In this document: positions 1-52,365 of the stretch, piece by piece
Position numbering within the stretch: the stretch's first letter is position 1
Layout of the letters: every line of letters starts with the position of its first letter
NCBI GenBank assembly: GCA_024421095.1
Contig: JAHQYM010000007.1
Coordinates: forward strand, 1-52,365
DNA length: 52,365 nt
Direction: 5' to 3'
Source: Acidimicrobiia bacterium
GTDB taxonomy: Bacteria; Actinomycetota; Acidimicrobiia; Acidimicrobiales; Aldehydirespiratoraceae
Position numbers and translations under genes: made by a program
Notes under the pieces: model-generated
What the model was told of the DNA's origin: nothing
What the model saw: the letters and a program-made list of their open reading frames with translations, nothing else
Database searches by the model: none

Positions 1-460
1 CGGTTGCCTTGCAAGCCTTGCACTAACCAGCGAGAATCATCGTTGATTTGTAGACCGGTGATACCAACCGCACCGATTTTGTTGCTGGTGCCTTCAAGTT
101 CAAAAGCCACCCCACAACCAGGGTCTAAATTGCCGTTGTTGACGGTTGGGTCCACATCGGCTGAGTGACGCAACAACTCGGTGTGTTCATAAAGCGTTTT
201 CACCGCAGCATCCGACTCGTTGAATGATCACCAACGTGAGCAACAGCTACACCAGGTTGAGCAACCGGAGCAACTGTGGTGGCCCCATCACCGCTGTTGC
301 CTGAGGCGTTGCCGACGTTGCCGCAACTATTTGCCGGTGCGGCAGGTTCAACCGAGGGTTGCGCGGCCGCGACTGTTGTCAGCGATGCCGCGACAATGCA
401 CATCACGAGGAAGGCAACCGTTTTGGTTTTGCTTTGGTGGAGATAGGAGAAGACAGTCAT
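1..460 (-). pseudogene. Secreted protein, 5' part, frameshifted and cut by the window edge
   Basis: The reading frame starts at the ATG ending at 460, with an AAAGGAAAC ribosome-binding region just upstream. The first ~33 residues form a clear signal peptide: a Lys-containing start, then the hydrophobic run AFLVMCIVAASLTTVAAA. A low-complexity Gly/Asn/Ala/Pro linker follows. This frame stops at about 200. From about 240 to position 1 a different minus-strand frame is open and protein-like (LYEHTELLRHSADVDPTV, then DPGCGVAFELEG). The two pieces therefore look like one exported protein joined across a one-base frameshift near 225-245. It could be a true pseudogene, a sequencing error or a slippage site. 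The family is not recognised; the Cys, Asn and Gly content suits an extracellular domain. The C-terminus lies outside the window. Confidence 0.55.
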
Positions 461-492
461 GTTTGTTTCCTTTGATTAGGTTTGGATTGTCA

Positions 493-564
493 GTGAGCCA
501 ACTCCGAGACTGAACCAACGCACGCCTTACGGTTCACGCACATTCAGCATCGGAGTTTGCTCAC
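493..564. repeat. 15-bp inverted repeat upstream of the secreted-protein gene
   Basis: GTGAGCCAACTCCGA at 493-507 is complemented by TCGGAGTTTGCTCAC at 550-564, 14 of 15 pairs, around a 42-base loop. It lies about 30-100 bases upstream of the minus-strand start at 460. It could be a leader hairpin or an operator. The rest of 461-955 holds no convincing gene, only the repeat and palindrome listed separately. Confidence 0.45.
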
Positions 565-698
565 TAGCGAGTACTTACCCTGAACACCCCAGTTCGTCGC
601 GCGCAAATCCAAAAAACTTTAATTTTCTCGCGGCGGACAGATTCCTCGGTCAGCAGCCGGGTACGAAATGCAGCGATCAACGATTATCGCTAAGTGGC

Positions 699-718
699 TT
701 TTCGAGCCTGCGCGTAAA
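699..718 (+). repeat. 20-bp motif, copy 1 (matches 52094-52113)
   Basis: A 20-base sequence beginning TTTTCGAGCCTGCG and ending CGTAAA occurs here and again in the same orientation at 52094-52113. Similarity continues weakly for about 40 further bases (a G-rich stretch ending in GTTTGGGT). Shared sequence of this size next to transposase relics suggests the terminus of an insertion-sequence family. No transposase is directly attached to this copy. Confidence 0.5.
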
Positions 719-756
719 TGTGGGATGGGTGGTGGTTGAGGGTTCTTGAGTTTGGG

Positions 757-813
757 TTGAGGCCCTGCTGGAATTGGTTATTGATATATACCAAATATCT
801 AGGAGGGCCTCAA
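757..813. repeat. 57-bp imperfect palindrome
   Basis: Outer arms TTGAGGCCCT (757-766) and AGGGCCTCAA (804-813) pair perfectly. Inner arms AATTGGT (772-778) and ACCAAAT (790-796) pair with one mismatch, leaving an A/T-rich loop. This makes a long cruciform-capable element just inside the 20-bp motif at 699-718. It resembles subterminal hairpins of insertion sequences or REP-like elements. No T-tract follows, so it is not a typical terminator. Confidence 0.5.
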
Positions 814-955
814 TGGCAAGTTGTGACAACCTCCGTGGTTTTCACACCTAACGAGGAGGTGTCGTTGATGTCGACATCGTCGGCTTCGCGGACCCGCCAG
901 ATAAGGTGACCACAGATGTTCAGTACTTGCCTTGTGGAAGGTAGAAGGTGGCTTG

Positions 956-1768
956 ATGTCGTTCTTGAGCTTCGCTCGCAAGAATCAGTTATCCCGGGAT
1001 GTCACCAAACCTAGTGACCAGCTTAGATTGAGGTTGCAGGGAGAGCTAATCCCGAACCCTTCTTTGATAGACGGGATAGATCTCCACGGTGAGGATCTCT
1101 ACAGTGTATTTGCAGCCACCGCGGTTTATCTTGCATTCGAGCACGATGCGTTCGGCTTGTGGGGGATGAACTACGCTGAGCTTTCATATTTCGATTCGAG
1201 CACTAATGCAGAGTTCCAAGTTACGCCAAACGACAACACGTCCGCACACGTGATCCCACAGTTCTGCAAATGTGCTGAACTGTCTCTAGCACATTTTGGT
1301 GACTTCAGATTGGACACGGTGGAGCTATTTCTTAGCCCAGGGAGCGCTGGCGTTATGGAAAGCCGGCTTTGCGCAAGCTTGAACCGATACCGGGTATACG
1401 TTCCAACGCAATCTTGCCGCACTTTCTTTAGAATCCACTGGCTCTCAGACGCTGTTGATGAGAAATCAAGCTTCGAAACAATATCTACCATGCTCTCAGA
1501 CAGCACCTTCAAACTAGATATGGAAGATCCCTTCAAACTAGAACTAGAAGATAAACCAATTTCGTGTCCGAACGATGATTACTCGCCAAACGATGATCAC
1601 TCGACTTTGAAGCGGTTCAATGCCGCTGGCACGGCGTTGTTGCCCGAACGTTCCCTAGATTGCGCGGGCTGGATTATTGCATATCTCATCTCGCTACTCG
1701 CCCCTATAAAGACCGAAGATATCTCGGTACGACTAGAATTCGGGAGACCCGAAGGCTTCAGTGATTAA
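956..1768 (+). CDS. Hypothetical protein, 270 aa, no family recognised
   Basis: An open frame of 270 codons. The ATG at 956 is preferred over an upstream TTG at 932 because AGAAGGTGG lies at good Shine-Dalgarno distance. The protein has no signal peptide or obvious membrane segment and is moderately acidic. It carries two small internal repeats: (M/L)EDPFKLELED around residues 190-200, and PNDDYSPNDDHS around residues 206-217. The base composition looks lower in G+C than the surrounding genes. The gene is isolated between the 20-bp motif and palindrome on the left and a decayed ISL3 transposase on the right, so it sits like cargo in a mobile region. I do not recognise the fold or function. 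That it is a real gene rests on its length, its ribosome-binding site and its protein-like composition. Confidence 0.6.
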   Translation: MSFLSFARKNQLSRDVTKPSDQLRLRLQGELIPNPSLIDGIDLHGEDLYSVFAATAVYLAFEHDAFGLWGMNYAELSYFDSSTNAEFQVTPNDNTSAHVIPQFCKCAELSLAHFGDFRLDTVELFLSPGSAGVMESRLCASLNRYRVYVPTQSCRTFFRIHWLSDAVDEKSSFETISTMLSDSTFKLDMEDPFKLELEDKPISCPNDDYSPNDDHSTLKRFNAAGTALLPERSLDCAGWIIAYLISLLAPIKTEDISVRLEFGRPEGFSD

Positions 1769-1904
1769 TGCGGGAATTGCTCTAACGGTCCCGAGAGATA
1801 CAACGCCGCCGAGCGATGTTGTCGCGCCATCGTTGGGGCTGTTCGAGCAGCCACTTGGTGGGGGCTTTAGCTGTGCTACCTGGGACTATTTCCAACAACT
1901 AGCC

Positions 1905-2258
1905 CCGGGCGATATCGACTATGCTGGTCGTCCGTGCCTTGCGGTGGAACTGGCCCCGCCGCCACAGCAAGGCCCTGTTCGGTGATCGTCCCCGCCGAAC
2001 ACACCGAGTTCGCGCAACGCCAACGTCGCTTGTGCCACACCAAACGCACCGCCCGCCCAACGCCGGGAGGTCAACCAACTCCACCCGCTTCTCACCGTCA
2101 GACCACAACGGCCCGTCACAACCCCCACAGTCCAGTCGAGGTGCCCTCCCGCGGATTTGCACCCGCAGCGGCAAACCCACATCGTCGTCGACGCCGATCA
2201 CCTCAACATCGCCAAGTCCCAACAAAAACTCACAAACACGTACAGGGTTAAGTTCCAC
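1905..2258 (-). pseudogene. Decayed ISL3-family transposase, N-terminal fragment
   Basis: The minus-strand frame from 2258 reads like the start of an ISL3-family transposase. It has a GLGDVEVIGVDDD segment, then a Cys pair (CGGC) in the zinc-ribbon region, then a VDLPALGGR segment matching the family's usual V(D)LP...G.R. The family's expected next motif (W.KRRWRC..., with further cysteines) is present but in another frame (VWHKRRWRCANSVCSAG, about 1982-2044). A one-base deletion near 2057 therefore broke the gene. The DDE catalytic region is absent. The stretch 1769-1904 to its left holds only short unsupported frames. Confidence 0.6.
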
Positions 2259-2409
2259 AGGGATTCTCCAGTCGAACGATTGCCTGAAACACCGATTCTG
2301 GAGGATCTCTCGCGTTCAACCGGGGACCCTCACCCCACCGACTCCGAACTCAAACGCGTAGAGCCGGATTGGCTTGATATGGACCCGGTATTCGTCTGCG
2401 GGATGGGTT

Positions 2410-2438
2410 TTGGAGATTGATGTTCTCTGTGTTATACA
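2410..2438 (+). promoter_or_regulatory. Candidate promoter for the DUF222-HNH gene
   Basis: TTGGAG at 2410-2415 and TATACA at 2433-2438 are separated by 17 bases, a sigma-70-like arrangement. The start codon of the HNH gene is about 77 bases downstream. The stretch 2259-2514 holds no gene. Its A/T-rich last 100 bases stand out from the surroundings. Confidence 0.35.
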
Positions 2439-2487
2439 GAATATATTGGATTATTTTATGTTTTGCCAGTAATTTACAGTGCAAATG

Positions 2488-2511
2488 TCACACGGGGTCA
2501 GTAAAGTGTGA
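2488..2511 (+). promoter_or_regulatory. Hairpin covering the ribosome-binding region of the HNH gene
   Basis: TCACAC (2488-2493) pairs with GTGTGA (2506-2511) around a 12-base loop containing GTCAGTAAA. The ATG is at 2515. The only Shine-Dalgarno-like bases (AAAGTG) lie in the 3' arm and its flank, so the stem could limit translation. The same arrangement, loop sequence included, precedes both DUF222 copies at 45305-45332 and 45511-45538. Confidence 0.5.
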
Positions 2512-2514
2512 TCC

Positions 2515-4584
2515 ATGAGTTTACTTTCAGGATCAGAGCTTTTTGAGAAGGGCACGGCCGGCGATGATGATGCCGGCGGGGTGTTGCGGGCCGATAGTGC
2601 TTTAGGGGTGCGGCCTTCCTCCGCCACGGTCAACGGTGATGCCACCACCGGAGCGTTCCGGGCCGATAGCACTTCAAGGGTACAACCCTCCTCTTCCCCG
2701 GCCGCTAGCGATGGCATGGGCGGGGCGTTGCGGGTGCCGTTGGTTGATGAGGCGAAACTGTCTGATGAGGGGTTGCGGTCGCGTTTGAAGGTGTTGGGTC
2801 GTGCCGAGTCGACGTTGGCGGCGATGAAATCGCGTGCGTTGGCTGAGTTGAGTCGTCGTCACAACAAACGCGACGCGCAGCGTCTGGTTCGCGATGAACT
2901 GCAAACATCGAAACGTGACGCTCAACGCGATGTCGAAATCGCAACCCGGTTAGCCGAGTTACCGGCAACTAGTGGTGCGTTGGATTCTGGTGACATTCCT
3001 GTTGGTCACGCACAGTTGATCGCCCGCGCTGCTGGTGAAAGCCCGATAGATGAACGGTTACTTGTTGAAGCAGCGAACAACGAACCGTTTGATGAGTTCA
3101 TGCAGACTGTGAAACTTCATCAACGCGACGTTGCTGCCGATGACGGACAGTCTTTGTTGGATCGTCAACGCAAGAAACGCAAAGCCCGTATCTTCGAATC
3201 TTCTGATTCTGGTATGTTTGTGTTGACAGGCGAGTTCGACCAGATCACCGGAGCGCGTATCGCCACCGCGTTGACCGCCAAAGAACGACAACTCTGGCAT
3301 CGCGAAGACCCCAACAACCGTGCCACACCACAACAACGCATGGCCGACGCATTAGCCGAGTTGATTAGTGAACCTACTGGTGACGGCCGGTCTGTGGGTA
3401 CTGATTTGTTGGTAATCGCCGATTTCGATGTGCTTGAACAACAACTCGAAAACCCACGGTTGGTTGACGGGTCACCAATACCAATCACCGAACTACACGA
3501 GTTAGCGTTAGAAGCGAACCTACTGCCATCAATCTTCGACACGAAAACCCAAGACATGTGGCTCGGCCGTCGAGTGCGCACCGCCACCGAAGCTCAACGC
3601 ATCGCGTTAATCGCACGAGACCAATGCTGCATTGGTTGCGGTGCTAACCCGTTGTGGTGTCAAGCGCATCACATTATTTGGTGGTCTAAGAATGGACCCA
3701 CCAACCTAGAAAACCTGGTGTTAGTGTGCAACGACTGCCACCACAAAATCCACGACGAAGGCTGGCAAGTCCACAAACACCCCAAAACCGGCAAATACTA
3801 CCTAAAACCCCCAACCCACCCAACAGATAAGCGCCCAACCGTACCGGTGGATAAGTCGGCAAGGAACTCGTCGGGTGAGTCGCCGACCCGCGTATCGGAC
3901 GACTTACCAGCCAATTCGGTTGATAAGGCTTTGAGCGGTCCGTCGGGCGAGTGTCCGACTGTCTCACCAGACAAACCAGCCAACAACATGCCGGGTCAAT
4001 CGCCGGCCCACCCATCGGACGACTTACCGTCCAATTCGGTCGATGAACGCTCGCTTACCTCATCGGACAAACCAACGAACAACTTGCCGAATCAGTCGCC
4101 GGCCCACCTATCAGGCAACTCGCCATCCAGTTCGGTCGACGAACGCTCGCTTGCCTCATCGGACAAACCGGCGAGGAGTTTGTCGGGTGAGTGCCCGAAA
4201 GTCTCATCGCTTGATTCTTTGCACGGTTCGTCGAGTGATTGCCCGACTGTCTCATCAGATGAGCCCCCGACCCGTCCGTCGGGTGAGCGCGCGGTTTTCT
4301 CATCCGATGAATCGTCGAGAAACTCGTCGGGAGAGCGTTCGGCCGTTTCGTCAGGTGAGGTTTCGACTATCTCGTCGGGTCCGCCAGACCGTGTTCGAAC
4401 CCGCGCAGACCCGGCCCGACCGGATGGCAGCGACGCAACCCGGTCGACTATCCAGAACGCGCCCGAGTTCACGCACACCGAGCAAGCTCAAAGAGAGAAA
4501 CAGACAAGCTCGCACACCGAACAACAACACCCCACGTCCCGAACCACCGGCCACGACCCGGTCGACGCCATCGACACCTCCTAA
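2515..4584 (+). CDS. DUF222 / 13E12-type HNH endonuclease with Ser-rich tail
   Basis: A 689-residue member of the actinobacterial DUF222-HNH (13E12 repeat) family, usually about 350-500 residues, so this one is long. Residues ~75-330 are the DUF222 region (helical, with a LAELSRRHNKRDAQR-type segment). Residues ~355-420 form the HNH nuclease: CCIGCG, then WCQAHHIIWW, then NLVLVCNDCHHKIHD, giving Cys-pair zinc ligands and the His-His/Asn/His core. From residue ~440 to the end is a low-complexity Ser/Asp/Pro tail of repeats such as SSGE, SDDLP and NSVDE. The family is presumed to be DNA-cleaving and is often multicopy and mobile; the biological role is not established. A translation-covering hairpin lies upstream, and the last bases fall in a repeat duplicated 297 bp downstream. 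The ATG at 2515 is chosen because the other DUF222 copies start at the same spot relative to the hairpin. Confidence 0.85.
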   Translation: MSLLSGSELFEKGTAGDDDAGGVLRADSALGVRPSSATVNGDATTGAFRADSTSRVQPSSSPAASDGMGGALRVPLVDEAKLSDEGLRSRLKVLGRAESTLAAMKSRALAELSRRHNKRDAQRLVRDELQTSKRDAQRDVEIATRLAELPATSGALDSGDIPVGHAQLIARAAGESPIDERLLVEAANNEPFDEFMQTVKLHQRDVAADDGQSLLDRQRKKRKARIFESSDSGMFVLTGEFDQITGARIATALTAKERQLWHREDPNNRATPQQRMADALAELISEPTGDGRSVGTDLLVIADFDVLEQQLENPRLVDGSPIPITELHELALEANLLPSIFDTKTQDMWLGRRVRTATEAQRIALIARDQCCIGCGANPLWCQAHHIIWWSKNGPTNLENLVLVCNDCHHKIHDEGWQVHKHPKTGKYYLKPPTHPTDKRPTVPVDKSARNSSGESPTRVSDDLPANSVDKALSGPSGECPTVSPDKPANNMPGQSPAHPSDDLPSNSVDERSLTSSDKPTNNLPNQSPAHLSGNSPSSSVDERSLASSDKPARSLSGECPKVSSLDSLHGSSSDCPTVSSDEPPTRPSGERAVFSSDESSRNSSGERSAVSSGEVSTISSGPPDRVRTRADPARPDGSDATRSTIQNAPEFTHTEQAQREKQTSSHTEQQHPTSRTTGHDPVDAIDTS
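3830..4385 (+). repeat. Degenerate tandem repeats in the HNH gene tail
   Basis: Imperfect units built on TCGTCGGGTGAG, CATCGGACGACTTACC and AATTCGGT(C/T)GATGA recur across this stretch and encode Ser-rich phrases (SSGE, SDDLPSNSVDE, SSDKP). Some pairs, such as those starting near 3893 and 4013, are nearly identical over about 40 bases, which implies recent slippage or duplication. Confidence 0.6.
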
Positions 4585-4955
4585 AGACCACGCCGATAGG
4601 TGACCATCCACTTGTCGTCGAGTTGTCCCGAGCGCGCCTTGGGGCGCATCAACCAACGACGGCTAATCGTCACACGCGTTGCTCTTGTGGTTGTTGCGGG
4701 TTTCAGTGATGGGTCAGCCGCCCACCCATAGGTTCAACTTCCACACCAATCCACCAATCACTCGACCGAATGTCAACGCCGATTCTGGAGAAACACGCCC
4801 ACCCACAACAACACCCCACAGCTCACACAGACATACACACACCACCCACAAACGCGAAGAGTCGGCACCGACACCTCCTAAGGACCACGCCGATAGGTGA
4901 CCATCCACTTGTCGTCGAGTTGGCCCGAATGGGCCTTGGGGCGCATCAACCAACG
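4572..4955 (+). repeat. 87-bp direct repeat pair after the HNH gene
   Basis: Positions 4572-4658 and 4869-4955 are direct repeats of 87 bp differing at only a few positions. The first copy begins inside the last codons of the HNH gene (its stop is 4582-4584). The second carries the same end-of-gene sequence without a gene before it. Each includes a short GCGCCTTGGGGCGC-like hairpin. The 210 bases between them and the 74 bases after the second copy show no supported gene. A duplicated gene end whose coding part was lost explains the pattern. Confidence 0.6.
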
Positions 4956-5029
4956 CACCGCACCGCACAGCACAACAACACCATGTGCATTACAACAACA
5001 TGTACATCACAAATCAGTGCGACCGACCA

Positions 5030-5896
5030 TCAAACGAGCGTCTTTGCAATGACCCGGTCACCCCACGCAGCAAGTGCAGCAGTCGTGTCACGCGCAAACA
5101 AAAAAGACGGCACAACAATACGATTCGCGCCCCACGAAGCCAATTCTTCAACCGCTGCCTGCGGATCATCCCCGAAAATACCTGGATGCTGACCAGTCAG
5201 TTCGATCAATGCTGGGTCGCGGCCATACGCAGAGGCAGTCTGACAGGCGATGTCAAACAACTCACGCAAATCACCTTTAGCGGGCCAAAAACCATCACCA
5301 ACACGCCCGGCACGCTCCGCGGCCGCTCGGCTATGCCCACCAATATGGATCGGAACTTTGCGACTAGCCGGCTTCGGGTTACAAGAAATCGCCCCAAAAC
5401 TGACGAACTCACCTTGAAAAGACACCGCATCTTCCGCCCAAAGCAACCGCATAACCTCTATATATTCTTCCGTGCGTGCGCCTCTGCGTTCCCAAGGCAC
5501 ACCAAGAGCAGCAAACTCTTCTTTCAACCAACCAATTCCGACCCCTAGCTCAACCCTGCCACCAGACATATTGTCGAGTGTGGCAACCTCTTTGGCGAAG
5601 CTAACGGGACTGCGTTCAGGCAACAACGAAATCCCCGTAGCAAGGCGCAACGTTTTGGTATGTGCCGCAACAAAACCCAGCCAAATCAAAGGATCGGGGA
5701 TCGGATTTTCGCCACTACCAGGCATTTTCCCGCTCTCGTCGTAGGGATACGTAGATTTGTAACCCTCTGGATAAATGATATGTTCAACAGTCCACACCGA
5801 ATCAAAACCCGCAGCTTCCGCGGATCGGCCAATAGTTTTCGCACCCTCGCCGCTACCGAAATGCATAATATTTGCAAACGCCAGTCCAAATTTCAT
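5030..5896 (-). CDS. LLM-class F420-dependent oxidoreductase
   Basis: A 288-residue luciferase-like monooxygenase (bacterial luciferase fold, TIM barrel) of the F420-using type. Visible family features are the N-terminal MKFGLAFANI strand; LRLATGISLLPERSPVSFAKEVATLD, the conserved barrel segment that binds the deazaflavin; and SGGRVELGVGIGWLKEEF, the hallmark glycine-rich motif. Late in the protein is VPIHIGGHSRAAAERAGRVGDGFWP. The ATG at 5896 has AAGGGAGTG at ribosome-binding distance. Family members reduce or oxidise varied substrates with reduced F420; the substrate here cannot be read from the sequence. It is followed on the same strand by nothing closer than the HNH-tail repeats, and preceded 43 bp upstream by the rhomboid gene, with which it may be cotranscribed. 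Confidence 0.85.
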   Translation of the reverse strand: MKFGLAFANIMHFGSGEGAKTIGRSAEAAGFDSVWTVEHIIYPEGYKSTYPYDESGKMPGSGENPIPDPLIWLGFVAAHTKTLRLATGISLLPERSPVSFAKEVATLDNMSGGRVELGVGIGWLKEEFAALGVPWERRGARTEEYIEVMRLLWAEDAVSFQGEFVSFGAISCNPKPASRKVPIHIGGHSRAAAERAGRVGDGFWPAKGDLRELFDIACQTASAYGRDPALIELTGQHPGIFGDDPQAAVEELASWGANRIVVPSFLFARDTTAALAAWGDRVIAKTLV

Positions 5897-5939
5897 CGCA
5901 GATCACTCCCTTGATACAGATCAGAACCATCAATATAGA

Positions 5940-6581
5940 TCAAATTCGCCAAGGTTCGTCAAGTTCCCACGGTTCTATCGTTTCGGGTTCCAGAGGACGC
6001 GGACGGCGAGGTTCAGCCATAGCTCGAGCAGCGATAACACCCGCGGCCATGCCAAACAAATGCCCCTCCCAAGAAATGTAGTCCTGGGGCACCACTCCAG
6101 CCACCAAACTGCCATACAAAACGATCACCAACAATGCCGAAGCTAACGCCCGGGGACGACGTTCAAACACCGCTGCCGCCAGCAGAGCACCAAAATATCC
6201 AAACACCACACCACTCGCACCAATATGATTGCCGAAACCCGCAAGTGCCCAGGTCAGCGCACCACCCAACAAAATCACCGTCAAAGTAAGCAAAACCCAA
6301 TAGCGCATGCCGCGCACCGACACCAACCCCCCAAGCACCAACAGTGGAACCGAATTGGAGGTAATATGACCAAAATCTGAATGCAAAAACGGTGCCCACA
6401 AAATCCCATCAAGCCCGCTGCCGCGGCGAGGTACGATACCATTGCTTTGCAAGCTGTCGTCAAGCGCCAAAGTATCGACAATCTCAATACCCCACATCAC
6501 CGCAAGAAAAAACGTCAACAAACCGAGCGGCGACCAAAGCAGCCTCCAAAACGAGCGCTTGGGTTCGGTAGATTCAACCAT
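5940..6581 (-). CDS. Rhomboid-family intramembrane serine protease
   Basis: About 213 residues with several membrane segments, starting with LGLLTFFLAVMWGIEIVDTLAL. The family signatures are visible. The HSDFGHITSNSVPLLVLG segment matches the HaxxxHxxxN-type region, in which the Asn helps form the oxyanion hole. GASGVVFGYFGA carries the catalytic Ser, and the last helix SWEGHLFGMAAG carries the catalytic His. The C-terminal tail is short, polar and Pro/Glu-rich (cytosolic by inference). Rhomboids cleave membrane-embedded substrates; the target here is unknown. The start is uncertain: the frame is open up to 6617, but codons at 6581 or 6587 fit better. Confidence 0.82.
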   Translation of the reverse strand: MVESTEPKRSFWRLLWSPLGLLTFFLAVMWGIEIVDTLALDDSLQSNGIVPRRGSGLDGILWAPFLHSDFGHITSNSVPLLVLGGLVSVRGMRYWVLLTLTVILLGGALTWALAGFGNHIGASGVVFGYFGALLAAAVFERRPRALASALLVIVLYGSLVAGVVPQDYISWEGHLFGMAAGVIAARAMAEPRRPRPLEPETIEPWELDEPWRI

Positions 6582-6597
6582 CCCCATAGCGTAGACC

Positions 6598-6691
6598 ACA
6601 CAACCAAAGTGATGCACCCGAAAAGGACCCAGTAGATATTCCGTCTATGCTCCTGCGCAGACTACACAACCAAAGTGATGCACCCGAAAAG
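6598..6691. repeat. 28-bp direct repeat between the rhomboid gene and mscR
   Basis: The same 28-base sequence (ACACAACCAAAGTG, then ATGCACCCGAAAAG) occurs at 6598-6625 and 6664-6691, 66 bp apart. The first copy overlaps the possible upstream start of the rhomboid gene. The GATGCACCC core recurs partly just after copy 2. These could be binding sites in this divergent promoter region. No gene is seen in 6618-6845. Confidence 0.45.
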
Positions 6692-6845
6692 ATGCACCCA
6701 AATACATGCGCCCAAAACCATTAGGCAAAGTTAGGCAACCAACGGCGCGGCTAGCCAAACTGCGCTATGTTGACTAGACACAAGCTTGCAAGCGTCGCCA
6801 CGAACAAACGATTCGCAACAAACCACACGAACGGAGAACTAACCA

Positions 6846-7931
6846 ATGCCCCAAACAGTCGAGGGAGTGATCGCCAGCAAAGTTGGTGAACCGGTAACCA
6901 CCACACAAATTGTAATACCCGACCCCGGCCCCGGCGAAGCAGTCGTGGCGATACAAGCCTGCGGAGTGTGCCACACCGACCTGCACTACCGCGAGGGCGG
7001 AATAAACAACGAATTCCCGTTTCTGCTTGGCCACGAAGCCGCCGGCGTAGTCGAAGCAACCGGCGACAACGTGAACGAAATCGTGGTCGGCGATTTCGTG
7101 ATACTCAACTGGCGCGCGGTGTGCGGCAACTGCCGATCGTGTGACAGAGGCAGAGAACATCTTTGCTTCAATACCCACAACGCCAAGCAAAAAATGACCC
7201 TAACCGACGGCACCGAACTTTCACCCGCTCTCGGGATAGGCGCTTTCGCCGAGAAAACGCTAGTCGCCGCTGGGCAATGCACCAAAGTAAACCCCGAGGC
7301 ATCGCCGGCAGCCGCCGGGTTGCTTGGTTGTGGAGTAATGGCCGGCATTGGCGCTGCGATCAACACTGGCGGAGTAAGCCGTGGCGACAGCGTTGCGGTG
7401 TTTGGTTGCGGGGGTGTGGGCAACGCCGCAATCGCCGGTGCCCAGTTGGCCGGTGCGACCACGGTGATTGCTGTTGATATAGACGATCGCAAACTTGATC
7501 TAGCCAAGAGTTTTGGTGCCCATCACACCATCAACTCACGCACAGAAGATGCGGTTGAGAAAATCCGTGAATATACCAGCGGGTTTGGTGCAGATGTGGC
7601 GATTGACGCGATCGGCCTCCCAGAAGTATACAAGCAGTGTTTTGAGGCGCGGGATTTGGCTGGCACGGTGGTGTTAGTGGGGGTACCTACCCCAGAAATG
7701 AAACTTGAATTGCCATTCCAAGAGGTCTTTGGACGCGGTGGTGCGCTGAAGTCTAGCTGGTACGGCGATTGTTTGCCGAGCCGCGACTTCCCGATGCTCA
7801 TTGACCTCTACCTTCAAGGTCGCTTAGATTTGGACGGGTTCGTGTCTGAGACAATCACGCTTGACGGCGTGGAGGAAGCGTTCCACAAAATGGAACGAGG
7901 CGAAGTCTTGCGTTCGGTGGTGGTCATATAA
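6846..7931 (+). CDS. mscR: S-(hydroxymethyl)mycothiol dehydrogenase (zinc alcohol dehydrogenase family)
   Basis: A 361-residue medium-chain dehydrogenase. The catalytic-zinc ligands are in [10 protein letters not shown] and GHEAAGVVE. The structural-zinc lobe is [15 protein letters not shown], with four Cys. The NAD(H)-binding Rossmann motif is [10 protein letters not shown], followed by the acidic residues of AVDIDDRK. It oxidises the formaldehyde-mycothiol adduct to S-formylmycothiol, the actinobacterial route of formaldehyde detoxification. The assignment rests on family resemblance and on the neighbour: the stop codon shares a base with the start of an MBL-fold hydrolase, the usual partner of mscR. 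GGAGAAC precedes the ATG. A related zinc alcohol dehydrogenase is the alternative reading. Confidence 0.85.
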
Positions 7932-8563
7932 TGGGTATTGAACTAGTCACCACCGAGGGTGTTTTCGCCCTTGACGGCGGTGCTTGGGAAGTGACCAACA
8001 ACATCTGGTTAGTTGGAGACGACCGTGAAGTGGTGATCATTGATGCTGCCCACGACCATCAACCGATCGTCGATGCCGTCAACGGGCGCCGCGTCACCGC
8101 CATTGCTTGCACACACGGACACAACGATCATATCAATGCTGCGGTGGCTTTACGTGAAGCTGTTGATGCCCCGATCCTGCTGCACCCCGACGACCAAATG
8201 CTCTGGGATGCGGTGTTTCCCGATGCGGATATTGATGCCGCGTTGGTACCTAGAGAATCGCTGCGTGCGGCTGGACACACGCTTGAAATTATGCATACTC
8301 CAGGGCATTCACCCGGTTGTTGTTGTTTCTTTGATGCCAAGGCGCAGCGGGTAATGTCTGGCGACACGTTGTTTTGTGGCGGACCGGGGGCAACGGGACG
8401 AAGTTACAGCGACGAACCAACGATCCTGCGTTCCATACGTGATCGTCTACTGACACTCCCCGGCGAAACCGTGGTACACACCGGCCACGGCGACACCACC
8501 ACCATCAACAACGAACGCCAAAGAGTGCTAGACCGCATGAGCGAGCTCAACCTCACCGACTAA
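7931..8563 (+). CDS. MBL-fold hydrolase, mscR partner
   Basis: A 210-residue metallo-beta-lactamase-fold protein. The metal-binding motif is THGHNDHINA (HxHxDH). Later ligands are in HTPGHSPGC (His), MSGDTLF (Asp) and HTGHGDTT (His), the glyoxalase II-like set. The start overlaps the stop of mscR (TAATG), so the two are one transcription and translation unit. By family and context it probably hydrolyses the S-formylmycothiol thioester made by MscR, releasing formate and mycothiol; this is inference. The gene ends in a convergent gap (8564-8745) before FabH that shows no clear terminator or gene. Confidence 0.85.
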   Translation: MGIELVTTEGVFALDGGAWEVTNNIWLVGDDREVVIIDAAHDHQPIVDAVNGRRVTAIACTHGHNDHINAAVALREAVDAPILLHPDDQMLWDAVFPDADIDAALVPRESLRAAGHTLEIMHTPGHSPGCCCFFDAKAQRVMSGDTLFCGGPGATGRSYSDEPTILRSIRDRLLTLPGETVVHTGHGDTTTINNERQRVLDRMSELNLTD

Positions 8564-8745
8564 GCCGCACAACCCACAACGAGCTATACCACAACCCCAA
8601 CCAACGAAACAGCCGACGCGCAACCAGTAACAACAAGCCATACAAGCCACTACGCGCTATCGGTACCGTCGCAGTCGTTGACTCAAACTCACCGACTAAC
8701 AACGGCGAGCCGCACACCAGCCCCGCAGAGCCAACGAACATCGGA

Positions 8746-9819
8746 TTAAGGTTCGCGGTAAAGCAATGCCCCCCAATGGGCACCCGCACCGAAACAAGTG
8801 AAAGCCACCAAAGATCCAGCTTCCACCCGACCAGTTTGGCACAATTCGTGGTAGAGAATCGGCAGAGTTGCTGCCGTTGTGTTGCCCCAATTGCCGATAT
8901 TGGAGGGCACGATTGCATCGTCCACATCTAACCGTTTGCGAACACCTTCCAATATTCGGTCGTTGGCTTGATGAGCCACTACTAAGTCAAGGTCGGCTAG
9001 ACCCAAACCAACCTTGGCCACAACTTGGCGCACCGCTTCGGGCATGCACTCCACAGCCATTCGGTACAGCGCGCTACCGTTCATGGTGGGGTGCTGTAAA
9101 CCCGCAGAAATTTGCGCGGCGTCCGCATAGGGGCGTTGTAAAGACCCCAATCCCGGTACCTCAATCAAGTTTGCGTGGGCACCGTCGGTGTGCAACACTG
9201 AACCCAAAATGCCGCTGGAGGCCGCCGTGTCGTGAACGGCCCCGCGTTGTAGCACCATGGCACCAGCACCGTCTCCAAAGAGCACACTCCAGGCACGGTA
9301 ACGGGTGGCAACTGCTCGTTCTTCGGCGCTGGGTTCTCGAGTTGATTGCCCCAACACAATCTCCCAAGCATCGCCCCAAGGAAGATACCCAGCATGCACT
9401 TCGGCACCAACCACCAACACAGTCGCGGCCCGCTCAGTTGCAATCAACATGTCGGCAATGTCAAGCGCAAACAAAAACCCTGCACACTGCTGGCGGACAT
9501 CAAACACAACGGCATTGCTTAGCCCCACTAGATGCGCCAACGCGCCAGCTATTCCCGGAGTTTGGCGATCTGGGGTCATCGTTGCACAAACCACCGCATC
9601 CACGCTAAGAGCATCAAGTTTGGCATCCGCAAGGGCCGCAAGCGCGGCCTCTGCAGCCAACTCAGAAGTACCAGTTCCTGCGTCAACGAAACGGCGTGAC
9701 CTCACGCCAGTGCGCGAACGAATCCACTCGTCGGTGGTGTCCATAATTTTCACCAGGTCTTGGTTGGTAACCACATTCGGTGGCACAGCAACTCCAGTGC
9801 CAACAATGCTGGTGTTCAT
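8746..9819 (-). CDS. 3-oxoacyl-ACP synthase III family protein
   Basis: A 357-residue thiolase-fold enzyme of the KAS III (FabH) type. The triad is visible: Cys112 in VRQQCAGFLFA, His in DLVVAHQANDRI, and Asn in SNIGNWGNTTAA. The N-terminal TTDEWIRSRTGVRSRRF segment is the family's CoA-arm region. It is longer than housekeeping FabH (about 320 residues), because of an extra loop around residues 150-175 (AWEIVLGQSTREPSAEE). No fab cluster is adjacent, so it may start fatty-acid synthesis or make a specialised beta-ketoacyl product. A short inverted repeat just before the ATG is a candidate operator. Confidence 0.85.
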   Translation of the reverse strand: MNTSIVGTGVAVPPNVVTNQDLVKIMDTTDEWIRSRTGVRSRRFVDAGTGTSELAAEAALAALADAKLDALSVDAVVCATMTPDRQTPGIAGALAHLVGLSNAVVFDVRQQCAGFLFALDIADMLIATERAATVLVVGAEVHAGYLPWGDAWEIVLGQSTREPSAEERAVATRYRAWSVLFGDGAGAMVLQRGAVHDTAASSGILGSVLHTDGAHANLIEVPGLGSLQRPYADAAQISAGLQHPTMNGSALYRMAVECMPEAVRQVVAKVGLGLADLDLVVAHQANDRILEGVRKRLDVDDAIVPSNIGNWGNTTAATLPILYHELCQTGRVEAGSLVAFTCFGAGAHWGALLYREP

Positions 9820-9831
9820 AAGTGGATAAGC

Positions 9832-9853
9832 CTAATCACGCAACGATGATTAG
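9832..9853. promoter_or_regulatory. Inverted repeat just upstream of FabH
   Basis: CTAATCA (9832-9838) and TGATTAG (9847-9853) form perfect 7-bp arms around an 8-base spacer, 13 bp upstream of the minus-strand ATG at 9819. The size and symmetry suit a dimeric repressor site or a leader hairpin. Which one cannot be told from the sequence. Confidence 0.4.
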
Positions 9854-9935
9854 AGACACAAATTCGCAATGACTCACCACCTCAAACTCGCCGCACCCAA
9901 ACCTAAACGAACCCGCAGACGTACAGAACCCCCAA

Positions 9936-10115
9936 CAACGAACACACTGGACAAGACAACCAGATCCGCCAAGCACGCCAACACGGACTCCAACAAGCCG
10001 ACGCGCAACGACGCGCCCACCACCGAAACCAACCGCTAACATGGCCGCCACCAACCGCCCGCCGATGCGAATCGAAAAAACCGGCAATCTGTCGCGAAGA
10101 GTCAGACGCACCTCA
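9936..10115 (+). mobile_element. IS3-family remnant, 3' end with terminal repeat (copy A)
   Basis: The plus-strand frame ends in a transposase tail (GDQ/DNQIRQARQHGLQQADAQRR) nearly identical to the fragment at 42760-42895. Both copies then run on in parallel through the sequence CTGTCGCG(A/C)AGAGTCAGA to CACCTCA. The shared end reads TGAGGTG... on the other strand, the TGA-type terminus typical of IS3 elements. Only about 180 bp survive. The rest of the 9854-10234 gap has no gene. Confidence 0.6.
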
Positions 10116-10234
10116 CCGCCCGACAGTCCTCAAATCCGCAATTTTCCCCCACATTAGCCGCCTATATTCTCTAATCTGTTCATAGTCGCCCAACAAACTC
10201 ACGCGAACCGAAAACGTTGAGCATAATAAGAGGC

Positions 10235-11176
10235 ATGGATTCCGCACCTGCGCCTGAACACCTCTATCGGTTGCTGACAACACCCGACCTTACCGATCCC
10301 GTCTTGATAGTGCATTTCGATGGTTGGGTAGATGCCGGGCGTGGCGGCAATACCGCGATCCGCCACATTAGCAACGTCAGTTCAGCGACCACTATCGCCG
10401 AGTTCGACACCGAACAGTTGCTTGACTACCGAGCGCATCGACCAACACTGCACATCGTCAACGGCATCAGCGCCGATATCGACTGGCCGCGAATCGAGTT
10501 GCGCGCCGGCCAGGACAGCAACCACCGAGACCTCCTAATCCTCAACGGAGCGGAACCAGACCACCGCTGGCAAACCTTTGTCGAAGCTGTCATCGGGCTA
10601 GCCAAACGTTTCGGCACAAGCCACCTAGTGTGCTTAGGGGCATATCCGGCAGCAGTACCGCACACCAGATCCACCCACCTGACGATCACCTCACCCACCC
10701 CCGAACTTGTTCGCGTCAATCAATCCGGTGCCACCCTTGACGTGCCTGCCGGTGTCGCCGCGGCTATTGAAGCAGCAGGCAGTTGTGCAGGTATCGCCTC
10801 GTCGAGTATGTGGGCCCAGGTGCCTCAATACATTGCGTCAGCACCGTACCCACCAGCCGCGCTCGCGCTGATTGAGGGCCTGAAAGAAGCTGTCGGCATA
10901 AGTGTTGAGGGTGGCGCGCTCGCCGAACATTCAAAAACCATGCGCAAACAACTTGATGCACTAATCGCTGACGAACCAGACCATGCCCGCACCATTGCAC
11001 AGCTAGAACGCCACCACGATGAATTCAACGCCGACCCGATCAGCGGCGACGGTGCGGTAGCCATCTCCGAAGAACTCGGCGCTCAATTCGAGAAGTTCCT
11101 GCGCGCCCAAACCAACCCAGACAACGCCGACAACACCGACAACGCCGACAACGCTGCAGAAAGTGAACCGGAATGA
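10235..11176 (+). CDS. PAC2-family protein (proteasome assembly chaperone-like)
   Basis: A 313-residue protein of the PAC2 family. DPVLIVHFDGWVDAGRGGNTAIRHI is the typical opening, then FDTEQLLDYRAHRP and the LVCLGAYPAAVPHTR segment. Eukaryotic relatives help assemble the 20S proteasome; actinobacterial members are conserved but of unproven function. The acidic C-terminus carries DNADNTDNADNA repeats. The ATG at 10235 is chosen. CATAAT lies 7 bp upstream at 10222-10227, so the mRNA may be leaderless. A TTG at 10217 is the alternative. The stop overlaps the next ATG (ATGA), tying it to the following F420-type oxidoreductase. Confidence 0.78.
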   Translation: MDSAPAPEHLYRLLTTPDLTDPVLIVHFDGWVDAGRGGNTAIRHISNVSSATTIAEFDTEQLLDYRAHRPTLHIVNGISADIDWPRIELRAGQDSNHRDLLILNGAEPDHRWQTFVEAVIGLAKRFGTSHLVCLGAYPAAVPHTRSTHLTITSPTPELVRVNQSGATLDVPAGVAAAIEAAGSCAGIASSSMWAQVPQYIASAPYPPAALALIEGLKEAVGISVEGGALAEHSKTMRKQLDALIADEPDHARTIAQLERHHDEFNADPISGDGAVAISEELGAQFEKFLRAQTNPDNADNTDNADNAAESEPE

Positions 11177-12180
11177 AAGTTGACGCTCACCTAATCGAAC
11201 GACTTGAACAAGCACCTCAACGGGCCTCCGAAATCGAAACCTTAGGCTATGACGGCCTGCTCACCGTGGAACTTGACCACGACCCGTTCTTCCCTCTGCT
11301 ACTCGCCGCACAAAACACCCAACGCATCGAACTGATGACCGGTATTGCCGTAGCTTTCGCCCGTAACCCGATGCTGCTAGCGAACATCGGCTGGGACTTG
11401 CAAGCCTACTCTAAAGGCCGTTTCAGCTTAGGTCTGGGCTCTCAAATCAAACCCCACATCACCAAACGCTTCTCCATGCCATGGTCACAACCGGCTGCCC
11501 GCATGCAGGAACTCATCGAAGCGATCCGGGCGATCTGGGCAAGCTGGCAAAACAACACGCGCTTGAACTTTCGTGGAGACTTTTATCAACACACGCTGAT
11601 GACACCAATGTTCAATCCTGGACCCAACCCTTACGGCAACCCCCGTATCGCCTTGGCGGCGGTTGGACCCATGATGACCAAAGTTGTGGGTCGGGTAGCG
11701 GACGGCTTCATGGCGCATGCCTTCCAAACCGCCGACTACCTGCGCCAGGTCACCTATCCTGCGCTCCACGCCGGGCTCGCCGAAAGTGGCCGCAGCCGTG
11801 AAGACATTGAAGTGATCTGCCCGCTTTTTGTGGTGAGCGGTTTCGACGAGGCCGACACTGCAGAACGCAAAGCAGCCTGCAAACAACAAATCGCCTTTTA
11901 TGGTTCCACACCTGCCTATATCGGTGTGTTAGACTACCATGGCTGGGGTGACGCACACTACGAACTCAATAGCTTGTCCAAGCAAGGCAAATGGGTGGAA
12001 ATGGCTAATGTCATCGACGACACCATGCTTGACCACTTTGCCATAGTCGGTGAACCACAAGAAATAGCCGCCAGGGTCAAAGCACGTTTCGGTGACCTCG
12101 CCGACCGCGTGCAACTAACCATGCCAAGCGCTGAAAACGAATTGTGGCAACCGGTGATAGCCGCCATCGGCAAAAACTAA
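11173..12180 (+). CDS. LLM-class F420-dependent oxidoreductase
   Basis: A 335-residue luciferase-like enzyme of a different subgroup from the one at 5030-5896. Its features are GYDGLLTVELDHDPFFPLLLAA, then IELMTGIAVAFARNPMLLANIGWDLQAYSKGRFSLGLGSQ (the conserved barrel and glycine-rich segments), and NPRIALAAVGPMMTKVVGRVADGFM. F420 rather than FMN use is inferred from subgroup resemblance. It overlaps the PAC2 gene by 4 bp, so the two are translationally coupled; a shared role is not known. It converges with the membrane protein gene at 12294 across a 113-bp gap without an evident terminator. Confidence 0.83.
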   Translation: MKVDAHLIERLEQAPQRASEIETLGYDGLLTVELDHDPFFPLLLAAQNTQRIELMTGIAVAFARNPMLLANIGWDLQAYSKGRFSLGLGSQIKPHITKRFSMPWSQPAARMQELIEAIRAIWASWQNNTRLNFRGDFYQHTLMTPMFNPGPNPYGNPRIALAAVGPMMTKVVGRVADGFMAHAFQTADYLRQVTYPALHAGLAESGRSREDIEVICPLFVVSGFDEADTAERKAACKQQIAFYGSTPAYIGVLDYHGWGDAHYELNSLSKQGKWVEMANVIDDTMLDHFAIVGEPQEIAARVKARFGDLADRVQLTMPSAENELWQPVIAAIGKN

Positions 12181-12293
12181 ACCGGCTCTTGGCACCAAAA
12201 CCGCTGCAAAACCGCTGAAGCATCAATCTCGTAGCGCGACCGAGCGGCAGTTAAGGCACCGAAACCGGGTTCGCAGAAACGCGACCAAACCGA

Positions 12294-14021
12294 TCAACGC
12301 AACGACCAAAGATACGCCTCGTCGAACGTCGCAACCAACTCCGCATCAAAAGGCGCGATGCCATCGGCGCGCAACAACACATGCGAAAAGCGCGAGCCAG
12401 CCTGATACGCAGCGCGATCAAATTCGGCATAATCTGCGGCATTGTCGAAACCGACTTGCCAAACCACCGCAGCGGTCAAATTGGGCGACAAACCATCCAA
12501 GTCAAGGGCTATGCGATCAATGTCAAGATCTTCTATCGCCCGCTGCACATTGCTCAGGGTGGCATCGCCAAACAGTGCATCAAGAGTCGCAAGATTAGAA
12601 GAAGTGCCCAACGCCACGACCATCAACAGCAAACCAAGACCCCAGCAAAGCGATGCACGCCGAAACGCCCAAAACATGAGCGCAGCTACCAACAACGCCA
12701 CCGAAGCAGCAGCACCTGGTTCAAACACGGCGTTACCAAAAGGAGCACCAGCCGCCTCAACACCAAGCATCATCAGAGGAGATCGAGGCTCAAGCCAGAC
12801 GTCTTCAGGCACGGCCCAAGCACCCCAAAAGCCAGCAAACACAATACTACCAGCCATCAATGCGGGCACCCAGACTGCTCGCACCTGAACCAACCCGATT
12901 ACACCCAAAGCCACCAGCAGCGGGGCCAACACTTCAATGTAACGTCCGTGCAAGTAAGCATCAGCACGGTGTCCACCCACCAAGAACCAGGCACTCACCA
13001 ACAGCACACCACCCGCCCCCAGCAACACCCACGAACCACTCGGTACACAACGTGCCAACACGACGACCCCGATAACCGCTACGCCTGCGCTCGCCAACGC
13101 CAAGTAACTGAGCGCGCCAACACCGTGTAGGGCCATCTGAGGCACCTCGCCAATCCCTCGCCGAGACCCAAGATCAGCCAAATCATATATGCCGCTGTTC
13201 CCAAAAGTCGCTTCAGCCAGCAATCGGCGCAACCGCTCCACGGTAACCAAACCCACCAACCCAGAGAAAACAACACACGCAGAGGGGACCCACCCCAAAG
13301 GCAAAGCCCGATTATTGCCAACATTGTCTCGCCGTCTCAATATTCGCCGCCTCCATATTCGCCGTCTCAAAAGATGGTCTAAAGGCCAAACAAAAGGAGT
13401 AGCAAGCACCATCAACAAAGCACACAAACCCAGACGTGGGTGCGTCGCATAAAGCGCCACGGCCGCGGCGTCAACCAGCAACGCACGCCCCAACACCGGC
13501 GCATCCAAAAAACGCAACAAAACCAACACACAAAGCGCAATCAGCAACGGCAACAAACGCTCCGTCCAAACAACCGACGCAGTTGCCAAATGCGCCGGCA
13601 ATGATGCCGCAACCACAGCCGACACCAAAGACAACCACCGATCCGCCGAGGTGAGCCGCCTGACAATGAAATACAGCAGCGGAATAGTTGCTGCCCCAAA
13701 CAAAGCGTTCAACACACGAGCCCAAGAAAGCATCGACAATTCATCGAGTCCCAAGAGCCAGCCTGGTGCCAGCAACAACGGATACAAGGCACCATACGGT
13801 GGTTGATCGGCGAGTGTTGCGCCCCCTTGCCCCGCCAACGTTCGAGCCATCGCTAAATACGCCAAATCGTCAGCGACCAACAACGGCCCGGGTGTCAACG
13901 CCGCAACCCAAGAGCCAATAGCCGCATGCAGCACCGACACCACAGTCAAAACCTTCACTTCCGCCTTCATCATCACAGTCCGCATTGCCTGCCCCGACCG
14001 CATTGCCTGCACTGTTCGCAT
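12294..14021 (-). CDS. Polytopic membrane protein, GT-C glycosyltransferase-like
   Basis: Up to 575 residues with about 10-12 hydrophobic segments. The first loop has LLVADDLAYLAMARTLAGQG, resembling the acidic loop (D/E-rich, after the first helix) of GT-C enzymes such as ArnT/PMT types. Next comes LADQPPYGALYPLLLAPGW, again like that family (PP..LYP). The C-terminal ~90 residues form a soluble, probably extracytoplasmic domain. It would transfer a sugar from a polyprenyl-phosphate donor to a wall or membrane acceptor; substrate unknown. The start is ambiguous: several ATGs lie between 14021 and ~13970 within a GCATTGCCTG repeat, and the ATG pair before KAEVKVLTVVS is likely. It has no operon partner. 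Confidence 0.65.
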   Translation of the reverse strand: MRTVQAMRSGQAMRTVMMKAEVKVLTVVSVLHAAIGSWVAALTPGPLLVADDLAYLAMARTLAGQGGATLADQPPYGALYPLLLAPGWLLGLDELSMLSWARVLNALFGAATIPLLYFIVRRLTSADRWLSLVSAVVAASLPAHLATASVVWTERLLPLLIALCVLVLLRFLDAPVLGRALLVDAAAVALYATHPRLGLCALLMVLATPFVWPLDHLLRRRIWRRRILRRRDNVGNNRALPLGWVPSACVVFSGLVGLVTVERLRRLLAEATFGNSGIYDLADLGSRRGIGEVPQMALHGVGALSYLALASAGVAVIGVVVLARCVPSGSWVLLGAGGVLLVSAWFLVGGHRADAYLHGRYIEVLAPLLVALGVIGLVQVRAVWVPALMAGSIVFAGFWGAWAVPEDVWLEPRSPLMMLGVEAAGAPFGNAVFEPGAAASVALLVAALMFWAFRRASLCWGLGLLLMVVALGTSSNLATLDALFGDATLSNVQRAIEDLDIDRIALDLDGLSPNLTAAVVWQVGFDNAADYAEFDRAAYQAGSRFSHVLLRADGIAPFDAELVATFDEAYLWSLR

Positions 14022-14127
14022 GGACTTGACGTTAGACCCCGCGACAAATAATTGGGATCGATGGCGGCTGCGCTGCTTCTAGGATTTCCCGCTAATCTAA
14101 CACTAAAGAATTTCACTGGATAATTTT

Positions 14128-14200
14128 GGGGCTATAGCTCAGTTGGTAGAGCGCTTCCATGGCATGGAAGAGGTCAGGGGTTCAATTCCCCTTAGCTCCA
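14128..14200 (+). tRNA. tRNA-Ala (anticodon GGC)
   Basis: A complete cloverleaf of 73 bases. The acceptor stem is GGGGCTA/TAGCTCC (one G-T pair), and the D-arm is GCTCAGTTGGTAGAGC. The anticodon stem CTTCC/GGAAG encloses loop ATGGCAT with anticodon GGC (14161-14163), and the T-arm is GGGGTTCAATTCCCC. CCA is not encoded. The GGC anticodon and the overall sequence identify alanine. Confidence 0.95.
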
Positions 14201-14232
14201 CAAACTCTTCGCCAACCGCATCCCAACCGCTC

Positions 14233-14604
14233 CTAGGCACCTGATAGTTTCCAATCGAGGCGTGGGCAGTCACCCCAGAGACGTTCAAGTTGGTAAAAGT
14301 CGCGATAGTCGGCGCGCAACACATGCACCACAAATACACCATAGTCAAGCAACACCCACTCACGGCTCTCGCGTCCTTCCTCTCGCAGCGGCGAAAGCCC
14401 GCTAGCACGGCGAACCTCATCTTCGATAGCATCCGTAACGGCAGCCACTTGGCGCGAGTTGGCCGCACTGGTGATCACAAAGAAGTCAGTCACCACGAGA
14501 ACATCACCAACATCAATCACTAGCGTGTCGACTGCTTTCTTATCGTCGGCAGCTCGCGCCGCTTCACGCACCCAACTGAGGTGGTCTTGGCGGTCTTCGC
14601 TCAC
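14233..14604 (-). CDS. rsfS: Ribosome silencing factor RsfS
   Basis: A 123-residue RsfS/Iojap protein. It binds ribosomal protein uL14 on the 50S subunit and blocks subunit joining when nutrients are short. Typical segments are DDKKAVDTLVIDVGDVLVVTDFFVITSAANSRQV, ASGLSPLREEG and EWVLLDYGVFVVHVL...YRDFYQLERLWGDC. It is the last gene of nadD-LCP-rsfS; its ATG overlaps the preceding stop by 4 bp (ATGA). The order nadD, LCP protein, rsfS is common in actinobacteria. Confidence 0.93.
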   Translation of the reverse strand: MSEDRQDHLSWVREAARAADDKKAVDTLVIDVGDVLVVTDFFVITSAANSRQVAAVTDAIEDEVRRASGLSPLREEGRESREWVLLDYGVFVVHVLRADYRDFYQLERLWGDCPRLDWKLSGA

Positions 14605-15878
14605 GAACCGACCCGATCCAAACCGACGGTAACAGTCAGGTCTACCGGCTGGTTTAGATCTTCAACAAATCTCACAGATGCTCCAATAGCATCAGCTAGC
14701 GTGTTGGCCGCGTTTCGATGCTCGACAACATGGTAATCGACAGTGGTCTCAGCCACCCCGAAACTCGCAACATTGCCAATCACCGTAACCTCAGCGCCGG
14801 CATCAACGAGCACCGGCAGCATCGTGTCTCGCAGTGTGCCAATGCCAGTACCGTCTAGCAAACTAACCCGAGGCCGTGCCCCCGCATACGGCGCAATTGG
14901 CAAAGGCACGATCTCCTTTGCGAGCAGTTTGAGATACTCAATGTGTTCGGTGGTTACGGTGTAGACAGGAAGGTCGTCGCCATCTGTCAACACCGCTTGC
15001 AGAGGCAGAACCTCCAAACGCCGGTTGCCGCCCGCAAACGCCCAAAGGTAATCCGACAAGACATCGGCACCTGCTGGACTAGTGGTTTGCTGGTCGGCCA
15101 ACTTTGTTACCCCATCAAACCAACTCTCCCAAAGAGCTCGTTGTCGCTCGGTACGGTTGGCATCAAACTCGCCGGGGTTGAGCCAACCATAAACCGCCGC
15201 GGCTTGCACCGCTCCAAGTCGGCGCTCGCCGGCCCGAAACACAACCTGCCGGATTCCGTTGTCGCCTATCTCCACAAGGTCATCAGGCAACACCAACACC
15301 AACGGTTCAACGAAACGCAAATAGTTGCTTAACGCTGAACTGTCCAACGCAATGCGGTCGGTGAAACCAAACCCGAACAAGTCACCCACTACCCTACTCA
15401 GACCTTCCAAACCATCGTTTGCATACAATTCGCGCACCAAGATACTCTCATCTGGATCAACCTCGCTCGGCAACAGCATCTCCGCGCTGACGACCACAGC
15501 GGTGCCGCCTTGCTGCAGGGCTGTCTGAGCCATGATCGTGAGCCCCACAAGTTCCCCACCGTCATCGAGGTGGGCAATGAGCAGAGTGGGTGTTGGGGCA
15601 ACGAAGGCTTTGTAGCCTGGGGCGCTCGGGTCGGTGATGGTCTCAATTCGTTCACCAGCATTAGAATCGAGAACTAGTTTGGTGCCGTAACGCCAAACCG
15701 CAAAGACCAATACCGCCGCCGCAATAACCAACACTGGAAACATCACACTCCAAAAGCGGTTTGCACCCGGCGCGGGCCGTTTACGTAACCGCCGACCGCG
15801 AGGAAGCGAAACTTTAGGGGCTGCATTGGCCTCGCCAAAATTCAACAGAGGTTCCTTAGCGTCTGGGTCGGTTATCAC
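14601..15878 (-). CDS. LCP-like protein with LytR_C domain, catalytic motif degenerate
   Basis: 425 residues: a basic cytosolic N-terminus, one membrane helix at ~45-65 (FWSVMFPVLVIAAAVLVFAVW), an extracytoplasmic LCP-like region ~80-260, and a C-terminal LytR_C domain ~325-415 (PRVSLLDGTGIGTLRDTMLPVL). True LCP ligases attach teichoic-acid-like or arabinogalactan polymers to peptidoglycan and carry an IPRD-type Arg motif. Here the matching place reads VVVSAEMLLPSEV, without that Arg/Asp pair. The later NRTERQRALW matches the conserved R.xRQ segment. It may be a non-catalytic member. The start is GTG at 15878, overlapping the nadD stop (GTGA). It lies between nadD and rsfS. Confidence 0.7.
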   Translation of the reverse strand: MITDPDAKEPLLNFGEANAAPKVSLPRGRRLRKRPAPGANRFWSVMFPVLVIAAAVLVFAVWRYGTKLVLDSNAGERIETITDPSAPGYKAFVAPTPTLLIAHLDDGGELVGLTIMAQTALQQGGTAVVVSAEMLLPSEVDPDESILVRELYANDGLEGLSRVVGDLFGFGFTDRIALDSSALSNYLRFVEPLVLVLPDDLVEIGDNGIRQVVFRAGERRLGAVQAAAVYGWLNPGEFDANRTERQRALWESWFDGVTKLADQQTTSPAGADVLSDYLWAFAGGNRRLEVLPLQAVLTDGDDLPVYTVTTEHIEYLKLLAKEIVPLPIAPYAGARPRVSLLDGTGIGTLRDTMLPVLVDAGAEVTVIGNVASFGVAETTVDYHVVEHRNAANTLADAIGASVRFVEDLNQPVDLTVTVGLDRVGS

Positions 15879-16501
15879 TCGCTGCTCCCGTGACCTTTGC
15901 TGCCGTAAAGCCGGTGCGAACGAACATAATCAACTACGCAAGGCAGGGTTAGCGCTTCAACCGGCGCTCCCGTGCGGAAACGGTCACGCAAATCGGTGGA
16001 TGAAACCTCTAAAGCAGGCACCTTTAGAACCTCATGCGCCCAATCTTTTGGAGGTCGCCCGGAGGCTTGGATGCCACGATCCGCAACAATCGTCTTTGCC
16101 AAACTGCGTACCTCATCGGGTCGCTTCCAAGTATCTAGGCTTGCAGCTATATCGGATCCCACAATAAGAAACAGTTCAGCATTGCTACTCTGCTCGGCCA
16201 ACCACGCAAGCGTATCGGCGGTGAAGGATTGCCCGCCGCGCGAGATTTCGTGAGCGGACACTTCCAATACGGTGTCGCTCATTTGCTGGTTGACAGCGGC
16301 AGCTGCGGCTTCAACCATCGCCAAGCGATGAGCTGCGGGGGTTACCGCGCCATAGCGCGTTTTTTGCCAAGGATCGTTCGCTACCACTAACAACATACGG
16401 TTGAGTTCTAGGCGATACCTTACTTCAAGGGCCATAGCTAAATGGCCGAGATGAAACGGGTCGAATGTTCCGCCGAGAACGCCGATGCGCAGCGTTGTAA
16501 C
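15875..16501 (-). CDS. nadD: Nicotinate-nucleotide adenylyltransferase
   Basis: About 208 residues. It makes nicotinate adenine dinucleotide from nicotinate mononucleotide and ATP in NAD synthesis. The nucleotidyltransferase motif GVLGGTFDPFHLGHLAMA (T/HxGH) and the C-terminal SSTDLRDRFRTG (ISSTxIR-type) are clear. The frame is open to 16540, but the GTG at 16501, just before TTLRIGVLGG, fits the family's usual start. It is first in the tightly overlapped nadD-LCP-rsfS operon. Confidence 0.92.
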   Translation of the reverse strand, partial: VTTLRIGVLGGTFDPFHLGHLAMALEVRYRLELNRMLLVVANDPWQKTRYGAVTPAAHRLAMVEAAAAAVNQQMSDTVLEVSAHEISRGGQSFTADTLAWLAEQSSNAELFLIVGSDIAASLDTWKRPDEVRSLAKTIVADRGIQASGRPPKDWAHEVLKVPALEVSSTDLRDRFRTGAPVEALTLPCVVDYVRSHRLYGSKGHGSSE

Positions 16502-16581
16502 CTTAATCACAAACCCGAGTCTAGGGTCACAAGTTGCCACGGCTCACAGAAACTTCCGACCAACTTCAAGCTAGGTTTGAA

Positions 16582-16641
16582 ATAACAGATAACATGACAG
16601 ACTACGTGACAGATGACATGACAGACGACGTGACGGAAGTC
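16582..16641. repeat. Five 12-bp tandem repeats (RTGACAGAYKAC)
   Basis: Units at 16582, 16594, 16606, 16618 and 16630 follow the pattern (A/G)TGACAGA(C/T)(T/G)AC, the first and last being degenerate. They place TGACA every 12 bases in the divergent gap between nadD and the sigma-factor gene (16502-16846). A short plus-strand frame runs through them but looks like repeat translation, not a protein. The rest of the gap shows no gene. Confidence 0.6.
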
Positions 16642-16846
16642 ATAGCATTACTACGTGACAAGCACGCAAAAATAGTGTCTAATGGATTGCGGCTAAGCCG
16701 TGCCTACGGCGCGAACTGACACAGTTGCAACCAAATGGTGCCTCAGCAAAGCCAAAAACACAACCCCAGATCCGAGCAAAATCGCCTTCCTTACACAAGG
16801 GGGCGTATCCACCAATACCAACACCAATACCAAAAAGTGAGCAAAA

Positions 16847-17686
16847 ATGAGCGATTCAGTAGGACAATACCTAAACGAAATCGGTGCTGTTGGCCTTCTC
16901 AACGCACAAGACGAACGCCAACTGTCACAGGTCATTGAGAAAGGCACCGCAGCCCAGGCCCGCAAAGACAACGGCGAAGTTGGCGTTGAACTAGACCGAG
17001 CTATTCGTAAAGCGGCTGCCGCTAAAGACCGCTTCATCCGCGCCAACTTGCGGCTAGTGGTGAGCGTGGCACGCCGTTATCCACTCCCACCGGGAATGGA
17101 GCTGCTTGACTTGATCCAAGAAGGCAACCTCGGCCTTGAACACGCAGTCGACAAATTCGATTGGCGCAAGGGTTTCAAGTTCTCAACTTACGCAACGTTT
17201 TGGATTCGCCAAGCTATCGGGCGAGCGCTTGACCAAAAAGCTAGCTTAGTGCGCTTGCCAGGCGACCGTTCAGCTAGTTTACGCGCTGCGCTGCGTGCGG
17301 TTTCTGGTGATGGAGACGAACTAGACGATGAACACGCTCGTCTGCATCGTCTGACCACGCCCACTAGCCTGGATCGCACTATTGGCGATGACGACTCCAA
17401 CGAGCTTGTAGATCTCCTGCCCGATAGCAACCCGGGTCCAGAGATTGAGGTCATGGCGAAAGCCGAAGAAGAAATGGTGACTGGCCTGCTTGATGTCCTC
17501 GACGAGCGCGCTAGGTTCGCTGTTCAACAACGCTTCGGTCTTGGTGATGGCCGTAAACGTTCCTACCGCGAAGTTGGCGAAGACTTAGGTGTCACAGCCG
17601 AAGCTGCTCGCCGGCTTGTGAAGCGAGCAATCAACGCAGTTCGCGAACATGCCGCAAATAGTGTTGACACTGCGGGCGCGGCGTAG
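16847..17686 (+). CDS. RNA polymerase sigma factor, sigma-70 group 2-like
   Basis: 279 residues. Region 1.2 is at the N-terminus (SVGQYLNEIGAVGLLNAQDE). Region 2 follows: KDRFIRANLRLVVSVARRYPLPPGMELLDLIQEGNLGLEHAVDKFDWRKGFKFSTYATFWIRQAIGRAL, including the core-binding and -10 recognition helices. A reduced region 3 comes next, then region 4 (LDERARFAVQQRFGLGDGRKRSYREVGEDLGVTAEAARRLVKRA). It is shorter than the primary sigma factor and lacks the long acidic region 1.1, so it is more likely an alternative, stationary-phase-type sigma than the housekeeping one. The ATG follows AAAAAGTGAGC. It is monocistronic, ended by a strong terminator at 17716. Confidence 0.85.
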   Translation: MSDSVGQYLNEIGAVGLLNAQDERQLSQVIEKGTAAQARKDNGEVGVELDRAIRKAAAAKDRFIRANLRLVVSVARRYPLPPGMELLDLIQEGNLGLEHAVDKFDWRKGFKFSTYATFWIRQAIGRALDQKASLVRLPGDRSASLRAALRAVSGDGDELDDEHARLHRLTTPTSLDRTIGDDDSNELVDLLPDSNPGPEIEVMAKAEEEMVTGLLDVLDERARFAVQQRFGLGDGRKRSYREVGEDLGVTAEAARRLVKRAINAVREHAANSVDTAGAA

Positions 17687-17715
17687 TATACTTTAACACC
17701 CAACCCAACAACCCG

Positions 17716-17754
17716 CTGAAGCCCTCGCCGGTCGGCGAGGGCTTCAGTGTTTTT
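17716..17754 (+). terminator. Rho-independent terminator after the sigma factor
   Basis: A perfect 14-bp stem CTGAAGCCCTCGCC/GGCGAGGGCTTCAG closes a GGTC loop and is followed by TGTTTTT. It lies 30 bp after the sigma-factor stop. It is the clearest intrinsic terminator in the window. Confidence 0.92.
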
Positions 17755-17817
17755 ACCCAGTACCTTTTACCAGGATTACCAAGATCTTTTACCCAGTGTT
17801 TTGCCATAAACCAGTGT
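17751..17817 (+). repeat. TTTTACCCAG(TG) direct repeats before aroF
   Basis: TTTTACCCAG at 17751, TTTTACCAG at 17765, TTTTACCCAGTG at 17787 and TAAACCAGTG at 17808 recur across the short leader between the terminator and aroF. They may be a regulatory site array or slippage products. Confidence 0.35.
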
Positions 17818-17874
17818 CTCTTTACTTGTTGTCCGTGTAGGTTGGACCTGTCGCCGAAGAAAGCGAACTGTGCA

Positions 17875-19224
17875 GTGAACGAAAAATGGAGCCCCGAAAG
17901 TTGGCGGAACTTCCCCGCCAAACATCAACCAAACTGGCCCGACCAAGCCGAGCTTGAGCGAGTGCAAAAAAACTTGGCCGACCAACCACCACTGGTATTC
18001 GCAGGTGAAACACGCCAACTGATGCGCGAACTCGGCACAGTTGCCCAGGGCAAAGCCTTTCTTCTGCAAGCTGGCGATTGCGCCGAATCCTTCGACAGTT
18101 CAGCGAACTCAATCCGTGACAAACTACGGGTGATCTTGCAAATGGCGATTGTGCTCACCTATTCAGGGGGCACACCAATTGTGAAAGTGGGGCGCATCGC
18201 CGGGCAGTTCGCTAAGCCGCGCTCCAACCCCACCGAAACCAAAGGTGATACCGAACTGCCCTCGTTCCTTGGGCAAATTGTGAACGATGTTGGCTTCACT
18301 TTTGATGCTCGCCGCCCCGACCCGCAACGACTGCTCACTGCCTACAATCGAGCCGCGGCCACGTTGAACCTTTTGCGAGCCTTCACCCGTGGCGGTTACG
18401 CCGATCTAAATAAGTTGTCAAGTTGGAACCGAGATTTCGTGGCTTCTTCAGCAGCGGGTGCCCGTTATACCCAGATGGCAGACGAAATCGACCGTGCGCT
18501 GCGTTTTATGGCAGCTTGCGGGCTTAACCCTGGCACCACCCCAACTCTCCACGAAGTCGACTTCTACACTAGTCACGAGGCTTTGCTGCTCAACTACGAA
18601 GAAGCGCTGACCCGCCGTGATTCGTTGAGCGGCGATTGGTACGACTGTTCAGCACACATGTTGTGGATTGGCGAAAGGACTCGCGAACTTGATGGCGCGC
18701 ATGTGGAGTTCCTGCGTGGTGTGAGCAATCCTTTGGGTGTCAAGATCGGCCCTACCGCCACGCCCGCAGAAGTACTTGCGCTTTGTGAAGCGCTTAATCC
18801 AGAGCGCCGACCGGGTCGTTTGACGCTCATTAGCCGTATGGGTGCCAACAAAATCGCCGATTCCTTACCGAGTTTGCTTGAATCTGTTCGCCAAGCCGGC
18901 CACGTTGTGGTATGGGCGTGCGATCCGATGCATGGCAATACCTACACATCTGCGAGCGGACGCAAGACCCGCCATTTTGATGACGTGATGAGCGAAATCG
19001 TGCAATTTTTCGCGGCCCACAAAGCCGCTGGAACTCATCCTGGAGGAGTTCACGTTGAGCTGACCGGAGACGCGGTCACAGAGTGCTTAGGTGGCTCTGA
19101 TGACTTAGGAGACGACGACCTTGAACGAGCTTACGAAACCATGTGTGACCCACGGCTCAATGGTCGCCAATCCGTGGATTTGGCTTTTCAGGTGGCGGAA
19201 CTGCTAAGCGCCAACAACGCTTGA
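17875..19224 (+). CDS. aroF: Class II 3-deoxy-7-phosphoheptulonate synthase
   Basis: About 449 residues. It condenses phosphoenolpyruvate with erythrose 4-phosphate, the first step of the shikimate pathway. This is the class II (plant/actinobacterial) type. Marks are EKWSPESWRNFPAKHQPNWPD at the start; LLQAGDCAESF with the metal-binding Cys; NPTETKG...; and the late metal and substrate residues in RMGANKIADSLP, VVWACDPMHGNTYTS and GGVHVELTGDAVTECLGG. The GTG at 17875 is preferred by comparison with the family start; a TTG at 17842 is in frame. It is preceded by a short repeat array and converges with the VWA gene 10 bp away. Confidence 0.93.
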   Translation: MNEKWSPESWRNFPAKHQPNWPDQAELERVQKNLADQPPLVFAGETRQLMRELGTVAQGKAFLLQAGDCAESFDSSANSIRDKLRVILQMAIVLTYSGGTPIVKVGRIAGQFAKPRSNPTETKGDTELPSFLGQIVNDVGFTFDARRPDPQRLLTAYNRAAATLNLLRAFTRGGYADLNKLSSWNRDFVASSAAGARYTQMADEIDRALRFMAACGLNPGTTPTLHEVDFYTSHEALLLNYEEALTRRDSLSGDWYDCSAHMLWIGERTRELDGAHVEFLRGVSNPLGVKIGPTATPAEVLALCEALNPERRPGRLTLISRMGANKIADSLPSLLESVRQAGHVVVWACDPMHGNTYTSASGRKTRHFDDVMSEIVQFFAAHKAAGTHPGGVHVELTGDAVTECLGGSDDLGDDDLERAYETMCDPRLNGRQSVDLAFQVAELLSANNA

Positions 19225-19234
19225 CACCACAGAA

Positions 19235-20719
19235 CTAAGCAAGATTTTCTACGAATGCTTCGAGTTGGCGAAGGTTGCGCGCCTCAAAAGCACCATCGCA
19301 ATATTGCGCGTATTCACCAACGATAGAATCGCCGGTGTCCCAATAGCTTCGTGGTTCCGGGTTCAACCAATACACATGACGGGCATTGCTTTGCATTTCT
19401 TTAACGGTCCAGCTTTTTGCCTCGTGGTAATTGTTGCGTGCGTCACCGAGGATCATGATTGAAGTGCGTGGGCCAATATCTTTGCCGAACCGTTCCCAAA
19501 ACACTTCAAAAGCGTGTCCGTAGTCGGAGTGACCATCAACCCAAACCACATCAGCTTCGGTATTGACCCGATGCACGGCTTGGTTGATGTCTTCTGCTCC
19601 TTCGAAGTACGCGGTTACTTCATCTATCCCGTCGATGAACACAAAGGAGCGGACTTTGGAAAACTGACCAGAAATCGCATACACAAGTTGCAAAGTGAAA
19701 CGCGCGAAGGCCGCTACCGAACCCGAAATATCGGCGATCACAAATATTTCTGGTTTGTGTGGTTTAGGGTTGCGAAACTTTGTTTCAGCCAACACTCCGC
19801 CGTAGCTCAATGAAGCGCGTACGGTGCGGCGAAAATCCAGCGGGCCTTTGCGGCCGTGGCGGCGTTTGCGTTGCAAACGCGCTGCGAGTTTGCGGGTGAG
19901 CGGGTAGATCGCTTTGCGTAGACTTGCCATTTCTTCACGCGAGGCGTGCATAAAGTCCACATCCTCAGGTAACGGTTTTCGGAGCGTTTTGGCCATCGCC
20001 TCAGCGCCTCGGTCAGCAACTAGCCGCCGCCGAATCTCCGCCTCGATTTCTTGTTGCAGTTGATCTATGCGTTGTTGATATTCGTCACGCAACAATCGCT
20101 GGTCGAACTCTGACAGATCACCTTGTTCGTATTGCGCTTGTTGCAGGAGGCGCTCTAGAACATTGTCCAGGTCTAGGTTACGCAAGGTGCGATATAGGTA
20201 GTAGGTGCCACCAACTGGCCGACCTGGCTCCATTTGCGCGTATAGACGCACCGCGCTACGGGCAACGCTTTTTAGCATTTGTGGGTCTTTGCGCTGCAAT
20301 GCGTCGAATAGCATCGCGGCGAGGTCTTCGGGGCTTAGGTTCTCAGTTGCACCTGCCGCGGCTTGCAGATTCGTGGCTTCGTGGTCATCCAATTCGCTTA
20401 GCAAATCGGCGGTTCCATCAGCACCTAGGTCATACTGCTTGCCACGCAAGGAGAAGTAAACCTCGAAGGCGGTATCAAACGCTTGTTGATGGTTGTAGTG
20501 CTTTACCAGCGTGGTAGCCAGCGCGGTCTTGAACGTCTGTCGGTCGCCTATGGGTATGTGCTTCACCGCTTCGAGCGCATCAAGGTTTTCGGTCAGGCTC
20601 ACCGCAAGACCCACATCCCGTAGTTCTTTGACGAAACCATTCAACAGTTCCAAGAGTGCGTCGCCAGTAGCGACCGCGCTAGCCGGTAGGTGGCTCGCAG
20701 GCATGCGGTTTGCAGACAA
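19235..20719 (-). CDS. VWA domain protein, CoxE-like
   Basis: About 494 residues. The N-terminal two thirds are helical and charged (coiled-coil-like LDQRLLRDEYQQRIDQLQQEIEAEI around 200-235). The C-terminal von Willebrand A domain has the MIDAS motif DISGSVAAF near residue 335, then VWVDGHSDYGHAFEVFWERF and SIMILGDARNNYHEAKSW. CoxE/VWA proteins work with MoxR AAA ATPases as metal-insertion or complex-remodelling chaperones. Here moxR lies directly upstream with no gap. The start is the TTG at 20719 or the ATG at 20704. The client is unknown. Confidence 0.85.
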   Translation of the reverse strand: MSANRMPASHLPASAVATGDALLELLNGFVKELRDVGLAVSLTENLDALEAVKHIPIGDRQTFKTALATTLVKHYNHQQAFDTAFEVYFSLRGKQYDLGADGTADLLSELDDHEATNLQAAAGATENLSPEDLAAMLFDALQRKDPQMLKSVARSAVRLYAQMEPGRPVGGTYYLYRTLRNLDLDNVLERLLQQAQYEQGDLSEFDQRLLRDEYQQRIDQLQQEIEAEIRRRLVADRGAEAMAKTLRKPLPEDVDFMHASREEMASLRKAIYPLTRKLAARLQRKRRHGRKGPLDFRRTVRASLSYGGVLAETKFRNPKPHKPEIFVIADISGSVAAFARFTLQLVYAISGQFSKVRSFVFIDGIDEVTAYFEGAEDINQAVHRVNTEADVVWVDGHSDYGHAFEVFWERFGKDIGPRTSIMILGDARNNYHEAKSWTVKEMQSNARHVYWLNPEPRSYWDTGDSIVGEYAQYCDGAFEARNLRQLEAFVENLA

Positions 20720-21601
20720 TTAGAGGTTAACCCCGCCAGCGGTAGAGAACTCTTTGGCAACCTTGTTGATGTCGCTTTGGTATTTGAGCAGTATGTTCAG
20801 GGTTTCGCTAGTTGTCCGCTCGTCAATCTTGCTGAAACCCAGCAAGACTAACGTCTTAGCCCAATCAATCGTTTCAGACACCGAAGGCGCTTTCTTTAAC
20901 TCGATTTGGCGGATCGTGTGTACCACCCGAGCTACCTGATCGGCCAAGTTCTCAGTGATTTGCGGCACTTTGGCTAACACGATTTCTTTTTCGCGTAGCA
21001 GGTCGGGGTAATCGACATGCAGGTAGAGGCAACGCCGTTTAAGGGCCTCAGAAAGTTCGCGGGTGTTGTTGGAGGTAAGAAAGACGAGTGGAATCTGCAC
21101 GGCTTCAATGGTGCCTAACTCGGGGATTGAGACTTGGTAATCAGACAAAATCTCAAGCAATAAGGCTTCGGTTTCAACCTCAACACGATCAACTTCGTCA
21201 ATCAACAAAACCACTGGGTCGGGGGCACTAATTGCCTCCAACAAGGGACGGGTGAGCAAAAACTCGTTCGAGAAAATGTCTTCCGAGAGACCACCCCAAT
21301 CTTGCTGGTCGCTACGATCGCTTTGAATCCTGAGAAGTTGTTTTTTGTAGTTCCATTCGTAGAGAGCTTTGGCTTCGTCAAGGCCTTCGTAACACTGCAA
21401 ACGGATCAAACGTGTGCCCAGAACCTCGGCAACGCTCTTGGCGAGTTGAGTTTTGCCGGTGCCCGCTGGGCCTTCAATCAACACCGGCTTCGCCAGACGA
21501 TCGGCGAGGTAAACCACCCCGGCAATTCCCTCATCTGCTAGGTAATCGACGCGCCGCAACCCAGCCGAAAGTGACGCTACATCTTCAAAACGAAAAGGCA
21601 T
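20720..21601 (-). CDS. MoxR-family AAA ATPase
   Basis: 293 residues. Walker A is GPAGTGKTQLAKS near residue 42, Walker B is VVLLIDEVDRVE near 135, then sensor-1 VFLTSNNTRELSEALKRRCLYLHVDYP with the Arg finger region. It forms hexamers that remodel or mature partner complexes. Its stop adjoins the VWA gene, the classic MoxR-VWA pair. It follows proA by 46 bp on the same strand and is probably cotranscribed, although a functional link to proline synthesis is not implied. Confidence 0.92.
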   Translation of the reverse strand: MPFRFEDVASLSAGLRRVDYLADEGIAGVVYLADRLAKPVLIEGPAGTGKTQLAKSVAEVLGTRLIRLQCYEGLDEAKALYEWNYKKQLLRIQSDRSDQQDWGGLSEDIFSNEFLLTRPLLEAISAPDPVVLLIDEVDRVEVETEALLLEILSDYQVSIPELGTIEAVQIPLVFLTSNNTRELSEALKRRCLYLHVDYPDLLREKEIVLAKVPQITENLADQVARVVHTIRQIELKKAPSVSETIDWAKTLVLLGFSKIDERTTSETLNILLKYQSDINKVAKEFSTAGGVNL

Positions 21602-21647
21602 AAGTTGCTTAGGTTAGCGGCTCAGCGGCGCAGCGCCCGGAGTTTCG

Positions 21648-22901
21648 TTAGGCCCGCACGTGGCCATCGCCACGCAGCACATATTTGGTCGTGGTGAGTT
21701 GCTCAAGCCCCATCGGGCCTCGCGCATGGAGTTTCTGCGTAGAAATACCGATCTCCGCGCCGAAACCAAACTCTTCGCCGTCAACAAAACGTGTTGAAGC
21801 GTTAACTAGCACCGCTGCGGCATCAACCTCGCGTACGAAGCGTTGCGCGGCGCGCATATCGTTGGTAACGATGGCTTCACTATGACCCGTTGAATTCTGC
21901 CTGATGTGTTCAATCGCAGCAGCTAAGCTGTCCACCACTTTTACGCTCATTTTCATGCTCAAGAACTCTGTCGCAAAATCTTGCGGTGCTGCTGGGCTAA
22001 TCGCCGCAGAAATCTCACAGGCTTGCGAATCGCCTACCCACTCCACCCCAACTAGTGCAGCAATTGCTTGAGGCAAGAACTCTGCAGCGATGTCGCGGTG
22101 CAACACAAGAGATTCAGCAGCATTACACACCCCGGTGCGCTGGGTCTTTGCGTTGATCAGAATCTTCAGCGCCATATCAAGTTCGGCACGTGAGTCTACG
22201 TAAACATGGCAGTTGCCGGCCCCATCAAGCACGTATGGAACCGTGGCGTTGTCAAGAATCGATTGAATCAACGCCGGCCCACCACGCGGAATTAGGCAGT
22301 CTATGTAAGCGTCTTGTTGCATAAACTCCAACGCCGCTTGACGGCGGGTGTCGTCAACCATCACTAGGGCATCTACTGGCAAACCTGTGGCCTCCAACGC
22401 CTCGCGCAAAACCGCCGCAATAGCTAAATTGGAGTTGATCGCCGAAGACGAGCCTCGCAAGAACGCCGCGTTGCCAGACTTGAGACAAAGGCCGAAAGCA
22501 TCGCTAGTCACATTCGGGCGACCCTCATAAATGATCGCCACCACTCCGAGCGGCACATGCATCCGCTCAATCTGCAACCCATTGGGCCGCACCCAACCTT
22601 GGTTGATGCGCCCCACTGGATCAGCGAGAGAGGCCACTTGACGAAGCCCGTTGGCCATCGCCTCAATGCGCCCCCGGTCTAACAGCAAGCGGTCAATGAG
22701 TGGTGTGGCCATACCCTGAGCAGTCGCTTCGGCGACATCAACGGCATTAGCCTCTTGCAGTCTTGCAGTATTTGCAAGCAGTCGGTCTGCCCCGGCGTGG
22801 AGGGCAGAGTCTTTTGTTTCGGTCCTGACGACCGCTAGCTTCCTTGATGCTGTCTTGGCACGCTTAGCGAGCGTCAAAATAGGAGTAACCTCTTGTATCA
22901 C
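21648..22901 (-). CDS. proA: Glutamate-5-semialdehyde dehydrogenase (gamma-glutamyl phosphate reductase)
   Basis: 417 residues, the usual length. It reduces gamma-glutamyl phosphate with NADPH in proline synthesis. Motifs are VPLGVVAIIYEGRPNVTSDAFGLCLKSGNAAFLRGSS, LIPRGGPALI, the catalytic Cys in KTQRTGVCNAAESLV, and EFGFGAEIGISTQKLHARGPMGLEQLTT. proB is 2.5 kb away on the same strand, separated by murJ-pspA on the opposite strand, so the usual proBA pairing has been split. Confidence 0.95.
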   Translation of the reverse strand: MIQEVTPILTLAKRAKTASRKLAVVRTETKDSALHAGADRLLANTARLQEANAVDVAEATAQGMATPLIDRLLLDRGRIEAMANGLRQVASLADPVGRINQGWVRPNGLQIERMHVPLGVVAIIYEGRPNVTSDAFGLCLKSGNAAFLRGSSSAINSNLAIAAVLREALEATGLPVDALVMVDDTRRQAALEFMQQDAYIDCLIPRGGPALIQSILDNATVPYVLDGAGNCHVYVDSRAELDMALKILINAKTQRTGVCNAAESLVLHRDIAAEFLPQAIAALVGVEWVGDSQACEISAAISPAAPQDFATEFLSMKMSVKVVDSLAAAIEHIRQNSTGHSEAIVTNDMRAAQRFVREVDAAAVLVNASTRFVDGEEFGFGAEIGISTQKLHARGPMGLEQLTTTKYVLRGDGHVRA

Positions 22902-22977
22902 AGTCTCAGCCTAGCGTGTCTTGGCAGTAGCCTGAGTCTGGGGCAAGACAATTCAATCGGTGAAAGGACTAACTGAA

Positions 22978-24639
22978 GTGTCGGCACCGAAAACCAACGG
23001 GTCTGTGCTAGTCGCTTCGGGTATTGCTTTGTCGCGGATCTTCGGGTTCATGCGTGAGAAACTACTGAGCCATGTTTTCGGTTTAGGTTTTGCCGCTGAT
23101 GCGTTCTCGGCGGCGTCACAAGTTCCCAACCTGTTGCTGATGTTGTCGGGGGAAGGGGTGCTTTCAGCTTCGTTCGTGCCGGTTTACAGCAAACTCTTAG
23201 ACGAAGACGACCCTAAAGAAGCTAGCCGTGTGGCTAGCGCGGTGGGCGCTTTGCTGCTAGCGGTTACCGGCATCGTGGTTGGCCTCTTCGTGCTCGCGGC
23301 AAGGCCAATTACTTCGGTTCTGGCTTTCGGTTTGAGTGGTGCCAAGTTTGAGTTGGTGGTTGATTTAGTGCAAATCATGGCGGTCGGTTTGGGGTTCGTG
23401 GTGATGTCTGGGTGGTGTTTGGGGATTTTGAACAGCCATCGACGCTTTTTTCTTCCCTACGCGGCTCCTGTTCTTTGGAACGTTTGCCAGATTGTGGCGC
23501 TCTATTTGATGTGGGTTCGGGGCTGGGATTTGGTAGACGCGGCACGAGGCTTGGCGCTAGCTGTCACCATTGGTGGTCTAGCGCAGTTGCTAATCCAGTT
23601 GCCCACTGCATTGCGTCTGGTTCAAGTGATCTGGGAGCGCCCAAACTTCAAGAACCCGTTGGTGCGTGATGTGCGCCGACGTTTCGCGCCAGCGTTACTA
23701 GGTCGCGGCACGGTTCAGATTTCGGCTTACCTAGATTTGATGCTGGCAACGTTGTTGGCCACCGGAGCGATAGCCGCGCTCATCAAAGCACAACTCATCG
23801 CCACGTTGCCAGTCAGCCTTTTCGCCATGAGCGTGGCTGCCGCTGAACTACCTGAACTGTCACGTTTGGGGAGCGAACCGAAGCAACTCGTTGAACGTTC
23901 CTCACGAAGCCTCCGGCAGATCACTTTCTGGATGTTTTTTGCGTCGTTCATTTTGATTGGTGCTGGCGACTTGGTTGTCCAAATGCTTTACCAAGGCGGT
24001 GAATTTAGCAGCGAAGATGCGACCTTGGTGTGGTTCGTGCTTGCCGTCTATGCGCTTGGGCTGCCCGCGATCGGCGCTGGCCGTTTATTGAAGAACCTTT
24101 GTTATGCACTTGCTGATACACGCGGTCCAGCACGAATCGCCGGGTTGCGCGTGCTGGTTTCCGTTTCCGTTGCTTTAACCATCATGTTCTCTTTGGATCG
24201 CATCAGCATCGGCATCGATGGTTTCATTGCTAGCAGCGATTGGCCAGCCTTCGCCCCGCTACCACAAGATATACGCGCGGTTGAGGGCCCGGTGCGTTTA
24301 GGGGCAGTCGGGTTGGCTGCGGGGTCGGCTCTAAGCGCTTGGTTTGAATTCGTTTTGTTGACGCTGCGTTGCCGCAAACATTTAACGCGTTTTATTCGAC
24401 CCGTGCGTTTTTTGACTAAACCGGCGCTAGTTGCGGTTTGCTCATTAGCGCCAACCATGGCCGTGCGGACACTTATCGGAGACCTTTGGGTGTTTGTGCA
24501 GTTAGGCATCGTGATCACAACCGCAGCAGCCAGTTATCTCACAATTTGCACGTTCGCAAGAATCAAGGAAACCCAACTAGTGCTTCAGCCTTTAGGAAAG
24601 GTTGCCGCTGCGGTAACGCGAAACAAATCAAAGCACTAG
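22978..24639 (+). CDS. murJ: Lipid II flippase MurJ
   Basis: About 553 residues with some 14 membrane segments of the MOP/MVF superfamily. It exports lipid II across the membrane for peptidoglycan synthesis. Marks are the N-terminal ASGIALSRIFGFMREKLLSHVFGLGFAADAFSAASQVPNLLLMLSGEGVLSASFVPVYSKLL, with the conserved Arg residues, and LGIVLGLFV-like helices. The GTG at 22978 is chosen: AAAGGA lies 13 bases upstream, and a GTG at 22960 is less well placed. It is divergent from proA and followed 9 bp later by pspA, so membrane-stress protein and flippase are one unit. No C-terminal kinase-like extension is seen, unlike some mycobacterial forms. Confidence 0.9.
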   Translation: MSAPKTNGSVLVASGIALSRIFGFMREKLLSHVFGLGFAADAFSAASQVPNLLLMLSGEGVLSASFVPVYSKLLDEDDPKEASRVASAVGALLLAVTGIVVGLFVLAARPITSVLAFGLSGAKFELVVDLVQIMAVGLGFVVMSGWCLGILNSHRRFFLPYAAPVLWNVCQIVALYLMWVRGWDLVDAARGLALAVTIGGLAQLLIQLPTALRLVQVIWERPNFKNPLVRDVRRRFAPALLGRGTVQISAYLDLMLATLLATGAIAALIKAQLIATLPVSLFAMSVAAAELPELSRLGSEPKQLVERSSRSLRQITFWMFFASFILIGAGDLVVQMLYQGGEFSSEDATLVWFVLAVYALGLPAIGAGRLLKNLCYALADTRGPARIAGLRVLVSVSVALTIMFSLDRISIGIDGFIASSDWPAFAPLPQDIRAVEGPVRLGAVGLAAGSALSAWFEFVLLTLRCRKHLTRFIRPVRFLTKPALVAVCSLAPTMAVRTLIGDLWVFVQLGIVITTAAASYLTICTFARIKETQLVLQPLGKVAAAVTRNKSKH

Positions 24640-24648
24640 GATTAGGCG

Positions 24649-25425
24649 ATGCTGCAATATCTGAAAAAGCGCTGGAAATACTTCGTCGCCAAACAAAATG
24701 AAGACTTTGAGGCATCAGCCGACCCAAAGGTGCAACTAGAACAAGCGATCGCTGAGGCCAAAGATCAACATGTGCGTCTGCGCGGCCAAGCCGCCAATGT
24801 GATCGCCAACCAGAAACAAACGGAGTTGCGCCTCAATCGGGTGCTTGAAGAACTTGAACGTGTGAACGGCAATGCCCTTCGTGCTGTACAGATGGCCGAC
24901 GATGCCGCCCGTCAAGGAGACCGCGACGCCATGGAACGTTATACCGATGCCGCTGAGCAGTTCGCCACTCGTCTATTGACTTTGGAAGAAGAAGTCGAAA
25001 GCCTTAAAAGCCTGCACTTTCAAGCCTCCCAAGCGGCCGAACAAGCCAAATCTGCTGTCGAACAAAATGCCAACTTGTTGCAAAAAAAGCTGGTGCAGCG
25101 TCAAGCACTGCTAAGTCAGCTAGACCAAGCGAAGATGCAAGAAACAGTCAACGCGGCTATGTCAACTTTGTCGGAAGCAGTTGGTGAAGACGTACCTACC
25201 TTCGACCAAGTACGCAACAAGATTGAAGCCCGCTACGCCAAAGCCAAAGCCACCGCCGAACTCACCGAAGGCAACGTTGAAACGCAAGTGTACGAAGTCG
25301 AACAAGCCGCTCGCAAAATCGAAGCCCAGTCACGCCTCGACACCATCCGCAACAATCTCGGGCTCCAAGCACCGAACGAAACCGCGGCAATATCGGAAAG
25401 AAGTTCCCCCGAACACAAAAACTAA
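24649..25425 (+). CDS. PspA/IM30 family membrane-stress protein
   Basis: 258 residues, almost entirely helical and coiled-coil. Typical opening is QYLKKRWKYFVAKQNEDFEASADPKVQLEQAIAEAKDQHVRLRGQAANVIANQK. The long charged helix and the later SEAVGEDVPTFDQVRNKIEARYAKAKATAEL segment match PspA/Vipp1 relatives of actinobacteria. These ESCRT-III-like proteins coat and stabilise stressed membranes. It lies 9 bp after murJ, with GGATTAGGCG before the ATG, and its last 4 bp overlap the end of proB on the other strand. Confidence 0.85.
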   Translation: MLQYLKKRWKYFVAKQNEDFEASADPKVQLEQAIAEAKDQHVRLRGQAANVIANQKQTELRLNRVLEELERVNGNALRAVQMADDAARQGDRDAMERYTDAAEQFATRLLTLEEEVESLKSLHFQASQAAEQAKSAVEQNANLLQKKLVQRQALLSQLDQAKMQETVNAAMSTLSEAVGEDVPTFDQVRNKIEARYAKAKATAELTEGNVETQVYEVEQAARKIEAQSRLDTIRNNLGLQAPNETAAISERSSPEHKN

Positions 25426-26528
25426 GCTGGCACGATCACTAAATCATCGGCGTGAATTACTAGGTGCAATGCGCCGGGGGGGAGTTCCTCGCTGCGCCGG
25501 CCCGCTACCGTTTGCAGATCCTCAGCACCATGTCGGCTCAGCCCCTTAGCAAACACCTGCGCCGTCTGGTCAACCACTTCAACTGGGGAACCAGCGGCGA
25601 AGCTGCCATCAACCTTGCGAACGCCGGCAGCCAACAGCGACTTACCCGCTTCAAGAGCACGACGTGCCCCGGCATCAACGGTGACGGTTCCTTGCGCGCC
25701 AACCGCAAAAGCGATCCAGAGTTTTCTTGCCGCCAACCGGGTCTCACGGGCACGCACTATAGTACCGCTCCCGGCTACACCCTCAACCGCATCGCGCAGC
25801 ACGCCCAGACGATGCGCGTCGGCTATCACCGTGGAGATACCGGACCACGCGGCGATCTTGGCTGCGTTCAGTTTGGAGGCCATACCGCCACTACCCCGGG
25901 GCGACCCAGCACCACTCACTAGGGCTTCGGTGCGCTGATCAATCTGTGCGATCTCAGCAATCAACGAAGCATTCGCATCAATGCGTGGGTCAGCGGTTAA
26001 CACCCCCGCGGTGTCGGTAAGTAACACCAAACGCGCAGCATCCACCAGATTGGCCACCAAAGCAGCTATCCGGTCGTTGTCGCCGAAACGAATCTCGTCG
26101 TCTGCGATGGCATCGTTTTCGTTGACGACTGGCACGACACCAAGCTCAAGCAACCTCTCCAGCGTGCGCCGGGCGTGCAGGTATTGTGAACGCACAATGA
26201 AATCTTGTGGCACCAACAGCACCTGCCCGGCAATAACGCCGTGCGCCGCGAACTCTTGACGATACACCGCCATGAGCGCGCTTTGGCCAACCGTGGCTAC
26301 GGCTTGTAGGGTCCCGATGTCTTTGGGTCGCTTGGCTCCCCCTAAACCCAACTCGGGAAGCCCGGCGGCTATCGCACCCGAAGTAACCACCACCAGGCGA
26401 TAACCCTCGGCGCGCAAGTCAGCGACTTCAGCGCATAGCTTGGCAATCCGTGAACGATTGATTACACCTTCATCGTCGGTAATGGACGAAGTGCCTATCT
26501 TGACCACGATTGTCTTGTGCGTACCCAT
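25422..26528 (-). CDS. proB: Glutamate 5-kinase
   Basis: 368 residues. It phosphorylates glutamate in the first step of proline synthesis. It has an amino-acid-kinase domain (VVKIGTSSITDDEG, VVTSGAIAAGLPELGL, VNENDAIADDEIRFGDNDRIAALVA, GSGGMASKLNAAKIAAWSG). A C-terminal PUA domain follows from about residue 280 (GTVTVDAGARRALEAGKSLLAAGVRKVDGSF). It follows obgE by 8 bp and is the last gene of the long minus-strand block. Confidence 0.95.
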   Translation of the reverse strand: MGTHKTIVVKIGTSSITDDEGVINRSRIAKLCAEVADLRAEGYRLVVVTSGAIAAGLPELGLGGAKRPKDIGTLQAVATVGQSALMAVYRQEFAAHGVIAGQVLLVPQDFIVRSQYLHARRTLERLLELGVVPVVNENDAIADDEIRFGDNDRIAALVANLVDAARLVLLTDTAGVLTADPRIDANASLIAEIAQIDQRTEALVSGAGSPRGSGGMASKLNAAKIAAWSGISTVIADAHRLGVLRDAVEGVAGSGTIVRARETRLAARKLWIAFAVGAQGTVTVDAGARRALEAGKSLLAAGVRKVDGSFAAGSPVEVVDQTAQVFAKGLSRHGAEDLQTVAGRRSEELPPGALHLVIHADDLVIVPA

Positions 26529-26536
26529 TACTTTGT

Positions 26537-27775
<1,239 letters not shown>

Positions 27776-27843
27776 TCAGCCAGCGTAAAGGCAAGCAACG
27801 GTAGCTGCACTTAGTGCGCTTGCGGCTGCGTAAACATGGGTAC

Positions 27844-28095
27844 TCAAACGGCTACTACGTCAACGAGTTTACGGCCACGGCGTTGCCCAAACTTGACAGT
27901 ACCGTCGGCAGTGGCGAATAGTGTGTCGTCACCAGCGCGCATCACGTTGTTGCCGGGATGGAACTTGGTACCGCGTTGACGCACAATGATCGCGCCAGCC
28001 ATTACTCGGCCACCGTCATAAACTTTGACTCCGAGCCTTTGTGCGTTGGAATCCCGCCCGTTGCGTGTGGAACCGCCACCCTTGGTTTTCGACAT
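27844..28095 (-). CDS. rpmA: 50S ribosomal protein bL27
   Basis: 83 residues. Typical [25 protein letters not shown] and [28 protein letters not shown]. The N-terminus reaches toward the peptidyl-transferase centre. It begins with [10 protein letters not shown] and has no cleavable leader of the Firmicutes type. It lies 6 bp after rplU. Confidence 0.97.
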
Positions 28096-28101
28096 CTGCT
28101 A

Positions 28102-28410
28102 TCAACCCTTCGTTATGTCTGTTATTTCAATGCGAGCCAGAATCTGGCGATGCCCCCAACGTTTGCGGTTGTTGGACTTGGATTTGTAGAGAAATCCGTT
28201 GATCTTCGGCCCACGCTGCTCTTCGAGAACCCGAGCCGTCACCGAAGCATCCTTGAGTTGTTGAGGTGTTGCCAACACGTTGCCGTTGTCTACCAACATC
28301 AACGGTTGTAGCTCTACCTCAGTTCCCGGTTCGCTCAGGCGATCCACCAAAATGGTTTGGCCCTGTTCCACGCGGTATTGCTTACCGCCAGTCTTGACTA
28401 CTGCGTACAT
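28102..28410 (-). CDS. rplU: 50S ribosomal protein bL21
   Basis: 102 residues from MYAVVKTGGKQYRVEQGQ to the GHRQ..ARIEITDI end, including the SVTARVLEEQRGPKINGFLYKSKSNNRKRWGHRQ RNA-binding part. The frame is open to 28437, but the ATG at 28410 is the family start. This leaves 23 bp after the rng stop. Confidence 0.96.
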   Translation of the reverse strand: MYAVVKTGGKQYRVEQGQTILVDRLSEPGTEVELQPLMLVDNGNVLATPQQLKDASVTARVLEEQRGPKINGFLYKSKSNNRKRWGHRQILARIEITDITKG

Positions 28411-28433
28411 AGGTTCAACACTATAGCAGCAGA

Positions 28434-30050
28434 TCACGCGAGCAGGTCATCATTTATTACGTGCCCCGCCCCATCACAAACTTCACAAAGGTCAGATACC
28501 GACTCGATCAAGCCTTCGCCGTTGCGTTTGCGAGTCATCTCCACCAAACCCAAACCCGACATCTCCAGAACTTGGGTACGGGTCTTGTCGCGAGCCAAAG
28601 CCGCGCGAAACGTTTTCATAACCTCGGCACGGTTCTTGGCTATGTCCATGTCGACAAAATCAATCACGATGATCCCGCCGATATCGCGCAGGCGTAGTTG
28701 GTTGGCTACTTCCTCGGCTGCTTCCAAGTTGTTGCGAAAGACTGTTTCTTCAAGGTTTGAACGGCCCACGTTCTTGCCGGTGTTGACATCAATCACGGTG
28801 AGCGCTTCGGTAGCTTCAATAATCAACGAACCGCCCGAAGGCAGCCACACCTTACGGTCAAGTGCCTTGCGCACCTGTTCATAGACGTGATATCGCTCAA
28901 ACAAAGGCAACCGCTCCGTTTGTGGGTCGTAGTATGTGATCCGTTCGGCCAAAGCGGGCGTAATCGTTGAAACGTACGCCTTGATTTCGGCGTGCAGGTC
29001 ACGATCGTCGATCAAAACACCACGAAAGTCTTTGGTGAACTCTTCGCGGATGATACGTACCGCAGCTTCAGGTTCACGGTAAACGAGTGCTGGGTTTTTG
29101 GTCTTCTCAGCAAGTTTCTCGATCTCCTCCCAAAGCATCACCAAACGCTCTACATCGCGCCTGATTTCCTTAGCGGTGACGTTTTCGGCGGCAGTGCGAA
29201 CAATCACCCCATGGCGTTTCGGTTTGGCTTTGTCGAGAATGTTGCGCAAGCGAACACGCTCCGAATCGGGTAAACGTTTAGAAATACCGTAGGTTGAAGT
29301 GTTGGGTACGAGCACCACGAAACGCCCTGGCAAGGAAACTTCTTGAGTTAACCGGGCACCCTTTTGAGCAATCGGGTTCTTGGTTACTTGACACAAAATC
29401 AACTGGCGAGCTTGCAGAAGATCTTCGATACGCTGCTGCTGTTGCGCGCGTCCACCTTCCACGTCTTCGGGGTCGTATTGGACATCGCCGCGATAAAGCA
29501 CCGCATTTTTGGGCGTGGCTATGTCCACAAACGCAGCTTCCATGCCCGGCAATACGTTCTGTACCCGACCAAGATAAATGTTCCCATGTATCTGGATGAT
29601 GTCGTCAGCGGGCCGCGAGACTTGATGTTCAACAAGTTTGCGGCCTTCTAAGGTGGCGATATGGGTAGATTTCTTGCCTACCGATACGCACATTAGGTAA
29701 CGTCCAACTGCTTGACCTTTGCGAGTCCTGCCGCGATAACGGCGCAGAGTTTTTTCGTCTAGTTGAACTGCGTCGCCAACTGTCGATTCCACTGGTTGCG
29801 GTGGTTTAGGCGAGCGATTAGCGCCGCGGCGTTGTCTTGGCGCGTTGGCGGGTTGCGCTCGTTGGTTGCGTTTACGACGGCGTGTTGGCGCGTTACTACT
29901 TGGTGCTTGCGGCTTGTGGTCGCCTGCACTAGGTGGTTTCTTCGGCGGTGCCGGTCGGGTATCACCAATTTTTGGTTTGCGTTGATCTTGGTTGATGGGT
30001 TTTGGTGGACGAGCGGAGCCGTCGCGGTTGTTGGCCTGTGTTTCGGCCAT
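28434..30050 (-). CDS. rng: Ribonuclease E/G family endoribonuclease
   Basis: 538 residues. The first ~95 are Pro/Lys/Arg-rich and disordered. The catalytic part starts near 110, with an S1 domain (GNIYLGRVQNVLPGMEAAFVDI) and then RNase H-like and DNase I-like regions. The catalytic Asp residues are in ALTVIDVNTGKNV and GIIVIDFVDM. A Zn-link-like CEVCDGAG lies near the C-terminus. It processes rRNA and mRNA. No long C-terminal scaffold is present, so it is nearer the short RNase G form. It sits just upstream of rplU, as in many actinobacteria. Confidence 0.92.
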   Translation of the reverse strand: MAETQANNRDGSARPPKPINQDQRKPKIGDTRPAPPKKPPSAGDHKPQAPSSNAPTRRRKRNQRAQPANAPRQRRGANRSPKPPQPVESTVGDAVQLDEKTLRRYRGRTRKGQAVGRYLMCVSVGKKSTHIATLEGRKLVEHQVSRPADDIIQIHGNIYLGRVQNVLPGMEAAFVDIATPKNAVLYRGDVQYDPEDVEGGRAQQQQRIEDLLQARQLILCQVTKNPIAQKGARLTQEVSLPGRFVVLVPNTSTYGISKRLPDSERVRLRNILDKAKPKRHGVIVRTAAENVTAKEIRRDVERLVMLWEEIEKLAEKTKNPALVYREPEAAVRIIREEFTKDFRGVLIDDRDLHAEIKAYVSTITPALAERITYYDPQTERLPLFERYHVYEQVRKALDRKVWLPSGGSLIIEATEALTVIDVNTGKNVGRSNLEETVFRNNLEAAEEVANQLRLRDIGGIIVIDFVDMDIAKNRAEVMKTFRAALARDKTRTQVLEMSGLGLVEMTRKRNGEGLIESVSDLCEVCDGAGHVINDDLLA

Positions 30051-30485
30051 GGTTTCGTTCCTTCGTTTGGGGCACTAGCAGTATAGGTGTCATGTCACCC
30101 TTAGTAGTGCGGACGCAGCAGTGCTGAGAGGATCACTGCACTGCTGGTAGTCGTTTTCGTTCGGTGTCCATTGATGAAGCCGCCCGACACGATGTGCAAG
30201 CATAGGCGTACCGTGAGCAGTTACGAGTTCCGACTCCTGCAAGCCTCGCGGTTGGGTAGCTAGATCAGCAATATTTCGGACTTGCGAACCTTGGTTCGGT
30301 AAAGCGATTTCGTCAGTGTCGGGGGAAGTCAACAACCCACTCACCATGCGCGCGCTCTGGTTCGGGGTTTGCATACCCTGCTCACAAACGCCGTAGCAGG
30401 CGGGTTTCTGCACCTGTGGTAGCAGGTACCGAAGACGAGGCAACAGCGATCGAGACACTCTTTGAGGCTACCGCCATGTAGTCAC
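30051..30485 (-). other. 435-bp stretch between rodA and rng, no confident gene
   Basis: No recognised gene. On the minus strand an ATG at 30477, 8 bp after the rodA stop, opens a 31-codon frame (MAVASKSVSIAVASSSVPATTG-). A one-base shift near 30390 would continue it into a 107-codon frame ending at 30090, so a frameshifted small protein is possible but unproven. An 8-bp-arm hairpin, CAGCAGTG/CACTGCTG, lies at about 30117-30147. TATACT lies about 40 bases before the rng start and may be a -10 box. In other actinobacteria this slot often holds radical-SAM genes; none is present. Confidence 0.35.
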
Positions 30486-31685
30486 TTAGCCACGCTCAGC
30501 GAAGTCAAAACGGCGCTTATAAACCCCCATTACCAAACCCAACGCAAGCATGGAGGTCAGCATCGAAGAACCCCCATAAGAAACTAAGGGTAAGGGAATG
30601 CCCGTAACCGGCATCATCCCCATGGTCATTCCGGCGCTTTGAAAAGCTTGGAACAAAAACATTGCCATCACCCCGACGGTCAATAAACGATCAAAAGAAT
30701 CCGTGGCCCGCACTGCGATACGCCACATCCGAAACAACATCAAGGCATACAGGCCAAGCAACACGCCAGCACCACGAAAGCCCAACTCCTCGCCAACGAC
30801 AGAGAAAATGAAGTCGGTTTGCTGCTCAGGCACCAAATTCGAGCGGGTTTGCGTGCCCTGGAACAACCCTCTACCCAACAACCCACCGTTGCCAATCGCG
30901 ATCTGAGACTGCTCGACGTTGAATGCAGCACGAGCCGCTCGCGGACCCAAAGCATCTAAAGCCTCTTCGCTGAGCACGAAAACCTGCAAACGTTCTTCTT
31001 GATATTGCGCCAACACATCAGACTGAAAAATGCCCACCACCGCAGCAATCGTTATCACCGCTAGAACCGCAATCGCACGCACCCTCGCTCGGCTCATTGC
31101 TATCATCACCGCCACCACAACCACATAAACCAAGATTGTGCCGACATCGGGTTGGGCAACGAAAACGGCAGCCAACATCAACACAACTGGCAAAGCCCCG
31201 AGGCTCAAGGCGGCCAACAAACGTTTGGTGTTTACATGCTCGGAAGACAAAACCGCTGCGAGAACAGCAATTACCACAACTTTGCCAAACTCCGAAGGTT
31301 GCACACTGAAACTTCCGAACGAATACCAGGCACGCGAACCTCTAACATTCTCACCAACAACCAGCAAACCACCTAACAACACCAACAAGGCCAAATATGC
31401 ATACGGCAACAAAGCACGAAGCGTACGCACACGAAGATGCGCCACAAACACCGCGAGCAGAAGACCAAACGCAATAAAAGCCGCTTGCCGTTCGAGAAAA
31501 GAATAATTCGCCGGTTCTGCGGGAGTGGCCGACCCTCTCGTAGCAGAAAAAACCAACACCGCACCGATAGCGGTGATCAACAAAGCCGTCACAATCAAGA
31601 TCGGGTCGACAACGAACCACCAGCGTTGATCGTCCTCTTTAGCAAGCGGCTGCGGTTTCAGCGCGAGAGTGTCAACGGAAGTCAT
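30486..31685 (-). CDS. rodA: SEDS peptidoglycan polymerase RodA
   Basis: 399 residues with about ten membrane segments. Conserved SEDS segments are RGSRAWYSFGSFSVQPSEFGKVVVI, VAQPDVGTILVY, the catalytic-region Asp loop, and the ending MTMGMMPVTGIPLPLVSYGGSSMLTSMLALGLVMGV. It polymerises glycan strands for cell elongation with PBP2. Its start overlaps the mrdA stop by 4 bp. The position after mreBCD-mrdA makes it RodA rather than FtsW. Confidence 0.95.
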   Translation of the reverse strand: MTSVDTLALKPQPLAKEDDQRWWFVVDPILIVTALLITAIGAVLVFSATRGSATPAEPANYSFLERQAAFIAFGLLLAVFVAHLRVRTLRALLPYAYLALLVLLGGLLVVGENVRGSRAWYSFGSFSVQPSEFGKVVVIAVLAAVLSSEHVNTKRLLAALSLGALPVVLMLAAVFVAQPDVGTILVYVVVVAVMIAMSRARVRAIAVLAVITIAAVVGIFQSDVLAQYQEERLQVFVLSEEALDALGPRAARAAFNVEQSQIAIGNGGLLGRGLFQGTQTRSNLVPEQQTDFIFSVVGEELGFRGAGVLLGLYALMLFRMWRIAVRATDSFDRLLTVGVMAMFLFQAFQSAGMTMGMMPVTGIPLPLVSYGGSSMLTSMLALGLVMGVYKRRFDFAERG

Positions 31686-33811
31686 TGCGTCTCTTCATTG
31701 TTGGCGGTGCTTTGACGCTCCAGCGCGTTTTGCTGGTGCAAGAGTTGGATTCGAGCTATTTGCGCTGCTTCAGCTTCTTCAAGCGTACGTGCTGTCGGTA
31801 GGTCGTTGCGGGCGAGAGGTTCAAGAATTGCTGCCGCTACCGGTGCCGCAGCAACGCTACCAAAACCCGACTCTTCCATCACCACGGCTAGGGCGATTTG
31901 CGGTGGCTCAGCCACATCAACACCTAATTCTACGTGATCGTTTGGCCCCCAAGCCACGAAAAGGCTCGTGTCTGCCTTTCCTGCCACCTCTGCCGTGCCG
32001 GTCTTGCCTGCCACCGGCCAAGCATTTATCGGAAACGTCCCACCCTCAAAAGCGTTCGCCGCGGTACCCCGCACACCCCCAAACCGGGTAACACCCAACA
32101 ACCCCTTAGTAATCGGGGAGGTCACTTCTGGAGCAAAATTCAATGTGGCGCGCACACGCGGCCCAAACTCCAACAAAACCTCGCCCGACGCGTTAGTTAT
32201 CTGGCGTGCCACATTGGGTTGATGCAAAGTGCCACCGTTCGCAAATGTGGCATAAGCGTTGGCAAGTTGCGTGGGTGTGACCAACACATCGCCCTGTCCG
32301 ATAGACAACAATATGGTGTCGCCGGCAAACCACTGGCTACCGTCTCGAATGAACACGCCCTGCTCAAACTTGAGATCAAAGTACTCACGATCGGGGACGG
32401 CCCCGGCGCGTTCATAGGGAAGCTGTAACCCCGTTGGGCTACCGAAACCCAAGTCGCGAGCGGTCGCCTGAATACCCTCGTCTCCTTGCGGGCCTCGCTG
32501 ACGGGTAAAAAACCCTTCACCACCGATGCGGTAAAAGTACACATCGCTCGAAACGCTCAAGGCATCGGCGAGGTCCACGTATCGAGACCCCGTGAAAGGG
32601 CTATTGAACACGCAGGTGCCCTCAAGTTCCGAGCCCGTCTTGCAATTGGGGTACACGTAACTTCCGCTGTCGTCAACAAAGTTGTAGACACCACCGAAGA
32701 GTTCGCCGATCACATCCTTTTCAATCGCCGCCACCGCGGTAACCAGCTTCCACGTTGACCCAGGTGCATACGCCCCTTGAATAGCACGATTGAGTATCGG
32801 CCAATAATTGTCGTCAGAAGTCAACAAATTGAAATCTTCTGAAGAGATACCCGCGGCAAACAATGCCGGGTCATATGTCGGTAACGAAGCCATCGCCAAC
32901 ACGTCACCGTTTTGGGGGTGGATAGCTACCGCGGCAGCAGCAGGAGCTAACACATTTGCTTCTTCGGCTTGGGCACGAGTGCGCGCTAAACCCAACGCCA
33001 ACTGTTCCTCTACCAAAGCTTGAAAGTCCGCATCTATGGTCAACCACACATCGTTCCCCGGTTGCGGTGCCGTACCCGGAGTTTCACGGACGATCTCACC
33101 CAAATTGTTGACTTCTAACCAGCGCACCCCGGGCACACCACGCAATTCACTTTCGAAGATTTGTTCAACGCCAGTCTTGCCAATCTGACTGTTTGGTTGA
33201 TAAGTCCTGCGGTTCTCTGCGTTGGGTGTGAGGGTGGCGTTGGCTTGTTCTTGCTCGGCTCTGGTCACTGGGCCGACATAGCCCAAGAGATGCGCGGCGA
33301 GACTGCCAAAAGGATAATTGCGAATGCTGCGCTGTTCCACACGCACACCAGGGAACTGGTCGGGGCGCTCACCGAGATAGACCATGAGTTCCGAGTTCAC
33401 ATCAACCGCAATGGGAATACGATCAAAAGGGCCATAACGAGGGTCACGAAACTTCGAGACGATGGACGACACTTTGGTCGGTTTACCTGAACGACTAAGC
33501 GCCAAGGCCAAATTCGTGAACACCTCTTGAGTGTCCGCCTCCTCGAGGTTCTCTAAATGCATACGATCCAGGGTTACAACCTGCACGACTTTGTTGTCCA
33601 CCAAAACACGCCCGCTGCGATCAAGGATTCGACCCCGAGGCGCCTCCTGATATACAGCTTCAAGCACATTGCTAATCGCTTCGTGGCTCAGCGTTTCGTG
33701 CTCAATACCCTGCAAGAACCACAAACGAGCAAACAAAGCGCCAAACAGGACCAACGACACGAAGGCAAAAATGCGTAGACGCAACTTCGTTTGGTCATCT
33801 ACCTGTGCCAT
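31682..33811 (-). CDS. mrdA: Penicillin-binding protein 2
   Basis: 709 residues, the transpeptidase of the elongasome. It has one N-terminal membrane helix (IFAFVSLVLFGALFARLWFLQG), then a PBP dimerisation domain (RGRILDRSGRVLVDN) and a transpeptidase domain from ~300. The active-site motifs are SXXK in YAPGSTWKLVTAV, SxN-like SVSSDVYFYRIGG (Asp where Asn is usual), and KTG in AGKTGTAEVAGK. It is cotranscribed between mreD and rodA. Confidence 0.95.
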   Translation of the reverse strand: MAQVDDQTKLRLRIFAFVSLVLFGALFARLWFLQGIEHETLSHEAISNVLEAVYQEAPRGRILDRSGRVLVDNKVVQVVTLDRMHLENLEEADTQEVFTNLALALSRSGKPTKVSSIVSKFRDPRYGPFDRIPIAVDVNSELMVYLGERPDQFPGVRVEQRSIRNYPFGSLAAHLLGYVGPVTRAEQEQANATLTPNAENRRTYQPNSQIGKTGVEQIFESELRGVPGVRWLEVNNLGEIVRETPGTAPQPGNDVWLTIDADFQALVEEQLALGLARTRAQAEEANVLAPAAAAVAIHPQNGDVLAMASLPTYDPALFAAGISSEDFNLLTSDDNYWPILNRAIQGAYAPGSTWKLVTAVAAIEKDVIGELFGGVYNFVDDSGSYVYPNCKTGSELEGTCVFNSPFTGSRYVDLADALSVSSDVYFYRIGGEGFFTRQRGPQGDEGIQATARDLGFGSPTGLQLPYERAGAVPDREYFDLKFEQGVFIRDGSQWFAGDTILLSIGQGDVLVTPTQLANAYATFANGGTLHQPNVARQITNASGEVLLEFGPRVRATLNFAPEVTSPITKGLLGVTRFGGVRGTAANAFEGGTFPINAWPVAGKTGTAEVAGKADTSLFVAWGPNDHVELGVDVAEPPQIALAVVMEESGFGSVAAAPVAAAILEPLARNDLPTARTLEEAEAAQIARIQLLHQQNALERQSTANNEETQ

Positions 33812-33815
33812 GATT

Positions 33816-34307
33816 TCAACCCGTCGCCAACCGAGGTCTAATCGCCCACACCATCAGCGGCCTGACCAGCGGTGTCAACACCATGTTTAGCAAAGCAGCA
33901 ACTACAGCCACGCGCAGCATTTCCATGTCTACCAAACCACGCTGCCCCATCACTTCACCCAACAAAGCGTAACCAGCTAACGCACCCACCGTACCTAGAG
34001 CCACAATGATCACTAGTTGCGCTTTGGAATCACTGAACAATTCGGCACCACCAGCGGCTACCACATAAGCCACCAAAGCGAAAACAATCGCTGAGAGACC
34101 CAAAGGAGAAGGCAGGTAGACATCCCACAACAAGCCGATCACGAACGCTATAGTCGGCCCCGTTCGAGGCCCTGCTAAATAGCCCACAAGCACCGCCAAC
34201 AACACCAACAACTCTGGTGCAACCCCCCAAAACCGCAGGTCAACAAACACAGTCACTTGCACTACTAGCGCCACCAATATCAGCAGGGCGAGACGCAGCA
34301 CGGTCAT
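33816..34307 (-). CDS. mreD: Rod shape-determining membrane protein MreD
   Basis: 163 residues with five or six membrane helices. The usual short MreD form, with PELLVLLAVLVGYLAGPRTGPTIAFVIGLLWDVYLPSPLGLSAIVFALVAYV. The ATG overlaps the mreC stop by 4 bp, and mrdA begins 4 bp after its end. The position and topology make the assignment safe despite weak sequence conservation in the family. Confidence 0.9.
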   Translation of the reverse strand: MTVLRLALLILVALVVQVTVFVDLRFWGVAPELLVLLAVLVGYLAGPRTGPTIAFVIGLLWDVYLPSPLGLSAIVFALVAYVVAAGGAELFSDSKAQLVIIVALGTVGALAGYALLGEVMGQRGLVDMEMLRVAVVAALLNMVLTPLVRPLMVWAIRPRLATG

Positions 34308-35248
34308 TGTGGATCGGCCGGTTCTAGTGAGTCAAGCAGTTCGGGATCTAGGTCAAGCGGAACGCTGGTGCTAGGCACAACCGCACCTGTGGGAGGATCG
34401 TTGCTTTGTTCGGTAAGCAACACCGACACAAAAGCCAGGTCTTCAACATCGTTGGCCAACTGCACAAGCACTTCCAAAGACAGTTCATCGCTTGCTGGAC
34501 GCACCTGAACAACCCTACCGATAGGCACATCAGCGGTGTAGCGCGAGTCGGCGTCGGTGACCACAGCTGATCCAACATCGGGGAACGAGGCTGTGTCTTC
34601 GATACTAGGCCAGTTCGGGCCTTGGTTGATGATAAACGTGTTGGGCTCGCCCCGCACGGCGTGACCAAGCCCCACATCATTAGTAGACACCAACCGCACA
34701 CCCACAACCAAATCGGGGTCGCTGAGCAACTGCACTGTGGAAGTCACACCATCAACACGCGCGACACGCCCCACAAGCCCTGCTTTGGTAACTACTGTCA
34801 TCCCCGGTTCAATACCATCACGCTGACCTTTGTTGATGGTCACCACATCACTAGCGAAATTACCAACCGGCCCACGCTCAACGCGGGCCGCTACCGTTTC
34901 AAGATCGGGCGCGTAGGGCAGGTCTAACGCTTCCAGCAGCCGTTGATACGCCGCGGTTTCTGCTTCTGAACGCAGAGACGTACCACGCAAGGCATCCAAT
35001 TGTTCACGCAATGCAACGTTCTCAGCCTCAAGTTCAGCATAAGAAAAAAGCGAATTCCAAATGTCGCCCACTGGCGAGAAAAGCGTTGATGCCAAAGAAT
35101 TGACCGGATGCAAGAAATCTCGGAGTAGGCCTTGAGCTTGGTTGACCGTGTCGAAACCGCGCAGATCAACGGTCAAAAAAGTAATGGCAAGTAGCGTGAG
35201 CAGGATCAGCCGGTGCCGAACCCGCCCTTGCCGCTGAGCCAGCGCCAT
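34304..35248 (-). CDS. mreC: Rod shape-determining protein MreC
   Basis: 314 residues: a basic start, one membrane helix (LILLTLLAITFLTVDL), a coiled coil (SYAELEAENVALREQLDALRG), and a beta-rich periplasmic-type domain with RGPVGNFASDVVTINKGQRDGIEPGMTVVTKAGLVGRVARV. This last is the MreC signature. The C-terminal ~35 residues are acidic and Pro-rich, with no assigned role. It links MreB to PBP2. Confidence 0.94.
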   Translation of the reverse strand: MALAQRQGRVRHRLILLTLLAITFLTVDLRGFDTVNQAQGLLRDFLHPVNSLASTLFSPVGDIWNSLFSYAELEAENVALREQLDALRGTSLRSEAETAAYQRLLEALDLPYAPDLETVAARVERGPVGNFASDVVTINKGQRDGIEPGMTVVTKAGLVGRVARVDGVTSTVQLLSDPDLVVGVRLVSTNDVGLGHAVRGEPNTFIINQGPNWPSIEDTASFPDVGSAVVTDADSRYTADVPIGRVVQVRPASDELSLEVLVQLANDVEDLAFVSVLLTEQSNDPPTGAVVPSTSVPLDLDPELLDSLEPADPQ

Positions 35249-35263
35249 TTTGCCGGTTCGGCG

Positions 35264-36325
35264 TTACAGCTCACCCGAGCTGAAGACTACGTCTTTAAGT
35301 GCCTCAAACTCTTCAAGTACCTGACCCGACCCGATAGCAACGGCATAAAGCGGGTTCTTGGCGATACGCACCGGCATACCCGTCTCGTCTGCTAACCGTT
35401 GATCGATCTTTTGCAGCAATACTCCCCCACCGGCGAGCGTGATGCCGCGTTCCATAATGTCGGCGGCGAGGTCTGGGGGGGTTTTGTCTAACGTCGACTT
35501 GACCGCATCACAGATAGCCACAATCGGCTCTTCAATAGCTTTGCGAATATCTTGTGTGCTAACCACAATACTGCGAGGCAAACCGGTCATTAGGTCTCGC
35601 CCACGAATCTCCGCGCAGCGTTCTTGAGACAATGGAGCCGCCGACCCGATCTGCACCTTGACTTCTTCGGCGGTACGTTCACCGAGTGCTAAGCCGTGTT
35701 CCTTTTTGATGTGTTGAGTAACCGCATCGTCTAGTTCATCACCACCAACACGCACCGATTGACTAGCCACGACACCACCCAAAGAAATGACTGCCACTTC
35801 GGTGGTACCACCGCCGATGTCTACGATCATATTGCCTGTTGGTTCTTGCACTGGCAAACCCGCGCCGATCGCCGCGGCCATCGGCTCTTCAATAATGTAC
35901 GCAGGCTTGCTGGCTCCGGCGTATTCGGCTGCTTCTTGAACCGCACGCTGCTCCACGCCGGTAATGCCTGAGGGTACCGCGATGACCATACGCGGCCTAG
36001 CCCATTTGCGATGATGCACTTTGCGAATGAAGTAGCGAAGCATTTTCTCGCAAATCTCAAAATCGGCGATCACACCGTCCTTGAGGGGACGAATAGCACG
36101 AATATTGGCGGGAGTGCGACCAACCATCCGTTTCGCTTCAGCCCCGACCGCTAAAGGTCTGTTGTCTTTAGTGTCTACGGCCACCACCGAAGGTTCATCA
36201 AGCACCACACCGGCAGCACGAACGTAAACCAACGTGTTGGCGGTTCCGAGGTCAACTGCCATATCTCGACCGATGGCAGCCCTCAAACCACCTCCTAGTA
36301 AAGTTGCGAATGAGTCAGCAGCCAT
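35264..36325 (-). CDS. mreB: Actin-like rod shape protein MreB
   Basis: About 353 residues. Actin-fold phosphate loops: GRDMAVDLGTANTLVYVR at the start and IVDIGGGTTEVAVISLGG mid-protein. Further marks are IEEPMAAAIGAGLPV and ITLAGGGVLLQKIDQRL. The ATG at 36325 is chosen because GAGGTGAAAAGC lies just upstream; the frame runs open to 36394. It heads the mreBCD-mrdA-rodA elongation cluster. Confidence 0.96.
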   Translation of the reverse strand: MAADSFATLLGGGLRAAIGRDMAVDLGTANTLVYVRAAGVVLDEPSVVAVDTKDNRPLAVGAEAKRMVGRTPANIRAIRPLKDGVIADFEICEKMLRYFIRKVHHRKWARPRMVIAVPSGITGVEQRAVQEAAEYAGASKPAYIIEEPMAAAIGAGLPVQEPTGNMIVDIGGGTTEVAVISLGGVVASQSVRVGGDELDDAVTQHIKKEHGLALGERTAEEVKVQIGSAAPLSQERCAEIRGRDLMTGLPRSIVVSTQDIRKAIEEPIVAICDAVKSTLDKTPPDLAADIMERGITLAGGGVLLQKIDQRLADETGMPVRIAKNPLYAVAIGSGQVLEEFEALKDVVFSSGEL

Positions 36326-36437
36326 CAGCTTTTCACCTCGTCTTGGTTGGCCAAGTTGACCAATACTGGCACAGCAGCCACGGCGCTGCGGCACGAAACC
36401 TTAGTCGCAGAGTTTAGTGGATGCAAAATCAATTTTG

Positions 36438-36863
36438 TCATTGAACGGTCGCAAGAGCAAAATTCGGAAAGAAAATGCCGATCTCACGCGCCGCAGATTC
36501 GGCGGAATCGCTGGCGTGGATCAGGTTTTCGGTGAGGTTGTTGCCGAAGTCTCCGCGCACCGTGCCCGGTGCCGCTTGAAGGGGATTGGTTGCTCCAACC
36601 ATATCGCGCACCACCTTCCAAGCATTCGGCACACCCCCAATGATCGCTACTAGCGCCGGGCCCCGACCCATGAAAGCCAAAAGATCGCTATAGAAGGGTT
36701 TGCCTTGATGTTCGGCGTAGTGGCGCTCAAGCGTTGCTTCGCTGATAACTCTCAGTTCGACAGCATTTAGCTGCAAACCTTTGCGTTCGAAGCGTGCGAT
36801 AATCTCCCCCAACAGCCCCCGCTCAACCGCATCAGGTTTACAAATCACAAAAGTTTGATCCAT
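36438..36863 (-). CDS. ndk: Nucleoside diphosphate kinase
   Basis: 141 residues. FVICKPDAVERGLLGEIIARFERKGL at the start, and the active-site His in NLTENLIHASDSAESAAREIGIFF (NxIHxSDS). It equalises NTP pools by ping-pong phosphotransfer. The ATG at 36863 is the family start; the open frame upstream belongs to a shadow of folC. The folC-ndk order is as in mycobacteria. Confidence 0.96.
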   Translation of the reverse strand: MDQTFVICKPDAVERGLLGEIIARFERKGLQLNAVELRVISEATLERHYAEHQGKPFYSDLLAFMGRGPALVAIIGGVPNAWKVVRDMVGATNPLQAAPGTVRGDFGNNLTENLIHASDSAESAAREIGIFFPNFALATVQ

Positions 36864-36897
36864 AGACGCAAAGGCTAGCGGAGATATCGCAAAACAC

Positions 36898-38184
36898 TTA
36901 CAAGTCGGCAACAACGCTGCGGGCCGCGGCGAGCACCGTAACCGAGCCTGCCACCACAACCAAATCGTGGTCTTCTGCTTGGTGCAATGCATAGTCCATC
37001 GCCGTCGCAACATCAACAATCGCTTCCGAGGAAACATTGAGAGACCGAGCCACATCACTGAGGGTACGCGCCGACACGCCCCTAGCTGTTGGGGCTGTGC
37101 AAGTCACGATCAAGTCAAAATATGTCACATCTAGAGCCTCAAGTACTTCTTTAGGATCGCGACCGGTCTGCATCCCGAAAACCAGAAAACGCCGATTGAT
37201 CGCGCCAAACTCTTCTCGGAGCGCACGGCCTAAAGCTAAAGCACCAGGAGGATTGTGAGCCGCGTCGAGTAGCACCAACGGCGACCTCGCAACCACCTCC
37301 ATACGCCCCGGCAGCGTCACCATACTCAACGCTTCTTGCACTATCTGCGGATCGATCGGCGCAGCAAAAAACTCTTCCACAGCAGCTATCGCGACTGCGC
37401 TGTTTTGGCCCTGGTGCGCGCCACGCAAGCTGACGAACACTTCAGAATATGTACTGCGTGAGGTCTTGATGTCAACAAGTCGGCCACCTACCGCTACATC
37501 ATTGCTCAAAACTTCAGGTGCACAAATTGCTGCTGGTGAGGCCGCGTGTAACAGTTCAGTCAACTCCAGCGAAGGCTCACCAACAATCACTCTGGCACCG
37601 GGTTTAACAATCCCAGCTTTCTCTTTCGCCACGCTTTGCCACCACCCCTCGCTCCCATCAGTGTGGTCAAGGCCAATGTTGGTAAGCACCGCCACTGACG
37701 CATCGATCACGTTGGTGGCATCAAAGGTGCCGAGCATCCCAACCTCAATCACGGCTACTTCCACCGCTTCGTTAGCGAAATGCAAAAATGCGGCTGCGGT
37801 GACCGTCTCAAACCAAGTCAAACTTTCTAGGTCGGTAGCCGCAACAAGGCGAGCAATATCGCCAATCGCCGAACCGAAATCCGCCTCGTCTATTTGCGTT
37901 GCAGCCACACGGATACGTTCAGTCGGAGAAAACACATGTGGGCTGCTGTAGAGCCCCACCCGTAAACCCATCTCGGTGAGCAACGCCTCAATCATACGCC
38001 CGCTAGAACCCTTACCGTTTGTGCCGGTGATATGAATCGAGGGGTAAGCATGTTGGGGGTCGCCCAAAAGTTCCGTCACCCGACGCATTTTGTGCAACGT
38101 CAAACCACCGCTAGACCCAGCTCGAGGCGAAATCTCATAGTTGATTAGCCCATCAAGATGCTTTAAAGCCTGGTGATAATCCAA
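36898..38184 (-). CDS. folC: Folylpolyglutamate / dihydrofolate synthase
   Basis: 428 residues of the Mur-ligase-like family. The P-loop is HITGTNGKGSSGRMIEALL, with RVGLYSSPHVFSPTERI, the mid motif LTNIGLDHTDGSEGWWQSVAKEKAGIVK, and LLDAAHNPPGALALGRAL near residue 300. It adds glutamate to folates. It follows clpX by 25 bp; valS, which precedes folC in many actinobacteria, is absent here. Confidence 0.94.
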   Translation of the reverse strand: MDYHQALKHLDGLINYEISPRAGSSGGLTLHKMRRVTELLGDPQHAYPSIHITGTNGKGSSGRMIEALLTEMGLRVGLYSSPHVFSPTERIRVAATQIDEADFGSAIGDIARLVAATDLESLTWFETVTAAAFLHFANEAVEVAVIEVGMLGTFDATNVIDASVAVLTNIGLDHTDGSEGWWQSVAKEKAGIVKPGARVIVGEPSLELTELLHAASPAAICAPEVLSNDVAVGGRLVDIKTSRSTYSEVFVSLRGAHQGQNSAVAIAAVEEFFAAPIDPQIVQEALSMVTLPGRMEVVARSPLVLLDAAHNPPGALALGRALREEFGAINRRFLVFGMQTGRDPKEVLEALDVTYFDLIVTCTAPTARGVSARTLSDVARSLNVSSEAIVDVATAMDYALHQAEDHDLVVVAGSVTVLAAARSVVADL

Positions 38185-38209
38185 AATCCAAATTCCGCGG
38201 CTTGGCGCT

Positions 38210-39463
38210 TCAGCTAGCGCGCCGACCTTCTGCGTGGCTTACCAAAACCGGTGGCACCTTGCCAAGTACGGTGTCTCTTTCGATTATCACATGGCTGATA
38301 TCGTCACGCCCCGGCAAATCATACATGGTGTCCAACAACACCTCCTCAAGGATGGCACGCAAACCACGAGCCCCCGAAGAACGTTTTATGGCTTCTTGAG
38401 CAACCGCCAATAACGCCGCCGAAGTGAACTGCAAATCAACATTTTCGAATTCGAAGATTCTCTTGTATTGCTTGACTAGCGCATTACGAGGTTCGGTGAG
38501 GATTTCGACTAACGCATCAACATCTAGGTCGCCTACCGAACCGAGCACCGGCAACCGCCCAATAAACTCGGGGATCAAACCGAACTTGGCTAAATCTTCG
38601 GGCAGCACCGCATTGAAGATCGCACCCATATCTTTGTCTTGTGGGCGCCTGATATCAGCGCCAAAACCGACCCCTTTAGTGCCGATACGGCTTTCGACAA
38701 TCTTTTCGATCCCCGCGAAGGCACCACCGCAGATAAACAAGACATTGGATGTGTCTATCTGAATGAACTCTTGGTGGGGGTGCTTGCGCCCACCTTGCGG
38801 GGGTACAGCGGCGGTGGTTCCTTCCAAAATCTTTAGCAATGCTTGCTGCACACCTTCACCAGAAACATCGCGGGTGATAGATGGGTTCTCGCTTTTGCGC
38901 GCTACTTTATCGATCTCGTCAATGTAGATGATTCCGGTTTCGGCCGTTTTTATGTCGTAATCGGCAGCTTGAATGAGCTTCAACAAAATGTTTTCGACAT
39001 CTTCTCCTACGTACCCTGCTTCGGTTAAAGCGGTGGCATCAGCAATCGCGAACGGCACGTTGAGCATTCGCGCCAGGGTCTGCGCCATCAGAGTCTTGCC
39101 GCAGCCGGTGGGTCCAATCAACAAAATGTTGGACTTCGACAATTCAACTTCAGAATCTAGCTGGGTGCCTAACTCAACTCGCTTGTAGTGGTTGTAGACA
39201 GCAACTGCAAGTATTCGTTTGGCGGTGTCTTGACCGACTACATAGTCGTTAAGGAACTGGTAAATCTCTCGTGGTGAAGGCAACACGCCCAAGCTATTAT
39301 CTGTGCCTTCAGCGAGTTCTTCTTTGATGATTTCGTTGCATAGGCTGATGCACTCGTCACAGATATAGACACCCGGGCCAGCGATAAGTTTTATGACCTG
39401 CTTTTGCGACTTGCCGCAAAACGAGCACTTCAACAGGTCCCCACCTTCGCCGAATTTGGCCAC
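38210..39463 (-). CDS. clpX: ATP-dependent protease ATP-binding subunit ClpX
   Basis: 417 residues. An N-terminal zinc-binding domain with four Cys ([16 protein letters not shown]). The AAA+ core has Walker [16 protein letters not shown], Walker [14 protein letters not shown], and pore-loop and sensor regions including FIGRLPVLG and [17 protein letters not shown]. It unfolds substrates for ClpP. It is the third gene of tig-clpP-clpX. Confidence 0.97.
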
Positions 39464-39486
39464 TGGATTCCTTCCTTCTGCTGGGG

Positions 39487-40125
39487 TCAGGCGATCGCGG
39501 TAATCGCGCCGCTGTTATCAACAGCATCGCGTGTCTCAATAACTTCATCAATTATGCCGTAATCTTTAGCTTGCGACGCGGTCATAACGAAGTCTCGATC
39601 GGTGTCGGCGGAGATTTTTTCAACCGTTTGGCCGGTGTGTTGCGCTAAAACTTGCTCAAGGGAGACTTTCATGCGCTGAATCTCCGCGGCGATCAATTCA
39701 ATATCGCTAGCTTGCCCCCGCGCACCGGCGTAGGGTTGGTGGATAAGAATTCGCGCATGCGGCAACGCTAACCGTTTGCCTTTGGCACCTGCGGCCAACA
39801 AAACCGCAGCGGCCGAAGCCGCTTGACCGAAGCAAATGGTGGTGATATCGGGTTTGATGTAACACATGGTGTCGTAAATCGCAAACAGCGAGTTGATGTC
39901 ACCACCGGGCGAATTGATGTAGAGGTTGATGTCTTTGTCGGGGTTTTCTGATTCGAGGTGCAGCAACTGGGCGCAGATCAGGTTGGCGATGGTGTCGTCT
40001 ATCGGCGTGCCAATGAAGATGATGTTTTCTTTCAACAACCGACTGTAAAGATCGAAAGCTCGTTCACCGCGGTTGGTTTGCTCCACCACGGTTGGCACTA
40101 GGTAGTTGCGAGGGTTGACAGTCAT
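39487..40125 (-). CDS. clpP: ATP-dependent Clp protease proteolytic subunit
   Basis: 212 residues. The catalytic triad is Ser in [16 protein letters not shown] (the family's usual SMG reads SAA here), His in [14 protein letters not shown], and Asp in STDTDRDF-like [11 protein letters not shown]. The [23 protein letters not shown] handle region is clear. Its ATG overlaps the tig stop by 4 bp. Actinobacteria usually have clpP1 and clpP2 side by side here; only one is present. Confidence 0.95.
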
Positions 40126-41516
40126 TGCTCTGCTCCGTCTGTTGGCGTTGGAAGTAACTCAGCATGGTTGATATGTTCGATCTGGTCGGTGAACACGGAA
40201 TCAATTTCGTGCCATTCTAGTGCTTGCCCGTTTTCGTCAACCAAGTCCACATTGTCGAGGAGCCAACCAATCGCTTGGGTTTTTGCGAAGGTAGCTCGCG
40301 CCGAAACTAGTTCTCCAATTTCTTTGAACACTCGGATGTATTCGCCGCTTTCGAGATCTGCCGCTTGCGCCATCTTCTTTATGGATGCTTCAAAGGCAGC
40401 GGGGGTGTTGAGTTCTTCGGCTTGGGCAATGGCTCGCAGTGCAAGATCTAGCTTGACATCTCGAGTTGCGGGAGCGGTGAATTCAGAACGGACTTGGTTG
40501 ATGTCTTTACCGACGCTTGAAAGAAACTCTTCTTCGGTAATGCCGGCATTACGGATGTTGCCGAGGAAAGTGTGCATTCTTGAATCGATCTCGGAGTTGA
40601 TTAATGCCTCGGGCAGATCCTCTTCAACTAGCGCGGCTAAACTGTCGGACAATTTTTGGTCTGCGACACGACCCACCGCAGAACGTTTTTTTTCGGAAAG
40701 GGTTTCGTCTAAGCCAGCTTGCCACTCTTCAAGGGTGTCAAATTCGCTAACCGCGGCGACCCATGCATCGTTGAGTTCGGGTAATACCGGTTTCTTCACT
40801 GCCAACACGGCGACAGCAAAGTGCAAAGGAGAAGATTCAGCATCTGGGTGTGCAGCCGCAAATTCTATTTCGTCTCCGGCGCTAGTGCCACGCAAGTTCT
40901 CGTCTATCTCAGCCACAACCGTGCCGCTCCCAACGCCATAGTCATAATCGTTAGCCGATAATGCTGGTAGCGCTTCTCCCTCGTGACTACCGACGATGTT
41001 GATGGTCACCAAGTCGCCGTCTTGGGCAGGGCGTTCAACCGTTTCGTATTCGATGTGTTCAATTCGCATTTTTTCGATTTGGTCATCAACCTCTTCGTCT
41101 GTGGCCGTAGGGTCCGGCACCTCAATGCGTAGGTCATGGTAGCCGCTGATGACGACTACCGGCCGCACCTGAACCGTGGCATCGAAGACTAAAATGCCTT
41201 CTTCTAGTCCGCCTAAGACTTCCAATTCGGGTACATCAATGACATCCAATTCTTGATCGAACACCGCTCGCTGGTAGTAGCCCGGAAGTGCCTCACGGAT
41301 CGCTTCTTGGCGGCCATACTGATACCCCAGTTGCGCCTCAAGGACACGTCTTGGCGCTCGGCCTTTACGAAACCCCGGCACTCGCACATCTGCCGCGATG
41401 CGTCTGAAAGCCTGATCGATGGCTGTCTCTAGTTCTGTCTCGTCTACTTCAACGGTCAGTTTGACCTTGTTGTCTCCGAGAGCTTCAATGCCGCTTGTGG
41501 CCTCGCTGATTATCAC
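40122..41516 (-). CDS. tig: Trigger factor
   Basis: 464 residues, the ribosome-bound chaperone and prolyl isomerase. The N-terminal ribosome-binding domain has [26 protein letters not shown] (the GFRxGxxP signature). An FKBP-like PPIase domain lies around 160-245 ([18 protein letters not shown]), and the C-terminal arms domain is helical. It starts with a GTG at 41516, the last codon before an 18-bp tandem repeat that opens the accessory island. It is the first gene of the long minus-strand block. Confidence 0.94.
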
Positions 41517-41550
41517 CAGACAAAGCCTAACGGCAGGAATGGCAAGTTGG

Positions 41551-41640
41551 GTCGTTTGCTTCGGGTGAGTCGGTTGCCTCGGGTGAGTCGTTTGCTTCGG
41601 GTGAGTCGATTGCCTCGGGTGAGTCGGTTGCCTCGGGTGA
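41551..41640. repeat. Five 18-bp tandem repeats at the core/island junction
   Basis: Exactly five 18-bp units, GTCG(N)TTGC(C/T)TCGGGTGA, at 41551, 41569, 41587, 41605 and 41623. They vary only at two positions. They sit between the tig start and the first island gene. On the plus strand they read as SGES(V/F/I)A repeats, recalling the SSGE phrases of the HNH tail at 3.8-4.4 kb. Confidence 0.7.
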
Positions 41641-41672
41641 TAAGATCACGGTCTCCATGGGATAGGAGCGCC

Positions 41673-42077
41673 ATGAACAAAGTCGCCGAGATCGTTTCCA
41701 ACGACCTGTGTATTGGGTGCGGGCTCTGTGAAGCGGTGACGGAGGGGCGGGCGACAATGGCGATGACCCCCGACGGTTCTCTGCGCCCGACTCCAGTGGA
41801 CGCGTTCAGCGCAGCGGAGGAAGCAAGGATCATCGCTGCCTGCCCTGGTGTCGTGGCCGAGGCCCGATCTGCACCGCACCTGCCGCTGGACCCGGTGTGG
41901 GGGCATCACGGCACCATGCGACTGGCGGCCCGCTACGAGGGTATGGCCGACGCTGGGGTTGATCCCATCACCACCCACGGGCTGCGGGTTGCCGAACTGG
42001 GCGACCGCTTGGGCCCAGCCGAGTCTGCGGCTCAGCGCACCGGTGCCGCAACCCGGATGCGGAGGGCACGAGCATGA
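41673..42077 (+). pseudogene. F420 hydrogenase/dehydrogenase beta subunit N-terminal fragment
   Basis: 134 residues from the ATG at 41673 (AGGAG at 41664). Residues 1-75 match the start of coenzyme F420 hydrogenase/dehydrogenase beta-subunit proteins: DLCIGCGLCEAV (a ferredoxin-like Cys cluster), then MTPDGSLRPTPVDAFSAAEEARIIAACPGVVAE and LDPVWGHHGTMRLA. The remaining ~55 residues (ARYEGMADAGVDPITTHGLRVAEL...) do not look like the rest of that family, so a deletion seems to have fused two genes. The intact family is about 400 residues. The stop overlaps the next ATG (ATGA) of a dehydratase remnant, as in a former operon. Confidence 0.6.
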
Positions 42078-42177
42078 GGATTGAACGGATCAACGTCTGG
42101 GCTCGATTGGCGACGATCGTGCTCACTTCTCGCACTGGTCACGAGCATGAGGATTGAGCGGATCAACGTCTGGGCTC
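42067..42177 (+). repeat. 38-bp tandem duplication at a gene start
   Basis: The segment from CACGAGCATGAGG to GTCTGGGCTC occurs at 42067-42104 and again at 42140-42177, with one base difference and a 73-bp period. It duplicates the start (MRIERINVWA) of the dehydratase-like gene. The first copy runs into a stop after 26 codons. Confidence 0.7.
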
Positions 42178-42466
42178 TGGGGTTGCCTCTGGCGCGCCCT
42201 ATTCGCTTTCGGGCGGCCGGTTGCACTTTGATCGTCTGGACTCCACCTTGGTGAGGCTCGACACCGACGAGGGTCTCAGCGGTTGGGGTGAGGCCTGCCC
42301 GTGGGGCTCCACCTGTCTGCCAGTCTTCGCCTGAAGGAATTGTGCGGGCATTGAGGAACTGGCACCGGTGATCCTGTGCCAGTACCCTCGCCGCACCGAG
42401 GTCGTCTATCAGGCCATGAAAAGCGCGCTGCCGGGTCACCCCTACGTCAAGTCGGCGATCGATATG
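42147..42466 (+). pseudogene. Enolase-superfamily dehydratase remnant (cis-3-hydroxyproline dehydratase-like)
   Basis: MRIERINVWALGLPLARP is in one frame. After a one-base loss near 42207, YSLSGGRLHFDRLDSTLVRLDTDEGLSGWGEACPWGS continues in another. An in-frame TGA (about 42331) and then EELAPVIL.Q.PRRTEVVYQAM.SALPGHPYVKSAIDM follow. This is the N-terminal part of a mandelate racemase/muconate-lactonising family protein; the SGGRLHFD and GWGEACPWG segments best fit the hydroxyproline dehydratase group. It stops exactly where an IS30 transposase tail begins (42467). The barrel with the catalytic residues is lost. Confidence 0.7.
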
Positions 42467-42640
42467 TCCCGCTGCGGTGACCACAGCAACGAACAACCCA
42501 ACGGACTGCTACGACGCTGGCTACCCAAAGGTACCAACCTCGACGTAAACCCCACACACGTCGCGCTCATCCAAGATGCCCTCAACCAAATGCCCCGCAA
42601 ACTCCACAACTCGAAAGCAGCACAACACATCTACACTACG
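42467..42640 (+). mobile_element. IS30-family transposase C-terminal fragment
   Basis: About 58 codons reading GDHSNEQPNGLLRRWLPKGTNL and then LNQMPRKLHNSKAAQHIY. This matches the C-terminal end of the IS30 DDE domain (...NENxNGLLRxYxPKGTD..., with the catalytic Glu, then LNxRPRKxLxxxTPxEVF). The frame is fused without interruption to the dehydratase remnant upstream and to an IS3 tail downstream. Confidence 0.75.
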
Positions 42641-42935
42641 CTCTGTTGCAACCGCCGATGGAGTTTGCTCACCCAACAACTCGAACGCGCCCGCAACCAC
42701 CACAACACGGTGCGGCTCCACGAACACGTCGGTTACGTCACCCCCTACGACGAAAACACGGGACAAGGCGACCAGATCCGCCAAGCACGCCAACACGGAC
42801 TCCAACAAGCCGACGCGCAACGACGCCCCCACCACCGAAACCAACCGCTAACACGACAAACCAACCAACGCCATCCGCCAACCGATGCGACTTGAAAAAA
42901 CCACCGATCTGTCGCGCAGAGTCAGATACACCTCA
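42641..42935 (+). mobile_element. IS3-family transposase C-terminal fragment with right end (copy B)
   Basis: The frame reads LERARNHHNTVRLHEHVGYVTPYDE and then QIRQARQHGLQQADAQRR, the end of an IS3-family integrase-core transposase, with a stop at 42893-42895. Sequence shared with the remnant at 9936-10115 continues to CACCTCA at 42935, the likely right terminus. The 5' half of the element is missing; the IS30 fragment abuts it. Confidence 0.75.
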
Positions 42936-42951
42936 CGACGCGCCGGCTGGC

Positions 42952-43029
42952 GCGTTCAATACCGTCTCCACCGGCACCTCGTACTCTTGTGGGCTAAGGG
43001 CTGACAGCACCATCGTCTGCTGGGGTCTC
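42952..43029 (+). pseudogene. RCC1-type repeat fragment
   Basis: 26 codons, AFNTVSTGTSYSCGLRADSTIVCWGL, match one blade of an RCC1/BLIP-II beta-propeller repeat (xFxxVsaGxxhsCgLraDGtvvCWG). No start, stop or neighbouring blades remain. It is a gene scrap left by rearrangement. Confidence 0.6.
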
Positions 43030-43059
43030 CGGTCGAGGAGTTTGGTGACAGCGAACCAA

Positions 43060-43280
43060 CGGCGGTTGCGGCCCGACCGTTGCTCTCGACACCGACGCTG
43101 GATACAACACCGCACGACGCAAGTGCCGACAACACGGTACGCCCGCCGTGCTCGCTTACTCCGAGCCGTTCGGCCACATAAGCGGCACGCAAAACCAGGA
43201 TCGCCAGCAAATGGACGAGCAGGTCCCGCACGGTGTGGTCTTCACGGTCAGCCGGCAGGAGCCCGACCACATCTACTGCT
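43060..43280 (-). pseudogene. Winged-helix fragment, possibly the C-terminus of a Fic-type protein
   Basis: The minus-strand frame contains VRDLLVHLLAILVLRAAYVAERLGVSEHGGRTVLSALASCGVV. The AAYVAERLGVSxxxxRxxLxxLxxxGVV pattern is a helix-turn-helix of the kind found at the end of Fic-domain proteins. Nothing else of such a gene remains. The assignment is tentative. Confidence 0.3.
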
Positions 43281-43291
43281 TGGCTTGAACT

Positions 43292-43328
43292 GCCACTTTA
43301 TTGGCTGATGAACAGCCACTTTATTGGC
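43292..43328 (+). promoter_or_regulatory. Direct repeat GCCACTTTATTGGC before the AAA/DUF4143 gene
   Basis: The 14-mer GCCACTTTATTGGC occurs at 43292-43305 and 43315-43328, 23 bp apart (about two helical turns). Each copy is itself nearly palindromic (GCCA..TGGC). The second ends 5 bp before the ATG at 43334. This is the layout of a repressor-binding site over a start region. Confidence 0.5.
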
Positions 43329-43333
43329 GTATC

Positions 43334-44638
43334 ATGTGCCATATGAACGATCTGTCGATGGCCTCGAACGACCTGACACCTCAAGAGTACCTGCCCCGCG
43401 TGGTCGACGCCGAGATGCACAGGGTCCTTCGAGCGCTGCCTGCGGTCGTCATTGAAGGCCCCCGCGGCTGCGGCAAGACCTGGACCGCCAGACGCTTCGC
43501 CGCCAGCGCGGTCTACCTTGACGAGCGCGCCGGGGCCGCCTTGGACTCTGGCATGGACCCGGCATCGATCCTCGACGGCGCCCCACCGCGCTTGATCGAT
43601 GAATGGCAACTCGCACCGTCGATCTGGAATCCCATGCGGCGGGCTTGCGACGCTCGGGGGCTCAGAGGACAGTTCATCCTCACCGGTTCAGCCGACCCAC
43701 CCGACGACATTACCCGGCACTCGGGTGCGGGGCGCATCAGCCGCGTACGGATGAACCCGATGAGCCTGTATGAGAGCGGAGAATCAGACGGGGCCGTTTC
43801 ACTGGCAGCGCTGCTCGACGGCGGCGACTGTGCCGCACCAGACACGGGATCCACGCTTGGAGACGTCCTAGCCCTAGCCTGCCGTGGAGGGTGGCCCCAG
43901 ATGCTGGGAGTCGACCCGGCGACCGCAGCAGAGGCGTCCAGGGCCTACCTCGAAGAGATCAGCCGCACCGACGTGTCACGAGTCGACGGTGTGGAACGTG
44001 ATCCGCGGCGGGTGCGCCGACTGTTGGCATCAATCGCCCGCAACGCGGCAACTGAGGTCAGACACACAGTCCTTGCCGCCGACACCGCCGCTGCTGGAGA
44101 CACACCGCTTGAGCGCCGAACCGTGGCGGACTACTTGGCAGCACTGTCACGGCTGTTCGTAGTCGAGGAAGTGCCCGCATGGCGAACACACATCGCATCG
44201 CGTGCCCAGGCTCGGCGTTCCCCGAAGATCCACCTCGTCGATCCGTCGCTCACCGCAGCGGCACTCGCGGTCGGGGTCGACGGTCTTTTGCGCGACCTCA
44301 GTTTCGCGGGCCGCTTGTTCGAGTCGATGGCGCTGCGCGACCTGCAAATCTACGCACGGGCGAGTCGCTGCTCCGTCTCGCATTTCCGCGACAGTGACAA
44401 CCTCGAAGTCGATGCCGTCATCGAGCAACCGGACCGAAGATGGGTTGCGCTGGAAGTCAAACTCGGCGGCCGCGAGGCCATCGACAAGGGGGCTGCTTCG
44501 CTGCTGCGGCTACGCAACAAACTTGATCTCGAACGCACCGGTGAACCTGCGAAGTTGGTGGTTGTCACCGCTACCGGATACGGCTACCAACGCCCAGACG
44601 GTGTCTGCGTGGCTCCGCTGACATCAATCGGCCCATAG
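43334..44638 (+). CDS. AAA ATPase with DUF4143 domain (COG1373 type)
   Basis: 434 residues (431 if the ATG at 43343 is used). The AAA domain has Walker A IEGPRGCGKTWTARRFA near residue 40, Walker B-like PRLIDEWQLAPSIWNPMRR, and sensor ILTGSADPPD. The DUF4143 part follows from about residue 200, with EISRTDVSRVDGVERDPRRVRRLLASIARN. Its C-terminal segment has a PD-(D/E)XK-like signature: NLEVDAVIEQPDRRWVALEVKLGG (D...ExK). The family is widespread in variable regions, and its cellular role is not established. The gene is intact among scraps. A two-copy near-palindromic repeat lies just before the start, suggesting self-regulation. Confidence 0.85.
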   Translation: MCHMNDLSMASNDLTPQEYLPRVVDAEMHRVLRALPAVVIEGPRGCGKTWTARRFAASAVYLDERAGAALDSGMDPASILDGAPPRLIDEWQLAPSIWNPMRRACDARGLRGQFILTGSADPPDDITRHSGAGRISRVRMNPMSLYESGESDGAVSLAALLDGGDCAAPDTGSTLGDVLALACRGGWPQMLGVDPATAAEASRAYLEEISRTDVSRVDGVERDPRRVRRLLASIARNAATEVRHTVLAADTAAAGDTPLERRTVADYLAALSRLFVVEEVPAWRTHIASRAQARRSPKIHLVDPSLTAAALAVGVDGLLRDLSFAGRLFESMALRDLQIYARASRCSVSHFRDSDNLEVDAVIEQPDRRWVALEVKLGGREAIDKGAASLLRLRNKLDLERTGEPAKLVVVTATGYGYQRPDGVCVAPLTSIGP

Positions 44639-44684
44639 GCCGCGGACTGGCAGCACCCACTCGACCTCCCATCCCGGGACTCTT

Positions 44685-45083
44685 TCAGTCGGCGGCATGC
44701 TCCGCGGTGATCTTGCCCTCAGCCAACAACTCGGCCAACTTGGGCATCTCAACAAACCCAGCAACAGTCTTGGCGACCCTGTTAGCCGCGCGGGTGGCGA
44801 GCGCGGTGAACGGTGAGTTGTAAACGCGGCCAGCAACAGTCTTGGCGACCCTGTTTGCCGCGCGGGTCGACATACGCCCCACCTCAACCAACGCCACCTT
44901 GGAGCCTCGGCGGCCTCCATCATCCAGCGCCTCGATTTCAGTAGCGCACCGTGTCTGCAGCGCATTCATAGCCGCCACAACACGCCTCGTACCCGCAACA
45001 AGACCCTCCATCTCGCCGTAGACCCAATACCCGCTAATTTCCGAAGAGCCCCCAATCCAAGGTCTGCTGCGGCCTGAGATCAC
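44685..45083 (-). pseudogene. Inverted, truncated DUF222-HNH copy
   Basis: The minus-strand frame reads MEGLVAGTRRVVAAMNALQTRCATEIEALDDGG and then GRMSTRAANRVAKTVAG. This is closely similar to residues ~25-80 of the intact gene at 45536. The TRAANRVAKTVAG segment occurs twice in the frame, a 63-bp-scale internal duplication. The frame breaks off with a stop right after KITAEHA. The HNH part is absent. Confidence 0.75.
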
Positions 45084-45329
45084 CCCAGCCTTAGAAATCC
45101 CCGACCGAGCTCGCCCCGGGGTGGCCGTGGCGGTGGTTGGGCGCGGCGGGTTCAGATAATTCTGGTCGGGAGACAGGTGCTGTCGGATGCCGGGCGTCCG
45201 GTCAGATTGACAGGTGCGAGTCGTTCGGTGCGAGCCGTGGCGGCCTAGTTATGTTTCTGCTTGGGGATCTGCCGGTCTGGAACCTCATCAATTTCATGCA
45301 GTGTCACACCCTGTCAGTAAGGTGTGGTC

Positions 45330-45551
45330 ATGTTCCATTCGATGATCCAAAAGGTTCGGGGCGTGACGGTTGCTGGGCTCTCGCGTGCCGAGTTGGAAGA
45401 CCTAGTCGCCGGCGCCGGGCGAGTGATCGCCACAACAGCAGCGTCACGACACACCCGTGGTTCAGCATGCGGATCTGCCGGTCTGGAACCTCATCAATTT
45501 CATGCAGTGTCATACCCTGTCAGTAAGGTGTGGTCATGTTCGATTCAATGA
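45330..45551 (+). pseudogene. Truncated DUF222 5' copy (73 codons)
   Basis: It starts MFHSMIQKVRGVTVAGLSRAELEDLVAGAGRV, like the intact gene, then leaves homology and reads through the second hairpin in another frame, stopping at 45551 inside the intact gene. If translated, its ribosomes would pass through the second hairpin and start codon. The start sits after the hairpin CACACC/GGTGTG (45305-45326). Confidence 0.6.
45511..45532 (+). promoter_or_regulatory. Hairpin over the start region of the intact HNH gene
   Basis: CATACC (45511-45516) pairs with GGTGTG (45527-45532), one G-T pair, around the loop CTGTCAGTAA. The ATG is at 45536. The Shine-Dalgarno-like AAGG lies at the base of the 3' arm. 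Loop sequence (GTCAGTAA) and geometry match 2488-2511 and 45305-45326. Confidence 0.5.
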
Positions 45552-46693
45552 TCCAAAAGGTTCGGGGCGTGACGGTTGCTGGGCTCTCGCGTGCCGAGTT
45601 GGAAGACCTAGTCGCCGGCGCCGGGCGGGTGGTGGCGGCGATGGGGGCGTTGCAGACACGGTGCGCGACCGAGATCGAGGCTCTTGATGACGGCGGGATG
45701 AACTCCAAGACGGTGTTGCGCGAGGCGGGTCGCATGTCGACCCGGGCGGCGAACAAGGTCGCCAAGACCGCTGCGGGGCTTGTTGAGTTGCCCAAGCTCG
45801 CGGAGTCGTTGGCTCAAGGCAAGATCACCACAGAGCATGCTGAGGTGGCTGTGAGCGCGGCTGCGAAGACTTCGCCTCAACAAGTCAACGATCAACTGTC
45901 GGGTCTTGCTGAGGAATCGTCGGTTGATACCTTTACAGAGCAGTCACGGCAATGGGTGAACCGCAACCAGCCCGACAACGGCGCCGGACGCTATGAACGG
46001 CAGCGCCGCAACCGGTCGTTGAAGCATTGGGTCAACGACGAGGGCATGGGCGTTCTGCTCGCGGAGCTCGATCCGGTCAGCTACCAACAAGTACGCAAGG
46101 CCGTCGACGTCGAGTATGACCGCCTGTGGCGCGGCGACGGCGGCCGCGACGGCTCCCCCGACGATGTTCGTACATTCCCGCAACGTATGGCCGACGCGTT
46201 CGTGGCTTTGTTGACCAACCCGGCGCGTCGTGGGCCGGGCAGCACTAGGCACCAGCTCATCGCCATAGCCGACATAGAACGCCTCCGCGGCGACAACCCC
46301 ACCGGTGTCGCTGAGATTGTTGGTGGTGAAGCGTTACCGCAGACTGTGCTGGAACGGCTCATCTGCACCGCGGCTGTTACCGGCATCGTGTTCGACGGCA
46401 AGGGACAACCCCTCTGGGTGGGACGCACCCACCGACACGCCACCGAAGCCCAAATCAAAGCCATCATCGCCCGCGACCGGCACTGCCGAGGCAAACACTG
46501 CACCTCCGGACCCGAACGCTGCGAAATACATCACATCGTCCCCTGGGAACAAGGCGGACGAACAGACATCGACGAAATGTGCCTTGCCTGCCCGCTGTGC
46601 CACCACAACATCCACGACCGCGGCTACACCGTCATCAAAACCAACACCGGCTACCAAATCATCAACCCCAACAACCCACCCAACGGCCCCTAA
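45536..46693 (+). CDS. DUF222 / 13E12-type HNH endonuclease
   Basis: 385 residues, normal family length. The DUF222 region spans ~1-280 (LSRAELEDLVAGAGRVVAAMGALQTRCATEIEALDDGG, VGRTHRHATEAQIKAI at its end). The HNH domain is at ~305-365: RDRHCRGKHCTSGPERCEIHHIVPWEQGGRTDIDEMCLACPLCHHNIHDRG, with Cys pairs and the HH/N/H core intact. The ATG at 45536 is chosen by comparison with the other copies. It is the only full copy in a cluster with an inverted and a truncated relative. It ends 17 bp before a three-copy repeat. DNA cleavage is expected; the role is unproven. Confidence 0.88.
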   Translation: MFDSMIQKVRGVTVAGLSRAELEDLVAGAGRVVAAMGALQTRCATEIEALDDGGMNSKTVLREAGRMSTRAANKVAKTAAGLVELPKLAESLAQGKITTEHAEVAVSAAAKTSPQQVNDQLSGLAEESSVDTFTEQSRQWVNRNQPDNGAGRYERQRRNRSLKHWVNDEGMGVLLAELDPVSYQQVRKAVDVEYDRLWRGDGGRDGSPDDVRTFPQRMADAFVALLTNPARRGPGSTRHQLIAIADIERLRGDNPTGVAEIVGGEALPQTVLERLICTAAVTGIVFDGKGQPLWVGRTHRHATEAQIKAIIARDRHCRGKHCTSGPERCEIHHIVPWEQGGRTDIDEMCLACPLCHHNIHDRGYTVIKTNTGYQIINPNNPPNGP

Positions 46694-46709
46694 CCCACCC
46701 ATCCGAAAA

Positions 46710-47168
46710 GGAGTCGTTGGATCGTTGTCAGAAGGCAAGCCTACGCTCTGCCACTAGAAGCACGACACGAACGGCACCGCGCTGGTTCACCCTCAAACGG
46801 CGAATCTCAACATGCCAAACAGATCAAGCGCCTTGCAACGTGGGGTGAAACGCCCCCAAACCCACCCCAGCGACAAGGAGTCGTTGGGTCGCTGTCAGAG
46901 GGCAACTGGATAATCTACCACTGGAGGTATTGACATGGACAGCGCCGCGCTGGCTCACCATGAATCGGCGAATCTCAACTTGTCAGATGGATGGGGCGTC
47001 TTGTTGCGCGGGGCGCCACGCTCCCCCGACAGGAGTCGTCGGGTCGCTGTCAGAGGGCAACTGTATAATCTACCACTGGAGGTATTGACATGGACAGCGC
47101 CGCGCTGGCTCACCATGAATCGGCGAATCTCAACTTGTCAGATGGATGGGGCGTCTTGTTGCGCGGGG
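46710..47168 (+). repeat. Triplicated ~137-bp promoter/leader cassette
   Basis: Three direct copies: 46710-46845 (diverged), 46877-47013 and 47032-47168. The last two differ at only two positions. Each has GGAGTCGT(T/C)GG(G/A)TCG, then CTGTCAGAGGGCAACTG, a (T/G)ATAAT box, ACTGGAGG, and a start codon opening MDSAALAHHESANLNLSDGWGVLLRG. The first copy has lost the ATG (ACG) and its -10 box. The cassettes fill the whole gap between the HNH gene and the large ATPase gene. Confidence 0.8.
47064..47069 (+). promoter_or_regulatory. TATAAT -10 box of cassette copy 3
   Basis: A perfect TATAAT at 47064-47069, 20 bp before the leader ATG at 47090, with ACTGGAGG between as ribosome-binding site. No good TTGACA is seen at 16-18 bp upstream (the region reads GTCGGGTCGCTG), so activation by a regulator is possible. 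Copy 2 has GATAAT at 46909-46914. Confidence 0.45.
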
Positions 47169-47254
47169 TGAAGATGCGGACGAACTCGGAGCCGGCAGGT
47201 GTCAAGACATCGTTGTGTGCGGCTTTCCGGGATACCCAGAGCAGCAAGCCGTGA
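47090..47254 (+). CDS. 54-codon leader ORF overlapping the large ATPase gene
   Basis: It starts at the ATG after GGAGGTATTGAC and reads MDSAALAHHESANLNLSDGWGVLLRG, then a unique tail ending ...DTQSSKP. Its TGA (47252-47254) overlaps the GTG start of the large gene (GTGA), so ribosomes finishing the leader could restart on it. The first 26 codons are shared with the frame at 46935 in cassette copy 2. No family is recognised; it may serve coupling rather than encode a working protein. Confidence 0.45.
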   Translation: MDSAALAHHESANLNLSDGWGVLLRGVKMRTNSEPAGVKTSLCAAFRDTQSSKP

Positions 47255-50200
47255 CGAGCGTGGGCGATTCGGCCAGCGGTACCGAGGCGCTTGGGGCTAC
47301 GGATCCCCAGGCGGATGGCGCGATCGTTGGGACGATCGTCCAACAGAATCTGGATGTCTACCGGGTGTCCCCATCGAGGCTCCAAGAGGACGTCAGCCAG
47401 GAGGCCCAGGTAGCGAGCGACTATCGGGGCCGTCTGGTCTATGAGCTTCTCCAGAATGCTGATGACGCCATGGAATCGTCGGAATCGGACACGGATCGCG
47501 TTGTCTTCGTCATAACCGACGATGCCTTCTGGATGGCGAACTCTGGTCGACCATTGACCGAGGCTGATGTCCAGGGTCTCTGCGGCCTGGGCGCAAGCTC
47601 AAAAGTCGATCCGGCGGGAACCAAGAGGGCATCGATCGGTCACAAGGGCCTTGGTTTCAAGAGCGTCCTTGAGATCACGGACGCTCCGGCGATCTATTCG
47701 CGCACACACTCATTTCGGCTTGGTGAGCGCGAAGCACGACCTCATGTCGAAGAACTCTGGGAAGGACTGGACAGCACTCCGCCGCAGGCCGTGCCAGCGA
47801 TGCGCTTCCCGTCCGTGATCGGAGAAGAGGGCGACGAAGATCGGTGGCCAGCACTGCGCGACAGCGGACTCAACGCGGCCTTTCAGTTCCCCTTCCGTGA
47901 GGATTTCGCGTCCGACCAGCGTGAGGGCTTGACCGACCTCCTGCTGAACCTTCCACTCACCACGGTCCTTTTCCTCAAGCACCTTGAATCGGTAGAAGTC
48001 CGGGGTGATCAGACGAGACGATCAGAGCATCGAGTGTGGAAGATCAGCCGAACGATCCAACGAGAAGGTGAGTGGGTTCCCGTACCAGGTTTGGGAGACT
48101 CAGGCCTCTACAGGGTAACCGTCTCGAATTCGGCCGGTGAGTCCGCCGCCTTCTATATCGCCCACAATGCGAAGGTTCCGATTGGCCCCAACAGAGAAGG
48201 ACTGAGTGGGCCCGCCTGGCAGGGCGTCGACCTCACCGAAGTGTCGATTGCAGTGCTGGAAAACGACCCTGACGATGGTATGCCGAAGGAATGGAGGCGC
48301 TTCCACGTGTTCCTTCCAACTGAAGAGCCTTGTCCGTATCCGATGTTGGTGAACGGAGCGTTTTCCACGGATATGTCTCGTCAACGCATCCGAGTTCGTC
48401 CCGAGCGTGGAGACTACAACTCGCACCTCGTCAGGGAAGCAGCTCGTCTGTTCGTGAACCAGATTCTGCCCGAACTCCAAAGAGACGGTGCGAGCCGAGT
48501 GCTTGCAGCGTTGGACCGTGGAGACGACCCTGACGGAGGAGAAGCAGCAAATCTCCTCCATGACTGCCTCGTCGAGTTACTCGCGGCCGAGCCCCTGATT
48601 CCAACGGAGTCCGGCCACCGGCGGCAGATTGGTGCATGCGCACTTCCTCCATCCCTGTTGGAGAAGGAAGGGGAACTGTTCCGGAAGATGCTGGCGGCGA
48701 ACGCGAAGTGGCGCGAAGCAGAGTTTCCGGACGCCGAGTTCTGTCGTGGCCGCTGGGCCCGAGTTGCTGCTGACCATGGCGCGGCACAGCTCACGCCTGC
48801 CGAGTGCTTGGCGGCCCTGGGCACGCTCACAGACCCAGAGCGAGCATCGATACGGGAGCACGAATCGGGCTTCTACGAGGTGGATCCCGTTCTTGAGTTG
48901 AGCGCACTGCTCTGGGAGCGATCTGACTTTGCTGAACGATCAGAAATCGAGACTGCTGCACGTCGTGAGCAGGTATTTCCTATCCACCGCAACGACGACG
49001 GCAGCGTCCAACGTGTGACGCTGGGCGACGACACGGCGTTCTATCCGCCGCAGTCCGCCAAGCGTGACTTTCCGCTTCGAGGGCTGCAATTCCTCTGCCA
49101 CTCCATCTGCTGGGGTGCGCTGAACAGGAACGAACGCAACGAGAGGCTGGGCGAGCAGATGAAGACCTGGTCGGCTCTGTTCGATATCAAAGAATTCCGA
49201 TTCCAAGAAGTCATGCAAGCATCCGTGCTGCCAGCCCTTGGTTTGACCCCCTCACCGGAGCAACTCTCGTGGCGAGATGAGCTGCGCAGCACAGAGTCTC
49301 TTGCGGCGATATGCCAGTTGGCGGGCGCATTTGTGAAACCCGACAGACCGCTTCGATACCAAAGGCTGCAGAGTGACAGGGCCATCTTCAATCTCAGCCG
49401 ATTGCCGGTGCCGTGCGTGGATCACGAGGGCACGGAGCGATGGGTGCCCGCGTACCAAGCCTACTTCGGTCGGGCGTGGTTGGAGGATGCGTCGTTCGAG
49501 CATGTTGTTGATGCCTTGCCGGAGGACGCTCCGATCGGTGCGTGCTTTCTCGTGTCTCCTGATAAGTTCGTCGGTTTGCTTGATTCGGCCCAGGAGGACC
49601 ACGAGGTCACGACTGATGGTGATGACGACGAAGTAGACCTCGATGAGGACGTTGATCGCGCTCTCGAGACGACCGAGTTTGAGCGTTGGCTCAACTTCCT
49701 GTCCTGGATCGGTGTGAATCGTTCGCTGAGGTTGGTTCACTTCCACGATGTCGAAGACCGCGACTCAGGGTGGTTGACGACAAAAGATCTGCAACAACCC
49801 AAGGGATGGGCCTTCCGCGACCTGGGCGAGACTTGGAGCGAATACTGCGCGGACCTTACGGCCAGGCTCGCTGAACGCTCAGAACGCAACAAAGTCGTGC
49901 CATACCTGTACGAAGTGCATGACCTTGAATTCGCGCTCCAACTCATCGAGGCCGCTCAGCGGGATGCGACAGCAGAGATTGCGACCCGACTGTTCGACCA
50001 CCTCACTATGAACTGGAAGACGTATGCTCCGCTAGCCGATGCCCAGGTCGCCTTGGTTGATGTTCGTAAGTGGCCGGCTGGTCGGAGCAAACCGCAGCGA
50101 GCCACGCCCGAAGAGATCACATCAGTCGGTGACAACCTATGGTTGTATCGGTTGCGCACCAGCAGTGCCTGCCCGACATCCCGAGGACCCCGTCGCCCAG

Positions 50201-52083
50201 AGGCCACATGGCGCCTCACACCAGAACTGGAGCGACGGTTCACCTTTTCTAGAGGACACCGCGATGCGAGCGATTTGGTACCCGTGCTCAAGCAATCGTC
50301 AGATTTATCGGAGAACGACCTCCGAGCATTCTGCGAGCGCCTCGGTATCCACTCCGAAGTCAGCCCCACGACCTTCACGATTGAGGATGCCAGGCTTCTT
50401 TGTGTGCAGATCGAACGGTTATATGGCGACAAAGCGGTTGATGCATCCGATCTACGTAACGTCATCAGGCCTGCATACCGGTCGATGTTCGAATTGTTGA
50501 GCGGTAAGGCGGGATCCGACGCCAGCATTCCTTTGGCGGATTCTCGACTATTGGCCGAAGAGGCTGGCCATCACAAGTTCCTGCCCGCCGTGGAAGTGCT
50601 GTTCGCTTCCACTCCTGGGATCAGGGAGCGCAGTGGCCTGGCCGGAAGCGTTCCTCTCTTTGTCCTTGAAGCCGAACCTGCAGCCTTGGCTCCGCTCGCA
50701 TCCGTGTTCGGCTGCCGAGAACTCGAGATGGTCCTGGAATGGCACCCCAACCCCGGAGGCCCGGTTGGATGTTCCGAACTCGGCGAGATACGACGGGGGA
50801 TGAGTCGATTGGTTCCACCGTTGGCGGCGCGCATCCGTGCCGAACGAAATAATACGCAAGACCTACGGAATCTCCTTGAGTTCGCAGAACAGGTCGAACC
50901 GGTGGAAGAGCTTGAGGTCACCTGCACGCTCGACGGAGAGCCACTCGATCGACATTCGAACCCGGGCTATTACGTGCGTCCTCGGACCCGAGCGAAGAAG
51001 TTTCAAGGCTTCATTGTGTGGACGGGAGCGGGTTGGCCGCCTGACCCAGACACTGCCCAGAGTCTCGCCATGGCCATTGCAGACACGTTAGGGATCAATC
51101 TTGTCGAGACCATTCTCGCGTTCATCACCAGTGACGACAGGCATCGGGTGCAGTTGCTCAACATTGCTGGAGCGTCCGGTCACTACCAGGACGTACTTGT
51201 TGAACTCTCCGAGGATTCGGATGTTCAGGTGGAACTCAAGGCACCGGTCGCTGAACCGACGGCGGCACCTAAGTCGCAGCAACCCCGCGAGGAGGGAATC
51301 CCGAGCGGACCCGATGTCCCACGCCCGGCAACGCCGCCCGTTCCGCTCCACAGTTTCAATTCTCTTCTGCTTGATGGGGAACCTCTGATTGTGACGGGTG
51401 AGCAGGCCAGCGGGGATGGTCGATTAGAGCGATCTGGAGGCCCGGACGGTTCCCCAAGTGCTGCGACGCCAAACAGGGCACCCGCCGGAACCGACCTTTT
51501 GGCCCTAGATGCTCTCGGGATGCAGATCGCTATCGCCTACGAGGCACGGCGTCTCGAGGGGGTTCGCCACTCGGTGACGATTGTCTCGGGAGACATCTTG
51601 CAGGGGGGCGATGGCTCGCTTGCCGATGACACACTTGTTGTGGCTGTCCATACTCCCGACGCAGTTGCTCGCGCCGAGAAACTGAGCGACGTGGTCAAGC
51701 GCGTAATGGAGGACTTGGAGGCCACTGGTGTGAGCCGTGTTCATCCCGGGTTTGACCTGCTGTCAATTCGCGGCGGTGAGATTGACCGCCTGATCGAACT
51801 CAAGTCTTCGGGGGTTGATGCGCGGGTGCAAGCGATGACGTGGAATGAGTGGAAGAGCGCATCACGCAGTGACCTCCGCTCAAGGTTCTGGCTGTATCTG
51901 GTCGGCAACCTTCGTGCCGACCTTGATCATGCATCTCCTTACGTTCGGGCAATCAACGATCCCTTCGGGAGCCTCGTAGGTGAGACGGTCGAGGACCAGC
52001 AAGTGAAACGCGCCGTGCAGATACGCGTGCGGGAGTTTACAACCGCCGAGCATCTCGACCTCACGGTGACTCGCAAATCTTGA
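47251..52083 (+). CDS. Sacsin/HSP90-like GHKL ATPase with C-terminal DUF3883 domain
   Basis: 1,610 residues from the GTG at 47251. Residues ~30-180 form a sacsin-type HATPase: N-box YELLQNADDAME, G1-like DDAFWMANSGRPLTEADVQGLCGLGASSK, and G2 IGHKGLGFKSVLEITDAP. Residues ~180-1380 are a long alpha/beta region without recognised motifs; near ~790 is an acidic stretch (DGDDDEVDLDEDVDRALE). Residues ~1390-1430 are a Pro/Ala linker. Residues ~1430-1610 match DUF3883: GFDLLSIRGGEIDRLIELKSSG (D...ExK, PD-(D/E)XK-like), then MTWNEWKSASRSDLRSRFWLYLVGNL. An ATP-gated nuclease is inferred. Related proteins lie in variable, often defence-rich islands. Here it follows mobile DUF222-HNH copies and a repeated leader cassette, with no helicase or methylase partner in view. 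Confidence 0.8.
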   Translation: MTSVGDSASGTEALGATDPQADGAIVGTIVQQNLDVYRVSPSRLQEDVSQEAQVASDYRGRLVYELLQNADDAMESSESDTDRVVFVITDDAFWMANSGRPLTEADVQGLCGLGASSKVDPAGTKRASIGHKGLGFKSVLEITDAPAIYSRTHSFRLGEREARPHVEELWEGLDSTPPQAVPAMRFPSVIGEEGDEDRWPALRDSGLNAAFQFPFREDFASDQREGLTDLLLNLPLTTVLFLKHLESVEVRGDQTRRSEHRVWKISRTIQREGEWVPVPGLGDSGLYRVTVSNSAGESAAFYIAHNAKVPIGPNREGLSGPAWQGVDLTEVSIAVLENDPDDGMPKEWRRFHVFLPTEEPCPYPMLVNGAFSTDMSRQRIRVRPERGDYNSHLVREAARLFVNQILPELQRDGASRVLAALDRGDDPDGGEAANLLHDCLVELLAAEPLIPTESGHRRQIGACALPPSLLEKEGELFRKMLAANAKWREAEFPDAEFCRGRWARVAADHGAAQLTPAECLAALGTLTDPERASIREHESGFYEVDPVLELSALLWERSDFAERSEIETAARREQVFPIHRNDDGSVQRVTLGDDTAFYPPQSAKRDFPLRGLQFLCHSICWGALNRNERNERLGEQMKTWSALFDIKEFRFQEVMQASVLPALGLTPSPEQLSWRDELRSTESLAAICQLAGAFVKPDRPLRYQRLQSDRAIFNLSRLPVPCVDHEGTERWVPAYQAYFGRAWLEDASFEHVVDALPEDAPIGACFLVSPDKFVGLLDSAQEDHEVTTDGDDDEVDLDEDVDRALETTEFERWLNFLSWIGVNRSLRLVHFHDVEDRDSGWLTTKDLQQPKGWAFRDLGETWSEYCADLTARLAERSERNKVVPYLYEVHDLEFALQLIEAAQRDATAEIATRLFDHLTMNWKTYAPLADAQVALVDVRKWPAGRSKPQRATPEEITSVGDNLWLYRLRTSSACPTSRGPRRPEATWRLTPELERRFTFSRGHRDASDLVPVLKQSSDLSENDLRAFCERLGIHSEVSPTTFTIEDARLLCVQIERLYGDKAVDASDLRNVIRPAYRSMFELLSGKAGSDASIPLADSRLLAEEAGHHKFLPAVEVLFASTPGIRERSGLAGSVPLFVLEAEPAALAPLASVFGCRELEMVLEWHPNPGGPVGCSELGEIRRGMSRLVPPLAARIRAERNNTQDLRNLLEFAEQVEPVEELEVTCTLDGEPLDRHSNPGYYVRPRTRAKKFQGFIVWTGAGWPPDPDTAQSLAMAIADTLGINLVETILAFITSDDRHRVQLLNIAGASGHYQDVLVELSEDSDVQVELKAPVAEPTAAPKSQQPREEGIPSGPDVPRPATPPVPLHSFNSLLLDGEPLIVTGEQASGDGRLERSGGPDGSPSAATPNRAPAGTDLLALDALGMQIAIAYEARRLEGVRHSVTIVSGDILQGGDGSLADDTLVVAVHTPDAVARAEKLSDVVKRVMEDLEATGVSRVHPGFDLLSIRGGEIDRLIELKSSGVDARVQAMTWNEWKSASRSDLRSRFWLYLVGNLRADLDHASPYVRAINDPFGSLVGETVEDQQVKRAVQIRVREFTTAEHLDLTVTRKS

Positions 52084-52093
52084 TCGTTCACGA

Positions 52094-52113
52094 TTTTCGA
52101 GCCTGCGCGTAAA
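52094..52113 (+). repeat. 20-bp motif, copy 2 (matches 699-718)
   Basis: Same sequence and orientation as 699-718, 11 bp after the large gene's stop. The following ~130 bases hold no gene but include GCAAAC/GTTTGC arms (around 52173 and 52207) that could form a hairpin, as in copy 1. Its position just before a new start codon suggests the left end of an insertion sequence. Confidence 0.5.
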
Positions 52114-52245
52114 GGTGGCGTGGGGGTGATTGTGGGTACCTGACTGGGGTTTGGGTCCGAGTGCGGCGATGCAAACGGCCTGCTTTTTCCTGATCGCAGT
52201 GTTCGGGGTTTGCGGTTTGGGTTGGGTTGTGCTATTGTCTGGTTG

Positions 52246-52365
52246 ATGACTTTTGATTTGTCTGCGACACTAACCCTTTTGGAAGGATTACGTAATGATG
52301 TTCGTTGCCCATCACAGGATAGCCCGCAGCGGCTCGGGCGTTACTTCCTCGGGCGTTGACTTAGT
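52246..52365 (+). CDS. Possible 5' end of a gene running off the window
   Basis: Two frames compete. An ATG at 52295, 6 bp after GGAAGGA, opens MMFVAHHRIARSGSGVTSSG and stays open to the window edge. An ATG at 52246 opens MTFDLSATLTLLEGLRND and stops at 52359. The better ribosome-binding site favours the first. Following the 20-bp motif, it may be a transposase, but too little is visible to name it. Confidence 0.3.

Follow-up and report, generated by a model that had tools for sequence, protein, structure and literature searches.

What does a very large protein that joins a sacsin-type ATPase head to a DUF3883 tail do for an acidimicrobial bacterium, when its gene lies among broken insertion sequences and remnants of metabolic genes? 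The gene, here called tmtA-like (tmtA for short), is located near the right end of the 52,365-nucleotide stretch of DNA that we analysed (the window), and a sequence-only reading of that stretch had proposed that it encodes a solitary defence protein within a mobile island. We considered this proposal in light of the domain architecture of the protein, its relatives, the conservation of its putative active site and the chromosomal junction at which it is found.

Gene and domain architecture

The tmtA-like gene occupies 47251..52083 on the forward strand, where the other window features given below with coordinates also lie, and is a single intact, stop-free frame of 1,610 codons (1,610 amino acids) with a GTG start, at the coordinates given in the earlier reading. 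The frame itself opens at ATG 47146 and its stop ends at 52083, though GTG 47251 is the likelier start, since a short leader ORF terminates there in a GTGA overlap and the alignment to the close relative L015 favours the same codon; motifs and residues are numbered from this GTG. The three ATP-binding boxes noted in the earlier reading are all present, namely the N-box ELLQNADDA (residues 65-73), ANSGRPL (96-102) and the glycine box IGHKGLGFKS (129-138), and profile matches agree with them. The sacsin-type GHKL ATP-binding domain (47431..47706, residues 61-152) matches Pfam family SACS, PF25794, at 1.3e-9, an NCBIfam sacsin N-terminal ATP-binding-like domain (P_loop_sacsin) is matched at 3.2e-21, and sacsin ATPase domains of known structure (PDB 5v47) are found at E 9.8e-10 with a profile built from eight homologues. 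At the other end, the NOV_C domain (PF13020, formerly DUF3883; 51739..51912, residues 1497-1554) is matched at 1e-5, and both Pfam matches pass the curated cut-offs. This tail contains the motifs GFD (1500-1502), IELKSSG (1515-1521) and NEWKSA (1532-1537), and with them D1502, E1516-x-K1518 and N1532-E1533-W1534, so that the D...ExK pattern attributed to it stands, with D, E and K conserved. In the middle region (47707..51738, residues 153-1496) the earlier reading had recognised no motif, and a Pfam scan of the ~1,340 residues between PF25794 and PF13020 likewise returned no family above cut-off; the region is alignable and collinear with haloarchaeal homologues, and we propose that it may serve as the coupling or recognition part of the protein.

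Two eukaryotic proteins offer points of comparison. Human sacsin has a sacsin-type ATP-binding domain as well, but sacsin repeats (SRR), DnaJ and HEPN are absent from the Pfam matches of the present protein, which comprise just one SACS stretch and NOV_C, the DUF3883 tail standing in their place. Plant NO VEIN, the source of the Pfam name NOV_C, bears a C-terminal NOV_C domain and presumably a sacsin-like ATPase part too; it is a eukaryotic developmental protein.

Membership in the Tiamat family

The best match of the protein in the defence library was to TmtA of PADLOC, with model PDLC03964 aligned to residues 65-1355 at 1.2e-59 (200 bits), and nine TmtA models were matched altogether (PDLC03964, PDLC03971 at 2e-55 and seven others). 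In L015, the 79%-identical relative, one TmtA model covers residues 56-1577 through model positions 27-1340 of 1370, and in a search of the phylum genomes the C-terminus of PDLC03964 (~1440-1520, within its last ~100 positions) matches DUF3883 proteins. Because both this C-terminus and the L015 alignment reach DUF3883, the layout of head and DUF3883 tail is part of the known family. Judged from these profiles, the combination of sacsin head and DUF3883 tail is an already profiled Tiamat architecture with nothing unrecognised in it, and the gene very probably encodes a Tiamat-family (TmtA) protein. For models of this length the TmtA scores are modest, which makes the kinship to the experimentally tested Tiamat protein, a link made through profiles alone, a distant one.

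Tiamat was reportedly named by Millman et al. in 2022 as a single-protein antiphage system. It has since been described as a defence system whose mechanism is unknown (PMC10482375; PMC12926258), as common in Pseudomonas genomic islands (PMC12629846) and as seldom found in archaea (PMC13321033); in the papers we searched for Tiamat, no mechanism was found. The present protein resembles Tiamat in being one large protein with a sacsin/GHKL head and DUF3883 at the C-terminus of the profile, and in a pattern of occurrence that takes in chromosomes and islands of Actinobacteria and Pseudomonas, with rarity in archaea; it differs in its distance from the profiles, and is a member predicted from sequence. 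It is a single large protein with an N-terminal GHKL/HATPase domain (1,610 aa, PF25794) and no adjacent partner gene, as expected of Tiamat. The earlier suggestion of a single-protein defence system therefore holds with respect to the defence role of the family, given the best match to TmtA and the patchy, plasmid-borne and variable-spot occurrence of its members, but not with respect to novelty, since the architecture is that of profiled Tiamat.

Homologues and their genomic context

Close full-length copies of the gene were found in L015 (79% identity; by its coordinates the same gene as G654:C28) and in genome G075 (locus L046, 72%). More distant homologues on haloarchaeal plasmids (L058-L063) are collinear with the window's protein at ~25% identity, with tblastn coverage of 97-99%. 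Across eight full-length homologues the core N-box, glycine-box and GFD...R.IE.K...NEW residues are invariant, and because this invariance extends to proteins 25% identical over their full length, the motif set is, on this comparison, beyond chance. The distribution of tmtA is patchy: of the 396 phylum genomes that were sampled, just two (G075 and the window's own) gave full-length matches, and the gene is present in three of the six genomes of the genus; a distant relative, G448, retains a broken 5' fragment. Rather than lying mainly in conserved housekeeping context, which would have spoken against a defence role, the full-length copies are patchy, plasmid-borne or located in a presence/absence spot.

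The head of the protein is found with other C-terminal parts as well. A full-length scan of viral contigs returned 11 distant relatives, of which several have a different C-terminus, and four Actinomycetota proteins (L048, L049, L050, L052) have a similar head and similar total length, but carry C-terminal ResIII/Helicase_C where the present protein has DUF3883. One SACS-helicase protein of the Actinomycetota set adjoins a DrmA (DISARM) gene. Since proteins with the same head end in a helicase, the C-terminal tail seems to be exchangeable among sacsin-head proteins.

Homologues also occur on plasmids of other phyla, where several are found in the company of restriction or defence genes: Argonaute, PLD and UvrD genes (L060), a cytosine methylase and helicases (L059), an Mrr-type nuclease gene (L061, L062 and L120), AbiEii (L123) and a Qat system (L124). 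In the last of these, the Sulfuricurvum plasmid pSULKU01 (L124 7309-15844), a NERD-domain gene and the sacsin-DUF3883 gene lie directly ahead of the annotated Qat system. A locus on Arthrobacter p2MP (L065) comprises methylase, ATP-binding protein, PD-(D/E)XK and Z1 genes; it is alike in its sacsin-like head match but is a multi-gene operon, whereas the window holds a solitary gene. Scored by product names, restriction or defence genes were present in ~6 of 13 homologue stretches versus 1-4 of 13 control stretches, one equally long stretch ~50 kb away on each of the 13 plasmids. This excess is suggestive, but the enrichment is not significant.

This company raises an alternative, namely that the protein is a restriction-like barrier directed against plasmids and other mobile DNA rather than phage, with a solitary DUF3883 nuclease acting on foreign or modified DNA and the GHKL head serving as an ATP-driven clamp. 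DUF3883 has been reported as a restriction-endonuclease domain of restriction-modification operons (PMC3710099), and the cytosine methylase, Mrr and PD-(D/E)XK genes adjoining homologues are consistent with this idea. We nevertheless regard it as unlikely, as the window copy lies without an adjacent methylase or specificity gene and many of the homologues are themselves plasmid-borne.

Conservation of the tail and selection on the gene

In an alignment of 15 diverse DUF3883 domains, a set that takes in proteins from viral contigs and Actinomycetota down to 10% identity to that of the window, exactly three columns are invariant, and these correspond to D1502, E1516 and K1518. PD-(D/E)XK nucleases have D...ExK as their catalytic signature, and the invariant D and E-x-K expected of this superfamily were found across all 15 domains. 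A 2013 analysis likewise names DUF3883 a novel restriction-endonuclease domain, found in restriction-modification operons (PMC3710099). At the level of the fold, hhalign gave no match between the DUF3883 alignment and a shallow Mrr set of three near-identical sequences, and the DUF3883 profile returned chance matches only among PDB sequences. AlphaFold models built from 6 sequences for the tail and from 5 sequences for residues 21-1190 had pLDDT values of 33.8 and 32.8, respectively, too low for the models to be of use, probably because the alignments were too shallow.

The ratios of nonsynonymous to synonymous substitution (dN/dS) of tmtA were 0.28 between the window and L015, 0.13 between the window and G075, and 0.16 between L015 and G075. 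Every part of the gene is under purifying selection, the ATPase and tail being among the best-conserved, and the gene is therefore maintained. These values bear on the notion that tmtA is merely carried along in a repeat-rich island as a decaying gene that no longer has a function, as might be supposed from the broken IS elements and metabolic remnants that surround it and from the broken copy in the distant relative G448. An open frame of 1,610 codons with dN/dS of this order, in which the ATPase and tail are kept best, makes such a history very improbable.

Given a head homologous to sacsin, and given that animal sacsin works as a chaperone (PMC3710099), the protein might instead be a sacsin- or Hsp90-like chaperone or stress protein whose DUF3883 tail is inactive or merely binds nucleic acid. 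We consider this quite improbable; the D, E and K are kept in 15 of 15 tails where nearly all else is variable, the occurrence is as patchy as described above for both phylum and genus, and in some relatives the same head is joined to a helicase.

Proposed mechanism

We favour, with moderate confidence, a Tiamat-family single-protein antiviral system in which the ATP-dependent head licenses cleavage of nucleic acid by the tail. GHKL ATPases close upon ATP binding, as established for Hsp90, MutL and gyrase B, and the mechanism we propose, an ATP-gated nuclease, follows this logic, though we would give it about an even chance of being correct. The head together with the middle region would bind a cue of infection, which is probably a nucleic-acid structure or a protein of the phage. 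Like other GHKL ATPases, the head would then close on binding ATP, and closure would free or dock the DUF3883 tail. The tail, so released or positioned, would cut nucleic acid, which could be phage DNA, host DNA or RNA, and phage multiplication would be halted either through cutting of the phage DNA or through damage to the cell. D1502, E1516 and K1518, in combination with N69 of the N-box, provide a direct point-mutation handle on this proposed mechanism.

More tentatively, sacsin-type heads may represent a general ATP-gated infection sensor that is combined with exchangeable effectors, either a DUF3883 nuclease or an SF2 helicase, a generalization that we view as possible but doubtful. It would assign a DUF3883 effector to the present protein and many of the plasmid copies, and an SF2 helicase to the other Actinomycetota proteins. 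Were it to hold, Tiamat would be an ATP-gated single-protein nuclease, and the architecture of plant NO VEIN might derive from prokaryotic defence proteins of this kind.

The chromosomal junction and its neighbourhood

The GC content of the window is 0.52-0.57 over most of its length and 0.59-0.64 from 41.5 kb onward; the host part, at 52-57%, compares with ~60-67% in related loci of the genus. The left edge of the variable spot is marked by broken FrhB-like and mandelate-racemase-like gene remnants (41661..42469). In two relatives without tmtA (G248 and G656) both of these genes are intact, and indolepyruvate:ferredoxin oxidoreductase and dihydrolipoamide-dehydrogenase-like genes lie ~0.1-0.2 kb past the racemase gene. 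In G075, tmtA directly follows the racemase gene in convergent orientation, while in L015 a transposase remnant and an apparent VapBC pair separate it from the oxidoreductase gene, which begins ~1.1 kb further on. In the window it is 4.8 kb beyond the racemase remnant, and the oxidoreductase gene of this genome is now on a different contig. These positions place all three tmtA copies at or beside one junction, which, by gene order, is empty in the two relatives, with rearrangement afterwards. An arrangement of the three close copies in three unrelated loci is ruled out by this synteny. The occupied and empty states within a single genus offer a clean natural comparison. The apparent VapBC pair of L015 (5500-6200) was read by sequence inspection as an RHH protein and a PIN-like protein.

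Since one junction is occupied or empty among relatives, we read the locus as a variable spot of the chromosome and not as an island able to move itself. Between 41.5 and 52.4 kb, neither the ORFs of 100 aa or more nor the Pfam matches include an integrase, save a transposase-type integrase-core remnant, and IS assignments rest on sequence inspection. The mobile island suggested earlier is thus borne out in part, as a variable junction with IS remnants. The suggestion that the gene stands alone fares similarly: the ORF and Pfam scan of the window placed no methylase, helicase or toxin partner adjacent to tmtA, but the neighbouring DUF4143/AAA_14 ATPase in the same variable spot (43301..44638) itself matches a PADLOC phage-defence candidate, PDC-S01 (2.1e-68). 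A DUF222-HNH protein is encoded at 45530..46693, also as a neighbour of tmtA.

Immediately upstream of tmtA are three tandem copies of a leader-ORF promoter and start region (46764..47180), spaced at 168 and 155 bp. L015 has this array ahead of its tmtA as well (1-294), and no copies were found elsewhere in the window's genome. The leader ORF (47090..47254; 54 aa, MDSAAL...FRDTQSSKP) is preceded by GGAGG, and the overlap of its stop with the tmtA GTG raises the possibility of translational coupling. It is conserved in L015, though with a dN/dS of 0.61 over 54 codons it is weakly supported as a gene, and a related leader (MDSG...FRDTQGS) lies ahead of tmtA in G075 (L046 from 7346).

Several smaller features were also apparent. 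An Rfam scan of 41000-52365 returned no family. Five 18-bp tandem units lie at 41551-41640, on the 5' side of a trigger-factor gene. A 179-bp tandem duplication (45252-45430 and 45458-45636, 94% identical), similar in kind to the array before tmtA, precedes the DUF222-HNH gene and reaches into its 5' end. A run of 26 bp at the tmtA 3' terminus (52073-52098) is identical to L143 ~1426-1451, at the break in the G654 racemase gene; this sequence is perhaps an insertion-element end, from which the last residues of the protein may derive.
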